Shown piece after piece: positions 1 to 64,000 of a stretch of DNA of 64,000 bases (position 1 is the first letter of the stretch; every line of letters starts with the position of its first letter). Both the position numbers and the translations under genes were made by a program. The stretch is taken from the NCBI GenBank assembly GCA_009599575.1, contig VWND01000008.1, positions 124,001 through 188,000 on the forward strand. The letters run 5' to 3'. A model generated the notes under the pieces. That model did not search any database. It saw only the letters and a program-made list of their open reading frames with translations, and had not been told where the DNA came from. The stretch is from Blumeriella jaapii. Lineage: Eukaryota > Ascomycota > Leotiomycetes > Helotiales > Drepanopezizaceae.

Positions 1-40
1 ATTATCTGAACTAGTGTTTCCCTGCCTTTCAATTCTTATA
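1..40 (+). repeat. 3' end of a family A LTR (element A0)
   Basis: The first 40 bases match the last 40 bases of the two other family A LTRs on this strand (ends at 4386 and 30440), including the block ACTAGTGTTTCCCTGCC. The LTR then abuts sequence from the middle of the reverse transcriptase gene of element A1. A full junction would show another A copy inserted in A1 with target duplication TATTA (41-45), but the left flank is outside the window, so the duplication is unproven. An internal deletion is the alternative. Confidence 0.8.
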
Positions 41-960
41 TATTACCTTTCGGTTTTCGAACGCACCAGCAATTTTCCAAGCGTATATTAATTAAGTTTT
101 AGTCGGTTTAATAAATATTACGTATATAATTTATTTCGACGATATTCTAATATTTTCCGAAAATCCCGACGATTATACAAACGCGGTAAAAAAAGTTTTC
201 GAAAGATTTCGTATTAATAAACTTTACGGAAATCTGAAAAAATATGCTTTCGATACGAATACGATTGAGTTTCTAAGCTTCGTCGTTATTTCTACGAGAA
301 TTAAAATGGACTTAAAAAAAGTAAATAATATTCGGAAATAGCCTTTTTTTACTACGTAGCGAAATATTTAAATATTTTTGGGTTTTACCAATTTTTACAA
401 ACGTTTTATTAAAAACTACGCTAAGCTTTGCCGATCTATTACAAATCTTTTAAAAAAAATACAACGAAGAAAAATATCGGGCCCTTTTCGTTTTTTATCC
501 GAAGCGAAAGTCGCTTTTTTACTTTTAAAAAAAAAGTTTTGCTAAGCATCGATTCTACGCTATTTCGATTTTCGATTAAAAATCCAAATCGAAACAAACG
601 CTTCGAAATTCGTTATAAACGAAATATTATTTTAATTATTCGAAAAAAGTGCGGAAGCACGTTGGCATTTTATCGCGTATTATTCGAAAAAGCTTTTTTT
701 TATAAAACAAAAATACGAGGTTTACGACGCTGAGCTAATAGCTATAATTTACGCTTTTAAATAATAAAGCTAATATTTACGTAGCGCTTCCGACGTTATT
801 ATTATACGTATAAATTATTACAATCTGAAATACTTTTTTACGAAAAAACGTTTAAACGAACGCTAAGCGAAATAAGCCGACGAATTAGCTGAATACGATT
901 TTGCAATCGAATATAAAACAAAAGTTTTTAATTCGGCGGATAGTTTTTTCCGCCGGCCAA
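41..960 (+). pseudogene. A1 pol: reverse transcriptase C-terminus and RNase H
   Basis: The palm motif reads FSNAPAIFQAY at about 59-92, followed by the catalytic YFDD box at 132-143, which is intact. A connection segment with LGFTNFYKRFI-like residues follows near 375-420. RNase H is read in the frame starting at 564: the first catalytic block is ETNAS at 591-605 (normally ETDAS, so Asp became Asn), and the second is YEVYDAEL at 714-737 with its Glu intact. The 101-codon open frame at 428-733 follows the connection segment but is out of frame with RNase H, so it is not itself a gene. In the element these enzymes copy the genomic RNA and remove the template. The copy is broken by TAA codons, for example two in a row after the YEVYDAEL block. 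Confidence 0.85.
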
Positions 961-1439
961 ATTTAAAAAAAAATTTAGAAAAAAATAACGAACAGCTATT
1001 TACGTTGCATCGTAAGCTAAAATTAGCTTATTTAAGAAATTTTAAAATGTTTTTCGTAATAAAAACACGCTTAAAATCGGAATATAAACTATTTCGCGCC
1101 GATAAATATTCGAAGCTTTTGTTAACGGAATTAAAAAGTAGAAAACAAGCGAGAAAAAGCTAAATAAAAGGCTTTTTCGCCGAATTATTTTTTGCTAATA
1201 TTATTAATTGCAAATAATATATATTACGAAGCGTAGCCGTTATATTGCTATAATCCGAAACGGCTAATAACGAGCTAGCAAAACCGATTTATAAAATTAT
1301 TTTTAAATTGTAAAAATCTGATTTTTTTGTATTATAAAGAACGTACGAATCGGCTTCGCAAAGCAGTCGAGCCGGGTTCGAAAAATATTGGCGTATAAGC
1401 TAAAATAAATTACTACGTTACAAAAGACGTGCGTATATT

Positions 1440-2240
1440 CCGAATAAAAACGCTATTAAAAGCGAAATATTAAAAATTAATTACAACGATTCGACCGCCG
1501 GCTATTAAGACTTTCGGCAAACGCTAAAACTGGTCGAAAAAAAGTATTTCTGGCCTGGTTTACGAGGCGACGTAAAGCGTTACGTTAATACGTATGGAAA
1601 ATGCTAAAAAAACAAATTTAAAAAACACCGATCTTATAGCGAATTAGCTTTTTTTTCGATTTTTACGAAATTTTAAAAAAAAATAATTATAAATTTTATT
1701 ACGAATTTATTTTTTAGCAAAAAACGAAATCGTATTTACGATTCGATATTCGTTATAATAAACCGATATACGAAGCTATCGAAATATATACCGATACAAA
1801 AAACGATTTCAGCCTCAGATTTGGCTAAAATATTTATATAATACGTTTATAAAAATTTTGACTGTTTTAAAAAGATTATTATAAACAAAGGGTTAGTTTT
1901 CACTAGTAAATTCTGGTTTTTAGTAATATTTCATTTACAAATACGACGTCGATTAAGCACCGTTTTCCATTTTTAAACCGATAGCCAAACGGAACGTTAA
2001 AATTAAGTTTTAAAATTTTACTTTCGTACGTACTGCGATTATCGATAAAACGATTAAGCTACGAAGTTTGCTTTAGCCGAGTTTACGTATAATAATTCGA
2101 TATACGCTTTTACGAATTTTATTTTTTTTCGCATATTATACGACTTTCATCCAGAATTTAATAGCAATATCGAAAGCGACGTCGTAGAAAAAAAGGTATC
2201 GTCAGCGAAAAAACGAATTAAAATATTGCAAAAAAAAAGA
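1440..2240 (+). pseudogene. A1 pol: integrase zinc domain and catalytic core
   Basis: The HHCC zinc domain is recognisable at 1479-1615 but both His (TAC at 1482 and the later GGC-TAT) and one Cys have become Tyr, followed by the typical YFWPGLRGDV block. The core continues with IIINFIT near 1683 (first Asp now Asn) and INKGLVF near 1880 (normally SDRG, second Asp now Asn). The Glu of TDSQTER at 1992-1994 is intact. These are exactly the changes expected from C-to-T and G-to-A at CpA/TpG sites. In a live element the enzyme inserts the cDNA into the host genome. The C-terminal GPF-like module follows up to about 2520. Confidence 0.83.
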
Positions 2241-2570
2241 AAAATATTTAGTAAAAAGCTAAAAAAAGCCAACGCGAATTATAAAAGGTTTTACGACGCT
2301 AAATATAAAAAAACTAGATTTTAAATAAGCGACAAAATATTATTATCGATTAAAAACTTCCGATAGCTGCGATTTTTTCGAAAGCTTTTAAATAAATATT
2401 TAAGGTTTTTTAAAATTAAGCGAATTATATATAAGCACGGCCAAGCTTACTAATTCGAGCTTTTTTTTTAATATCGTATTTATAATACTTTCCACGTTTT
2501 CCTATTAGAACCTTGGCAGAATCGGAACGATACCGAGCCGAAAAATAATATAATAAAACTTTAAAAATCC

Positions 2571-2740
2571 GAAAAATACGAAATTAAATTAATTTAAATT
2601 TACAAAAATATAAAAAAAAGCCGATATTATTTAATGCGATAAAAAAGTTATTTACCAAGCGAAAATTCGTAGAAACTAAAAAATCATTTTACGAACGCAA
2701 AAAAAATTGTAAAAAAATACTTAAAAAATACGATAAATAA
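2571..2740 (+). pseudogene. A1 integrase chromodomain
   Basis: Behind the integrase, frame 2571 reads EKYEIKLI, then YKNIKKSRYYL, then a stop where the first conserved Trp of the W-K-G-Y block belongs. A second stop follows at the S-W-E position, then NHFTNAKKIV. This order (YEVEKIL, YLVKWKGY, SWEPxxNLxNA) defines the chromodomain that chromoviral integrases use to direct insertion to particular chromatin. Both conserved Trp codons were lost by TGG-to-TAA/TAG changes. The equivalent domain is present at about 28620-28790 in A2. Confidence 0.8.
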
Positions 2741-2828
2741 TAGCAACGAAGCAATAACGAATGCGCGTTGTAAAAGCAAAAAAAAAAAAAAAAAAACATT
2801 TAGAAAACCTTAGAACCGCCGCTAAGCT

Positions 2829-3690
2829 AATTTATTTTCCGTATTATTATCGTTATTTTTTTTCTTATTTTTATCGCTATTTTTTTTAGATTTAAAAGCA
2901 GCGGTAAGCTAAAAAAAATTAATATTAAACGAATTCGCAAAATATTCGATTTATTTTAATTAAAACTTTTACGATAGCCGTAATCGAATTTTAAATTGCA
3001 ATTACGATATTTTCGTGGAAATTCAGAATTTGATTTAATTAATTAAAATGGGTCCGAACGACGTTTTCGAAACGTCGGAAAATACGTTTTATATTAGCGT
3101 CGTTAAAAAAAAGGGCCGGCGCAGCCAAAGCTTTTAAAACAATAGCAGCCGCCAAACCGGCAAAAGCGGGCGCAGCAGTAGCAGCGGCAGCCCGAGCCGC
3201 GGCGCGATTCGCACGATTTCCGATTATTATAAAAGCCGAAGCGTTATTTTTTTTTAAACGATTTATATAAACGTCGTAAATAATAAAATCGATAAAAGTT
3301 TTAGCAAAAGCTTTGGCTTCGGCAGCAAAAAAAAAAAAAGCGGCAGCGGCGGTGGTAATATCGAAACGATTTATAAAATCGTTAAGGCCCGCGAAAAAAG
3401 TTTGCGCTTCGATAGCGCGTACGATAGAAATTTGTAGCTAATTAAAAACGAATCCGAGTAAAAATCTAAAAAACTTATAGAAAAGCATTAAATATGCAAA
3501 GCTTTGCAACGGTTGTATTTTACGCTGAAAAGCTCGAAAACGCAAAAAGGCAAAAAGGCCGTTGTAATGCTTTCGCGTGAAATTAGGCGGGCGCACCGAA
3601 AGCAAATAAAAATCAAAAGCATTTTAAAAATTCGCGGCGAACGCGGCGAAAAACAATTAATTAAAATAAAAAAAAGCTAACGAAAAAAAA
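2829..3690 (+). pseudogene. Extra 3' open frame of family A, between chromodomain and LTR
   Basis: A single frame (codons starting at multiples of 3) stays readable from about 2829 to 3690. Its only stops are TAA/TAG, each explainable as a former CAA/CAG. A possible internal Met is at 3048. The predicted product has a hydrophobic N-terminal stretch (2829-2890), a Ser/Arg/Gly-rich block (about 3130-3220) and a very basic Lys/Arg C-terminus (3540-3690). A2 keeps the same frame (about 28900-29770) although its Met codon became ATA, and A4 keeps its end. I recognise no domain. Gag is accounted for elsewhere in A3, so this is a separate downstream reading frame or a long pol tail. An envelope-like role is possible from position alone, but unsupported. 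Confidence 0.5.
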
Positions 3691-3961
3691 AAAAAAATAA
3701 AAAAATAAAAAAAAGTTAAGCAAAAAAATAACGGCCATTTTAAGGAAAAAGACTTTTTCAAACGAAAATGCGAGCGCTACCGAAAAACAAAAAAAACAAA
3801 ACAGCAAAACAGCCATAATTTACGACCGAAAGCGAACGAAACAGCTATAATTCACGACTAAAAGCGGAAAAAACCGCACGTTATTTCGAAAGCGTAACGT
3901 ACGTTATATACGGAAACTTACGCATAAAAAAATCAATCGCTTTTAAAAACCAAAGGCCTAG

Positions 3962-3973
3962 AAAAGGAGGTAA
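3962..3973 (+). other. Polypurine tract of A1
   Basis: AAAAGGAGGTAA lies directly against the first base of the 3' LTR, where plus-strand DNA synthesis is primed in LTR retrotransposons. The same position in A2 (30013-30026) reads AAAAAAGAAAATAA after G-to-A changes. Confidence 0.75.
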
Positions 3974-4386
3974 TATCAGAAACTAATATTACGTATATAA
4001 ATCAGATAATCCGCCAAAACCTTCTGCCTTTTATCAATCTTCGAATAAAACTTTCTGCGGATAGACCGTAAAAGCCGGATAATATTATAAAAGCTGAAAA
4101 TAATATTTAAATAAAACATTTTATAAAAGTAATTATTAAAAAACCAGTTATTAAAATTATATTAAAAAAAATAAAAAAAGGTCGGAATAGGGGCTGGAAA
4201 AGCATACTAAATAGAATTCGCCTGGTTTCCTGGGAAATACTTTTTTCGAGGGTTTTATTTCTCCTTTTGTACTTATATACGCCTTTTATTAGAAATGTAG
4301 AAAGTAGAAATCAGTCTGACTATCAACCCAACCTTATCTGAGCTCTATTATCTAAACTAGTGTTTCCCTGCCTTTCAATCCTTACA
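3974..4386 (+). repeat. 3' LTR of A1 (413 bp)
   Basis: The LTR begins TATCAGAAACTAATATT, the mutated form of TGTCAAGAACCAACATC seen in A3, and ends in TTACA. It aligns end to end with A2 (30027-30440) and inverted with A3 (19137-19548). The inner 5' half is strongly RIP-mutated, whereas the outer end (about 4310-4386) is nearly clean. A TATA-like sequence (CTTATATACG) lies near 4275. The CACGTG present in the A3 copy has become TACGTA here. Confidence 0.88.
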
Positions 4387-5105
4387 GGCGTTGTAGCCGC
4401 GCTATTATATAAAATAAAAAAAATAAAAATTTCGTTTAGAATCGAAAATAACGTTTATAACTTACAACAAGCTGCCGTCGGCGTTAATAAAAACAAATAA
4501 TAAAAAAGAGTTTTCCTGCTCTGGAAAAAAATCGTTATAAGCAGATTTAAGCAAATTAATATAAAAAACGAAATATAATAGTTTTTGCTCGAAAAATAAT
4601 TTCAATTTATAATTATAAAAGCCTAAAACTTCGGCGATTTTGTAAAAATCGTAAAACTTATTATCGAGCTTTTTAATTAATCTGATAGAAATAATATTGC
4701 GCCTATTAAAAAAACACGCTATTTTTTATTCGATAAACAAAAACTAGTTGGAGGTATCGATTAAAATAATATTTTTGATCGGCCAGCGCTAAAATCAGAT
4801 TCGTACGTAATAATAATTTTTTTTTTTTTTTTTTTTTTTTTTGCAAAATCGTTTTTTTTTTCGCGTTTGCTATTTATAACGTGCGAAAAATCGAAACTAA
4901 AATAGATTTGAATAAAAAAAAGCTTAATCGAAAGTAAAAGCTTTTATTAGCGTAAAAAAGGAAAATTCCGGTAAAAGCGTTTATAGCGTTATTTGCTGCG
5001 AATTCGGCTAGAAAAAGCCAGTTTTCCCAATTTCCTTAAGCGTATTTAACAAATTGTCTTAAATACAAAAGTAAATAAGCGTTTGCGTTTTCGGTTTGGC
5101 CATTT
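4387..5105 (-). pseudogene. B1 integrase C-terminus and chromodomain
   Basis: The segment is colinear with 21398-22105 of B2, where the same strand encodes a readable integrase C-terminal module (PVKKLNNKFYDFYKIAEI, then HSYRLKLPFEQ) and a chromodomain-like stretch. In B1 it carries more stops. A run of about 25 T residues at 4817-4842 has expanded relative to B2. The segment stops at 5105, where F1 begins. Confidence 0.75.
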
Positions 5106-5134
5106 CCGTACGGCTTATCTAGGGTCGGATCACA

Positions 5135-5520
5135 ACCGATTATACCCGGTTGCAAAACGGAGTATACACCGATTATAATCGGTTTTTAAAACCGGGTATA
5201 CACCGATTGTAATCGGTTTTAAAAAAAAAACCGATTATACACCGATTATAATCGATTATACACCGATTATAACCGGTTTTAATTCGATTATAATCGATTA
5301 TAATCGGTTTTATAACCGATTATAATCGGTGTATAATCCGTTTTAAAACCGAATATAATCGGTTGCTAATCGGTGTTAACACCGAAGTGGCGCGGTTTAC
5401 TTTTACATCGATATGACGATTTAATACCGAATATAATCGGTAGTACCGAATATAATCGGTATTAATACCGATTATATTCGGTATTAATACCGATTATATT
5501 CGTTGTTAACACCGAAACAA
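5135..5520. repeat. Subterminal palindrome array, left end of F1
   Basis: More than fifteen overlapping variants of ACCGATTATAATCGGT occur, with forms such as CGATTATAATCG and ACCGAATATAATCGGT. Each is its own reverse complement or nearly so. About 390 bp is covered; a shorter version lies at the right end (about 7240-7330, with TAACTCGGATT and TAATCGG blocks). Arrays of subterminal motifs are where transposases of many DNA elements bind; that role is inferred here. Confidence 0.85.
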
Positions 5521-5637
5521 ATTTATACAACTAAATTAACTCGATATTTAATATATACCAAACTTTTCGAATTTAAATTAAAAATCTTATATTAAACCAC
5601 GTTTATTTAATATTATATTAAATAATATTTTCGCTAA

Positions 5638-7112
5638 CACTACCTCGCTGCTATTATTTCGCTGCTATCACCTCGCTGCCACCACCTCGCTGCCACCACC
5701 TCTCGCTGCCACCACCTCGCTGCCACCACCCTCGCTGCCACCACCTCGCTGCCACCACCATTACCACTACCACCACTATTACCACTATTACCACCACCAC
5801 CACCACTATCACCATTACCACCACCACTTCGCTGCTACCACCCTCGCTGCCACCACCTCGCTGCCACCACCTCGCTGCCACCATCTCGCTGCCACCACTT
5901 CGCTGCCACCACCTCGCTGCCATTACCACTACTATCACCATCACTACTACCACTACTACTACCACCACCTACCATCACTACCACTATTACCACCACTACC
6001 ACCCATTACTATCACTACTATTACTACCACCATTACCACTACTACCACCATTACTACCACTACCATCACTACCACTACTACCACCATTACTATTATTACT
6101 ACCATTATTATCACTACCACCATTATTTCGCTGCTACCACCTCGCTGCCACCATTTCGCTGCTATCACCTCGCTGCTATTATTATAATTACTCAGCTTAT
6201 TCGGCTGTTCGGCTATTCGGCTGTTCGGCTGTTCGGCTTTTCGTTATTTTTCTAGCAAAATAGTATTAGCGAAATAATAATAATAATAGTAATAATAATG
6301 GTGATAATAGTGATGGTAGTGGTAGTGATAGTAGTAGTGATAATAGTGGTAGTGGTGGTAATGGTGGTAGTAATAATAGTGGTGATAATAGTAATAATAG
6401 TAGTAATGGTGGTAGTAGTGGTAATAGTGGTAATGATAATAGTGGTAGTAGTGGTGGTAGTGATAGTAGTGGTGGTAATGGTGGTAATGGTGGTAATGGT
6501 GGTAATGGTGGTAATGGTGGTAATGGTAGTAGTAGTGATAGTAATAGTAATAGTGGGGTAGTAGTAGTGGTAGTGGTGGTGGTGGTGGTAGTGGTGGTAG
6601 TGGTGGCAGCGAGATGGTAGCAGCGAAGTGATAGCAGCGAAGTGGTGGCAGCGAGGTGGTGGCAGCGAGGTGGTGGCAGCGAGGTGGTGGTGGTAGTAGT
6701 GATAATAGTAATAGTGGTGGTAATAATAATATATAGTAGTAATAATAATGGTAGTGATAGCGACGAGATGGTAGCAGCGAGGTGATAGCAGCGAGGTGGT
6801 GGCAGCGAGGTGGTGGCAGCGAGATGGTAGTAGCGACGAAATAGTGGCAGCGAGGTGATAGCAGCGAGGTGGTGGCAGCGAGGTGGTGGCAGCGAGATGG
6901 TAGTGGTAATAGTGATAATAATGGTGGTGGTGGTAATAGTGGTAATGGTGGTAATAATAATAATGATAATAGCGACGAGGTGGTGGCAACGAAATGATGG
7001 GTAGTAATGATAATAGTAATGGTGGTGATAATAATGGTAATAGTGGTAATAATAATGGTAATAGTAGTGGTGGTAATAGTGGTGGCGACAAGATAGTGGC
7101 AGCGAGGTGGTG
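5638..7112. repeat. Inverted triplet-repeat core of F1
   Basis: The left arm (5638-6182) is made of CCA/CTA/TTA triplets and the 15-bp unit CTCGCTGCCACCACC. The right arm (6260-7112) is the inverse, GGT/AGT/AAT triplets and GGTGGTGGCAGCGAG. Because the units are multiples of 3, long open frames appear on both strands (for example 6252-7091, 6266-7192 and 5654-5968), but they encode only runs such as VVVMVI or WWQRGGGSE and are not genes. Variation within triplets is almost purely G/A on the right arm and C/T on the left, as RIP would leave. Confidence 0.85.
6190..6280. repeat. Centre of F1: 8-bp tandem repeat TTCGGCTG and hinge
   Basis: Between the two arms are five to six copies of TTCGGCTG or TTCGGCTA (about 6200-6245). 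They are followed by a short unique piece containing CTAGCAAAATAGTATTAGCG. The same centre is at 9958-10035 in F2. The final GTATTAGCGAAATAAT is an inverted copy of the start of the left arm (5620-5640), so the left arm is itself bounded by inverted sequences. Confidence 0.75.
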
Positions 7113-7349
7113 TTAATAAAAGCGTTGATAAAAAGTAATAACAAATTCGTATAAGATTTGTATTTTTCTCGAAGCTTTAAATTATTACACAACCTATCGT
7201 ATTTATTAATCTTTAATAATACTAAAATTAATTTTTATTTAATCGCGTGTTAACTCTGATTATACTCGGAGTTAATTTTTTATTAAGTGTTAACTCGGAT
7301 TTGACTCGGTGTCAAATCGGTTGTAATCCCACCCAAAGGCGCCCCTAAA

Positions 7350-8699
7350 TTGTTTCGAAATAAAAGCTGGTGAATAACGTAATATTGGTTCCGAAACGGT
7401 AATTAATAACTTTTCAAAATTGTAAAACGAATAAAAAGCCTCGGTTTAAAACTATAAAATCGAGAAAACCATATAAGCGCTAAATATTTTTACAAAACAG
7501 CTTGGCTAAATCTGACGCTTTTATAACTAAGTAGCAGGCTGTATAATATCGTTTTTTAATAAAGCGATATATTATTATTATAATCAGATTGTTTCGACTT
7601 TTATGCTTTTTTACAAGAAAAAAGCTTATAAAATCGACTGATATATAATTTCAACGGCGTAAAAAAATAGGCAAAAATTTGAAAAATCTTTGGTAGCGTT
7701 AATTAATGCTTGTATTACGAAAACAGCCGTTGCAATTGCGTATAAATCTTTTGCAATTCTTAAAAATTAATAACTAATAATAATTTCTGCTAATAATCTC
7801 GTACAATTTGTTTTTTCCGGAATGGCCTGTTTTTATTAAATTATAAGCTATTTGCAAAAGCCAGGTGCGAATAAGAATATCTAAACTCGATATATTTAAA
7901 ACGTATAATCGGTTTCGAAAATACAATTTATTATTGCGTATAAAGCATTCGGAAAATTATAAGTTTTTTAATTTCGAAATATTTTTTGGTTTAAGCATTT
8001 TTTTTTGATAGCAATCTATAGCTTATTAATAAAATAATATTCGTTTAATGATCGTAAAAGCTTTTCGTCGTTTGCCTCGGGTATTTATTTAAATAAAGCT
8101 GGAAAAGCGTTTAAAAAAAAAAAAAAAAAACTTCAGTTTTTAAATAATATTTCTTAAAAAAAGCTTGGTTTTGGAACTAAATCCTTTCGTTTTAAAAAGT
8201 CCTGAGGAAGATTTTAAAGAACGTCGGATTAAAAAAATCAGATTTGCCACTTTGTTTTTCCAGGTTTGAATATAATTACGAAATCAAAACCAGCTAAAAA
8301 CTCGCTCTAGCGTATTTAACGTCGGTTAAATTATTTAATTATTATAAAATATTTTAAATTTCGATAGTTTATAAATATACGAATTGAATAAACAGCTTTT
8401 TGTAATTCGGCTCGCCAATTTTCGAAGCAACGTATAATAGCGAAAAGTTTTTTTATTATAAATTTCATAATTGCATTCGGCTAAATCGAACTTTTTTTAA
8501 TATAAACGCGACTGGATAAAACATTTTTATATCGTTTTTTTAAAAAAGAATTCCTGAAAAAACGTAATCAAAAGCGTCAGTTTCAACGAAAATCTTTTTA
8601 TCAAAATTAAAATAAAAAAATATAAGTGCAATAATAAAAATTAATTTAAAAAAATTGGAAAGCCTTAATACAATTATTATTAAAATCCTATTTTTAATA
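7350..8699 (-). pseudogene. B1 integrase core and zinc domain, RNase H start
   Basis: The segment is colinear with 22106-23463 of B2. Integrase lies in the left half. Near 8540-8600 the minus strand reads FVETDAFDYVFSGILF, the RNase H first block (ETDAS-like) with its catalytic Asp intact. The 74-codon frame 8540-8764 that contains it begins inside F2, so its first residues are not part of the protein. The copy has many stops and an A-run near 8110. F2 interrupts it at 8699. Confidence 0.78.
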
Positions 8700-8727
8700 C
8701 CGTACGGCTTATCTAGGGTCGGATCAC

Positions 8728-9190
8728 AACCGATTATACCCGGTTGCAAAACCGGGGTATACACCGATTATAATCGGTTTTAAAACCGGGTATACACCGA
8801 TTGTAATCGGTTTCAAAACCGATTATACACCGATTATAATCGATTATAAACCGATTATAATCGATTATACACCGATTATAACCGGTTTTTAATTCGATTA
8901 TAATCGATTATAATCGGTTTTAAAACCGATTGTAATCGGTGTATAATCGGTTTTAAAACCGGGTATAATCGGTTGCTAATCGGTGTCAATACCGAAGTGG
9001 CGCGGTTTACTCTTACATCGATGTAACGATTTAACACCGAGTATAATCGGTGTTAACACCGAATATAATCGGTATTAAGTGTTAACACCGAATATAATCG
9101 GTATTAAGTGTTAACACCGAATATAATCGGTATTAATACCGATTATATTCGGTGTTAACACCGATTATACTCGGTGTTAACACCGAAACA
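8728..9190. repeat. Subterminal palindrome array, left end of F2
   Basis: Repeated variants of ACCGATTATAATCGGT are present, plus a direct triplication of TTAACACCGAATATAATCGG at about 9050-9135. A short counterpart lies at the right end (about 10810-10895). This F2 array is longer than in F1 because of the triplication. Confidence 0.83.
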
Positions 9191-9309
9191 AATCTATACA
9201 ATTAAATTAAATCGATATTTAATATATACCAAATCTTTTCGAATTTAAATTAAAATTTTTATATTAAACTACGTTTATTTAATACTACACTTAATAATAT
9301 TTTCGCTAA

Positions 9310-10685
9310 CATTATTTCGCTGCCACCATTTCGCTGCTATCACCTCGCTGCCACCACCTCGCTGCCACCACCTCGCTGCCACCACCTCGCTGCCACCACC
9401 TCGCTGCCACCACCTCGCTGCCACCACCTCGCTGCCACCACCCTCGTCCGCCACCACTATCACTATCACTATTATTACCACCATTACCATTATTACCACC
9501 ACTACCACCACCACCACCACTATTACTACTACTATCATCACCTCGCTGCCACCACCTCGCTGCCACCACCTCGCTGCCACCACCTCGCTGCCACCACCTC
9601 GCTGCTACCACCTCGTCGCCACCACCACCACCACCACTATACCATTATTACCACCACTACCACCACCACCATCATTATTACCACTACTACCATCACCTCG
9701 CTGCCACCCCCACCTCGCACGCTCTCTTCCCACCATCTCGCTGCCACCACCTCGTCGCCACCACCATCATCACCATTATCACCATTACCACCACTACTAC
9801 CACCACCATTACTATTACCACTATTACCATCACCTCGCTGCCATCAATTCGCTGCCACCACCTCGCTGCCATTATCTCGTCGCCACCACCACCATTACTA
9901 TCATCACCATTATTATTATTATTACCACCACCTTTTTGCCAGTATTATAATTACCCAGCTTATTCGGCTGTTCGGCTATTCGGCTGTTCGGCTGTTCGGC
10001 TTTTCGTTATTTTTCTAGCAAAATAGTATTAGCGAAATAATAATAATAATAATGGTGGTAGTAGTAGTAATAGTGGTAGTGATAATAGTGGTGGTAGTGG
10101 TGGTAATGGTGGTAGTGGTGGTAGTGGTGGTGGTGGTGGTGGCGACGAGGTGATGGTAGCGAGGTGGTGGCAGCGAGGTGGTGGCAGCGAGGTGGTGGCA
10201 GCGAGGTGGTGGCAGCGAGGTGATGGGTAGTAGTGGTAATAATAATGGTGGTGGTGGTAGTGGTGGTAATAGTGGTAGTGGTGGTGGTGGTGGTGGTGGT
10301 GGTGGCGACGAGGTGGTAGCAGCGAGGTGGTGGCAGCGAGGTGGTGGCGACGAGGTGGTGGCAGCGAGGTGGTGGCAGCGAGGTGGTGGCAGCGAAGTGG
10401 TGGCAGCGAGGTGGTGGCAGCAAAATAATAGTAGTAGTAGTGATGGTGGTGGTAATAATAGTAATGGTGGTAGTAGTGATAGTAATAGTAATGGTGGTAA
10501 TGGTAGTAGCGACGAGGTGATAGTAATAATAGTGGTAGTAATGGTAGTGATAATAGTCGTGGTGGTGGTAGTAGCGACGAGGTGGTGGCAGCGAGGTGGT
10601 GATAGTAGTGGTGGTAGTGGTGGTGGTGGTGGTGGTGGCAGCGAGGTGGTGGCAGCGAGGTGGTGGCAGCGAGGTGGTGTTAATA
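9310..10685. repeat. Inverted triplet-repeat core of F2
   Basis: The left arm (9310-9940) is rich in CTCGCTGCCACCACC and the right arm (10030-10680) in GGTGGTGGCAGCGAG, around the same TTCGGCTG centre (9958-10005). The open frames 9275-9583, 9312-9611, 10007-10789 and 10178-10705 are products of the triplet period, not genes. Confidence 0.85.
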
Positions 10686-10916
10686 AAAGCGTTGATAAAG
10701 TGTAATAACAAATTCGTATAAGATTTGTATTTTTCTCGAAGCTTTGAATTTTTATACAACTTATCGTATCTATTAATTTTTAATAACACTAAGATTAATT
10801 TTCAATTAATCGCGTGTTAACTCTGATTATACTCGGAGTTAATTTTACGCCAAGTGTTAACTCGGATTTGACTCGGTGTTGAATCGGTTGTAATCCCATC
10901 CACAGGCGCCCCTAAG

Positions 10917-12560
10917 TATCTTTTTTTCGTTTAAATTTACCTAAAAAGTAATAATGCGAAAAAAAACCTTTAATAAAACGTCGGTAGAAATTTGCAAAAC
11001 ATAAAAACGCTTATACGTTTTTAACGTTAAAAAAAAGGTTTCAACTAGTAATAGCTTCCAACTTTTTAAAGTTTATTTTAATTCTAATAATAAAAATAAT
11101 TATTTTTAAATAAACGACTTTTTAAACTTCAAATTCGCATTTTTTTATATTTAATTGCAGGCCAGCGTCGGAAAAAGCTTAAAAAACGAAATTAACGTAT
11201 TTTTTATATTTTTAAAAATCGTTTAAATAAACTAAAATATCGTTTATATAAACTATACAAAAAATATCTAAATAAAATCGTAAAATATCGTTTATGCGAA
11301 ATTGAAAAATGGCAAAAGCGTTGCATAAACCGAAAAACATAACTAACGATTCGAATAAACCGTATTTCGTATTAAACGCAATAAGCTATTTATAACCCTT
11401 TTTTATTCGAATCTTATTAAAAACGGCAAAAACGTTAAGTTTAATATAAAACTTCGCTTTACTTAATCGAAAAAGTATTTTTTAAACTAATAGCAAAAAA
11501 TACCGGTTTTTGATTATTATAACGTTAAAAACTTTATAATCGACGCAAAAACGTAATTCGCTTCCTGGCTTTTTCGCAAATAAAACTGGAAAGGCGGCGG
11601 AAAAAAAGCTAGCTCGAATCCAACTTTTTTCGAAGTTTTTTTTCAAAAACTTGCGTAAAACTTAAAGTTCGTCAACTGATATATTATACAAAAAACCGTA
11701 TAAAGGTATTACGCTAAAACGAAGTTTTATCGTATAATTAACGCTTTTTTTATAAATCGCAAATTTATCAATTTTAATAAAATCGAAAGCGGCCAAATAA
11801 TAATAGTAATATTAAAAGAATTTTATTCGAAAGTCGATTAGCGGTTTAATTTAAAAAGCCAAACGAATATTTTTTAAAAAAACTTTAGCGAAATAAAATT
11901 CAGCTGATAAATATTATCGTTCAGCTTAAAAGAGTTTTCGTCGTAACTAGTTTATTTTTAATAATACAAAATTAGGATCGTTTTTAATTATAACGCCGAA
12001 TTTTTATAAACGTTAATCGATTTCGTATAATAAAACTGAAAATACTTCGATTCCGAACTAAAAAAATAAAATATTAAAAACAGCAGCTTTTGTACGGCGA
12101 CAAAAAGCTAATTAAACAATTAACTTATAAAAATAGCGTTTTTAGACTAAATCTAAAACAGCCAATTAATAAAAGTTCTGGAATAAACAATTAGAACGGC
12201 AAAAGTCTGAATTAAAACAAAAAGTATTCGTAATTTAATTAATATAAATATTGTGTATTTTAAGCTAAAATTTGCTTAAAATAAAATCGTATTTTCTTAA
12301 TATTATAATAAAAGCTGTAACTCGTTCGGTATAACGAGCGATATTAATTTAAAAAAAATTTAATAAATAACGTCGCCGTAAATAGAAAAACGTTCGTCAA
12401 CCACGGTAAATTTACGTAAATTAATAAGTAAAACAAAGGTCAATTCGTAATATTACACGAAGAAATAATTAATAAAATTATCGGTAGCTCCGAAATCGTT
12501 TAAAAAGTAAGTTTTAATATATATACCATTAATAATTATAATACAAAATAATATTAAATA
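10917..12560 (-). pseudogene. B1 pol: RNase H remainder, reverse transcriptase, protease
   Basis: The segment is colinear with B2 23464-25150. The reverse transcriptase region (about 10960-11900) and protease region (about 12400-12560) align with B2 but contain frequent stops. In B2 the palm box reads YIND and the protease reads LNDSEAT. The frame 12560-12775 lies on the opposite strand and is a by-product. Confidence 0.75.
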
Positions 12561-14107
12561 TGGTTCCGGAACGCCGTTTAAAACAAATATTTCCAATTTA
12601 TTTTTCAAAAGTTTCTGATAATAATAATTATCAAAAACAATTAGTTTTCCGACTTTTTTATTTCGGCCTTAGCTTTTTTAATCCAAAAAAAATCGAAGCA
12701 ATTAGCAGCGCGGTATTTATCGCTAGCATATTAAAAGCAAAAATTATTAGCAAAAAAATAAATTCGGCGAACTAATTTCTCGGCATTATTTATTAAACGT
12801 TTGTTTTTAATTATATCGGCTGCGATTTATATAATTGCTTTGGTTTAAATAGCGCTAAAATCTATAAGATCGTTTTGAATAATAATCGTAATAGCAGTTT
12901 TAAATATAAAAACGGAAAAAATAATTCCCGTATTACGGCCTTCGGTTTTATAATAATTAAAATTCAATTATCGAAAAACGATATCGGTTTCGCGCATTTA
13001 AGCGCAAAAACTAATAAAATCGGTTTTCAAATCAAAAAAATTAATATACGATAAACGGATAATTATATTAAAATAAAAAGCTTCGCGTAAAATAGCGATA
13101 GCGGCTTTGTTATTAAACTTAATATAACTTTTAATTTCCAGTCAAATAAAAAGGAAAATAAATAATAATTAATTGCTTTATTTAAAAAACAAAATTCTTT
13201 TAAATACATCTGCTTATTAATTAAAAACGCCGAACGATTATTATAAAACTTAAATTATTTTTGCAATAATCAAATAGAAAAAAATGCCGTCCGTACGTAA
13301 ACCTTTTTGTAAAACGCTTCTGGCTATATCGGAAAAGCGAAAAAAAAAAAATTTATACGATTCTATTCGGTCGCATATCAGTTTTAATTAAAACGAAATT
13401 TTAAAATTATATTTTAAAAAAAAATGGTAAAATGCTTCGTAACGTTGCCGATGCCGCCCGAATTTATAAACTTATCGGAATCGAAAAAAGCAAGCGTTTT
13501 TTTTTTGTATTTAAAATGTTCGGTGTATTTTGGCTAATAAAAGCTTATTTTCGGAAGTTGGCGAATTCGGCTTCGTAGTTTTAAATCATTTTTTTTTTGA
13601 AATGCTTTTTTTCTTTTTAGTATTATACCGTTTAAATATTCAGCTTTTAAGCTAAATCATTCAATTTAATTTTAAACGATACTATTATATCGTTTTGTTT
13701 TACCGCGTAAGCAAAAATATCGAGGATTTCGCGAAAATAAGCTTTTATATTAGCGATTAAAACGGCGACGACTTAGTCGGGATATTCAAAATGCCTTAAA
13801 ATAAAGCAATTAAAAGGTTCCGACAACTTGGAATAGTCCGATATAACTCGTTAAAAAAAAGCGTGAAATATATTTTATTCCGAAATATAAGCAAAAGCAG
13901 AACGGAGTTTTTTAAATATAAGTCTTATATCAAAAAAAATTATCGTTTCGTAGTTTCGTATCGTAAAAATTATTTTTGAAAAATCGTAAAAATTATTATC
14001 GCGATAAGGTTTATTAATTTTCTATATGCGCAAAAGCAAAACAGAATTAACAGGCTTTTTTAGCTCGAAAGCTAAATAAAAATATTAAAAAGATTTGGTA
14101 ATTAATA
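12560..14107 (-). pseudogene. B1 gag
   Basis: The segment is colinear with B2 25150-26675. The CCHC knuckle region (about 12695-12740) keeps its first Cys and the ASDK spacer, but the knuckle His is now Tyr. The rest of gag shows no long frame. In a live element it would form the capsid that packages the RNA. Confidence 0.68.
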
Positions 14108-14280
14108 TATCAAAAATGCGAACGAACAAAAAGTTCGTAAATAAATTGCATTAATTACGAGGTTTTAAATTAAAAATATCGCGAAGTCTAAAATATAATA
14201 TATGCGGGCTCCGATGTCACGTAATAACAACGTGACCTTCGGACCACGTGACCAACGAACTGACGTCTTATCCCCTCACA
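14108..14280 (-). repeat. 5' LTR of B1 (173 bp)
   Basis: The LTR matches the B2 LTRs (172 bp) and the B3 LTR. On the plus strand it starts TATCAAAAATGCGAACG (mutated TGTCAAGGGGTGCGAACG) and ends CCCCTCACA. The inner half is heavily mutated; the outer 75 bp, with CGTGACC and CACGTGACC motifs, is almost unchanged from the other copies. Confidence 0.87.
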
Positions 14281-15200
14281 ATAATTCGCGTTGACTTTTT
14301 TTAACTTTCTATTAAATACTTTTTTTTTTTTTTTTTGCAATATTCTAACTCTTTTTTTTTTTTCCGCTAACGATACCCTTTTTTTTACGACGTCGCTTTC
14401 GATATTGCTGCCAAATTCTAAATAAAAGCCGTATAATATACGAAAAAAATTAAAATTCGTAAAAGCGTATATCGAATTATTATATATAAATTCGGCTAAA
14501 ACAAGCTTCGTAGCCCAATCGTTTTATCGATAATCGCAGTACGTGCGAAAATAAAATTCTAAAACTTGATTTTAACGTTCCGTTTGGCCATCGGTCTAAA
14601 AATAAAAAGCGGTGCTTAATCGACGTCGTATTTATAAATAAAATATTACTAAAAACCAGAATTTACTAATAAAAACTAACCCTCTGTTTGTAATATTCCT
14701 TTTAAACAGCCAAAATTTTTATAAATATATTATATAAATATTTTAATTAAATCTAAAGCTGAAATCGTTTTTTATATCGGTATATATTTCGACAGTTTCG
14801 TATATCGGTTTATTATAACGAATATCGAATCGTAAATACGATTTCGTTTTTTACTAAAAAATAAACTCGTAATAAAATTTATAATTTTTTTTTTAAAATC
14901 TTATAAAAATCGAAAAAAAGGCTAACTCGCTATAAAGTCGATGCTTTCTAGATTTGCCTTTTTAGCACTTTTTATATGTATTAACGTAACGCTTTACGTC
15001 GCTTCGTAAACCAGGCCAAAAATACTTTTTTTCGACCAGTTTTAGCGTTCGCCGAAAGCTTTAATAGCCGGCGATCGGATCGTCGTAATTAATTTTTAAT
15101 ATTTCGCTTTTAATAACGCTTTTATTCGAAATATACGCACGTCTTTTATAATATAATAATTTATTTTAGCTTATACGCCAGTATTTTTCGGATCCGGCTC
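14281..15200 (-). pseudogene. A3 integrase
   Basis: The reverse complement aligns with A1 1400-2260: zinc domain near 14990-15130, catalytic core near 14480-14960, then the start of the C-terminal module up to 14281. The truncation is caused by B1, and the chromodomain is beyond the window. Stops are frequent. Confidence 0.8.
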
Positions 15201-15639
15201 GATTGTTTTGCGAAGCCGATTTATACGTTTTTTATAATACAAAAAAATCAGATTTTTGCAATTGGAAAATAGTTTTGTAAATCGATTTTGCTAATTCGTT
15301 ATTAGCCGTTTCGGATTATAATAACACAGCGGCTACGTTCCGTAGTATATATTATTTGCAATTAATAATATTAGCAAAAAATAATCCGGCGAAAAAGCCT
15401 TTTATTTGGCTTTTTTCCGCTTGCTTTCTACTTTTTAATTCCGTTAATAAAAGCTTCGAATATTTATCGGCGCGAAATAATTTATGCTTCGACTTTAAAC
15501 GTATTTTTATTACGAAAAACATTTTAAAATTTCTTAAATAAGCTAATTTCAGCTTATAATACAACGTAAACAACTGCTTATTATTTTTGTTTAAATCTTT
15601 TTTTAAATCTGGCCGACGGAAAAAACCATCCGCCGGATT

Positions 15640-17000
15640 AAAAACTTTTATTTTATATTCGATTGCAAAATCGTATTCAGCTAGCTCGTCGGCCTATTTC
15701 GCTTAGCGTCCGTTTAAACGTTTTTTCGTAAAAAAATATTTCAAATTATAATAATTTGTACGTATAATAATAACGTCGGAAGCGCTACGTAAATATTAGC
15801 TTTATTATTTAAAAGCGTAAATTATAATTATTAATTCAGCGTCGTAAACCTCGTATTTTTGTTTTATAAAAAAAAGCTTTTTCGAATAATACGCGATAAA
15901 ATACTAACGTATTTTCGCACTTTCTCCGAATAATTAAAATAATATTCCGCTTATAACGAATTTGGAAGCGTTTGTTTCGACTTGGATTTTTAATCGAAAA
16001 TCGAAATAACGTAAAATCGGTGCTTAGCAAAACTTTTTTTTTAAAAATAAAAAAGCGACTTTCGCTTCGAATAAAAAACGAAAAAAGCTCGATATTTTTT
16101 TTCGTTGCATTTTTTTTTAAAAAATCTATAATAAGTCGGCAAAGCTTAACGTAATTTTTAATAAAACGTTTGTAAAAATTAATAAAACCCAAAAACATTT
16201 AAATATTTCGTTATATAATAAAAAAAAGCTATTTCCGAATATTATTTACTTTTTCTAGATTTATTTTAATTTTCGTAAAAATAACGACGAAGCCTAGAAA
16301 CTCAACCGTATTCGTATCGAAAGCATATTTTTTCAGATTTTCGTAAAGTTTATTAATACGAAATCTTTCGAAAATCTTTTTTACCGCGTTTGTATAATCG
16401 TCGAAGTTTTCGAAAAATATTAAAATATCGTCGAAGTAAATTATATACGTAATATTTATTAAACCGATTAAAACTTAATTAATATACGTTTGGAAAATTG
16501 CTAATGCGTTTGAAAAGCCGAAAAGTAATACGTAATACTCGAAGTATTCGTAACGAATGCGAAACGCAGTTTTCTATTTATTTCCTTTTTTTATTCGAAA
16601 ACGGTAGTACGCCCAAATAAAATTTAGCTTAGTAAATATTTTAGCTTTTTTTAAACGATTCAAAATTTCGCTTATAAAAAATAAAAAAGTTCGATTCTTA
16701 ACCGTAATTGCGTTTAAACTCTTATAATCGACGCATAATCGTAAACTTCCGTTTTTTTTCGGTATAAATATTACCGATGCGCCGGCAAAGCTAATAGAGT
16801 TTTTTTTTATCCAGCTTTTTTTTAAGCTCGAATCGAAATATTCGCGTAATTCGGTGAATTTAAATTTCGACAAAAAATAAACTAATTCCCAAAAAAAATC
16901 CTTTTTTTCCGCGAGATTTATTCGATATTTTATAAAATAATAAAAAGCTAAAATAACCGCGGCGGTATCGTCAAACATATCGGCGTAATCGTCGTATTTA
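15640..17000 (-). pseudogene. A3 reverse transcriptase and RNase H
   Basis: The open frame 16574-16978 (134 codons) carries the RT fingers and palm: [16 protein letters not shown], then FTKLNFIWAYYRFR, where the catalytic Asp of TKLD is now Asn. The second palm box is YFDD at 16427-16438, intact. The connection LGFINFYKRFI and following segment are in 15836-16198. RNase H in its own frame follows to about 15640. Domain order and spacing are those of Ty3/gypsy pol. This is the longest readable RT piece of family A. Confidence 0.87.
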
Positions 17001-17279
17001 AAAAATAATTAATACTGTTTTTTAAAAGCTTTTTTTAAAACGATACAAAACGCTTGCTTTTTTTTGGATTTCTTTTTAAAACGTTTAATTATAACGAAAT
17101 TAAACTGTAAGCGTTCGACTAAATATCGCTACGATTTAGCTCGAAAGCTTATAACGGAATCGGTATTTCGCAATCAAAAAAACTTTAAAATAAATAAAAC
17201 CTTTAAAATATTTATATCGCAAGCTACGAAATCGCTTTGTATTCTTTTAGTTGTTTCATAACTATTAATAGCGCGAATA

Positions 17280-17440
17280 AATTACGTATGCGTGCCGTAA
17301 ATAATTACTTTTTTTTTTTAATCGTAAATAAATTAATACGTTTTTAAATTGATTTTCATTTATATTTAATTAATAACTTTTAAATTACGCAGTTTTTCTT
17401 CGCGCCGCAATCGATAAAAGCTCGTTTCGTACGAATTTCG
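17280..17440 (-). pseudogene. A3 aspartic protease core
   Basis: On the minus strand a frame reads RAFIDCGAKKNCVI around 17390-17425. The position between the zinc knuckle and RT and the block ALIDxGAxGNFI identify a retropepsin. The active site is Asp-Cys-Gly-Ala instead of Asp-Ser/Thr-Gly-Ala. The Gly-to-Lys change downstream fits RIP, but Ser-to-Cys does not follow from a single transition at a TCx codon. No second copy of this region is in the window for comparison. Confidence 0.6.
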
Positions 17441-17599
17441 CTTTTGGCTTTTTTAATCTCGACTGAAATTATTATTTTCTGCTTTTTTTTTTCGCTCGAT
17501 TTTATTAGCAATAACGAAATTAAAATCGAGCGAAAGCTTTTCCCGAATCTTTAGATTTGTTAGCTTCGAAGCAATTTAAAGCTATATATTTTTTTTATT

Positions 17600-19136
17600 A
17601 AATTTATAACATTCGACTTTTAAATAATTAGCTATGCGATATCTTGTTTTTTGGCAGCGACTGCATTTCAAAAAATAAAAAAAGTCGTTAAAAATTCTAA
17701 GATTTTAAAAATTTTTATTAAAATTATCGTTTTTTCGCTTTCGTTTTTCTTTTTATAACGTATTTTCGAATCGAAAACGGTATATATTTATTTTAGCCTT
17801 TAAGTTTTAATCGTAAATATAAGTTTTTTCTTTTCTTTTTTTTTTGCGCTCGTTTCGTCGTTTATTATTTTTCGTTTCGTCGCTAATAATTTTATTAGCA
17901 TTTTCGATACGACGAACGATTAATATTAATTTTTCGTACGAATTTATAACTGCAGTATTGCTTCGTTTAATAATTTTTTTTCAAATAATAAATCGGAGTT
18001 TTGCGAAAAGCATCTTTTTTTTAATCGCATCGTTTGTTATTTGCAATTGCTATTCGAAATTATTTAAATAAGCAACGAAATCGTTAATTAATTTATGCTT
18101 TTTTTGCTTCGCTTTATCGTATAAATTCGAAGCCGCGATTTTTCGATTTTCCGTATTTATTAAAGAATTTAATATTAATTTTTTAAAATCGTTTTATATA
18201 ATTCGAATATTCGTAAAACGTCGTTCGTATTCGATCCATTTTTTTTTATTTTATCGTCGAAAGCTAAAACATAAGCGTCAATTTTTTTTTGATTAGAATA
18301 AAATATTACTTTTTTATTCTAGCGGAAACTTCGCTTTGCACGCCGAATAAAAAATTAAGCTTTTTTAATATTTTTCTTTCGATATATTAGAAAATCTTTT
18401 ATTTTTAATACCTTTCGGCTCGAATTCGCTATATTTCTTATAAAAAATATAATATGTTCAAAAAAAATGCTAAATCGTTTCTAATAAGTATTATTATCGT
18501 AATGCTTCGAAAATATCTTATAATAATCGCCGGCTTAAATTATTTTCTGTTTTTTCTCAATTAAAACGGTATTAAAAAATATAAAAACCTTTTTTTCGAT
18601 ATTTTCGAAAACGTTAAGTTTTTATTAAAATTGTTTAATTTCTTTTCGAAATTCGTTTCGGCGTCTTTTAGCTTTTTCGAATTTTTTAATTATTTCGTAG
18701 ACTCTTCTCTTAGTCTTTTTCTGCTTTATTTTAGCTCGTATTTTTTTTATTTTTTTACGTTTATCGTTTTTTTTTTATTCGGCGCGGATTCGTTTATCAG
18801 CCAAATAAATCAAAATCTCGGTGAAAAATCTTTCCGAATCGCTTTAAGCGTGGCTTTTTTTAATAATTTTTTAAATAAAAAGAATTAAAAAATCGTCACG
18901 CTTTAATAATAAAGTATTTTCGATCTTTAATAAAGCTGATAACGTTAAAGAAAACGATAATACGGGGTTTTTTTAAGCAGCCGAAAGCGCTGAGTTTTTT
19001 TAAATAGCTAAAAATACTTATTCGCTGCGAATGCGAAAAGCTATAATATCGATAATAATAATATAAATATAATAATATAATAAAAAGTTGTTTTAATAAT
19101 ATCGAATTGCCGTTCCGGTAAATAAAAAAATTAAAA
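17600..19136 (-). pseudogene. A3 gag with zinc knuckle
   Basis: The knuckle at 17624-17665 reads C-SR-C-QKTR-Y-RIAN-Y on the minus strand: a C-x2-C-x4-H-x4-C motif with His and last Cys both changed to Tyr. The region from there to 19136 holds the rest of gag and the leader next to the LTR. It is T-rich on the plus strand with no long gag frame. The frames 17844-18071 and 18631-18888 are on the opposite strand and are not supported as genes. Confidence 0.7.
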
Positions 19137-19548
19137 TATAAAAATTGAAAAGCAAAAAAACATTAATTCAAATAATAAAGCTTAAATAAGATTGGATTAA
19201 TAATCAAACTGATTTTTATTTTTTATATTTTTAGTAAAAAGCGCGTATAAATACAAAAAAAAATAAAGCCCTCGAAAAGAGTATTTCCCAAAAAACCAGG
19301 CGAACTTTATTTAGTATGCTTTTCCAGCCTCCATTCCGATTTCTTTTCAATCCTTTTTAATATAACCTTAATAACTGGTTTTTTAGCAATTATTCCTATA
19401 AAATGTTTTATTTAAATATTATTTTTAGCCCTTATAATACTATCCGGCCCCTACGGCCTATCCGCAGAAAATACTATTCGAGGATTGGTAGAAAGCAGAG
19501 GGTCTTGGCGGATCACCTGACTTATACACGTGATGTTGGTTCTTGACA
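19137..19548 (-). repeat. 5' LTR of A3 (412 bp)
   Basis: The inverted copy of the A1 and A2 LTRs. The outer end reads, on the minus strand, TGTCAAGAACCAACATCACG and is essentially unmutated for about 120 bp, including an intact CACGTG at 19527-19532. The inner end (TATAAAAATTGAAAAGC) is strongly mutated. Confidence 0.87.
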
Positions 19549-19599
19549 ATATCGTTTTAAAAAAAACTATTAAAAAACAGTTTTAATTACTTTTTAAAT

Positions 19600-20817
19600 A
19601 CGACGATTACGCCGACGTTTTTAACGATACCGCCGCGGTTATTCTAGCTTTTTATTATTTTATAAAATATCGAATAAATCTCGCGGAAAATTTTTTTTTT
19701 TTTTAAAATTAATTTATTTTTTATCGGAATTTGAATTCACCGAATTGCGCGAATATTTCGATTCGAGTTTAAAAAAAAGCTGAATAAAAAAATCTATTAG
19801 CTTTGCCGGCGCACCGGTAATATTTATACCGAAAAAAAACGGAAGTTTACGATTATGCGTGGATTATAAAAGTTTAAACGCAATTACGGTTAAAAATCGA
19901 ATTTTTTTACTTTTTATAAGCGAAACTTTAAATCGTTTGAAAAAAGCTAAAATTTTTATTAAGCTAGATTTTATTTAAACGTACTATCGCTTTCGAATAA
20001 AAAAAATAAAAAAATAAAAAACTGCGTTTCGCATTCGTTACGGACATTTCGAATACTGCGTATTATTTTTCGGCTTTTCGAACGCATTAACAACTTTTTA
20101 AGCGTATATTAATTTAGCTTTAATCGGTTTAATAAACGTTACGTATATAATTTATTTCGACGATATTTTAATATTTTCCGAAAACCCCGACGATTATATA
20201 AACGCGGTAAATTTTTTTTCGAAAAATTTCGTATCAATAAATTTTACGAAAATCTAAAAAAATATGCTTTCGATACGAATACGATTGAATTTCTAAATTT
20301 CGTCGTTATTTCTACGGAAATTAAAATAAACCCAAAAAAAGTAAATAATATTCGGAAATAGCCTTTTTTTATTACGTGGCGAAATATCTAAGTGTTTTTG
20401 AGTTTTATTAATTTTTACAAACGTTTTATTAAAACCTACGCTAAGCTTTGCCGATTTATTACAAATTCTTTAAAAAAAATACAACGAAAAAAAATATCGG
20501 ACTTTTTTCGTTTTTTATTCGAAGCGAAAATCGCTTTTTTACTTTTAAAAAAAAAGTTTTGTTAAGCATCGATACTACGTTATTTCAATTTTCGATTAAA
20601 AATCCAAATCGAAACAAACGCGTCGAAATTCGCTATAAGCGAAATATTATTTTAATTATTCGGAAAAAGTACGAAAATACGTTAGTAAATTATCGCGTAT
20701 TATTCGAAAAAACTTTTTTTTATAAAACAAAAATACGAAGTTTACGACGCTAAATTAATAGCTATAATTTACGCTTTCAAATAATAAAGCTAATATTTAC
20801 GTAGCGCTTCCGACGTT
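19600..20817 (+). pseudogene. A2 reverse transcriptase and first part of RNase H
   Basis: RT motifs in order: [17 protein letters not shown] residues near 19850-19890, KLDF at about 19970-19981 with the catalytic Asp intact, FGFSNALTTF near 20070, and YFDD at 20153-20164, intact. The two RT catalytic blocks survive here although stops occur between them. The connection segment is near 20395-20450. RNase H is cut at 20817 by B2. Confidence 0.83.
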
Positions 20818-20989
20818 TGTAGGGGGACGAACGAGCAGAAGGTTCGTAGGTGATTTGCATTGACTACGAGGTTCTAAGTTAGAGGTGTCGCGAAGTCTAA
20901 AATACAATATGTGCGGGCTCCGATGTTACGTAATAACAACGTGACCTTCGGACCACGTGACCAACGAATTGACGTTTTATCCCTTTATA
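20818..20989 (-). repeat. 3' LTR of B2
   Basis: 172 bp, begins TGTAGGGGGACGAACGAGC and ends CCCTTTATA where the partner LTR ends CTCCTCACA. The outer end is cleaner than the inner. One CACGTG (about 20954-20959) remains; the second site became TACGTA. Confidence 0.9.
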
Positions 20990-20990
20990 T

Positions 20991-21012
20991 ATAGTTTTTT
21001 TTCTTATTTTTC
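20991..21012 (-). other. Polypurine tract of B2
   Basis: Read on the minus strand, a run of 22 bases consisting almost only of A and G leads directly into the 3' LTR. B3 has the equivalent GGAAAGTAAAACTATA. This is the usual site of plus-strand priming. Confidence 0.6.
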
Positions 21013-21329
21013 ACTCAATTTCTTCGTCGTCGGAATCTATTTTTATAAATCGAGCTTCGTTCGCGAAGCGTTTTTGTAAACAAGTGCGAGGTTCGGCTGG
21101 AATAATAGAAAAAAAAAAAATAAGCTTTCCTAGTTTCGGAAGCAAAATAATTGATTCTTTTATAATAAAAAAGGAATTGGTAGCAGTTTTTTGTGTTTGG
21201 TGACGGTTGTAAAAGCCTTTTTTAATAGTAAAAGCTCGCTTTCGTTATTTATCGATTTGGCGCGTTTCTTATTGGTAATTCTGGCTTTAGCCAGTTTTGC
21301 TCTGATCGGGTAAAGTTTCTGAAGAAAAC

Positions 21330-22560
21330 GTGTAACGAATTCAATTATAAAATTATATACGTTTATAACGTTTTCTAATAGTTTTTAAAATTGGTTTTCG
21401 GCGTTGTAACCACGCTATTATATCAGATAAAAAAAATTAAAATTTCGTTTAGAATCGAAAATAGCGTTTATAGCCTATAGTAAGTTTCCGTCTGCGTCGA
21501 TAAAAACAAATGGAAAAGGAGGGTTTTTCTGCCCTGGGAAAAGGTCGTTGTAGACAGATTTAAGCAAATTAATATAAAAAACAAAATATAATAGTTTTTG
21601 CTCGAAAGGTAATTTCAGCCTATAACTATGAGAGCTTAGAATTTCGGCGATTTTGTAAAAATCGTAGAATTTATTATTTAGTTTTTTAACTGGTCTGATG
21701 GAAATTATATTGCGTTTATTAAAAAACACGTTATCTTCTATTTTGTAAGCAAAAGCTGGTTAGCGTTATTAATTAAAATAGTATTCCTGGTCGGCCAACG
21801 CTAAAATCAGATTTGTACGTAAAAGTAATTTTAATTTTTTTATTTTATCGGCGAAGTCGTTTTCTTTCGTATTTGCTATTCGCAAAATGCGTAAAATGAA
21901 ATCTAAAATAGGTTTAAATAAAAAAAAGTTTATTCGGGGGTGGAAGCCTTTATTAGCGTAAAAAAGGGAAACTCCGATAGAAGCGTTTACAGCGTTATTC
22001 GCTGCGAATTTAGTTAAAAGGAGCTAGTTTTTCTAATTTTCTTAGGCGTATTCGACGAATTGTCTTAAGTAGAAAAGTAGATAGGCGTTCGCGTTTTCGA
22101 TTTGGCCGTTTGTTTCGAAGTAAAAGCTGATAGATAGCGTAATATTGGTTTCGAAACGGTGATTAATAGCTTTTCAGAATTGTGAAATAAATAGAAAACC
22201 TCGGTTTGAAACTATAAAATCGAAAAGATTATATAAACGCCAAATATTTCTGCAAAACAATTTGGCTAAATCTGTCGCTTTTATAGCTGTATAACAGGTT
22301 GTATAATATCGTTTTTTAATAAAACGACAAATTATTATTATAATCAAATTGTTTCGATTTTTATGCTTTTTCATTGGAAAAAGGCTTATAAAATCGACCG
22401 ATATATAATTCCAACGGCGTAAAAAAATAGATAAGAATTTAAAAAGTTTTTGATAGCGTTGACTAATGCTTGTATTGCGGAAGCAGCCGTTGCAATTGCG
22501 AACAAATCTTTTGCAATTTTCGGAAATTAATAGCTAATAATAATTTTTATTAATAATTTC
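21330..22560 (-). pseudogene. B2 integrase and chromodomain
   Basis: From N to C (right to left): the C-x2-C half of the zinc domain reads NCNGCF near 22490. The core has VDFIS near 22395 with the first Asp intact, then IVSNRGF (second Asp now Asn) in the frame 22174-22374. The Glu of the ENANAY block is intact near 22095. The C-terminal module is the 84-codon frame 21475-21729 with HSYRLKLPFEQ and VFYINLLK. A chromodomain-like stretch (FFYLI, then a lost Trp, then RGYN) follows near 21380-21470. A basic tail of about 100 codons extends toward the LTR. Confidence 0.84.
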
Positions 22561-22879
22561 GTAAAGCTTGTTTTTGCCAGAATGGCCTGTTTTTATTAAA
22601 TCATAGGCCATTTGTAAAAGCTAGATACGGATAAAAACTTTTAAATTCGATGTATCGGAAACGTAAAATCGGTTTCGGAAATACAATTTGTTATTGCGTA
22701 TAATATATTTAGAAAGTTGTAACGTTTTGGATTTCGGAATATTTTTTGATTTAAGCATTTTTTTTTTGATAGCGATTTACAGCTTGTTAATAAAATAGTA
22801 TTTATCCAGAAGTCGTAAAAGCTTCTCGTCGTCTGCTTCGGATTGTTTTAGCGAAGCCGGAAAAACGGTTAAAACTTCG

Positions 22880-24480
22880 GTCAGGTGGTGTTTTTCGGTC
22901 AAAACTTCGGTTAAATAGTGTTTCTTGAAAAGGGCTTGGTTTTGGAACTGAATTTTTTCGTTTGAAAAGTTTTGAGAAAGGTTTTGAAAACGTCGGGTTA
23001 AAAAGTCAGGTTTGCCATTTTGTTTTCCAGATCTGAATATAATTACAAAATCAAAGCCAGCTAAAAACTCGCTTCAGCGTATTTAACGCTTGTTAAATTG
23101 CTTAGTCGTTATGAAATATTTTAAGTTTCGGTGGTCTATAAATACTCGAATTGGATAGGCAGCTTTTTGTAATTCGGCTCGCTAATCTTCGAAGCAATAT
23201 ATAATAGTAAAGAGTTTTTTATTATAAATCTCGTAGTTGCATTCGGCAAAATCGAACTTTTTCGATATAAAAGCGACTGGATAAAATACTCCTGCATCGT
23301 TCTTCTAAAAAAGAATCTCTGAAAAAACGTAGTTAAAAGCGTTAATTTCAACGAATATCTTTTTGTTAGAATTAAAATGGAATAACGTAGATGCAGTCGT
23401 AAACGCTGATTTAAGAAACTCGAAGGCTTTTATATAATCGTCGTTAAAATTTTATTTAGTATTTTTTTTCGTTAAATTTATTAAAAAGATAACGATTCTA
23501 AAAAAACCTTTAATAAATCGTCGATAAAAATTCGCAAAATCTAAAAACGCTTATACGTTTCTGACGTTAAAAAAAAAATTTCAGCCCGTAATCGCTTCGA
23601 ACTTTTTAAAATCCATTTTAATTTTAATAATAAAAATAATCATTCTAAAATAAACGACTTTAAACTTCGAATTCGCATTTTTTTATATTTAATTGCAGGC
23701 CCGCGTCAAAAAAAACTTGAAAAACAAAGTTGACGTGTTTTTTATGTTTTTGAAAATCGTTTAAATAAACTAAAATATCGTTTATATAAGTTATGCAAAA
23801 AATATTTAGATAAGGTCGTAGAATATCGTTTATGCGGAATTAAAACGTGGCGGAAGCGTTGTATAATTCGAAAAGCATAATCAAAGATTCGAATAAATCA
23901 TATTTCGTATTAAATGCAATAAGCCATTTATAGCCTTTTTTTATTCGAATTTTATTAAAAGCGGCGAAAACGTCGAATTTAATATAAAATTTGACTTTGC
24001 TTAGTCGTAAAAGCGTTTTTTAAACCAATAGTAAAAGATATCGGTTTTTAATTATAATAGCGTTAAAAGCTTTGTAATCGACGCAAAATCGTAATCCTTC
24101 TTTTGGTTTTTTTACGAATAGGATTGGAAAGGCTGCGGGAAAAAAGCTTGCTCGGATCCAGCCTTTTTCGAGGTTTTTTTTAAAAAATTTGCGTAAAACT
24201 TGAAATTCGTCGATTAATATATTATATAATAAGCCGTATAAAAATACAGCTCCAAATCGAAGTTCTATCGTATAATCAACGCTTTTTTTATAAAATGCAA
24301 ATTTATTAGCTTCGATAAGGTCAAAAGCGGCTAAATGATAATAGTAGTAAAAAAGAAGTTTTATTCGAGAATCGATTAGCGGTTTGGTTTAAAGGGCCAA
24401 ACGAATATTTTCTAATGAAGCTTCAGCGAAATAAAATTCGGTTGAAAATTGTTGTCGTACAGTTTAAAAAAGCTTATTCT
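22880..24480 (-). pseudogene. B2 reverse transcriptase and RNase H
   Basis: The RT palm box is YIND at 23777-23788, with the first catalytic Asp changed to Asn. Fingers and palm extend to about 24450. RNase H begins near 23370; its first block reads FVEINAFNYVF, with the catalytic Asp changed to Asn, whereas B1 keeps it (FVETDAFDYVF). An internal duplication of about 35 bp built on AAAACTTCGGT at 22878-22935 is absent from B3. Confidence 0.82.
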
Positions 24481-24779
24481 TTTGCAATTAATCGATTTCA
24501 AATGATATAGTAAAGGGAGATTCGTCGGTTAAAGCGTCTAGTTTATATAATTATTAATTAATTTCGTATAAAAAGGCTGAAAATACCTCGACTTTTAATT
24601 GAAAGGCCAAAATAGTAAACACAGCTGCTTTTGTACGACGAGATATAATTGGTAAAACGACGGTTTTGTAAAAATGGCGTTTCTGGACTAGGCCTGAAAC
24701 GGCTAATTAATAAATGCGTTAAAATAAGCAATTCGTACGGCAGAAGTCTGAATTAAAACAAAAAGTGTTCGTAGTCCAG

Positions 24780-25150
24780 TTAATATAAAAGTTGTATGTC
24801 CGAAGCCAGGGCTTTCCTAAAATAAAGTCGTATTTTCTTAGTGTTATAATAAAAGTTGTAATTAATTCGATATGGCCGGCGGTATTAATTTAAAAGGAAA
24901 CTTGATAAATAATATCGCCGTAAATAAAAAAGCGTCCGTTAACCACGATAAGTTTACGTGGATTAGTAAGTAAAACAAAGGTTAATTCGTAATATTGCAC
25001 GAAAAAATAATTAATAAAATTATCGGTAGCTTCGGAATCGTTTAAAAAGTAGGTTTTAATATATATACTATTAATAATTATAATATAAAGCAATATTAAA
25101 TATAGTTTCGGAACGCCGTTTAAAGCAAATAATTCCAATCCATTTTTCAA
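24780..25150 (-). pseudogene. B2 aspartic protease
   Basis: The 86-codon frame 24890-25150 holds LNDSEATDNFINY at about 25010-25049, a retropepsin active site (D-S-G-A-T) with Gly changed to Glu. The second conserved half, IELITTFIITLRKYDFILG, follows downstream and fits the flap and ILG region of Ty3/gypsy proteases. The enzyme would cleave the Gag-Pol polyprotein. Loss of the active-site Gly makes this copy inactive. Confidence 0.83.
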
Positions 25151-25249
25151 AAGTTTTTAATAATAACAATTATCAAAAACAATCAGTTTTCCGACTTTTT
25201 TGCCTCGGCTTTAGCTTTTTTGATTTAAAAAAAATCGGAGCAATTAGCA

Positions 25250-26675
25250 GCGCGGTGTTTATCGCTGGCATATTATAAGCAAAAGTTATTAGCAAAAAAG
25301 TAAATTCGGCGCGCTAACTTTTCGGCATTATCTATTAGGCGTTTATTTTTGGCTATATCGGCTGCGGTTTATATAATTGCTTTGGTTTAAATGGCGCTAA
25401 GATTCATAAGATCGCCCTGAATAATAGTCGTAATAACAGTTTTAAATATAAAAGCAAAAAAAATAATTCTCGTATTGCGGCCTTCGGTTTTGTAATAATT
25501 GAAATTCAATTGTCGAAAAACGGTATCGGTTTCGCGTATTTAAGCGCAAAAACCAATAAGATCGGTTTTTAAATCGAAAGGGTTGGTATAAAACAAGCGG
25601 ATGATTATATTAAAATAAAAAGCTTCGCGTAAAATAACGATAGCGGCTTCGTTATTAAACTTAATATAATTTTTAATTTCCAATTAAATAAAAAGAAAAA
25701 TAAACAGGAATTAATTGCTTTATTTAAAGAATAAAATTTTCTTAAATGCATCTGCCTGTTAATTAAAAACACCGAACGATTATTAAAAAACTTAAATTAT
25801 TTTTGCAATAGTTAGATAGAAAAAAGTGCCGTTCGTACGTAAATCTTTTTGTAAAGCGCTTTTGGCTATATCGGAAAAGCGGGAAAAAAAATAATTTATA
25901 CGATTCTGTTCGGTCGTATATTAATTCTGATTAAAACGGAGTTTTAAAATTATATTTTAAAAAAAAATGGTAAAATGCTTCGTAACGTTGCCGGTGCTAT
26001 CCGAATCTGTGAATTTATCGGGGTCGGGAAAAGCAGATGTTTTTTTTTTTTGCGTTTAAAATGTTCGGTGTATTTTAACTAATAAAAGTTTGTTTTCGGA
26101 AATTGGCAAATTCGGTTTCGCGGTTTTAAATTATTTTTTTTTAAAAAGCTTTTTTTTTCTAATATTATACCGTTTAAATATCCAGCTTTTAAGCGAGATT
26201 ATTCAGCTTGGCTTTAAATAATATTATTATATCGTTTTGCTTTACCGCGTAAGCGAAAATATCGAAGATTTTTTAAAAGCAGGCTTTCGTATTAGCGATC
26301 AAAGCGGCGACGATTTGATCGGGATATTTAAAATGTTTTAAAATAAAGCAATTGGAAGGTTCCGACAATTTAAAAAGGTCCGATATTTTCGGTATTGATG
26401 CCCGTTAAAAAAAAAGCGTGAAGTATGTTTTGTTCCGGGATGTAGGCAGAAGCAGAACAGAATTTTTTGAATATAAGTTTTGTATCAGAGAGGATTGTCG
26501 TTTCTTATGTCAAAAAAGGTTGTCGTTTCGTAGTTTCGTATAAAGGGTCGTAAGGGTCGTAAGATTGTTATTGCGATAAAGTTGATTTTGTATGCGCAAA
26601 GGCAGAACAGAATTGGCAGGCCTTTTCAGCTCGAAGGCTGAAATAAGGGTGTCAAAGGAGTTTTGGTAGTTAATA
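25250..26675 (-). pseudogene. B2 gag with zinc knuckle
   Basis: The knuckle is at 25250-25281 on the minus strand: C, two residues (one now a stop), Tyr in place of the second Cys, ASDK, H, RAAN, C. That is C-x2-C-x4-H-x4-C with one Cys lost. Capsid sequence lies to the right up to the 5' LTR, without a long frame. Confidence 0.75.
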
Positions 26676-26847
26676 TGTAAAGGAACGAACGAGCAGAAGG
26701 TTCGTAAGTGATTTGCATTGATTACGAGGTTCTAAATTAAAAGTGTCGCGAAGTCTAAGATACAGTATGTGCGGGTTCCGATGTCACGTGACAACAACGT
26801 GACCTTCGGACCACGTGACCAACGAACTGACGTCTTATCTCCTCACA
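26676..26847 (-). repeat. 5' LTR of B2
   Basis: 172 bp, TGTAAAGGAACGAACGAGC to CTCCTCACA in plus-strand view. It contains two intact CACGTG sites (26785-26790 and 26812-26817). It is the least mutated family B LTR. Confidence 0.92.
26785..26817. promoter_or_regulatory. Paired CACGTG sites in the B2 5' LTR
   Basis: CACGTG at 26785-26790 and 26812-26817, the first within GTCACGTGAC. Similar sites occur in A3 (19527-19532), D (30795-30800, 36903-36908) and E (47818-47823). CACGTG is the core site of bHLH factors in fungi; use by these LTRs is inferred. Confidence 0.45.
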
Positions 26848-28790
26848 ACGTTATTATTATACGTACAAATTATTATAATTTAAAATACTTTTTTACGAAA
26901 AAACGTTTAAACGGACGCTAAACGAAATAAATCGACGAGCTAGCTAAATACGATTTTGCAATCGAATATAAAACAGAAGTTTTTAATTCGGCGGATAATT
27001 TTTTCCGCCGGTTAAATTTAAAAAAAAATAAAAAAAAAAATAACGAATAACTATTTACGTTATATCGTAAGCTAAAATTATCTTATTTAAGAAATTCTAA
27101 AATGTTTTCCGCAGTAAAAACACGCTTAAAATCGAAGCATAAATTATTTCGCGCCGATAAATATTCGAAGCTTTTATTAACGAAATTAAAAAATAAAAAA
27201 TAAGCGGAAAAAAGCTAAATAAAAAGCTTTTTCGCCGAATTGTTTTTTGCTAATATTACTAATTGCAAATAATATATACTTCGAAGCGTAGCCGCTGTAT
27301 TATTATAATCCGAAACGGCTAATAACGAATTAGCAAAATCGATTTACAAAACTATTTTCCAATTGCAAAAATCTGATTTTTTTGTATTATAAAAAACGTA
27401 TAAATCGGCTTCGCAAAACAATCGAGCCGGATCCGAAAAATACTGGCGTATAAGCTAAAATAAATTATCATATTATAAAAAACGTACGTATATTTCGAAT
27501 AAAAGCGCTATTAAAAGCGAAATATTAAAAATTAATTACGACGATTCGACCGCCGGCTATTAAGATTTTCGGCGAACGCTAAAATTAATTAAAAAAAAGT
27601 ATTTCTGGCTTGATTTACGAAGCGACGTAAAGCGTTACGTTAATACGTATAAAAAGTGTTAAAAAAGTAAATTTAAAAAACACCGACCTTATAACAAATT
27701 AGCTTTTTTTCGACTTTTACGAAATTTTGGAAAAAAATAATTATAAATTTTATTACGAGTTTATTTTTTAGCAAAAAACGAAATCGTATTTACGATTCGA
27801 TATTCGTTATAATAAACCGATATACGAAGCTGTCGAAATATATACCGATACAAAAAACGATTTTAGTTTTAAATTTGGCTAAGATATTTATATAATATAT
27901 TTATAAAAATTTTGGCTGTTTTAAAAAGATTATTACAAATAAAAAATTAGTTTTTATTAATAAATTCTGGTTTTTAATAATATTTTATTTATAAATACGA
28001 CGTCGATTAAGCACTGCTTTTTATTTTTAAACCGATAGCCAAACGAAACGTTAAAATTAAATTTTAAAATTTTATTTTCGCACGTATTACGATTATCGAT
28101 AAAACGATTAAACTACGAAGCTTGCTTTAGCCGAATTTACGTATAATAATTCGATACACGCTTTTACGGGTTTTATTTTCTTTCGTATATTATACGGCTT
28201 TTATTTAAAACTTAGCAGCAACGTCGAAAGCGACGTCGTAAAAAAAAAAATACCGTTAGCGGAAAAACGAATTAAAATATTGCAAAAAAAAAAAAAAATT
28301 TAATAAAAAGCTAAAAAAAACCAACGCGAATTATAAAAGGTTTTACGACGCTAAACACAAAAATACTAGATTTTAAATAAGCGATAAAATACTATTATCG
28401 ATTAAAAACCTTCGACAGCTGCGATTTTTTCGAAAGCTTTTAAATAAATATTTAAAAATTTTTAAAATTAAGCGAATTATACACGAGCACGGCCAAGCTT
28501 ATTAATTCGAGCTTTTTTTTTAATATCGTATTTACGATATTTTTCACGTTTTTTTATTAAAACCTTAGTAAAATCGGAACGACACCGAGCCGAAAAATAA
28601 TATAATAGAATTTTAAAAACCCGAAAAATACGAAATTAAATTAATATAAGCTTACAAAAATATAAAAAAAGGCTGATATTATTTAATACGATAAAAAGGT
28701 TATTTATTAAACGAAGATTCGTAAAAGCCAGAAAATTATTTTACGAACGTAAAAAAGATTATGAAAAAATATTTGAAAAATACGATAAAT
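26848..28790 (+). pseudogene. A2 RNase H end, integrase and chromodomain
   Basis: Colinear with A1 790-2745. RNase H finishes near 27010. The integrase zinc domain is near 27530-27680, the core to about 28260 and the C-terminal module to 28560. The chromodomain is near 28620-28790, with the ENYxELxN and IVKKYLK-like blocks partly readable. Its stops coincide partly, but not fully, with those in A1, so the two copies were mutated independently. Confidence 0.8.
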
Positions 28791-28889
28791 AATAGCAACG
28801 AAATAATAACAAATGCGCGTCGTAAAAGTAAAAAAAAACAAAAACATTTAAAAAACTTTAAAACCGCTGTTAAAGCGATTTATTATTCG

Positions 28890-29728
28890 TATTATTATCG
28901 TTATTTTTTTTTTTAATTTTATCGCTAATTTTTTTAAATTTAAAAGCAGCGGCAAGCTAAAAAAAAATTAATATTAAACGAATTCGCAAAATATTCGATT
29001 TATTTTAATTAAAGTTTTTATAATAATCGTAATCGAATTTTAAATTGCAATTACGATATTTTCGTAAAAATTCAAAATTAAATTTAATTAATTAAAATAA
29101 ATTCGAACGACGATTTCGAAACGTCGGAAAATACGTTTTATATTAGCGTCGTTAAATAAAAGGGCCGGCGCAGCCAAAATTTTTAAAATAGCAGCAGCCG
29201 CCAAACCGGCAAAAGCGGGCGCAGCAGCAGCAGCGGCAGCCCGAGCCGCGGCGCGATTCGTACGATTTCCGATTATTATAAAAGCCGAAGCGTTATTTTT
29301 TTTAAAACGATTTATATAAGCGTCGTAAATAATAAAATTAATAAAAGTTTTAGCAAAAGCTTTAGCTTCGGCAGCAAAAAAAAAAAAAGCGGCAGCGGCG
29401 GTGGCAGTATCGAAACGATTTATAAAATCGTTAAGATTCGAAAAAAAAATTTGCGTTTCGGCGGCGCGTACGACAGGAATTTGTAGCTAATTAAAAACGA
29501 ATTCGAATAAAAATTTAAAAAATTTACAAAAAAACATTAAATATACGAAGCTTTACAGCGGTTGCATTTTACGCTAAAAAGCTCGAAAACGCAAAAAAGC
29601 AAAAAAGCCGCTATAATGCTTTCGCGTAAAATCAAACGTGCATATCGAAAACAAATAAAAATTAAAAGCATTTTAAAAATTCGCGGCGAACGCGGCGAAA
29701 AGCAATTAATTAAAAAAAAAAAAACTAA

Positions 29729-29764
<36 letters not shown>

Positions 29765-29775
29765 AAGTTAAGCAG
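28890..29775 (+). pseudogene. A2 extra 3' open frame
   Basis: Colinear with 2829-3690 of A1, with the same reading frame. The Ser/Arg/Gly block is at about 29190-29270 (SSSSGSPSRGAIRTISDYY) and the basic tail at 29562-29771, which ends in an A-run encoding only Lys. The A1 Met codon has become ATA here. Most stops are TAA/TAG at former Gln codons. The function is unknown. Confidence 0.5.
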
Positions 29776-30026
29776 AAAAATTACGGCTATTTTAAAAAAA
29801 AAAGACTTTTTCCAACGAAAATACGAGCGTTATTAAAAACAAAAAAAAACAAAACAGCGGAACAGCTATAATTTACGACCGAAAGCGAAAAAAACAGCTA
29901 TAATTCACGACCGAAAGCGGAAAAAACCGTACGTTATTTCGAAAGCGTAACGTACGTTATATACGAAAGCATACGTACAAAAAAATCAATCGCTTTTAAA
30001 AACCAAAAGCTTAAAAAAGAAAATAA

Positions 30027-30440
30027 TATCAAAAATTAATATTACGTATATAAATCAAATAATCCGCCAAAACTTTTTGCTTTTTATTAATCTTCGAATA
30101 ATACTTTTTGCGGATAGGCCGTAAAGGCCGAATAATATTATAAAAGCTGGAAATAATATTTAAGTAAAACATTTTATAAAAATAATTATTAAAAAACTAA
30201 TTATTAAAATTATATTGAAAAAAATTAAAAAAAGGTCGGAATAGGGGTTGGAAAAGCATATTAAATAGGATTCGCTTAGTTTTCTGGAAAATATTTTTTT
30301 CGAGGGCTCCATTCCTCCTTTTGTATTTATAAGCGCCTTCTACTAAAAATATAAAAGGTAGAAATCAGTTTGACTATCAACCCAATTTTATCTGAGTTTT
30401 ATTGTCTGAACTAGTGTTTCCCTGCCTTTCAATCTTTATA
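30027..30440 (+). repeat. 3' LTR of A2 (414 bp)
   Basis: Starts TATCAAAAATTAATATT and ends AATCTTTATA, aligned over its full length with the A1 LTR. A short polypurine run (30013-30026) precedes it. The outer 70 bp is the best-preserved part. Confidence 0.88.
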
Positions 30441-30689
30441 ATTAAATATACGAAGCTTTGCAACGGTTGTATTTCACGCTAAAAAGCTCGAAAACGTAAA
30501 AAAGCAAAAAGGCCGCCGTAATATTTTCGCGTAAAATTAAACGTGCATACTAAAAGCAAATAAAAATCAAAAGCATTTTAAAAGTTTGCGGCGAACGCGG
30601 CGAAAAACAGTTGATTGAAATAAAAGAAAGCTAATAAAAAAATAAAAATAAAAAAGAAAAAAAAATTTAAGTAAGAAAATTGCGATTAT
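30441..30689 (+). mobile_element. Family A copy A4, piece 1 (3' open frame)
   Basis: Matches A2 29536-29790: part of the extra 3' frame with its Lys-rich tail, TTAAAATTCGC-like blocks and GGCGAACGCGG. It is interrupted at 30689 by D; the piece resumes at 37041. Its upstream part must lie left of A2, outside the window. Confidence 0.83.
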
Positions 30690-30932
30690 TGTTACGATCC
30701 TGCCAGTGGTATAGGTGCCAGTGGTATGATTGCCGGTGGTGTTGAAATAAGGTTTGGGCACGGACCACCTCGGCTATTAAGCCTCGCGCTAAATCACGTG
30801 ACTTATAAGCGCAACCCATTGTATATAAAATTCGCGACTTCGAGCATTTTAACTCGGTGTTTTTTTTTCAATTTATATGCGTACTTTTTGATTTATATTA
30901 TCTTTTTGATTATTTTTAAGCTAGCTGTAATA
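30690..30932 (+). repeat. 5' LTR of D
   Basis: 243 bp, TGTTACGATCCTGCCAGTGG to GCTGTAATA. The outer left end is clean; the inner end is mutated. CACGTG lies at 30795-30800 and a TATATAAAA box near 30832. The frames 30567-30761 and 30726-30935 overlap the LTR edge and are not genes. Confidence 0.92.
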
Positions 30933-31099
30933 TAAAAAAAAACCAAACAGCTTTCGCTGAAAAGCTTTGTATTTACTATTAAAAACTCGATTTGTTTTTG
31001 CAATTCGAACTTTTTTTAAACCGCTCGTACCGACGTTTATTTATCGATGCTTTGATCAGAACTTTTTTTACTGATTTTATTTCCAGAAAAAACTAAAGT

Positions 31100-32480
31100 T
31101 TTTTTTTTTAATTAATTCGATTTGCTTTTGCAATTCGAATCGCTTTTTTTAAATATATTTCATGCTTTTTTTATAAATCGACGCGGCATCCGAAAACGAA
31201 CGCAATCCGTACGATTCGGCTTCGAATCAGCATTTCTATCTTTTGCTTTTACTTTTGGCGCTTCCGAATCTTTATTCGTTTTAAGCTTTTTCGACGATTT
31301 TAAAAGCGAGTTTTTATTTTACGATTTTTTTATCGAATTACAATTATTTACTGGATTTTTTCGTTTTATTATCGAATTCAAAATCGAATTATACGACGCT
31401 AACATTTTAATACTTTTAAACCGACGAATGTTTTTAAACCGATTATTTAGCATATTTGCTAACGCTAAAGGATTTATTGCGGCTTAGCAGCTTTAGATCG
31501 CTTAAATAATCGCTTAAATTATTGCCGCCGCTCGTTTTCCAGCTTTTTCCGCTAATATCGCTCCGCGACGCTTTTTTTTTATTTCGAGTTTCGCGCGTTT
31601 TTATCGCAGATTTTTAATTAATTTCCGAATATTACTTTTTCGTTTTCGACCCAACCATTTTTCGAATCGAATTATCTAAAATCAAATACTTTCGCTACGC
31701 TTTTAGCGATTATTAAAAAATTAAATATAACGTATAAAAAATAAATATAAAATTGTTTATTAAAAAATATTTTGAAAACTTTATATAAGATATAAACTAA
31801 GCTAAAGCATATTTCAAATATATTACTAAAAAAGCAAAAATTATTATTTTAAAACATTTAAACCCCGAATTTTATAACCAAGCCTAATCGGCCCGAAACG
31901 TTTTTCGCATTTTTAATCAGCGCTTTTTTAATTACAACCGCGTTTAGTCTATTAAATTGCAATATAACAAGCTTTATATAAATAACGGTCAGATTTATAA
32001 TAATTTTCGTTTTTTGTTTATTCGTTACGCAGTTATTAGCAAAATTATTAAAAACCGTTGATTTAAAAATATATGCGAAAAAGTTATTTTTATTTTTAAA
32101 TACGATTTCCGAATAAAAAAATATAAAATAAATAATAATTATATTGTTTTAAACGAGTTTTTGGCCGTTGCGAATAAAAGGTTACGTAATATCCGAGCTA
32201 AAAAAATAGCTTTTATCCGTCGCATAAGCTATTTTTCTTTTGTTATAGCTTTTGCTAATCAGGATTTTAAGCGTATTTCCGGTATTTTTAAAGTTTTATA
32301 GCGTTTTATTTTTTTAGCCTTTTTTATTTGCATAGCTTTTTTTTTTTAACAAAGATTTTTATAAGCGTATAGCTGTTATTTCTGTTATTTTCGATTCTTT
32401 CCGCTTGGCTGCGCGTTTTTTTGGCGCTTGTTATAATTGCGGCAAGCCCGGCCATTTCGCAAACGTTTGCTCCGACGCCA
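31100..32480 (+). pseudogene. D gag with intact CCHC knuckle
   Basis: The knuckle at 32429-32470 reads CYNCGKPGHFANVC, a perfect C-x2-C-x4-H-x4-C. Upstream, about 31780-32230, a frame shows capsid-like sequence (YFKYITKKAKIIILKHLNPEF, then KLYINNGQIYNNF) as in the retrotransposon gag family, with TAA/TAG stops. An open frame of 121 codons (31122-31487) precedes it, possibly the N-terminus in another frame. The preserved knuckle is GC-rich and contrasts with its surroundings. Confidence 0.8.
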
Positions 32481-33479
32481 AGCTTAATCGCAAAATCGCC
32501 GAAATAATTATCGATAAAAAATAAAACGATTTATTAAAAAACTTTTAAGCCGTAGTAAAAACTTTATTATAATAAAAAATTCGATTTGTAAAAAGATTTG
32601 AAATTTAATTAACGCTTTTTAATAAAAAAACGACAGTTTTTAATCTTTATTAAACTAGCACGTAATAAATTATATATTAAAACATTTGCATATATCGATA
32701 ACGAAGCTAATATTTTCGATGCGATTAAAACTTTTTTAGCGTATTAATTTTTTTAACGTTTCGAAATAAATTTTATTCGGCTGTACAAATCTATTATATC
32801 CACCGGCTATAATAGCGAGCCGAAAAAGCTTATTTCTTTTATTATTCTTTTTTTTTTACGATTAACCGACGTCGTATAAATTTTTCTTTTCTGATTATAA
32901 ATCTAAGCTTTACCAACGTTTTTATTAGTCGTAAATTTTTATAACATTACGATTTAAAGCAAACGTATAATCAAAAAAAAACAAAAAAAAAATGGCCATT
33001 CGATATGCCCGTTATTTTTTATTTTAATAAATAATTGTTCGTCGATTTTAATCAGCGAAAAAAGCTTGAAATGCTTAGTCGCATATATTAAAAGAATATA
33101 AACAAACGAAACAGCGTAATAAAAGCTTTATATATTTCTGCCAACACTTTTATAACGATTAAAAAAGTTTATTTAGGTTTTAAAGCTAATAAATCTTTTA
33201 TATTTATACGAAATCTTAAAAGCAATTTGTATAAAATAAAAAAGTTTTTTATTAGCAACTCTAAACCGATTAAGCCGATTTTTTCAACCGGGCCAATTAT
33301 TATCTTTTTTATTTTCAATTGCAATATTAATTGTATTTCCGCTTTTGTATTTAGCGTTTTGCAAATACGTTACGAAAAGCGAATGCGAATCGCAAAAAAA
33401 AAAAATTATTATTATTCAGCGATTATACGTTTGTTGCTTTTATGTATAATATAAATAAAAAACGTTTCCGCCGTGCGAA

Positions 33480-35010
33480 AATCGCCGAATTTAAAAAAGT
33501 TATATAGCTCGCGGTAATAAAAAGTATTTCCGTTTTCGACGTTTTGCAAACCAAATATAACGACAACGTAATTTTTATAAAAAAGCTTTTTTTAATTTAG
33601 TATTCGGAGTTCGAAAACTGTTTTATAAGCAAAAAAGCGACAAGCTCGCTTTTCGCCGCTCCGGTATAAATTATAAAATATATTTTACTACGGAAAATAC
33701 GTTTTTATAAAACTATTTAAACGTTTTACGAATAAACAACTTATAAAAATTAAAAGTTATATTTTCGACAATTTATATAAAAGTTTTATTAAACTTTTTA
33801 ATATTTTTTTCGCCGCTCCGATTTTATTTATGAAAAAGTCAAACGGCTTTATACGCTTATATATCGATTATCGTAAGCTTAACGATTTTACGAAAAAAAA
33901 ATTCTATTTTTTGCTTTTAATTAACGAAATATTAACGCGAATTATTAAAGCCAAAGTATTTACGAAAATTAATATTTAATAAATATTTAATCGAATCCGA
34001 ATATCCGAAGAATTTAAAAAATTAATCAGTTTCCGTATCCGATACGGCATATATAAATATAAAATTTTTCCGTTCGATTTTATTAATAGGCCCGCTATAT
34101 TTTAACGCTTTATTAATAATATTTTTATAAAGCATTTAAATGATTTTTGCTCGGCGTATTTTAACGATATTTTTATTTATTTCGCGAATAATTTAAAATA
34201 TAAGATTTACGTTAAAAAAATTCTGTTGATTTTAAAAAAACACGGTTTAAAAGCTAAAATCAAAAAATGCGAATTTAATATTACGAAAACCAAATTTTTA
34301 AGTTTCGTTATTAATATTTAAAATATTAAAATAAACCCGGAAAAAATCGTTATTATTAAAAACTAGCAATATACAGCGAATATACGAGGCGTATAAAGCT
34401 TTCTAAGCTTCTGCAATTTTTACAAACGCTTTATAGCCGGCTACAGCCGTATTTGCCGCTTTCTTATTGCTTTCATAAGCAAAAACGTTTTTTTTATATT
34501 CGAAAAAAAGCAGAAAAACGCATAAAAAATATTACGCAAAATTTTATTAAATGTTTTTATTTTATGCTATTACGATTTTTATAAGTAAACGCGCCTGAAA
34601 ACCGACTTTTTTAATAAAATAATAACTGGCGTATTATCGTAATTGCAAAAAAATAATTTTTATTATTCGGTCGGTTTTTTTTTTTAAATTATAATCGACG
34701 CCGAATTTAATTATCCGATTTACGACAAAAAGCTTTTCGCTATTTTTCGCTTTTTTAAAAATTATAAGCCGGAATTATTAAACGCTTAGAAAAACGTATA
34801 TATATATACCGATTATCGCGTTTTAAAATATTTTATAATAATCAAAAACTTTTCGGCCCGATAAGCCCGATAGGCCGAGTTTTTCGCCGATTTTTATTTT
34901 ATAATTATATACCGGTCGGAAATTATTAATACGCTCGTTAATACTTTTTTTCGCAAAAACCAAAATATTTTCTTATTAAAAATACGATAACGAGCAGCTC
35001 GAAAGCAGCA
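33480..35010 (+). pseudogene. D reverse transcriptase and RNase H
   Basis: The RT has PILFMKKSNGFIRLYIDYRK near 33820-33875, then FTKINI (catalytic Asp of TKLD now Asn), FPFDFINRPA near 34070, and the second palm box YFND at 34157-34168 (Asp now Asn). The connection is LSFCNFYKRFIAGYSRI near 34400. RNase H shows LKTDFFNKIITG (Asp intact), YPIYDKKLFAI (Glu now Lys) and YIYTDYRVLKYF (Asp intact, His now Tyr). Protease lies between 32600 and 33300, but I could not fix its active site. Confidence 0.84.
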
Positions 35011-35349
35011 AATGCTTTTAAACGATAAATTAAATTTTTAAATTTTAAAAAAAATAATTATTAAAAGCATAACTACGCTGGCGCCTGTGAAAATAGCTTT
35101 CGATAAGTACGATAACGATAATATTTTTTTCGAAAAAAACAGCGAAATCGAAAAAAATAAAATATTTACAAAAAAACTCGCAGACTTAATTTTCGTAAAC
35201 GCATACGATATGCATAATTATATAATTATAAACGATTTATTACAAGCTAACAAAAACTTTTTTTTTTCGAAGCGTAATAAATGCAAGCTCGCAATTACAG
35301 CTTTAATTATCAATTGCGATAAAACAAATTGTTTTTCCAAAGCAAATTA

Positions 35350-36060
35350 ATAATATTTTTAAAATCTTCCGAATTGCGAACTTTTTTAATCCGATATATT
35401 TACGAACAGCTTTGCGTAGCATACGCTGAAATAAAAAAAATAAAGCTTTTGGTCGGTCGCAAATATTATTAAAAAGCTATAAAAGCAAATATACAGCAAT
35501 ACGTTTCGAATTGTCGTTGCATACGAATAAAAGCTAAACGCGACAAAACTCCGGGCTTTTTAAAACTTTTGCTTATAATTAACAGATTTTATTAATATTT
35601 AACGATAAATTTTACGAAGCTTTTATTAAACGAAAATAGTTACGATTTCGCTTTCGTAATAATAAATCGCTTGTTTAAAAAGCTTTTGTTAGTTTTCTGT
35701 TATAAAATTATTACAGCGAAAAAACTGGCAGCTTTGTTTTTAATTTATTAGATGCGCCATTTCGGCATGCCGGATTTAATTGTTTCGGATCGAAAAATTT
35801 AATTTGTTTCGGTTTTTTAATAAAAATTTTGCCGTATATTAAAAATTAAAATCAAGTTAATTATTGCGTATAATTTTAATATCGATAAGCAGACCGAAGT
35901 AATAAACTAATATATTAAACAACGCTTTCGCCCTTTTTGCTTTTATTATTAAAACAATTAAAAACGTTTTTTACTTTTGATAAATATTATATAATTAATT
36001 TTGCCGCACGAATTTTTCGGCAACGTTTTTTTTTTTAAATTTTAAATAAATATAAAGCTC
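35350..36060 (+). pseudogene. D integrase
   Basis: The zinc domain is near 35380-35530, ending in C-RC-like residues. In the core the first Asp is probably lost (LTINFT near 35600). LIVSDRKIQF at about 35776-35805 keeps the second Asp, and IDKQTEVINQ near 35883-35912 keeps the Glu. LPHEFFG near 36003 fits the conserved LP-ELHG position. The frame 36042-36227 is on the opposite strand and is rejected. Confidence 0.82.
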
Positions 36061-36499
36061 GCATATTTTAAAATATAAATAACTTCCGTTTTTTTCGCTC
36101 GGCCATCGAAAAGCTTAACCGCGACGAAGCTTTGCATTTGGCTTTCCGAGCTAAAAAAGTTATAAAATACGTATAATCGTTTATTGCGCAATAATAAGCC
36201 AAAATAAAACGCTTCGCTAATTTGCATAAACGACCGGTAAATTAAAATATAAGCGACGAAATATTAATAAATATTAAAAATTAAAAGCTCGATCGACTTT
36301 TCCGAAAGCTTTCGGATAAATAATACGGCCCAGTTAAAATCGTCGATAAAATAAAAAAAAATTAAAACCTTAATCTTTTCGCAAACTGATTAATTTATTT
36401 AATTTTTTATTTACATTCGCTTCGAAAGCATATTAACAACTTTTTACCTGGCCAACGCCGCCCCGAATCAACTTTTATTTAATTATTTTCCGAGCAAAC

Positions 36500-36655
36500 G
36501 AAATGGAAAATCGAAAAAATAATAAATTCGAAATTATACAAAAAAGTATTGCAATACCAAATCAATTAAAAAAACGCTAATAAAAATCTCGAATAGTATT
36601 TTTATTTTGACGTTATAACGGCTTTTTATATTTTTCAAGCATTTCACCGATCGTA
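36500..36655 (+). pseudogene. D chromodomain
   Basis: The frame reads KWKIEKIINSKLYKKVLQYQ, then IN, a stop in place of the conserved Trp, KNANKNLE, a second stop, and YFYFDVI, AFYIFQAFH. This is the chromodomain of fungal chromoviruses (EWEVEKIL, LQYLVKWKG, PEWYPASDF, LLQEFH). Both conserved Trp codons became stops. Confidence 0.82.
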
Positions 36656-36781
36656 TTTCACCGCTAAAAGCTTTTTACGAGCGCTTTTCGTATAGTTGCA
36701 AACTTATAACGAAAGCAAAAAAAATTACACGGAATTGAAAAACGATAAATCTATAATTGCAATTGCGAAAACGCAGTTTTT

Positions 36782-36797
36782 CGGAAAGGAAAAGTAG
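36782..36797 (+). other. Polypurine tract of D
   Basis: CGGAAAGGAAAAGTAG sits directly against the 3' LTR start at 36798. Confidence 0.75.
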
Positions 36798-37040
36798 TAT
36801 TACGATCCTGCCAATAATATAAATGCCAATAGTATAATTGCCGATGGTATTGGAATAAGATTTGGGCACGGACCACCTCGGCCATTAGGCCTCGCGCTAA
36901 GTCACGTGACCCATAAGCGCAACCTATTATATATAAAGTTCGCGACCCCGAGCATTCTAGCTCGGTGTTTTTCTTTCAATTTACATGCGTACCTTTTGGT
37001 CCACATCACCCTTCTGATCACCCTCAAGCTAGCTGTGACA
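36798..37040 (+). repeat. 3' LTR of D
   Basis: 243 bp, same length as its partner. The inner left part is mutated (TATTACGATCCTGCCAATAA); the outer right part is clean and ends GCTAGCTGTGACA. CACGTG lies at 36903-36908 and TATATAAAG near 36930. Confidence 0.92.
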
Positions 37041-37085
37041 ATTATTTTAAGAAAAAAAGTCTTTTCAAACGAAAATGCGAGCGCT
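37041..37085 (+). mobile_element. Family A copy A4, piece 2
   Basis: 45 bp matching A1 3732-3778 (CTTTTTCAAACGAAAATGCG, GAGCGCT), between the D duplication and the first base of the B3 LTR. B3 therefore inserted into A4 (candidate duplication GCGCT, 37081-37085). Confidence 0.85.
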
Positions 37086-37271
37086 TGTCAAGGGGTGCGA
37101 ACGAGCAGAAGGTTCGTAGGTGATTTGCATTGACTACGAGATTTCTAAATTAAAGGTGCCTCGAATTCTAAGATATAATATATATAAATAATCACCTGGT
37201 TCCGATGTCACGTGATAACAACGTGATTTTCGGATCACGTGACCAACGAACTGATGTTCCATCCCTTTATA
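37086..37271 (-). repeat. 3' LTR of B3 (186 bp)
   Basis: Starts TGTCAAGGGGTGCGAACGAG, the least mutated start of any family B LTR here, and ends CCCTTTATA. It carries a small AT insertion (around 37180-37195) relative to B2. Confidence 0.88.
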
Positions 37272-37689
37272 TATAGTTTTACTTTCCATTTTTTCATTTA
37301 ATTTTTTCGTCGTCGGAATTTACTTTTATAAATCGAGCTTCGTTCGCAAGGCGTGTTTGTAAACGAATGCGAAATTCGGCTGAAATAATAAAAAAAGAAA
37401 AAGCAGGCTTCCCTAATTTCGGAAGCAAAACAACTAGTGTTCTTGCAATAAGAAAGGAATTAATAATAATCGTTTTATATTTGGTAATAATTGTAAAAGC
37501 TTTTTTCGGTAGTAAAAGCTTATTTTTATTATTTATCGATTTAGTATATTTTTTATTAGTAATTCTGGCTTTAGCCAGTTTTAATTTAGTCGGATAAAAT
37601 TTCTAAAAAAACGGATAGCGAATTCTGTTATAAAATTGTATGCGTTAACAACGTTTTTGAATGGTTTTTAAGACTGATTTTCGGCGTTG

Positions 37690-39145
37690 TAGCCACGCTA
37701 TTATATTAAATAAAAAAAGTTAAAATCTCGTTTAAAATCAAAAATAGCGTTTATAGCCTATAGCAAGCTTCCGTTTGCGTCGATAAAAACAGATGGAAAA
37801 AAAAGGTTTTTTTGCCCTGGAAAAGGATCGTTGTAAACAGGTTTAAGCAGATTGGTATAAAAAACAAAATATAATAGTTTTTGTTCGAAAAGTAATTTCA
37901 ATTTATAATTGTAAAAGCTTAAAACTTCGGCGATTTTATAAAAACCGTAAAATTTATTATTTAGTTTTTTAATTAATCTGATGGAAATTATTTGCGTTTG
38001 TTAAAAAACACGGTATTTTTTATTTTGTAAACAAAAGCTGATTGGCGTTATTAATTAAAATAATATTTCTGGTCGGCCAACGCTAAAATCAGATTTATAC
38101 GTAAAAGTAATTTTAATTTTTTTATTTTATCGGCGAAATCGTTTTTTTTCGTATCTGCTATTCGTAAAATACGTAAAATAAAACCTAAAATAGGCTTAAG
38201 TAAAAAAAAGCTTATTCGGGAATAAAAGCTTTTATTAGCGTAAAAAAGAAAAACCCCGGTAAAAGCGTTTACAGCGTTATTCGCTGCGAATTCAGTTAAA
38301 AAAAGCTAGTTTTCTTAATTTCCTTAAGCGTATTCGACGAATTGTTTTAAATAAAATAATAAATAGGCGTTCGCGTTTTCGGTTTGGCCGTTTATTTCGG
38401 AATAAAAGCTGATAAATAGCGTAATATTGGTTTCGAAACGGTGATTAATAATTTTTCAAAATTATGAAACAAATAAAAAACTTCGGTTTAAAATTATAAA
38501 ATCGAAGAAATTATATAAACGCTAAATATTTCTGCAAAACGATTTGGCTAAATCTATCGCTTTTATAATTATATAACAGATTGTATAATATCGTTTTTTA
38601 GTAAGGCGACAAATTACTATTATAATCAAATTGTTTCGACTTTTATGCTTTTTCATTAGCAAAAGGCCTATAAAATCGATTGATATATGGCTTCAACGGC
38701 GTAAAAAAATAAATAAAAGTTTAAAAAATCTTTGATAGCGTTAACTAATGCTTGTATTACGAAAGCAGCCGTTGCAATTGCGAATAAATCTTTTGCAATC
38801 TTCGAAAATCAATAGCTAATAATAATTTTTATTAATAATTTCGTAAAGCTTGTTTTTGCCAGAATAGCCTGTTTTTACTAAATTATAAGCCATTTATAAA
38901 AGCTAGATACGAATAAAAACGTTTAAATTCGATATATCGGAAACGTAAAATCGGTTTCGGAAATACAATTTATTATTACGTATAGCGTATTTAAAAAGTT
39001 ATAACGTTTTGGATTTCGGAATACTTTTTGGTTTAAGCATTTTCTTTTTAATAGCGATTTATAATTTATTAATAAAATAATATTTATTCAAAAGTCGTAA
39101 AAGCTTTTCGTTATCTGCTTCGGATTATTTTAGCGAAGCTGGAAA
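37690..39145 (-). pseudogene. B3 integrase and chromodomain
   Basis: Colinear with B2 21400-22862. All modules align, but stops interrupt every one. C1 splits the pol just beyond the zinc domain toward RNase H. The frame 37367-37597 lies opposite the 3' tail and is not a gene. Confidence 0.78.
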
Positions 39146-39442
39146 TATGACGATCTAATCAGTCGGAGGGCTGGGAAATCAGTCAACTGGTCGCCGTGTT
39201 CACATGGTATGAGAAACGAGCCTTTGGTTCTGTAACAAAAATATTTATTTAGAATCAACAACTGCAAAAGGCAGAAGTTGCTAAAAGAAGAGAGCTTTAT
39301 ATATATAAATAATTTTCACAATTGATAGGGAGACCCATCAGAAGACCAGGGAGCTTGCAGCTGTACGTAGTTGCTAGGATGCTTGCAGCTATACGTAGTT
39401 GCTGGGGTGACACGAAAGGTGGCAATAGAATAAATCGTTACA
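39146..39442 (-). repeat. 3' LTR of C1
   Basis: 297 bp and mostly clean. It contains a tandem duplication of about 28 bp, GCTTGCAGCTxTACGTAGTT, at 39351-39407. A TATA-like TATATATATAAA lies at 39299-39310, usable on the minus strand. The 60-codon frame 39322-39504 starts inside the LTR and is rejected. Confidence 0.92.
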
Positions 39443-41000
39443 CTACCCCTCCGTCCGAACGCGCTTTCGAGCTTTTATCCATTAATACGTTATTATCCAA
39501 ATGATCGTACGAATTCAAACCTTCGGAATACGCTTTTAGCCAGTTTATAAGTTTTGCAAAAGAACCGGAAAGCTTTTTATGCGCTAAATGAAAATCGCGC
39601 ATTTTTAAAAAAGCATATATAAAATCAAACGCGAGGTATTACGTAAGATTTTTATTTAAGCCTATTTAAAAAGCTTTGTACTAAAGGGTTTTCCGCTGCA
39701 TTCGATAAGCGATTAATTTTTCGATTTCGTATTTAAGCTTATTAATTATATTAATAAATTCAAAAGCTAAATTAATCTGATCTGAAAACGCGTCGTCAGT
39801 TGTTTTACGCAGTCGACTAGCATGAAAAACTGGGTGTACGTTTATAATATTAAAAAGGTCTAGCTTAAAAGCGTTGTCGAAAATTTTGGCTATAATTTTA
39901 AAAAAGCCGTTTGTAGAATTGTCGAGCTTGCGGAAGGGCCGAAAGATCGGAAATAAACGCATATCGAGTTATATATAATCGTCAACGTTAAAATCGATCG
40001 CGCGGCGAAACTTATTCGCATTTTTTTTTATTTTGTCGTAGGCTTGTTAAAAATGCGATTTAACGAGGTTTCAGGCGTCGTAATAGCGGCGAGCGTACGC
40101 ACGAGCTTCGTTTGCGTTTAACTTGTATAAGAAATTGGAAAAAAAGAAAGTATCGAGCTTTTAATTTCAATTAATATAAAAAGTGTAACCGTATACAATT
40201 TCAAAAAGTAAAAGGCCACCTAGACTCTTGTAAAAAAAACCATTTAAACGAAATCCATTATTAAGAAAAATTCGTTCCAATCGTTTTAATAGAAATTTAC
40301 GAAAGGTCGAAAGCGTTTTTGCAAATATTAATTGTAAATTTCGGTTTGACCGTCGGTTTTAAAATAAGCGGCTGTCGAAAGCTTTAGTTGCGTATCGAAT
40401 ATTTTATTTAATTCAAACCAGAAGGTAAATTAATATTAAAAACCACGATCGCTAATAATACTTTTTAAAAGGCCGAAATACTTGTATACGTGAAATATAT
40501 ACAATTTGGCGAAGCTTCGAGCGTCGATATTTTTATAGCAGGAAATCGAAATAGCTTGTTTAAAAAAGCGATTTATTATTACGAACACGTTATCGTAATC
40601 GTATTTGTTTTTGTTAAAGCTGTAAAAGTTTATTATAACGTATTTCCAAAAGTGGTTAAAAACAAGAAAAGGCTGAAAAAAGCCGGGGCGCTTATTTTTT
40701 GAAACAAAACTTTTTCGATAAGCGTGGCAGTTGCGATAGTATTATTTTACGAAAGCTGTTATACCTCGCTAATAATATTGGTCCGAAAGCAATTGCGTAG
40801 TTTTGCGAGCGTTAAAATAAGCGATAAAAATCTGGTCGTGCATTTTTCGTATAAGAGCCAAACGAAAATGATCGACGTTTGGTATTATTAAGCGACCGTA
40901 ATATAGCAGCAGATCGCGTTTAAATGTATACGAAAACGGAATGTTATTATCGTCGTTTTTTTTCGTAGCGTTTCGTACAGCTTTTTTTCGGAAGGCCATC
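39436..41000 (-). pseudogene. C1 integrase and chromodomain
   Basis: The zinc domain frame is 40769-40999 (RLALIRKMHDQIFIAYFNAR) with one His intact and the second changed to Tyr. In the core, the first Asp is lost (INFYSFNKNKYDYDN; C2 keeps MDFCSFNKNK), IISDRGF near 40443-40460 is intact, and TDGQTEIYN keeps the Glu. The C-terminal module is the frame 39681-39962, NVHPVFHASRLRK, then KYEIEKLIAYRMQRKT, the start of the chromodomain. It continues with lost Trp codons and DFHLAHKKL to about 39600. The frame runs on through the polypurine tract and stops at 39438 within the LTR. Confidence 0.86.
39443..39457 (-). other. Polypurine tract of C1
   Basis: On the minus strand CGGACGGAGGGGTAG directly precedes the 3' LTR. 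It also forms the last codons of pol, which stops inside the LTR. In C2 the same tract is degraded to mixed sequence (59437-59452). Confidence 0.8.
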
Positions 41001-41229
41001 AGGCTGCTAGCTATGCGATTAGCGTAAAAAATTTGGTCAACGATACGGAATGCGAAAAAAAAATCAGCTATTTCAACGATAAAAACAGCTGTTTCGAAGG
41101 CCGTAAAAAATCGAAGTTTTTCAGTTAAAAAGCGATGATCGATTTAATCGGCTCGAAAAAGGATTTGCAGGCGCTGAATGCGTTTAAAAGAGTTTTGGCG
41201 GTCGAATTCGCTCGTACGACGTGTTAATA

Positions 41230-42770
41230 CGTTAGCCAAAAAGTTATGTTTACCTGGTTTATACGTAATAAAAAAGTTGTAATCGGCGAAAAGCTCGGCC
41301 TAGCGTGCTTATCGAACGTTCAAAAGTTTAAAAGTTATAAAATACTTTAAAGCTTTATAATTAGTAATAATTTTAATCTAATAAACCGAGCCAGCTAGTT
41401 TAATACGAAAGTTGCCTAAAGATTTTACGATTGCGAGCATTTTTTTGTCGTATACGACGTAGTTTAGCTTTGCGAAAGCTATGGTTTTGCTGAAATAAGC
41501 GATTGAAAGCTAATCGTTATTATGGAATTGCGAAAGCACAAAAGCTATTACGCCGTCGGAAGCGTCAGTTTTCAATATGCAGAAAAGGTTTTGTCTATAA
41601 TATTATAAAACTAATGCAGTAGTAAAAACTAATATAAAAAGGTCGAAACTTTTTTAATACTTAGAAATGAAATTAAAAAAAACGTTAGCTTTAGTTAAAT
41701 AAACCAAAAGCTTTGCAATTATACCGTAGTTTCGAATAAAACGTCGGTAAAAGTTACAAAAATCAAAAAAACTTTATATATCTTTTATAATAATAAAAGG
41801 CTTTCAGTAGGCGACTACGAAAACCTTTTTTGGATTTACCTCCAGGCTTTTAATAAAAATAATAAAACCTAGGTAACGGATCCGAATAACGTTGAATTCA
41901 GACTTTCGAATATCGGCCTGTAATTCAGCGTTAGCGAGCTTTTAAAGCATTTTGCGAACGTATATAGCGTGTTTTAAAAAATCGGACGAATAAATAAAAA
42001 TATTATCTAAATATGCAATACAGAAATCGTTTAAATAATCGAAAAAAACGTCGTTTATATAACGTTGGTAAATTGCGGATTTATTAATAAAGCCAAAAAG
42101 TAGCACTTTGCATTTATAAGCGCCGTAACGCGTACGAAACGTCGTCAGCTTTTTATTAGCGAAATTTATTCGAATTTTATAAAAGGCTTAACGAATATCG
42201 AGCTTCGTAAAAATTCGCGCTTTCGAAAAACGAGCAAAAGTCTTATCGATAAAAAGGAAAGGATAACGATTCTTACGAATAACGTTATTAAAAGCTCGAT
42301 AATCGATACAAAAACGCAATAAACCGTCGGATTTTTTGGCGAAAAACACTAAAGCAGCGAAAAGAGCGGTGAAAAGTTCGATAAAACCTTTGTTAAAGTT
42401 ATTTTACAAATAAGTCTTAACAATCTCGAGCTTTGGAATCGATATTTTATACAAAAGAATATATTTCAGCTCTTTTTCATTTATAATAAGCTCGATCTTA
42501 TGGTCGTAGGGCCGGTAAGGGGCTAGCTCGTTACTGGCGGCTTTAGAAAACACGTGTTCGAAGTCTTTGTACTCCGGGAGAAAAAATTCGAAAAAAGATT
42601 TATTCGAAATAAGCTCTGCTAAGCTGGTTAAAAGGGTCGAAATCGATATTTCGTTAATCCTGAAACGTTCGAAAAAACTGTAAGATTGGGTTTTAAAAAA
42701 AGTGTTATACGTAAAGTCGTTTAATATTTTGTCGATCTCGTACAAAAAGGTTGAAAACACTTCAATTGCT
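41230..42770 (-). pseudogene. C1 reverse transcriptase and RNase H
   Basis: The N-terminal RT frame 42404-42760 contains LAPYRPYDHKIELI. Then LLRFCIDYRAFNNV and FTKLDIR are read with the first catalytic Asp intact. The second box is YLDN at 42002-42013 (second Asp now Asn). RNase H has ILKTDASDGVIAFVLSQ near 41550-41590 with Asp intact, YDKKMLAI (Glu now Lys) and TNYKALKYF (Asp now Asn). The frames are long enough to follow continuously apart from stops. Confidence 0.87.
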
Positions 42771-42838
42771 TTTTTTCTGAAAATCAGCTTAAAAACGTAT
42801 GTAATAATTTGGCAGATGGAGATTGGATAAGCAGTAAG

Positions 42839-43660
42839 TTAAGGGATTCGTCTTCGAACTGGTTTGGGAGGTTCAGGAGATGGCTTGTCTGAACTATCGA
42901 TTATATTAAACTGAAAGGCTATCGCGGCGAGAGCTTTTTTTCGGTTTTTAGTATAATTATTTTTCGTAGAACGAAGAAGCTGTTCTGACGAAGGAAAAAA
43001 AAAAGAAGAAGAAATAATGGAAGAGGGATCGGCAGCCTGGAAAGGTGGTGGTGTGATTTTTTGTATTATTCCACTGGCGTCGCTATCGAAATTGGCACCG
43101 CGAGTGAAATTCGACCTTTTCGCGCTTCGCATAGCGTCGTAGATCTGCCACAATTGGTCAAGGTTTTTGTCACGTTTTACAGCGTCGTTTTGATGGCGAA
43201 ATTAAATCTTTCGGAAATATAAATAAAAAATTTTAATACAACGAGCGTAAAAAGCTGTAGAAGGGTAAAACTTCGGCCAATAAAGCTTGCGTTTATTACA
43301 ATTTAATAAAACTTGGTGTTCGGCCAACCAAGCTCTTTTTAAAATCATATTATGATTTTCGAAATTAATAATTAAAAAAAAAATAAACGATTATATTCGA
43401 TTGTTAATAATAAAATTAAAAAACGTAAAATATATAATTAAATAGCCACGAACTTTATTATACCTTTTTACAAAAAAAAAAGCCGGGAAAAATTAAATCA
43501 AAAGTTTTAAGAAAAAAAAAAAAACTTAATCAGCGCCGAATCGATTAACGCATAACCGTTCGCTTCAAAATCGGCGAGCGCTTTCATTTTGTACGAAAAG
43601 CCATTTTTAATAAATATAACGGAAATCGTAAATAAATCGCTATCAAAAAGCTTTCGAACG
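42839..43660 (-). pseudogene. C1 protease and linker to RT
   Basis: Near 43540-43600 the minus strand reads MKALADFEANGYALIDSAL, a retropepsin active site where DSGA is now DFEA; the catalytic Asp remains. The frame 42839-43153 is a linker of 104 codons rich in Ser/Pro (KPSPEPPKPVRRRIP). It contains the in-frame 33-bp module at 43073-43105 (TRGANFDSDAS). Confidence 0.75.
43073..43105 (-). repeat. 33-bp inverted-end module in C1
   Basis: On the minus strand it starts ACTCGCGGTGCC and ends GACGCCAGT. It is in frame in the protease-RT linker (TRGANFDSDAS). Confidence 0.7.
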
Positions 43661-43699
43661 TTAAAATAACGCATATCGCGTAATACGCTTAAAAAAAAG

Positions 43700-45225
43700 G
43701 CTTTGTTTAGGCCTAAGCGTTTTTCCGACTGGCGGGAAAATTTTTAATTTCCTCGTATGCGTTTTGAAAATCGTTTGGAAAAAGGTTTTCGTTTTTATTA
43801 TCATTATCAGAAAGCGAATTTTCGGCCGGTTCGACTTCGTTTACATCTACCAGCTTGGGAAGGCCTTTAAATAGAACCGAGGGTCGGCCCGTAAAAAATC
43901 GCGCAGATTAGCTTCGAACTTTCTGATATAAAATAAAAAACGAGCGTTATCGTTAGTCCGATCGAAAAAAAAAAACGCCAGGAGGGGCGTTCTGGCGTAA
44001 GGGAAAAGGAAAAACAAAGGATTAAGAAAAAGCCTGTGAAGCATTTGAACGACTCTCGTACGTACAATTTGATTCGTAATACGCTTTGGTTAAGAACTTA
44101 TTATTTTAATAAATAATAAACTTGGTGAAAAAGCGATTCGCGTATAAAATTCGTTTCGCCAACTGATTTTGTTTTTTTTAACGGACAGCGATAAGCCAAT
44201 CTTTAAAAGTCGTTGTACGCGCTTATTCCAAATGCAGCTTTTTTCGTAGACGCTTTAGTATTTTGTCGCGAAAAGCGTTCCGAAACTATTTGTCAATCCG
44301 TATTTAAGCGTTCGCTGCGAAAATGGAAAATCGCAGGTAAAAGCGCCAAAAATCGTCGTACGTACTTATTAAAAGTATTTTAAACTCGTTTTCGGCCCTT
44401 TGAACGTCGGAAAAATCAGCCAAGAAATCGGCGACCTTTTTTACTAATTCTTCGGAAAATATAAAATCGGAACGGTCCAAAATACGCGGAGTGAAAAACT
44501 CTTTTGCCACGCTTTCGGTCTGATCGAATATATAATTTTTGCAAAATCGATCGCTAGCGAAATAATCGTAATAAAGTTCGAAATTGTCGAGAATTTTAGT
44601 TTCCTAATGGCGTGCTTTGTAATTTTCATTATTATTTAGCTTAAACTCAAAATTCGAAACGCGCTTTATACGAGCTAGTCGAAAATCAGCAGATAAATGA
44701 GAATCATAGCGTTCAAAAAGCGCGCTAAGGTTTTGGCCGTTATAAAAAGATTTAAAAAAAGTTCGCGAAAAGCGTGGAAATTAACCTGCAACGTTTGTTG
44801 ATTAAAATAAAACGTTGCGAGAAAATAGAGCGGCAGATTCGCGACTAGCAGAAGCACGTTCGATAAATTCTATCAAACGTTTTGATTAAAAAGTCTGTCG
44901 CAATCGTATAATCTTCAAAAATTGTCGTTCGCGCTTTTGCGCTTTTTTCAGTTGATTTTGCAAAAGTTTCAACTAAACGCTTTCAGCGCTAGGCTGCAAA
45001 AAAAAGATGGCAGGCGAAATGGTTAATGCTCTGCCCTTTCCTTTGTTTTTTTCCTCGGAAAAAGGATTGTTTTTCAGAAAAAAAAGCTTCTGGGGAAAGC
45101 TGCTTTTTCGCTGATTAAAAAAAAAAAAGTTATGGTATAATAGCAGGAGCTGAAAAGCTTTGCTAAAAGGAAAATCGTTAAACAAAAGCCATTTTTCGCG
45201 AAATGCGGAAATAAGCTTTTTCACG
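43700..45225 (-). pseudogene. C1 gag
   Basis: Minus-strand frames 44973-45224 (starting Met-Lys-Lys-Leu), 44675-44857, 44444-44629 and 44304-44510 are successive pieces of one capsid-type protein. One block reads IFSEELVKKVADFLADFSDV, followed by DDFWRFYLRF. A clear CCHC knuckle was not found. The first piece probably holds the gag start, about 90 bp from the 5' LTR. Confidence 0.7.
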
Positions 45226-45315
45226 ACCGGTCGATCACTTTGGTATAACCCGTAAAAAATTCGAAAAAAAAAATAGTTTACGCCGTCGCCAGCGTAGAAA
45301 AAAAATTATTAATAA

Positions 45316-45612
45316 TATAACGATTTAATCAATCGAAGGGCTAAAAAATCAGTTAATTGATCGCCGTATTTATATAATATAAGAAACGAGCCTTTGGTTT
45401 TGTAACAAAAATATTCACTTAAAATCAACAATTACAAAAGGCAAAAGTTGCTAAAAGAAAAAAGCTTTATATATATGAATAATTTCCACAGTTGATAGGG
45501 AGACCCACCAGAAGACCAGGGAGCTTGCAGCTGTACGTAGTTGCTGGGGTGCTTGCAGCTATACGTAGTTGCTGGGATAACACGAGAGGTGGCAACAGAG
45601 TGAATCGTCACA
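45316..45612 (-). repeat. 5' LTR of C1
   Basis: 297 bp with the same internal tandem duplication. The inner half (45316-45440) is strongly mutated; the outer half is clean to the terminal GTCACA. Confidence 0.92.
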
Positions 45613-45617
45613 GGAAA

Positions 45618-47799
45618 AGCGGTTAAAACTTCGGTTAAATAATATTTTTTAAAAAGGGCTTGGTTTTGAAACTGAATTTTTTCGTTTAAAAAGTTTTAAA
45701 AAAAGTTTTAAAAGCGTCGGGTTAAAAAATCAGATTTGTTATTTTGTTTTTCAGATTTAAATATAATTACAAAATCAAAACCAGCTAAAAACTCGCTTCA
45801 GCGTATTTAACGCCTGTTGAATTGTTTAATCGTTATAAAATATTTTAAATTTCGATGGTTTATAAATATTCGAATTAAATAAGCAGCTTTTTGTAATTCG
45901 GCTCGCTAACTTTCGAAGCAACGTATAATAACGAAAAGTTTTTTATTATAAATTTCGTAATTGCATTCGGCTAAATCGAATTTTTTCGATATAAAAGCAA
46001 TTGAATAAAATATTTTTATATCGTTTTTTTGAAAAAAAAATCTTTAAAAAAACGTAGTCAAAAGCGTCAGTTTTAACAAATATCTTTTTATTAAAATTAA
46101 AATAGAACAACGTAAATGCAATCGTAAAAGCTAATTTAAAAAATTCGAAAGCTTTTATATAATCGTCGTTAAAGTTTTATTTAATATTTTTTTTCGTTAA
46201 ATTTATTAAAAAAGTAACGATTTTAAAAAAAATTTTAATAAATCGTCGATAAAAATTCGCAAAACCTAAAAACGCTTATACGTTTTTGACGTTAAAAAAG
46301 AGATTTCAGCCCGTAATCGCTTCGAGCTTTTTAAAGTCTATTTTGACTCTAATAATAAAAATAATTATTTCAAGGTAAACGACTTTTTAAACTTCGAATT
46401 CGCATTTTTTTATATTTAATTGCAGGCCAGCGTCAGAAAGAATTTGAAAAACGAAATTAACGTGTTTTTTGTATTTTTAAAAATCGTTTAATAAACTAAA
46501 ATATCGTTTATATAAGCTATATAAAAAATATTTAAATAAAATCGTAAAATATCTTTTATACGGAATTAAAACGTGGCGAAGGCGTTGTATAATCCGAAAA
46601 GCATAATCAAAAACTCGAACAAATTATATTTTGTATTAAATGCAATAAGCTATTTATAGCTTTTTTTCATTCGAATTTTATTAAAAACGGCGAAAACGTC
46701 GAATTTAATATAAAATTTGGCTTTGTTTAATCGTAAAAGCGTTTTATAAACTAATAATAAAAAGTATCGGTTTTTAATTATAATAGCGTTAAAAGTTTTA
46801 TAATCGACGCAAAATCGTAGTTTTCCTTTTGATTTCTTCGCAAATAAAACTGAAAAAGCTGCGGAAAAAAAGCTCGTTCGGATTTAATTTTTTTTCGAGG
46901 TTTTTTTTAAAAAATTTGCGTAAAATTTAAAATTCGTCGACTAATATATTATATAAAAGGCCGTATAAAAATACTGCTTTAAATCGAAGTTTTATCGTAT
47001 AATCAACGCTTTTTTTTTATAAAATGCAAGTTTATTAGCTTCGATAAAATCAAAAGCGGCTAAATGATAATAATAATAAAAAAAAGAGTTTTATTCGAAA
47101 ATCGATTGGCGGTTTGGTTTGAAAAGCCAGACGAATATTTTTTAATAAAATTTTAGCGAAGTAAAATTCGGCTGAAAATTGTTGTCGTACAATTTGAAAA
47201 AGCTTATTTTTTTTGTAATTAATCGATTTTAAATAATATAATAAAAAAAGAATCGTCGGTTAAAGCGCTTAGTTTATATAATTATTAATTAATTTCGTAC
47301 AAAAAGGCTGAAAATACTTCGACTCCTGGTTGAAAAGCTAAAATAATAAACACAGCTGCTTTTGTACGACGAAATATAACTAATAGAACGACGGTTTTGT
47401 AAAAATGGCGTTTCTGAATTAGGCCTGAAACAGCCAATTAATAAATGCGTTAAAATAAATAATTCGTACGGCAAAAATCTGAATTAAAACAAAAAGTATT
47501 CGTAGTTTAATTAATATAAAAATTGTATATCCGAAGCCAAGGCTTTCCTAAAATAAAATCGTATTTTCCTAGTATTATAATAAAAGCTATAATTAATTCG
47601 ATATGGCCGGCGGTATTAATTTGAAAAAAAACTTAATAAGTAATATCGCCGTAAATGAAAAAGCGTTCGTTAACCACGGTAAATTTACGTGGATTAGTAA
47701 ATAAAACAAAGGTCAATTCGTAATGTTGCACGAAAAAATAATTAATAAAATTATCGGTGGTTCCGGAATCGTTTAAAAAATAAGTTTTAATATATATAC
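45618..47799 (-). pseudogene. B3 RNase H, reverse transcriptase and protease
   Basis: Colinear with B2 22863-25080. RNase H is near 45700-46190, RT near 46220-47200, and the protease start near 47640-47799, where the insertion of E cuts it in the TATATATAC stretch. The frame 47289-47474 is a short in-place remnant between RT and protease. Confidence 0.78.
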
Positions 47800-47982
47800 T
47801 GTTGCTAGATTAAGTGTCACGTGTTGCTCACATAACTGGTTGCCAAGACGACTAGTTTCCGAGTACCGTGCACGCCCTATAAGGGCGCATACCATACCTA
47901 GAATACTACTACAAGTCAACCAACCCTATTATATGCATTTATTGCTCCCTTTGTCTACTAACTAGTTAAAATACTAGCAATA
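47800..47982 (+). repeat. LTR of element E (183 bp)
   Basis: Begins TGTTGCTAGATTAAGTGTC and ends ACTAGCAATA; the ends are inverted (TGTTGCTAG/CTAGCAATA). It starts exactly where B3 alignment stops; the candidate duplication is TATAC (47795-47799). It is much less AT-rich than its surroundings and looks hardly touched by RIP. CACGTG lies at 47818-47823. Only one LTR is visible, so the boundary rests on the inverted ends and the B3 break. Confidence 0.7.
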
Positions 47983-48339
47983 AATTATAAGCCCCGGCAA
48001 CAAATTTGTTATACTTATCTTCGATATTCCGATTTTAGCGCATACGCGTAAAAAAAATACTCGAACTTTCTCGGCGCGAACAATCACGTCGGAAACCGTT
48101 AAAATAGCAAGCAACGCTAAAAAGCGATCTGCTGCTGAAATTGCAGCTAATAAAAAAGTTTCATTTTTTAAAAAAGCTGCAATTAAAGCGAATACTGCTT
48201 TAATCTTATTTAAAAAGACGATAGCAAAAAAGTCAGATAAAATAGCAGAAATCAATTTTGCCGGACTTTTATTTACTTTTGCTGTTATAACTTTTCCTAA
48301 GTTATTTTTTTTTTCACTTTCCGATTTGCGATTTTAATT

Positions 48340-49360
48340 AAATAATTCGATGCGAACAAAAACAAACATACTAGCAAAAGACTCCGATATTAACGAAAAA
48401 AGAAACAACTTTTTTTTATTTTATTTAAGAACGCTTTTAATTTCTTCGATTATATTAAAAAAAAAAAAGAAAATTCACGTGGCAGATTTTTTATACTTTC
48501 GGAAATCGACGTTGATTATTTAAATATTCGAAGATTACAAACACCGAATTCCTTTTTTTAAAAATCATAAGATTTTAAGCTAAATCACGATCAAAATCTT
48601 GAAAAAAATTTCTTCGAAAACCTTTTTTTATTTGAAAGATTTTTTTTTTTTATTAAAACCTTTCGAATTTGCGCGCCCGCGCAAAATAGCTATAATTTTT
48701 ATAAATCTTTTTAAAATTACAAAGCTAAAAAGCGCTAATAATTATTAATTATAAAAAAATAAAATTATGTTTATCGCAAATACAAATTATTTGGCTAAAT
48801 TCCTGAATTCAAAATCGAGGTTATATATTTCGGCTGAAATAAACGAATAGAATAAAAACCACTTCGCTATTGCATTTAAAATATAACAGAATTGAAACTC
48901 CGGTGATTTTCAAACGAAATTTGTAATATCTGCGAATTACAAGCCTGGCTCAGAAAAATATATTATTAAAAAAAAAAACTGCTTTTAATATATAAAAGTT
49001 TTTATAATAATAATATAAAAGCTTTGGAACAGTTCTGAAATACAACGCAATTCAAAACTACGTTATTATTAATTACGACGATTATTTTTTATTCGAAAAG
49101 TTTATTCAGGCCTTTCGACTTTCTGTTACGAAACTGAAGGCTCTAGATATCGTCCTATTTATGCAATAAAATTCAGTTATGTTTATTGCCGCATATTTAA
49201 AAAAATACGTTATATAGGCCGAACGCTAACGATTTTTATTTCGAACTTTTAAATTAAAATCTAAGATTATTTTTAAAAGTTCAATTAAAAATATTACAAA
49301 TAAAATTCGTACGAGCGAATTTATTAAAATTAACAGCGGTTAAACTTTATATAATAATAA
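48340..49360. other. Unassigned AT-rich sequence inside E
   Basis: No frame, repeat or domain that I can support. By position it should be the bulk of the E gag. It includes a GC-rich island GCGCGCCCGCGC at 48672-48683. Confidence 0.4.
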
Positions 49361-49368
49361 ATTTAATT

Positions 49369-49836
49369 TTGTTATTAATAAGGGTAAAAGCGGAAGAAAT
49401 AATTAAAACAATAACGCTAACGCTAATAAAAGAAATAATAATAATAAAACAAAGAAAAACAATTCCAAGCCATTTTACGCTATTGCATGCAAATACTGTA
49501 AGCAAAAAAAGCTTTGGCATAAACATAACGATTGCTTTAAAATTAATAAAAAAAAGCGAAAGGTTTGAAAGAAGCGTACAGGAAAAAAGTATACTGCTTT
49601 TAAAAAAACGTTAAAAAAAAGTTTTTTAACGACGATAAAAAAAAGTGTTCGGTGGACTAATTGTTTTTATTAAATTATTTTTTAATAACGTTATTGCTTT
49701 TGAAAACAACTTTTTTTTTATATTCAAAAAGAAAAATCGCTGGCTTTATAATACAAAAGCTATAAATTATATTTGCAACGATTTTTTTAAATTTACTTTT
49801 TATAAATCCAGAAACGATTTACTTTTAATAGTGTAA
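49369..49836 (+). pseudogene. E: zinc knuckle and protease start
   Basis: The knuckle reads CKYCKQKKLWHKHNDCF, that is C-x2-C-x6-H-x4-C, two residues longer than the usual C-x2-C-x4-H-x4-C. A Lys-rich linker follows, and in the frame 49645-49836 the protease-like block RWLYNTKAINYICNDFFKF. The knuckle lies in a different frame from the track-sized frame 49369-49614. Confidence 0.5.
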
Positions 49837-49860
49837 AAATAGGTAGGAAAACCAGACTGA

Positions 49861-50210
49861 TACGGCCACATATCGGTAGGTAAAATAGTCTAGGAAATCC
49901 TTAGAAGAAATTAAAAAAGAAAAAAAAAAAAAAAAAAGTATGAATTGAACTGCGTGCCTATAATACTATTTAAAGGGGTGCTTTGCTTTTATATCTATTA
50001 AAAATAATCAGTGGCAAAAAGTTTCGAAAAAGTCCATGCCTCGACTATAGCTAAAATTATTAATTTCCACCAATATAAAATATCACCGTTTTATATTCTG
50101 TTTTAAATAATATACGTAATCGTTTTTAACTACGACCAAAGAAAAATATAATTCTAATAAATGCAATCTAGTTTATTTTATATAATCTAAAAATCAATTA
50201 ATTAAAAACC
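49861..50210. other. Junction region between E and the minus-strand block
   Basis: About 350 bp that is less mutated than its neighbours (TGAATTGAACTGCGTGCC; a TATTTAAAGGGG box near 49970). The E protease frame dies here and minus-strand coding-like sequence begins to the right. It may hold an LTR or solo end, but no TG...CA pair or duplication could be placed. Confidence 0.35.
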
Positions 50211-53200
50211 GAATTTTTTAGCCCTATATTTCTTCGGTTTTTTAACTTGTTTTTAGCCTTTTTGCTATCGGCTTCTGCGAAAAAATAGCGTTTCGCTTGT
50301 CGTTTAAATTATTTTATTTTTTCTGTTTTTTTAAAAAATGGCTCGATAAAATATCAATCGAAATATCGTTTAAATTTACGAACGTTTTAATTGTTTTTTT
50401 ATCGATAATATCGTTAAGCGTCGCTGCGACGGATGTTTTTTACGACTTTTTTTCGTAAATAATAAATTCCAGCTTTTAAACGTGGTCCTACGCTTTGCAA
50501 AAAGCGCTGAAAAATCTTATATTAAAATCGTAAAAATAATCGATTAATTCGTCGTAATTAAAACCGATTAACGTTTTTGCTTCGCGTAAAACTAATAAAT
50601 CGGACTACGATTATTTGCCGACGAATATTTTGAAAAGGCTCCGAAGCCTGTAAAAAAGATTATTTCACGAAATAGTTCGGAAATAGTCGTTTGCAATCGA
50701 AACCACCGAAAGTGCTGTAGTTGCTTTCGCTGTAATATAAATAATATTAAATGGCTTATCGAAGCGTCGTTTTCGAAATGGTTTTTGTATTTCTGCGCCG
50801 TATAATTATTCGAATAAATTAGCATCGCGCCGTCGATTTTTTAGGTTTTGAATCTGACGAAAACCTTTTATTTAATCGAAAAGCTGACAAAAATTATTTT
50901 ATTTTCTATTTCGTAGCTTTCGATTTTGTAATCCGATAAAATAGCCGAAACCACTGTTTTACGCGCTAAAATACAAAAAAGCTAAGCTTTTCTAAATGGT
51001 TTTAATTAGCTTAGCGTCGTAATATAATTGCAAATAAATTTCGATTATTTCCGAATTATATGCGAATATAAGCAAAACATAATAATCGAAAATAGCGTCG
51101 ATAAAGTTTTCGATTTTTTCTTTTTTTTAAAAATCGGCGATATCGAATTTTATAACCGTAATACGATCGGAACTAGCGAAACTTAAAGCGATCGGAACGT
51201 TAAAATATGCTACGAAACGGCAGTTTCTAAGTTTTGAAATAATTAAAATAGCGAAATAAAAGCCGGAATGCATTTTGAAAATTTATTAAATAAAATTGTA
51301 AAACATATTAGCGAAAAAAGCTGTAAGCGCTTTTTAGGTTTTAATTAATCGAAAATAATATTTATATATAGCTATCTTTTTTTTTATAAAATGCAATAAT
51401 AGCTTGTTTTTTCCGTTGTAAAATCCTACGTAATTAACGAATTCGCAGTTTAATTCAAATAAACTTTAAAACATACCTTCGGTCGAAAGGCCAAAAAAGT
51501 CGGCTTTTGGAAATACTCGTTGCTTCCATTTTTTTACGTTTTAATTAAGCTTTATAATCGCGCTAAAAGCTTTAAAATCCGTTTTAAAATTCGCGTAGCC
51601 TAAATAAGTTTTAGCACGCGCTTAAATAATTTTCGCAGTTTTTCGTCGAAATATAAATTGATTATTAAAATCAATTTTAAACACGTCGTAATCCGAATTT
51701 TTAATAACAGCGAATCGATCAGCGAAGCCGATAACGTCGATTTTTTTTACAATTAAATCGTAGTACGCCGCGTAACAGCGCACGTAAAAATAGCAAAACT
51801 TGCCGTTTTTTTTAACGTTAACGTTATTCGTAAAAACGAAATTAAAAAATCGAAGTTTTTCAGCGAAAAAAAGCTCGAATAAAAACGGATCACCGTTTTC
51901 AAAAGTTTTTTTTATTTGTTTCGGCGTATTATATTTGCAATTTTTCGAAAAAAGCTTAATTTAATTTTCGTTCGAAACAAAAAAAAAAAGCTGACGGATT
52001 TATTTGATTTTTATATAAAAATATCGAAATAAAACTTTTAAATCGTTTCGTCGTCGAAAGCGAAAGTTTTAAGCAAAATAATTTAATTTTATGCCTTTTA
52101 TATAATTTCTTCCGCGATAATTTCGATATTTCTTTTTAAGTTTTTTCGGTCGAATCGTGCAATAATCGAAATTTTAAATGCTTTTATTAAAGTTTAAAAT
52201 ATTAAAAATACGACGTTTTTAAACGCAGCAAACGTTTCTGATATTTGCGTATTCAGTTTCGAAAAATCAAATTCAGAATCGTTTAAATTTTTTCTTTTCG
52301 AAATGCCGCCGTTTTTAAATCTGATTTCGTAAAATCGTCGCGTTTTTTATTAATTAGCTTAAAAACTATAATTCGGCGTCGATTTCCGGCTGTTTTTATT
52401 CGCGGTGCCTTTTTTGCTAGCGACGCGAATAATTTTTTTCTCCGAACAAAAAAGGTTTCGGAAATTTCGGCGCGCTTTTCTACGTTTTTTGTTTTTATTT
52501 TTTCCGGAATCGTTTTTACGAATATAATAAATTTTTTGTATTCGAATAAGCGATTATCCGCTGTTACGCTTTTGATTTCGTTCTCGGATTTGTTTTCGAT
52601 AATTAAAAATAAAAATCGCCGAATTATTTTAGCTGCTTTGAAAATATTAATTATTATCGCGTATATCTTTTCGAATTAAACGAAAATAATATTGGCTTTT
52701 TCGTTTTTTTTATCGTTGTAAATTTAAAATATCGAAATGGCGTCGTTTTTTTTCTTCGGTATAAAAATGCCGCATTTAGCGACGCTTAGTTTTTTGCTTT
52801 AAAAAAAGGTCAGATTTAAAATTTCGCAACCGATTAATATTTTTTTTAACAATTGTATAACGTCGTCGATCAGTTTACAAACAGCTATAAAAAAGCTTGT
52901 GAATCTGCGGGCTTTTAAATTATTAGGTTTTAAAATTTGCGCTTTAAAAATATAAGCGTTTAGTATCCAAACTTTTTTTTTCGTAAAAATAATAGTTTCG
53001 AAAAAGCGAGCGAAATGTCGAAATAAAATAACACCGGTGATTTTGCTAAAAACGTATTTTTAAATATCTTTTTTTTCGTTGATTTAGCAAAAAGCGTAAT
53101 ATTCGGTCTGTTATTTTTTTTTTGTTATTTCGAGCTTTTTTGCTTCGGCGAAAGCTTTTAAAACATTATTATAATTCAGCAGAAATTTATCGTAATTAAA

Positions 53201-53400
53201 ACTTTTGCGAATAAATTCAGTTTTAACGAATCTTTCGTAATCGAATAAAAATTCGTTAACGTTTTTAATTATTATATCGAATTGCTTTATAAATATTTTT
53301 ACGAAAGCTGCTTATTAATTTGAAATAGCGGTATTATATGCTTGCTTAAATTCGAAGAAATTACGTATAATAATTCCGTTCCAAAGTAAATTAAAAATGA
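50210..53400 (-). pseudogene. Unrecognised coding-like region, 3.2 kb
   Basis: Minus-strand frames remain open over long stretches if TAA/TAG are treated as former CAA/CAG. One ungapped piece is 50592-50825, starting Met-Leu-Ile-Tyr; others cover about 50300-50600 and 52700-53000. I could not establish one continuous frame and recognise no domain. It lies downstream of the G integrase (54063) beyond an AT-rich spacer, the position of a 3' open frame, but it could be an independent element. One 33-bp module (52398-52430) lies inside. Confidence 0.35.
52398..52430 (+). repeat. 33-bp inverted-end module in the unrecognised region
   Basis: Starts ATTCGCGGTGCC and ends AGCGACGCGAAT, with perfect 7-bp inverted ends. 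Confidence 0.7.
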
Positions 53401-53459
53401 ATTTGCTAAGTTTAGCAACGCTTTGCTTAAAAAACGATATAATATCGATAGGTTTATTA

Positions 53460-53990
53460 ATTAAAAAAATATATTATATTTGTTAAAAAGTAATTGAAAA
53501 AAAATACGGAAATTATAAGATATTTGTATCCAAAAATTACGGGAATCCGTATATTATTTTTTTAATAAATTATAACTGTTTAAATAAGCACCCGTTCAGA
53601 ACAACGAAAAAAATAAATAATACAAAAAGTAATAAATAATAAAATGCATAAAAAATAATTTTCGTAAAATATACGAGCGATATAAATGTATCAAATATGC
53701 GGCTTAAATATATACAAAGCTTTTATTTTAATAAACAAAAATATAATTAAACAAAAAAAAGTATAATAAATATCCTAAATAATATAAAAAAAAGTTTTAA
53801 AAATAAATAATATATATAAAATAAAAATGATTAAATTATATATAAGCAAAGCAAAACAAAAACAATAAAACAGTATATAATAAAAAAGAAAATAATAAAC
53901 AACAAAAACAATAAAATAATTAATAAACAATTTTGTAAGCATTTTTTTTTTTTCGGTTATAAATAAAATTACGATTTAAACTATGCTTTC
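53460..53990. other. AT-rich spacer
   Basis: About 530 bp of nearly pure A/T with AATAAA-like and ATAATA runs. No frame or repeat is supported. It separates the G integrase end from the unrecognised region; it could be a degraded LTR. Confidence 0.4.
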
Positions 53991-54062
53991 AGCAGCGGAG
54001 TTATCGTCCGACCGTTTCCAAACCTTTTCAAAAGTTTTTTCTTTTTCAGAAATATAATCGCT

Positions 54063-55330
54063 TTAATCGAAATCGTCGTCGAAATCGTTGAAATCGAAAT
54101 CGCTTTTTAATTTAAAATCCAAAAGATAAACTTGCTGATTTCTTTTATAAAATCGTAACCGATTGGCGGCGAACGTTTTTTTTAGTTTTGTTTTATCGAA
54201 TTTCGTAAGCTTATAATAGCTTTTATTCAATTCGGCCTCGCATACTTCGTAAAATCCGAGCCATTTATAATCAAATTTAATATCGGCCGATTTGTCGATA
54301 ACGCGCTGAACGTCGTAAACTAAAATCAAATTTCCTTTTTTGATTAGCGTTTTTTTTAAAACTTTAGTTTTATTTTAAACTTTTTTAGCTGTTTTCTTAT
54401 ATTTTTTTTTTTTTAAAATTATTTTTTTTATATTTATATCGCGGTAATTTAATTATTTAAATTTTATTGCTAGTAAATTTGCTTTCGATTTCATTTTAAC
54501 CACGTTATAAAACCTTTATACAAGCCATTTTGTTTTCAAAAGCAGCCGAACGTTTTTGTCGTATTAAATAAAAAATAAAATTATTTTAATAAAAACGTAT
54601 ATATATATGCGCATAGCAAAAAGCATTTCCGAAAATTTCCGCGACCAACGCTTATAATTTTTTCGAATAACTTTTAAAAGCCCGTCGAAAATATTTTTAT
54701 AGCTTCGTTCAACGAATCCGTTGCTTTTCGAATTATAAGCTAAAATTTAAATGCGCTGAATCTCGTATTTTTTTATAAAAATCTCGATAACGCTTTTATT
54801 TTCGGATCTATTATCGACGTTTAATTTGCTAAACAAGCCGTATCGATATATAACGTTTTTTCAAAAAAAAATCGCTATAGCTTCGGAAGTAGCGTTTCGA
54901 AAAAATCGCTTTTTAAATTATTTAAACAGATCGTCGATAACGAATACAAAATACGTATAACCGCGATCGGTGATTAATACGCGTATAACGTTAAAATTAA
55001 ATTTCTTTTAAATTCCAGAAAACTACGTCGGATATAATAAGTTTTTTTTTCGGCCAGATTTTCGTTTTTAATAAGAAATGCAACTTTTAACGAAAGCTTT
55101 GCAATTTTCGAAGCATTTTTTCTACCAAAAGTCGTTTTTGATTCGATAATAAATAGCTTCAGCTTTTTTATAAAACATTTTTTCGTAGGCTTTTTTTATA
55201 ACTTAAAACTTATCGGCCTTATTATTTACTATTAAGCGTTTGTAATATATATTATTTTTTATTTTATACAGCTTTTTATCGGCTAAAATATAATCGAAAA
55301 CCTGGTTTTTAAATAATTTAAATTAATAAT
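54063..55330 (-). pseudogene. G integrase
   Basis: Core residues: NVICVDTDRG-like near 54975 (first catalytic Asp region), NVDNRSENK near 54815-54840 (SDNGSE-type second Asp), and LAYNSKSNGFVERSYK near 54725-54770 with the catalytic Glu. The C-terminal module is the 88-codon frame 54063-54329: DVQRVIDKSADIKFDYKWLG, then KLKKTFAANRLRFYKR, typical of the integrase tail of this group (DKSxDxKxxxRWxGPY, GTFAGNRLK). It ends in an acidic Asp/Phe run. There is no chromodomain. Confidence 0.78.
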
Positions 55331-55464
55331 TTAATACGCTAAATAATTTAATTAAAATGGTTAAATAATATGCGATTAAATAAAAATCCTCGGTTTCGTA
55401 ATTATCGATTAAAAATTCGTTTTCGTCGCTAATCGACTTATTCCGATCGTTTTCGATTAAATTT

Positions 55465-55497
55465 ATTCGCGATGCTAGCCGAAATAATAACGCGAAT
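55465..55497 (+). repeat. 33-bp inverted-end module 1 in the G linker
   Basis: Starts ATTCGCGATGC and ends TAATAACGCGAAT. It encodes 11 in-frame codons on the minus strand (IRVIISASIAN). Confidence 0.7.
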
Positions 55498-55527
55498 GCT
55501 TTTTCGGCCCGAAAATTAATGTTTTTT

Positions 55528-55560
55528 ACTCGCGGTGCCAGCCGAAATAATAACGCGAAT
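55528..55560 (+). repeat. 33-bp inverted-end module 2 in the G linker
   Basis: Starts ACTCGCGGTGCC and ends TAATAACGCGAAT. It lies 30 bp from module 1 in direct orientation, in frame (IRVIISAGTAS). Confidence 0.7.
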
Positions 55561-57452
55561 AATTTCGGTTCTATAAAACCCAAAGCGCAAATAGCGATTT
55601 ATTCGTTAATGTTTTATTCGTTTTATTCAGCGAAATCAAACGAATAAAAGCGTTTTCGTTTGGAAAAATCGTTTGCCGCTGTATTAGTTATTTTTTTAAT
55701 ATATTTGACTTCGAAGTTTATAAATCGCATCTAAACTATTTAATTAATAACAAACGCTTTTGGTAAATTACTGGCTCCTTTATTTAATTGGTCGATAAAA
55801 ACTTTTGCGTCCGTTTTTAAAATAAAATATACGCCGTACAATTCGCTTTTTATTTTTTTTTTTATTTTAAAAGCGCCTCGATATTTTCGTTTAATAATAT
55901 CGTAGCGTGTTTCCGCGAAAAACTATAAGCCGCTTTCGAATCGTAAAAAATATTATTTTTTGTTTTCATCGATTTATTATAATACAATTTCCTAACCGAA
56001 AATATTAGCGTCGATAATCAAAATAATTTTTTCTGCGTCTGGGCTATAATCGATTCGCATAAGCGATAAAGCCGATAAAAAATCGTTTTTAAAAACTTTT
56101 ATAATTTTACTCTGTTTTTTTTCCTAAACGAAATCGATTTTTTTTTTATCGTAGCGTAAATAAATACAGCTTTTTAAAAGAAATTTTTAATTCAATTGCG
56201 GTAATAAATCATAACGCTAATAAAAGCTTTGGCTTCGGTAATATTTTTACATTTTTCCTATTCGCAAATCTTTTTAATTTTCTTTCGTTAAAAATAGCGG
56301 CCAGCGCTATCAGTTATATAATTAACGATATCCATTTCGGATATGCAAAATTTTAATCGAAAACTAATAATAGCTTTGGCTTTTTCGAAGCAAATCATAA
56401 TTTTATCGATATTTTAAATATATTTTATTATATAACGTCGAATTTTAAAAAAAATCTTTTTATTATTATAATATAATTTAAAGTTTTTTATTCCGACGTC
56501 GTTAACGTAAAAAAAAGCAATATCAGAAATGCAAATTATAAAAATCTTATATACGACTTTTACGAATTAAGCGACTGAATTAATAATTTTTATAAGTATT
56601 TTCGTTATACGTAGCAAACCGATTAGTATTTAAATTGCCGTTATATTTCGAAATCGTAAGTCAAATATCAAATAATCGTAGCCGGAAAACAAATCGAAAA
56701 AAAAAGCGATTATTAATTTTGCGAATTCGTTCGAAAATTAATCGACGTTAAATGGCACGTTAGCGTTTCGTATCGTTATTTTGTTTATTTCGACGACTGC
56801 GATAATAAATCTGTAAATGCCTTTTTTTTTTTCGTAATAATAAACTATTTGTTTTTATATAAGCCGTAGTAAAATTCGAAAATCCTTTGCTTAATTCGTT
56901 TTTTCAGCATTTCGACTATTTTATTTTGGAAAACTTTAGAAACTGAAAAAGTCTTTTTTTGCCAGGCTTTGTAAAATACGGTTTTGATATCGATATAAAA
57001 CGTAACGTTAAAGCTGAATTGGCCCATTTCGGTAAAATCGAAAGCTATAATCTTTTCGCGGTTGCGTAAAACTTCGTACAAAACCTTTTTTTTTTTTTGG
57101 CAGAAATTAAGTTCCGATTATTAAATTATTAAATCGTTTTTTTATAAATCGGCTGTCAAATAATAAGCTGGAAAATCGGCCGATAATAAATTCTTCGAAT
57201 TCGCCAGTAACTAATTGAAATAATTTTGTTGCTTCGTTTTTTTCGAATCAATCGTTTATTTTTCCGGAAATATTTCCATCGGATTCGCTAAGATTTACAA
57301 ATCGTATTTTATCAGCTTTGCGCTTATAAAAAGTGCTAATATTAATATAAAAAAGTAAAATATATAAATCGAGTTTGTTTAATACGAAAACGAAATCTTC
57401 GGAATTTTTATTCCCGAATTAATAGCCAAAAATGTTAATATTAATTAATTTT

Positions 57453-57485
57453 ATTCGCGATGCCATTTCGATTAATAACATAAAT
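57453..57485 (+). repeat. 33-bp inverted-end module near the G protease
   Basis: Starts ATTCGCGATGCC and ends AATAACATAAAT. The right inverted end is mutated. It is readable as IYVINRNGIAN on the minus strand. Confidence 0.6.
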
Positions 57486-57599
57486 GCTTTTGATTAAATA
57501 TTTTCCAAGTTTTGTTATAATCCAGCGTCTGTTCTAAAACCAAAGCCGGCTATTCGTTTTTCGATAAAACGTCGATTAAAAAAACTTTGTCGCCGGCGA

Positions 57600-59100
57600 C
57601 GGTGATTTGATTTTAAAAAAATCGGTTTTAATTTCAAAAAAAGCTTTCATTTGGCCGTTTTCGGTATATTTAAAACTAACGAAACTTTCCAAGATTCAGA
57701 GCATTCCAAAAATAATAAAATAAAAACATTTTTTTATTATTAAAAAGTTTTTATAAATAATAATACTTTCAACGTCGATTTTTATATTTCGTATAATTTT
57801 ATTAAATTCAATCGTATTTTTATTAACGATAATATAAATTATTCGCTTATCGATAATAATCGAAATATTATTGGCTTCGGCTATTTTTTAATTTATGCAA
57901 TTGATTTCGGCTTTATTATCGAATAAAACGAGGGCGGTCGTACTTTTTTTAAATATAATTTTTATTTTTAGCGCTTTTATAGTCGTATAAAAGCAGTTTC
58001 GTCGTTTTAACTTCTGGGTTTTTATAGCGAAAGCCAAAAAGCTGATTTTTTCCGAAGATTCTTTTTTATCGGCTAAATTGATTGCGGTATTATAAATTTT
58101 TTTCTGGTTTTTTTTTAATTCAAAATCGTTTTTTTTTCGGGTAATTTCAACTTTTTCGTTTCTTTTTAATATAAAAATTTGTTTATTAATAATTTTGTCG
58201 AATCTTCCTTTTATACTAAATAAATCGCTAAATTTTAATTTAATTTTCTGTTTTATAATTCTTTTAATAGCTTTATCGACGGCTTCGGAATTAATATATT
58301 TATCGATCCATTTTTCGCTTCGTATTAATAATAAGCGCTTAGAAGCTGGTACTTTCTGAATAATTTAAACCGAAATATCGGTGTCGATATTTTTCATATC
58401 GTCGTTAATCTTTTTTATTATAAGCGTTTTTTTAATAGTTTTATCGATTTTTTTTCGAATTTCAAAATCTTTTTCCTTTTCGATTCTGACGTTTTTTTTT
58501 ATATCAGTTGATTTAGCGAATAGGACAGAAGCACTTTGCTTTTTTATAATTTGCTGGCTCGATTATGCAGCTATAATATTTGCAAATGCGATATTTGCAT
58601 TAGTAATATATGTATTTGTTTTTTATTTATACATTTAAACTTTATTTACGCTTAGGGTAAAGGTTTTCTTTTTAATTAATACGCCTTTTGAAATATTTTT
58701 TCTTTTACTAGTAAAAATCGTTTTCGCATTTTTTCTGTTTTCCAAGCAATCGTTCCATTCCGTACCTTTTATTTTTAAGCGAATAATATTTAACCAGCTT
58801 TGATTTTCAGCTTTGTTAAAAAAGCTTATTTCTGCTTCCGTCGAGCCGAAGCAAATCGCTCCGTATTTATTAATATAACAAATACTATTGTTCATACAGA
58901 AATTAAATGCTTTGCATTTAAAACGAATATAAAATTTTTCGCAGTAAATTTCTTTATTATTATAAAACCCACATTTAAAGCCACGGAGTTTGTTTTAATA
59001 ATTACTTTTACTATTTTGATAGCCGCGATTCTAGTTCCCGCGTTGGTTTTTTTCTTTCCTTTAATAATCGTTATTATAATTAGTATTTCGCTGATTCTGA
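57600..59100 (-). pseudogene. G protease and upstream gag-pol region
   Basis: The retropepsin motif FDNKAEINCIN is encoded at about 57890-57925 (DNKA at 57909-57920): the catalytic Asp is intact, with Ser to Asn and Gly to Lys in DSGA. Upstream, KRLLLIRSEKWIDKYI (near 58340) and LKFSDLFSIKGRFDKI (near 58220) are in the same frame, an extended pol N-terminus. The frame 58635-58895 is further upstream. The plus-strand frames 58381-58638 and 58800-59261 are rejected. Confidence 0.65.
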
Positions 59101-59171
59101 TCGTTAATACGAAAAAATTGCTATTGGGCAGCTATTACTTTTACGATAATTTAGCGAAATTAATCGCTTCG

Positions 59172-59436
59172 TGTAACGATCTAATCAGTCGAAGGGCTGG
59201 AAGATCAGTCAACTGGTCGCCGTGTTCATATAGTATGAGAAACGAGCCTTTGATTCTGTAACAAAGATATTCATTTAGAATTAACAACTGCAAAAGGCAA
59301 AGATTGTTAAAAGAAGAGAGTTTTATATATATAATAGTCTATAATTAATAAAAAACCCATCAAGAGATCAGGAAGCTTGCAGCTACACGTAGTTGCTGGG
59401 GTGACACGAAAAATGGCAACAAAATGAATCGTTATA
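59172..59436 (-). repeat. 3' LTR of C2 (265 bp)
   Basis: Starts TGTAACGATCTAATCAGTC and ends GAATCGTTATA. It has only one copy of the GCTTGCAGCT/CGTAGTTGCTGG unit that C1 carries twice, which explains most of the 32-bp length difference. The outer end is clean, the inner end mutated. Confidence 0.9.
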
Positions 59437-61000
59437 TTATTCTTTCGTTCGAAAAAAGCGCGCTTTCGAGCTTTTATTTATTAGTACGTTATTATCCAAA
59501 TGATCGTACGAGTTTAAACTTTCGGAATACGCTTTCAGCCAGTTTATCAGTTTTGCAGAAGGACCGGAAAGCTTTTTATGCGCTAAATGGAAGTCGCGCA
59601 TTTTTAAAAAAGCATATATAAAATCAAACGCGGAGTACTACGTAAAATTTTTATTTAAGTTTATTTAAAAAGCTTTGTATTAAAAGGTTTTCCGCTGCAT
59701 TCGATAAGCGATTAATTTTTCGATTTTGTATTTAAGCTTATTAGTTATATTAATAAATTTAAAAGTTAGATTAATTTGATTTAAAAGCGCGTCGTTAGCT
59801 GCTTTACGCAGTCGATTAGCGTAAAAAACTGGGTGTACGTTTATAATATTAGAAAGATTTAGCTTAAAAGCGTTATCGAAAATTTTGGCTATAATTTTAA
59901 AAAGGCCGTTTATAGGATTGTCGAGTTTGCGAAAGGGCCGGAAGGTCGGAAATGGACGCATATCGAGCTATATGTAATCGCTAATATTAAAATCGATCGC
60001 GCGGCGAGATTTATTCGTATTTTTTTTTATTTTATCGTAAGCTTATTAAAAGTGCGATTTAGCGAAGTTTCAAGCGTCGTAATAGCGGCGAGCGTACGCA
60101 CGAGCTTCGTTTGCGTTTAGCTTATATAAAAGGTTGGAAAAAAGGAAAGTATCGAGCTTTTAGTTTTAATTGGTATAAAAAATATAATCGTATACAATTT
60201 TAAAAAGTAAAAGGCCATTTAAACTTTCGTAAAAAAAAATTATTTAAGCGAAATCTATTATTAAAAGAAATTCGCTTTAATTATTTTAATAAAAGTTTAC
60301 GAAAAATCGAAAACGTTTTTACAAATATTAGTTGTAAATTTCGGTTTGACCGTCGGTTTTAAAATAAGCGGCTATCGAAAGCTTTAATTGCGTACCGAGT
60401 ATTTTGTTTAATTCAAACCAGAAAATAAACTAATACTAAAGGCTACGATCGCTAATAATACTTTTTAAAAGGCTAAAATACTTATATATATAAAATATAT
60501 ACAATTTGGCGAAGCTTCGAGCGTCGATATTTTTATAATAAAAAATCGAAATAACCTGCTTGGAAAAGCGATTTATTATTACGAACACGTTATCGTAACC
60601 GTGTTTGTTTTTATTAAAACTGCAAAAATCCATTGTAATATACTTTTAAAAATGGTCAGAAACAAAAAAAAATAAAAAAAAACCGGAGCGCTTATTTTTT
60701 AAAACAAAACTTTTTCGATAAGCGTAGCAATTGCGATAATATTATTTTACGAAAACTGTTATACCTCGTTAATAATATTGGTCCGAAAGCAATTGCGTAG
60801 TTTTACGAGCGCTAAAATAAGCGGTAAAGATTTGATCGTGCATTTTTCGTACGAAAGCCAAACGAAAATAATCGACGTTTGGAATTATCAAACGACCGTA
60901 ATATAACAGCAGATCGCGTTTAAATATATACGAAATATTATTATCGTCGTTTCTTTTCGTAACGTTTCGTACAGCTTTTTTTCGAAAGGCCATCAAACTG
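59437..61000 (-). pseudogene. C2 integrase and chromodomain
   Basis: The zinc domain frame is 60769-60996 (MHDQIFTAYFSARKT). The core start is in the frame 60436-60633: MDFCSFNKNKHGYDNVFVII with the first Asp intact, then SIISDRSL with the second Asp intact. The C-terminal module frame 59680-59961 contains INVHPVFYANRLRKA and KYKIEKLIAYRMQRKT. Between C1 and C2 each core Asp survives in at least one copy. Confidence 0.85.
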
Positions 61001-61229
61001 CTAGCTATACGATTAACGTAGAAAATTTAATCAACGATACGAAATGCGAAAAAAAAATCAGTTATTTCAACGATAAAAACAGCTGTTTCGGAAATCGTAG
61101 AAAATCGAAGTTTTTTAATCAAAAGGCGGTAATCGATTTGATTTGCTCGAAAAAGGGTTTGTAGGCGTTAAATGCGTTTAAAAAAGTTTTGGCGGTCGAG
61201 TTCGCTCGTACGACGTATTAATGCGTTAG

Positions 61230-62780
61230 CCAAAAAGTTGTGTTTACTTGGTTTGTACGTAATAAAAAAGTTGTAATCGGCGAAAAGCTCGGCCCAGCGT
61301 GCTTATCGAGCGTTTAAAAGTTTGAAAGTTATAAAATATTTTAAAATTTTATAATTAGTAATTATTTTAATTTAATAAATTAAGCCAATTAGTTTAGCAC
61401 GAAAGTTGCCTAGAAATTTTACGATTACGAGCATTTTTTTATCGTATACGACGTAGTTTAGCTTTGCGAAAACTATAATTTTGCTAAAATAAACGATAAA
61501 AGCCAATCGTTATTATAGAATTGCGAAAGCACAAAAGCTATTACGCCGTCGGAAACGTTAGTTTTTAATATGCAAAAAAGGTTTTGTTTATAATATTATA
61601 AAATTAATGCAATAATAAAAGCTAGTATAAAAAAGTCGAAATTCTTTTGATATTCAGAAATGAAATTGTAAAAAACGTTAGCTTTGGTTAAATAAATCAG
61701 AAGCTTTGCAATTATACCGTAATTTCGAATAAAACGTCGGTAGAAATTACAAAAACCAAAAAAGCTTTGTATATTTTTTACAATAATAAAAGGCTTTTAA
61801 TAAGCGATTACGAAGATTTTTTCTGAATTTATTTTTAAACTTTTAATCGAAATAATAAAGCTTAAATAACGGGTCCGAATAACGTTAAATTCAGATTTCC
61901 GAATATCGGCTTGTAATTCAGCGTTAACGAGCTTTTAAAGCATTTTGCGAACGTATATAGCGTATTTTAAAAGATCGGACGAATAAATAAAAATGTTATT
62001 TAAGTATATAATATAAAAATCGTTTAAATAATCGAAAAAAACGTCGTTTATATAACGTTGGTAAATTGCGGATTTATTAATAAGGCCAAAAAGTAGCATT
62101 TTACATTTATAAACGCCGTAACGCGTACGAAATGTCGTTAGTTTTTTATTAGCGAAATTTATTCGAATTTTGTAAAAAGCTTAACGAATATTAAACTTTG
62201 TAAAAATTCGCGCTTTCGAAAAACGAGCAAAGGTTTTATTAATAAAAAAGAAAAGATAGCGATTTTTACGAATAATATTATTAAAAGTTCGATAATCGAT
62301 ACAAAAACGCAGTAAATCGTCGGGTTTTTTAGCGAAAAACATTAAAACAACGAAAAGAACGATGAAAAGTTCGATAAAACTTTTATTAAAGTTATTTTGC
62401 AAATAAGTTTTGATAATCTCGAACTTTAAAATCGATATTTTATATAAAAAAATATATTTCAGCTTTTTTTTACTTATAATAAGTTCGATTTTGTAATCGT
62501 AGGGCCGGTAAAAGGCTAGTTCGTTACTGGCGGCCTTAAAAAACACGTGTTCGAGGTTTTTATACTCCGGGGAAAAAAATTCGAAAAAAAGTTTATTCGA
62601 AATTAGCTTTGCTAAACTGGTTGAAAAGGTCGAAATCGATATTTCGTTGGTTTTAAAACGTTCGAAAAAACTGTAAAATTAGGTTTTAAAAAAAATATTA
62701 TACGTAAAGTCGTTTAGTATTTTGTCGATCTCGTACAAAAAGATTAAAAACACTTCAATTGCTTTTTTTCTGAAAATCAG
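61230..62780 (-). pseudogene. C2 reverse transcriptase and RNase H
   Basis: The frame 62181-62546 (121 codons) carries LAFYRPYDYKIELI, then LRFCIDYRTFNNIIRKNRY and RIFTKFNIR, where TKLD became TKFN. The second palm box near 61995-62005 is YLNN, both Asp lost. RNase H aligns to about 61250 with many stops. Confidence 0.82.
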
Positions 62781-62839
62781 CTTAAAAGCGTATGCAATGA
62801 TTTAGCAAATAAAAATTAAATAAGCAGTAGATTAAAAGA

Positions 62840-64000
62840 TTCGTCTTCGAACTGGTCGTTTGAAAAATTCAAAAAATAGCTTATTTAAATTATCGATTAT
62901 ATTAAGCTAAAAGGCTATCGCGGCGAAAGTCTTTTTTCGGTTTTTAATATAATTGTTTTTCGTAAAACGAAAAAACTGTTTTAACGAAAGAAAAAAAAAA
63001 AAAAAAAAATAATAAAAAAGAAATCGTTAGCCTGGAAAAGTGGTGTAATTTTTTGTATTATCCTATTGGCGTCGCTATCGAAATTGGCACCGCGAATAAA
63101 ATTCGATCTTTTCGCGCTTCGCACAGCGTCGTAGATTTGCTACAATTGATCAAGGTTTTTGTCACGTTTTACAACGTCGTTTTAATAGCGAGATTAAATT
63201 TTTCGGAGATGCAAATAAAAGATTTTAATACAACGAGCGTAAAAAACTGTAAAAAGGTAAAACTTCGGCCAATAAAACTTACGTTTATTACAGTTTAGTA
63301 AAACTTAATATTCGGCCAACCAAGCTTTTTCTAGAATTATATTATAATTTCCGAAATTAGTAATTAAAAAAAAAATAAACGATTGTATTCGATTATTAAT
63401 AATAAAATTAAAAAGCGTAAAATATATGATTAAATGGCCACGAGCTTTATTATACTTTTTTATAAAAAAAAAGCCGGGAAAAATTAAATTAAAAATTTAA
63501 AAAAAAAAAAAAAAGATTTAATCAGCGCCGAATCGATTAACGCATAACCGTTCGCTTTAAAGTCGGCGAGCGCTTTTATTTTATACGAAAAGCCATTTTT
63601 AATAAATATAACGGAAATTATTAATAAATCGCTATTAAAAAGCTTTCGAACGTCAAAATAACGTATATCGCGCAATACGCTTAAAAAAAAGGCTTTGCTT
63701 AGGCCTGGGCGTTTTTCCGATTAGCGGAAAAGCTTTTAACTTTTTCGTATGCGTTTTGGAAATTATTTAAAAAAGGGTTTTCGTTTTTATTATTATTATT
63801 AAAAAACGAATTTTCGGCCGGTTCGACCTCGTTTATATTTATTAGTTTGAAAAGGCTTTTAAATAGAACCGAGGGTCGGCCCGTAAAAGGTCGTGCAAAT
63901 TAGCTTTTTTAAACTTTTTGATATAAAATAAAAAACGAACGTTGTCGTTGGTCCGATCGAAAAAAAAAAACGCCAAAAGGAGCGTTTTAACGTAAAGAAA
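62840..64000 (-). pseudogene. C2 linker, protease and gag end
   Basis: The frame 63484-63675 reads RDIRYFDVRKLFNSDLL, then KALADFKANGYALIDSAL; the protease DSGA is now DFKA. The linker holds a 33-bp module at 63065-63097. Gag sequence begins near 63680 and leaves the window. Confidence 0.72.
63065..63097 (-). repeat. 33-bp inverted-end module in C2
   Basis: On the minus strand it starts ATTCGCGGTGCC and ends GACGCCAAT. It matches the 52398 copy at 28 of 33 bases. Confidence 0.7.

What the first reader, a model, noticed from the sequence alone, without database searches (positions are those of the whole stretch)
5106..10916. Two copies of an apparently undescribed foldback DNA element with 2-bp target duplications
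F1 (2244 bp) and F2 (2217 bp) sit 1.35 kb apart in B1 and can be cut out exactly using uninterrupted B2 and B3 as empty sites, leaving TT and TA duplications. Ends are imperfectly inverted (CTTATCTAGGG versus CTTAGGGGCGCC, both leading to GGATxACAACCG). Inside: palindrome arrays, then a large triplet-built inverted repeat around a TTCGGCTG centre. The 2-bp duplication and inverted ends say DNA transposon; the foldback core and lack of coding say non-autonomous. No family I know combines these.
Basis: partly seen in the sequence, partly recalled or inferred. Interest (0 to 1): 0.87.

Follow-up and report, generated by a model that had tools for sequence, protein, structure and literature searches.

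The report
Foldback transposon confined to centromere-like blocks
Two copies of a non-coding, hairpin-forming jumping DNA sit here; the genome holds at least 77, they duplicate just two bases (mostly TA) on insertion and crowd into one stretch per contig, possibly the centromere, which is unusual for this kind of element.

Summary
F1 (5106-7349) and F2 (8700-10916) are two of at least 77 copies of one family in this 47-Mb genome. In 54 copies with both ends, 53 have the same two bases on each side (48 TA, 3 TT, 1 AA, 1 CG) and all 54 sites differ, so the 2-bp duplication is real. The ends share a 20-bp inverted core (18 of 20) 16 and 15 bp inside; the outer 15 bp match poorly. The body folds back: palindrome array, then opposed arms of a 14-bp minisatellite plus ACC/GGT triplets, partly decayed by C-to-T changes. 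No transposase was seen; 20 of 54 pairs were read whole. Best explanation: a non-autonomous cut-and-paste transposon moved by an unidentified transposase with a strong, not absolute, TA preference, restricted to centromere-like blocks. The foldback families whose passages I read (Tm1, Tetris) make 8-10-bp duplications. Superfamily, host and centromere identity are unproven.

The parts
5104..5105 (+). TT target duplication, left of F1
   Evidence: empty sites at about 22.11 and 38.39 kb
5106..7349 (+). F1, complete foldback element, 2244 bp
5106..5141 (+). F1 left terminal inverted repeat; core GGGTCGGATCACAACCGATT begins 16 bp inside
5106..5560 (+). F1 left subterminal palindrome array (ACCGATTATAATCGGT type)
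   Evidence: z -15.3
5635..6179 (+). F1 left foldback arm (14-bp minisatellite and ACC triplets)
6190..6260 (+). F1 conserved centre with TTCGGCTG repeats
   Evidence: 98.6% to F2; 18 of 19 full copies, mean 95.0%
6270..7114 (-). F1 right foldback arm, inverse of the left arm
7315..7349 (-). F1 right terminal inverted repeat; core begins 15 bp inside; terminal base A instead of the usual G
7350..7351 (+). TT target duplication, right of F1
8698..8699 (+). TA target duplication, left of F2
   Evidence: empty sites at about 23.46 and 46.19 kb
8700..10916 (+). F2, complete foldback element, 2217 bp
8700..8735 (+). F2 left terminal inverted repeat
9307..9942 (+). F2 left foldback arm
9953..10023 (+). 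F2 conserved centre
10033..10681 (-). F2 right foldback arm, inverse of the left arm
10882..10916 (-). F2 right terminal inverted repeat
10917..10918 (+). TA target duplication, right of F2

Best explanation
F is a family of non-autonomous cut-and-paste DNA transposons. SHOWN: at least 77 copies with fixed ends; 2-bp target duplications, mostly TA; independent insertion sites; empty sites for F1 and F2; imperfect terminal inverted repeats with a strong inner core; a foldback body, non-coding in F1 and F2; C-to-T decay that differs between copies; confinement to one interval per contig. INFERRED: a transposase supplied in trans binds the core GGGTSGGATYACAACCGATT about 16 bp from each end, and perhaps the repeated palindromes as extra sites, makes a 2-bp staggered cut at a preferred TA, and pastes the element in. 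The minisatellite arms lengthen and shorten between copies, and RIP-like mutation decays them. The blocks are perhaps centromeres, and F may be held there by short-range hopping among clustered centromeres, by a transposase drawn to centromeric chromatin, or by loss of copies elsewhere. The superfamily is open: Tc1/mariner-like, PHIS with TA duplications (PHISTA), or something unrecognised.
For: 53 of 54 pairs have identical flanking dinucleotides, 5 of them not TA, and only 1 of 53 extends to 3 bp; 54 of 54 sites distinct. TA at 32 of the 38 left junctions then held, against 11.7% TA in the flanks, P about 2e-24. Empty sites. The two ends match 18 of 20 in the inner core, 0 of 2000 shuffles as good. 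In F1 and F2 the frames of 100 aa or more are low-complexity. All four paired copies over 2.83 kb are explained by nested insertions. Confinement: 177 of 177 same-contig pairs within 220 kb, against 11 of 28 for repeat B and 1 of 16 for Tc1.
Against: No autonomous partner was found by outer end or core. The outer 15 bp of the two ends match only 5 of 15, unusual for a terminal-inverted-repeat transposon. Five matched duplications are not TA, unexpected for a strict TA-cutting enzyme. Excision or present-day movement was not seen. 34 of 54 paired copies were not read whole. Telomere repeats were not found, so chromosome arms cannot be mapped.
Confidence: 0.83

Rival explanations
1. Within the best explanation: F is a plain Tc1/mariner (IS630) non-autonomous family, mobilised by one of the Tc1 or Fot1 transposases still present in this genome.
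For: 48 of 54 duplications are TA; the genome holds 24 DDE_3 and 5 DDE_1 matches, some without internal stops.
Against: F ends show no similarity to the resident ends compared (at least 650 of 2000 shuffles as good in all ten comparisons; five end strings of three types). Five matched non-TA duplications. Tc1 matches are dispersed. Limit: clear ends were seen in 5 of the 10 fetched transposase loci, so other resident families are untested.
Confidence: 0.2
2. Within the best explanation: F is moved by another 2-bp-duplicating superfamily (PHISTA, Plavaka, CMC) or by an undescribed transposase.
For: Fungal PHISTA makes TA and Plavaka 2-bp duplications (passages of PMC12730594); non-TA duplications occur here.
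Against: Plavaka termini (TGT..ACA, CATCA..TGATG) do not match F. No transposase of these groups was searched for in this genome.
Confidence: 0.35
3. F belongs to a Helitron/Helentron rolling-circle group with asymmetric ends.
For: The two termini are asymmetric and A/T-rich targets are used, as in recalled descriptions of Helentrons.
Against: A 2-bp target duplication in 53 of 54 pairs, including TT, AA and CG; rolling-circle insertion leaves none (recalled). PF14214 gave no match, but its control rang nowhere, so that search tells nothing.
Confidence: 0.03
4. F is an immobile centromere repeat spread by segmental duplication and recombination.
For: Strict clustering; one pair of old copies (C16, C67) shares its flank.
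Against: 54 of 54 paired copies have distinct flanks, 53 with precise duplications; F1 and F2 have empty sites; one F copy is inserted in another (C5).
Confidence: 0.03

Closest known systems
Foldback elements: Tm1 (Mutator/Phantom, nematodes), Tetris and Galileo (Drosophila)
   Same: Long, internally repetitive inverted repeats; non-autonomous members; variable structure; internal repeats that in Galileo carry extra transposase sites (passages of PMC3169594 and PMC4079207).
   Different: Tm1 and Tetris make 8-10-bp target duplications; F makes 2 bp. Their long repeats are terminal; in F the inverted ends are short and imperfect and the large inverted arms are internal.
Fungal Tc1/mariner elements and their MITEs
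   Same: TA target duplication and terminal inverted repeats (passages of PMC4188875).
   Different: F has a foldback body, imperfect outer ends, and 5 of 54 matched duplications that are not TA; no transposase was found.
PHISTA (PHIS transposons with TA duplications, rust fungi)
   Same: TA dinucleotide duplication (passages of PMC12730594).
   Different: Defined by its transposase, which F lacks; the termini were not compared.
VdLTRE9, centromere-associated LTR element of Verticillium
   Same: In Verticillium dahliae 90-95% of copies lie at the centromeres, in strain VdLs17 in one AT-rich region of about 150 kb per chromosome (passages of PMC7482064), the pattern seen here per contig.
   Different: VdLTRE9 is an LTR retrotransposon; F has DNA-transposon hallmarks. 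Its centromeres were shown with CenH3 ChIP and Hi-C; F's blocks are not proven centromeres.

Membership tests
Foldback elements | Long internally repetitive inverted repeats able to fold back | tested here: met
Foldback elements (Tm1, Tetris type) | 8-10-bp target duplication | tested here: not met
   2 bp in 53 of 54 pairs; 3 bp in 1 of 53
Tc1/mariner | TA target duplication | tested here: inconclusive
   48 of 54 TA, 5 of 54 other matched dinucleotides, 1 mismatched
Tc1/mariner | DDE/D transposase of the family between the same ends | tested here: inconclusive
   None seen. 20 of 54 paired copies read whole, 19 in part, 15 only at their ends; by shared words 16 of 17 whole copies without nested inserts are family sequence throughout, one has 315 unmatched bases; all four copies over 2.83 kb hold nested insertions. 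Frames were listed only for F1, F2 and L199
Resident Tc1 and Fot1 families | Shared terminal inverted repeats | tested here: not met
   five end strings of three types compared
Helitron/Helentron | No target duplication (recalled) | tested here: not met
ISL2EU (PHIS) | 5'-AT-3' duplication within A|AT|T | tested here: not met
   0 of 54 AT; definition from passages
PHISTA | Transposase of the PHISTA lineage | not tested
   TA duplication met in 48 of 54; no search for the transposase was made
Plavaka (CMC) | TGT..ACA or CATCA..TGATG termini | tested here: not met
   F ends are CCGT..TAAG (definition from passages)
Centromere-specific element | Confined to one region per chromosome | tested here: inconclusive
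   Met at contig level: 177 of 177 same-contig pairs within 220 kb, 9 of them on contigs shorter than that; contigs are not shown to be chromosomes
Centromere-specific element | Region bound by CENP-A/CenH3 | not testable with these tools
   Needs ChIP or Hi-C

The most novel reading that the evidence does not exclude
F is a centromere-restricted foldback DNA transposon: an undescribed transposase family with a 2-bp cut and relaxed TA preference moves a hairpin-bodied element almost only between centromeres, either because clustered centromeres lie side by side in the nucleus or because the enzyme is drawn to centromeric chromatin.
Probability: 0.33. Interest if true: 0.8.

Novelty: new variant of a known kind. 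Interest (0 to 1): 0.58.

Why it matters
The foldback families whose passages I read (Tm1, Tetris) come with 8-10-bp duplications, Tm1 with a Mutator-type enzyme; a 2-bp, TA-preferring one would show that the foldback shape arose again on another enzyme. If the blocks are centromeres, F is a sequence marker for them in a decayed genome and a test case for how a cut-and-paste element, rather than an LTR retrotransposon, becomes confined to centromeres.

Tried and rejected
Helitron/Helentron (asymmetric ends): rejected on the 2-bp duplications; the PF14214 search tells nothing because its control rang nowhere.

Autonomous relative: sought by outer left end (86 places at up to 2 mismatches, but the reversed control gave 14, so two-mismatch places were trusted only where the sequence was read), by right end, by inner core (100 of 133 places listed, 100 of 100 at known F ends) and by reading the longest copies. 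C17 3.5 kb holds a nested DNA element of about 1.2 kb; C91 3.5 kb a nested element with the resident Fot1 ends, by eye; C8 8.8 kb a nested insert with direct repeats of about 208 bp, 94.7% alike, taken as an LTR element; the C5 4.56-kb pair encloses another F. C14:42837, first suspected to end a giant element, is a right end cut off by unrelated, retroelement-like sequence, by eye.

Own-arm homogenisation: own right arm scores 430 on average against 344 for other copies (mean rank 5.25 of 16), too weak to build on; 3 of 19 whole copies were left out (one without a recognisable centre, two with nested inserts). Telomere repeats: (TTAGGG)4 gave 0 matches, so no chromosome-arm map. Left end in viral and prokaryote collections: 0 matches. 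Rfam: 0 matches in the window at the gathering threshold.

Literature: searches (0 papers; 1; 20 of 289 listed; 20 of 103; 5, all for the right-end 11-mer in papers on unrelated subjects; 15 of 21; 2; 10 of 65; 0), 82 (8 of 20) showed no such element in the listings. Passages, not whole texts, were read of six papers: PMC7482064, PMC3169594, PMC4079207, PMC4188875, PMC4482050, PMC12730594. Host identity: not established; 'fungus' is an inference from RIP-type decay, genome size and the look of its genes.
Full report
WHAT WAS CHECKED. The window is C8:124001-188000 of a 47.4-Mb, 91-contig genome. Both interrupt one copy of a decayed, dispersed repeat (here 'repeat B'; it looks like a retroelement, which was not tested). 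Other copies of B in the window, 80-85% identical, are uninterrupted at the F1 site (about 22.1 and 38.4 kb) and the F2 site (about 23.5 and 46.2 kb) and hold the duplicated pair once.

THE FAMILY. A 25-base left-end pattern with up to 3 mismatches finds 75 places, 66 of them perfect, none for the reversed control. The right-end pattern finds 69 places, again none for the control. They form 54 same-strand pairs; 53 span 1.64-4.56 kb, median 2.29 kb, and one spans 8.8 kb. A search with a heavily decayed copy gave 81 first-look candidates, of which 40 were scored; 38 of the 40 lie at known left ends and two are new old copies, at C16:13205 and C67:9578 (their ends were also seen and read). That makes at least 77 copies with a left end. 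One of the 75, at C41:58335-59025, is a short derivative with left ends on both sides.

TARGET DUPLICATION. All 54 pairs were read on both flanks. 53 of 54 have the same dinucleotide on both sides: 48 TA, 3 TT, 1 AA, 1 CG; one pair has TA and TT. The five matched non-TA cases show that this is a duplication and not a fixed terminal TA. Only 1 of 53 extends to 3 bp. All 54 left and 54 right flanks differ, so these are separate insertions. TA stands at 32 of the 38 left junctions held, against 11.7% TA in those flanks. The base next to the right-hand duplication is G in 52 and A in 2 of 54. There is a weak palindromic target preference, A two bases before (49%) and T two bases after (62%) the dinucleotide, in 53 sites.

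ENDS. Left CCGTACGGCTTATCTAGGGTCGGATCACAACCGATT; right, reversed, CTTAGGGGCGCCTGTGGGTGGGATTACAACCGATT. The inner 20 bases match 18 of 20, starting 16 and 15 bases from the ends; the outer 15 match 5 of 15. The core pattern, with up to 1 mismatch, occurs 133 times with no control match; 100 places were listed and 100 of 100 lie at known F ends. No separate family with this core was seen.

BODY. Left to right: palindrome array (first 455 bp of F1 z -15.3), AT-rich unique stretch, left arm, conserved centre (mean 95.0% identity in 18 of 19 whole copies; the nineteenth has none recognisable), right arm, AT-rich unique stretch, right end. The arms are a 14-bp minisatellite, TCGCTGCCACCACC and its reverse complement, with ACC/GGT triplets. 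Left arms run about 177-907 bp and right arms 587-1229 bp in the 16 copies compared (the left boundary was set by default in several). Left arm and reversed right arm of the same copy score 430 on average, against 57 when the triplets are shuffled and 344 between different copies. Whole copies fold across the centre (two copies, one shuffle each).

DECAY. In 19 copies the left 330 bp average 94.8% and the right 245 bp 92.0% identity. Measured against the majority base, C-to-T and G-to-A make up 99 of 176 left changes and 132 of 244 right changes, and few fall at CpG (2 of 99 on the left, 5 of 130 with a neighbour on the right). In the two old copies minisatellite units read CTGCTATTATT in place of CTGCCACCACC (by eye). 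This looks like RIP (recalled), sparing CpG. Much of the 'triplet' variety is therefore probably decay.

AUTONOMY. 20 of 54 paired copies were read whole (19, one), 19 in part and 15 only at their ends. By shared 10-base words, 16 of the 17 whole copies without nested inserts consist of family sequence throughout; one (C12:97790) has 315 unmatched bases. Frames were listed only for F1 and F2 (low-complexity) and L199. Four paired copies exceed 2.83 kb. Three, read whole, hold nested insertions: a DNA element (C17), an element with the resident Fot1 ends (C91) and an LTR-type element (C8). The fourth (C5, 4.56 kb) encloses another F and was read all but about 520 bases. The genome has 24 DDE_3 and 5 DDE_1 matches; clear ends were seen in 5 of 10 fetched loci, and those compared are unlike F's.

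PLACE. The 75 left ends lie on 20 contigs, on each in one interval of at most 216 kb; 6 of the 20 have a single left end. 177 of 177 same-contig pairs are within 220 kb. I chose that limit after seeing the widest block, and 9 of the 177 pairs lie on contigs shorter than 220 kb, where the test is empty. For the 40 scored of 162 candidates of repeat B (the query itself included) the figure is 11 of 28, and for 24 Tc1 matches 1 of 16. On F-bearing contigs, 16 of 19 scored B copies lie more than 20 kb outside the F block. AT-richness alone does not explain this: on C65, 8 of 8 samples of 300 bases between 960 and 1090 kb and 7 of 7 between 700 and 755 kb are 21-32% GC, without F. The two extra old copies fit the C16 block or add a contig (C67, 10 kb from its end). 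One AT-rich block per contig resembles the regional centromeres of Verticillium dahliae marked by VdLTRE9 (passages of PMC7482064), but nothing here proves centromeres: no TTAGGG repeats were found, contigs are not shown to be chromosomes, and many blocks sit near contig ends.

MECHANISM. Best: cut-and-paste transposition in trans. Shown: precise ends, 2-bp duplications, independent sites, empty sites. Inferred: the transposase binds the inner core and perhaps the palindromes, as the Galileo enzyme is said to bind internal repeats (passage of PMC4079207). Which enzyme is open. Tc1/mariner cuts TA (passages of PMC4188875); fungal PHISTA also makes TA and Plavaka 2-bp duplications (passages of PMC12730594); ISL2EU makes AT (passages of PMC4482050), seen here in 0 of 54. 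Confinement could come from hopping between centromeres that cluster in the nucleus, from a transposase drawn to their chromatin, or from loss of copies elsewhere; nothing here separates these.

NOVELTY. The foldback families whose passages I read make 8-10-bp duplications (Tm1, Tetris). No held paper contains the left-end 14-mer, and no listing shown to me described a 2-bp foldback or a centromere-bound DNA transposon in a fungus, though several lists were cut. Repbase and Dfam were out of reach. I rate it a new variant of a known kind.

Noticed in passing
L081 (G000:C41:58335-59025): A roughly 690-bp derivative with two left ends facing each other, flanked by TA; it suggests that a left end can serve at both sides or that inverted duplication occurs at one end.
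   Followed up: partly
L082 and L083 (G000:C16:13.7 kb, G000:C67:10 kb): Two heavily C-to-T decayed F copies share the same flank, so one is probably a segmental duplicate of the other.
   Followed up: partly
G000:C12:186449 and L082/L083: The C12 insertion and the shared C16/C67 insertion lie in nearly the same flanking sequence, apparently 2 bp apart: a possible hot spot (by eye).
   Followed up: no
L069 (C17) about 498-1729: A nested DNA element of about 1.2 kb with GGTGATTATGTCCCAAAAACA ends inside an F copy; seemingly a separate non-autonomous family.
   Followed up: no
G000:C49:7828-8706 and G000:C11:65136-66014: Equal-scoring RNA-polymerase-subunit matches, each with one TAA, on two contigs; perhaps an assembly duplicate.
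   Followed up: no
whole assembly: No (TTAGGG)4 telomere repeat was found, while the reversed control pattern (GGGATT)4 matched three times.
   Followed up: no
window 16574-16978 and other short frames: Short reverse-transcriptase-like frames, by eye, in otherwise decayed AT-rich repeat DNA; not searched against family libraries.
   Followed up: no
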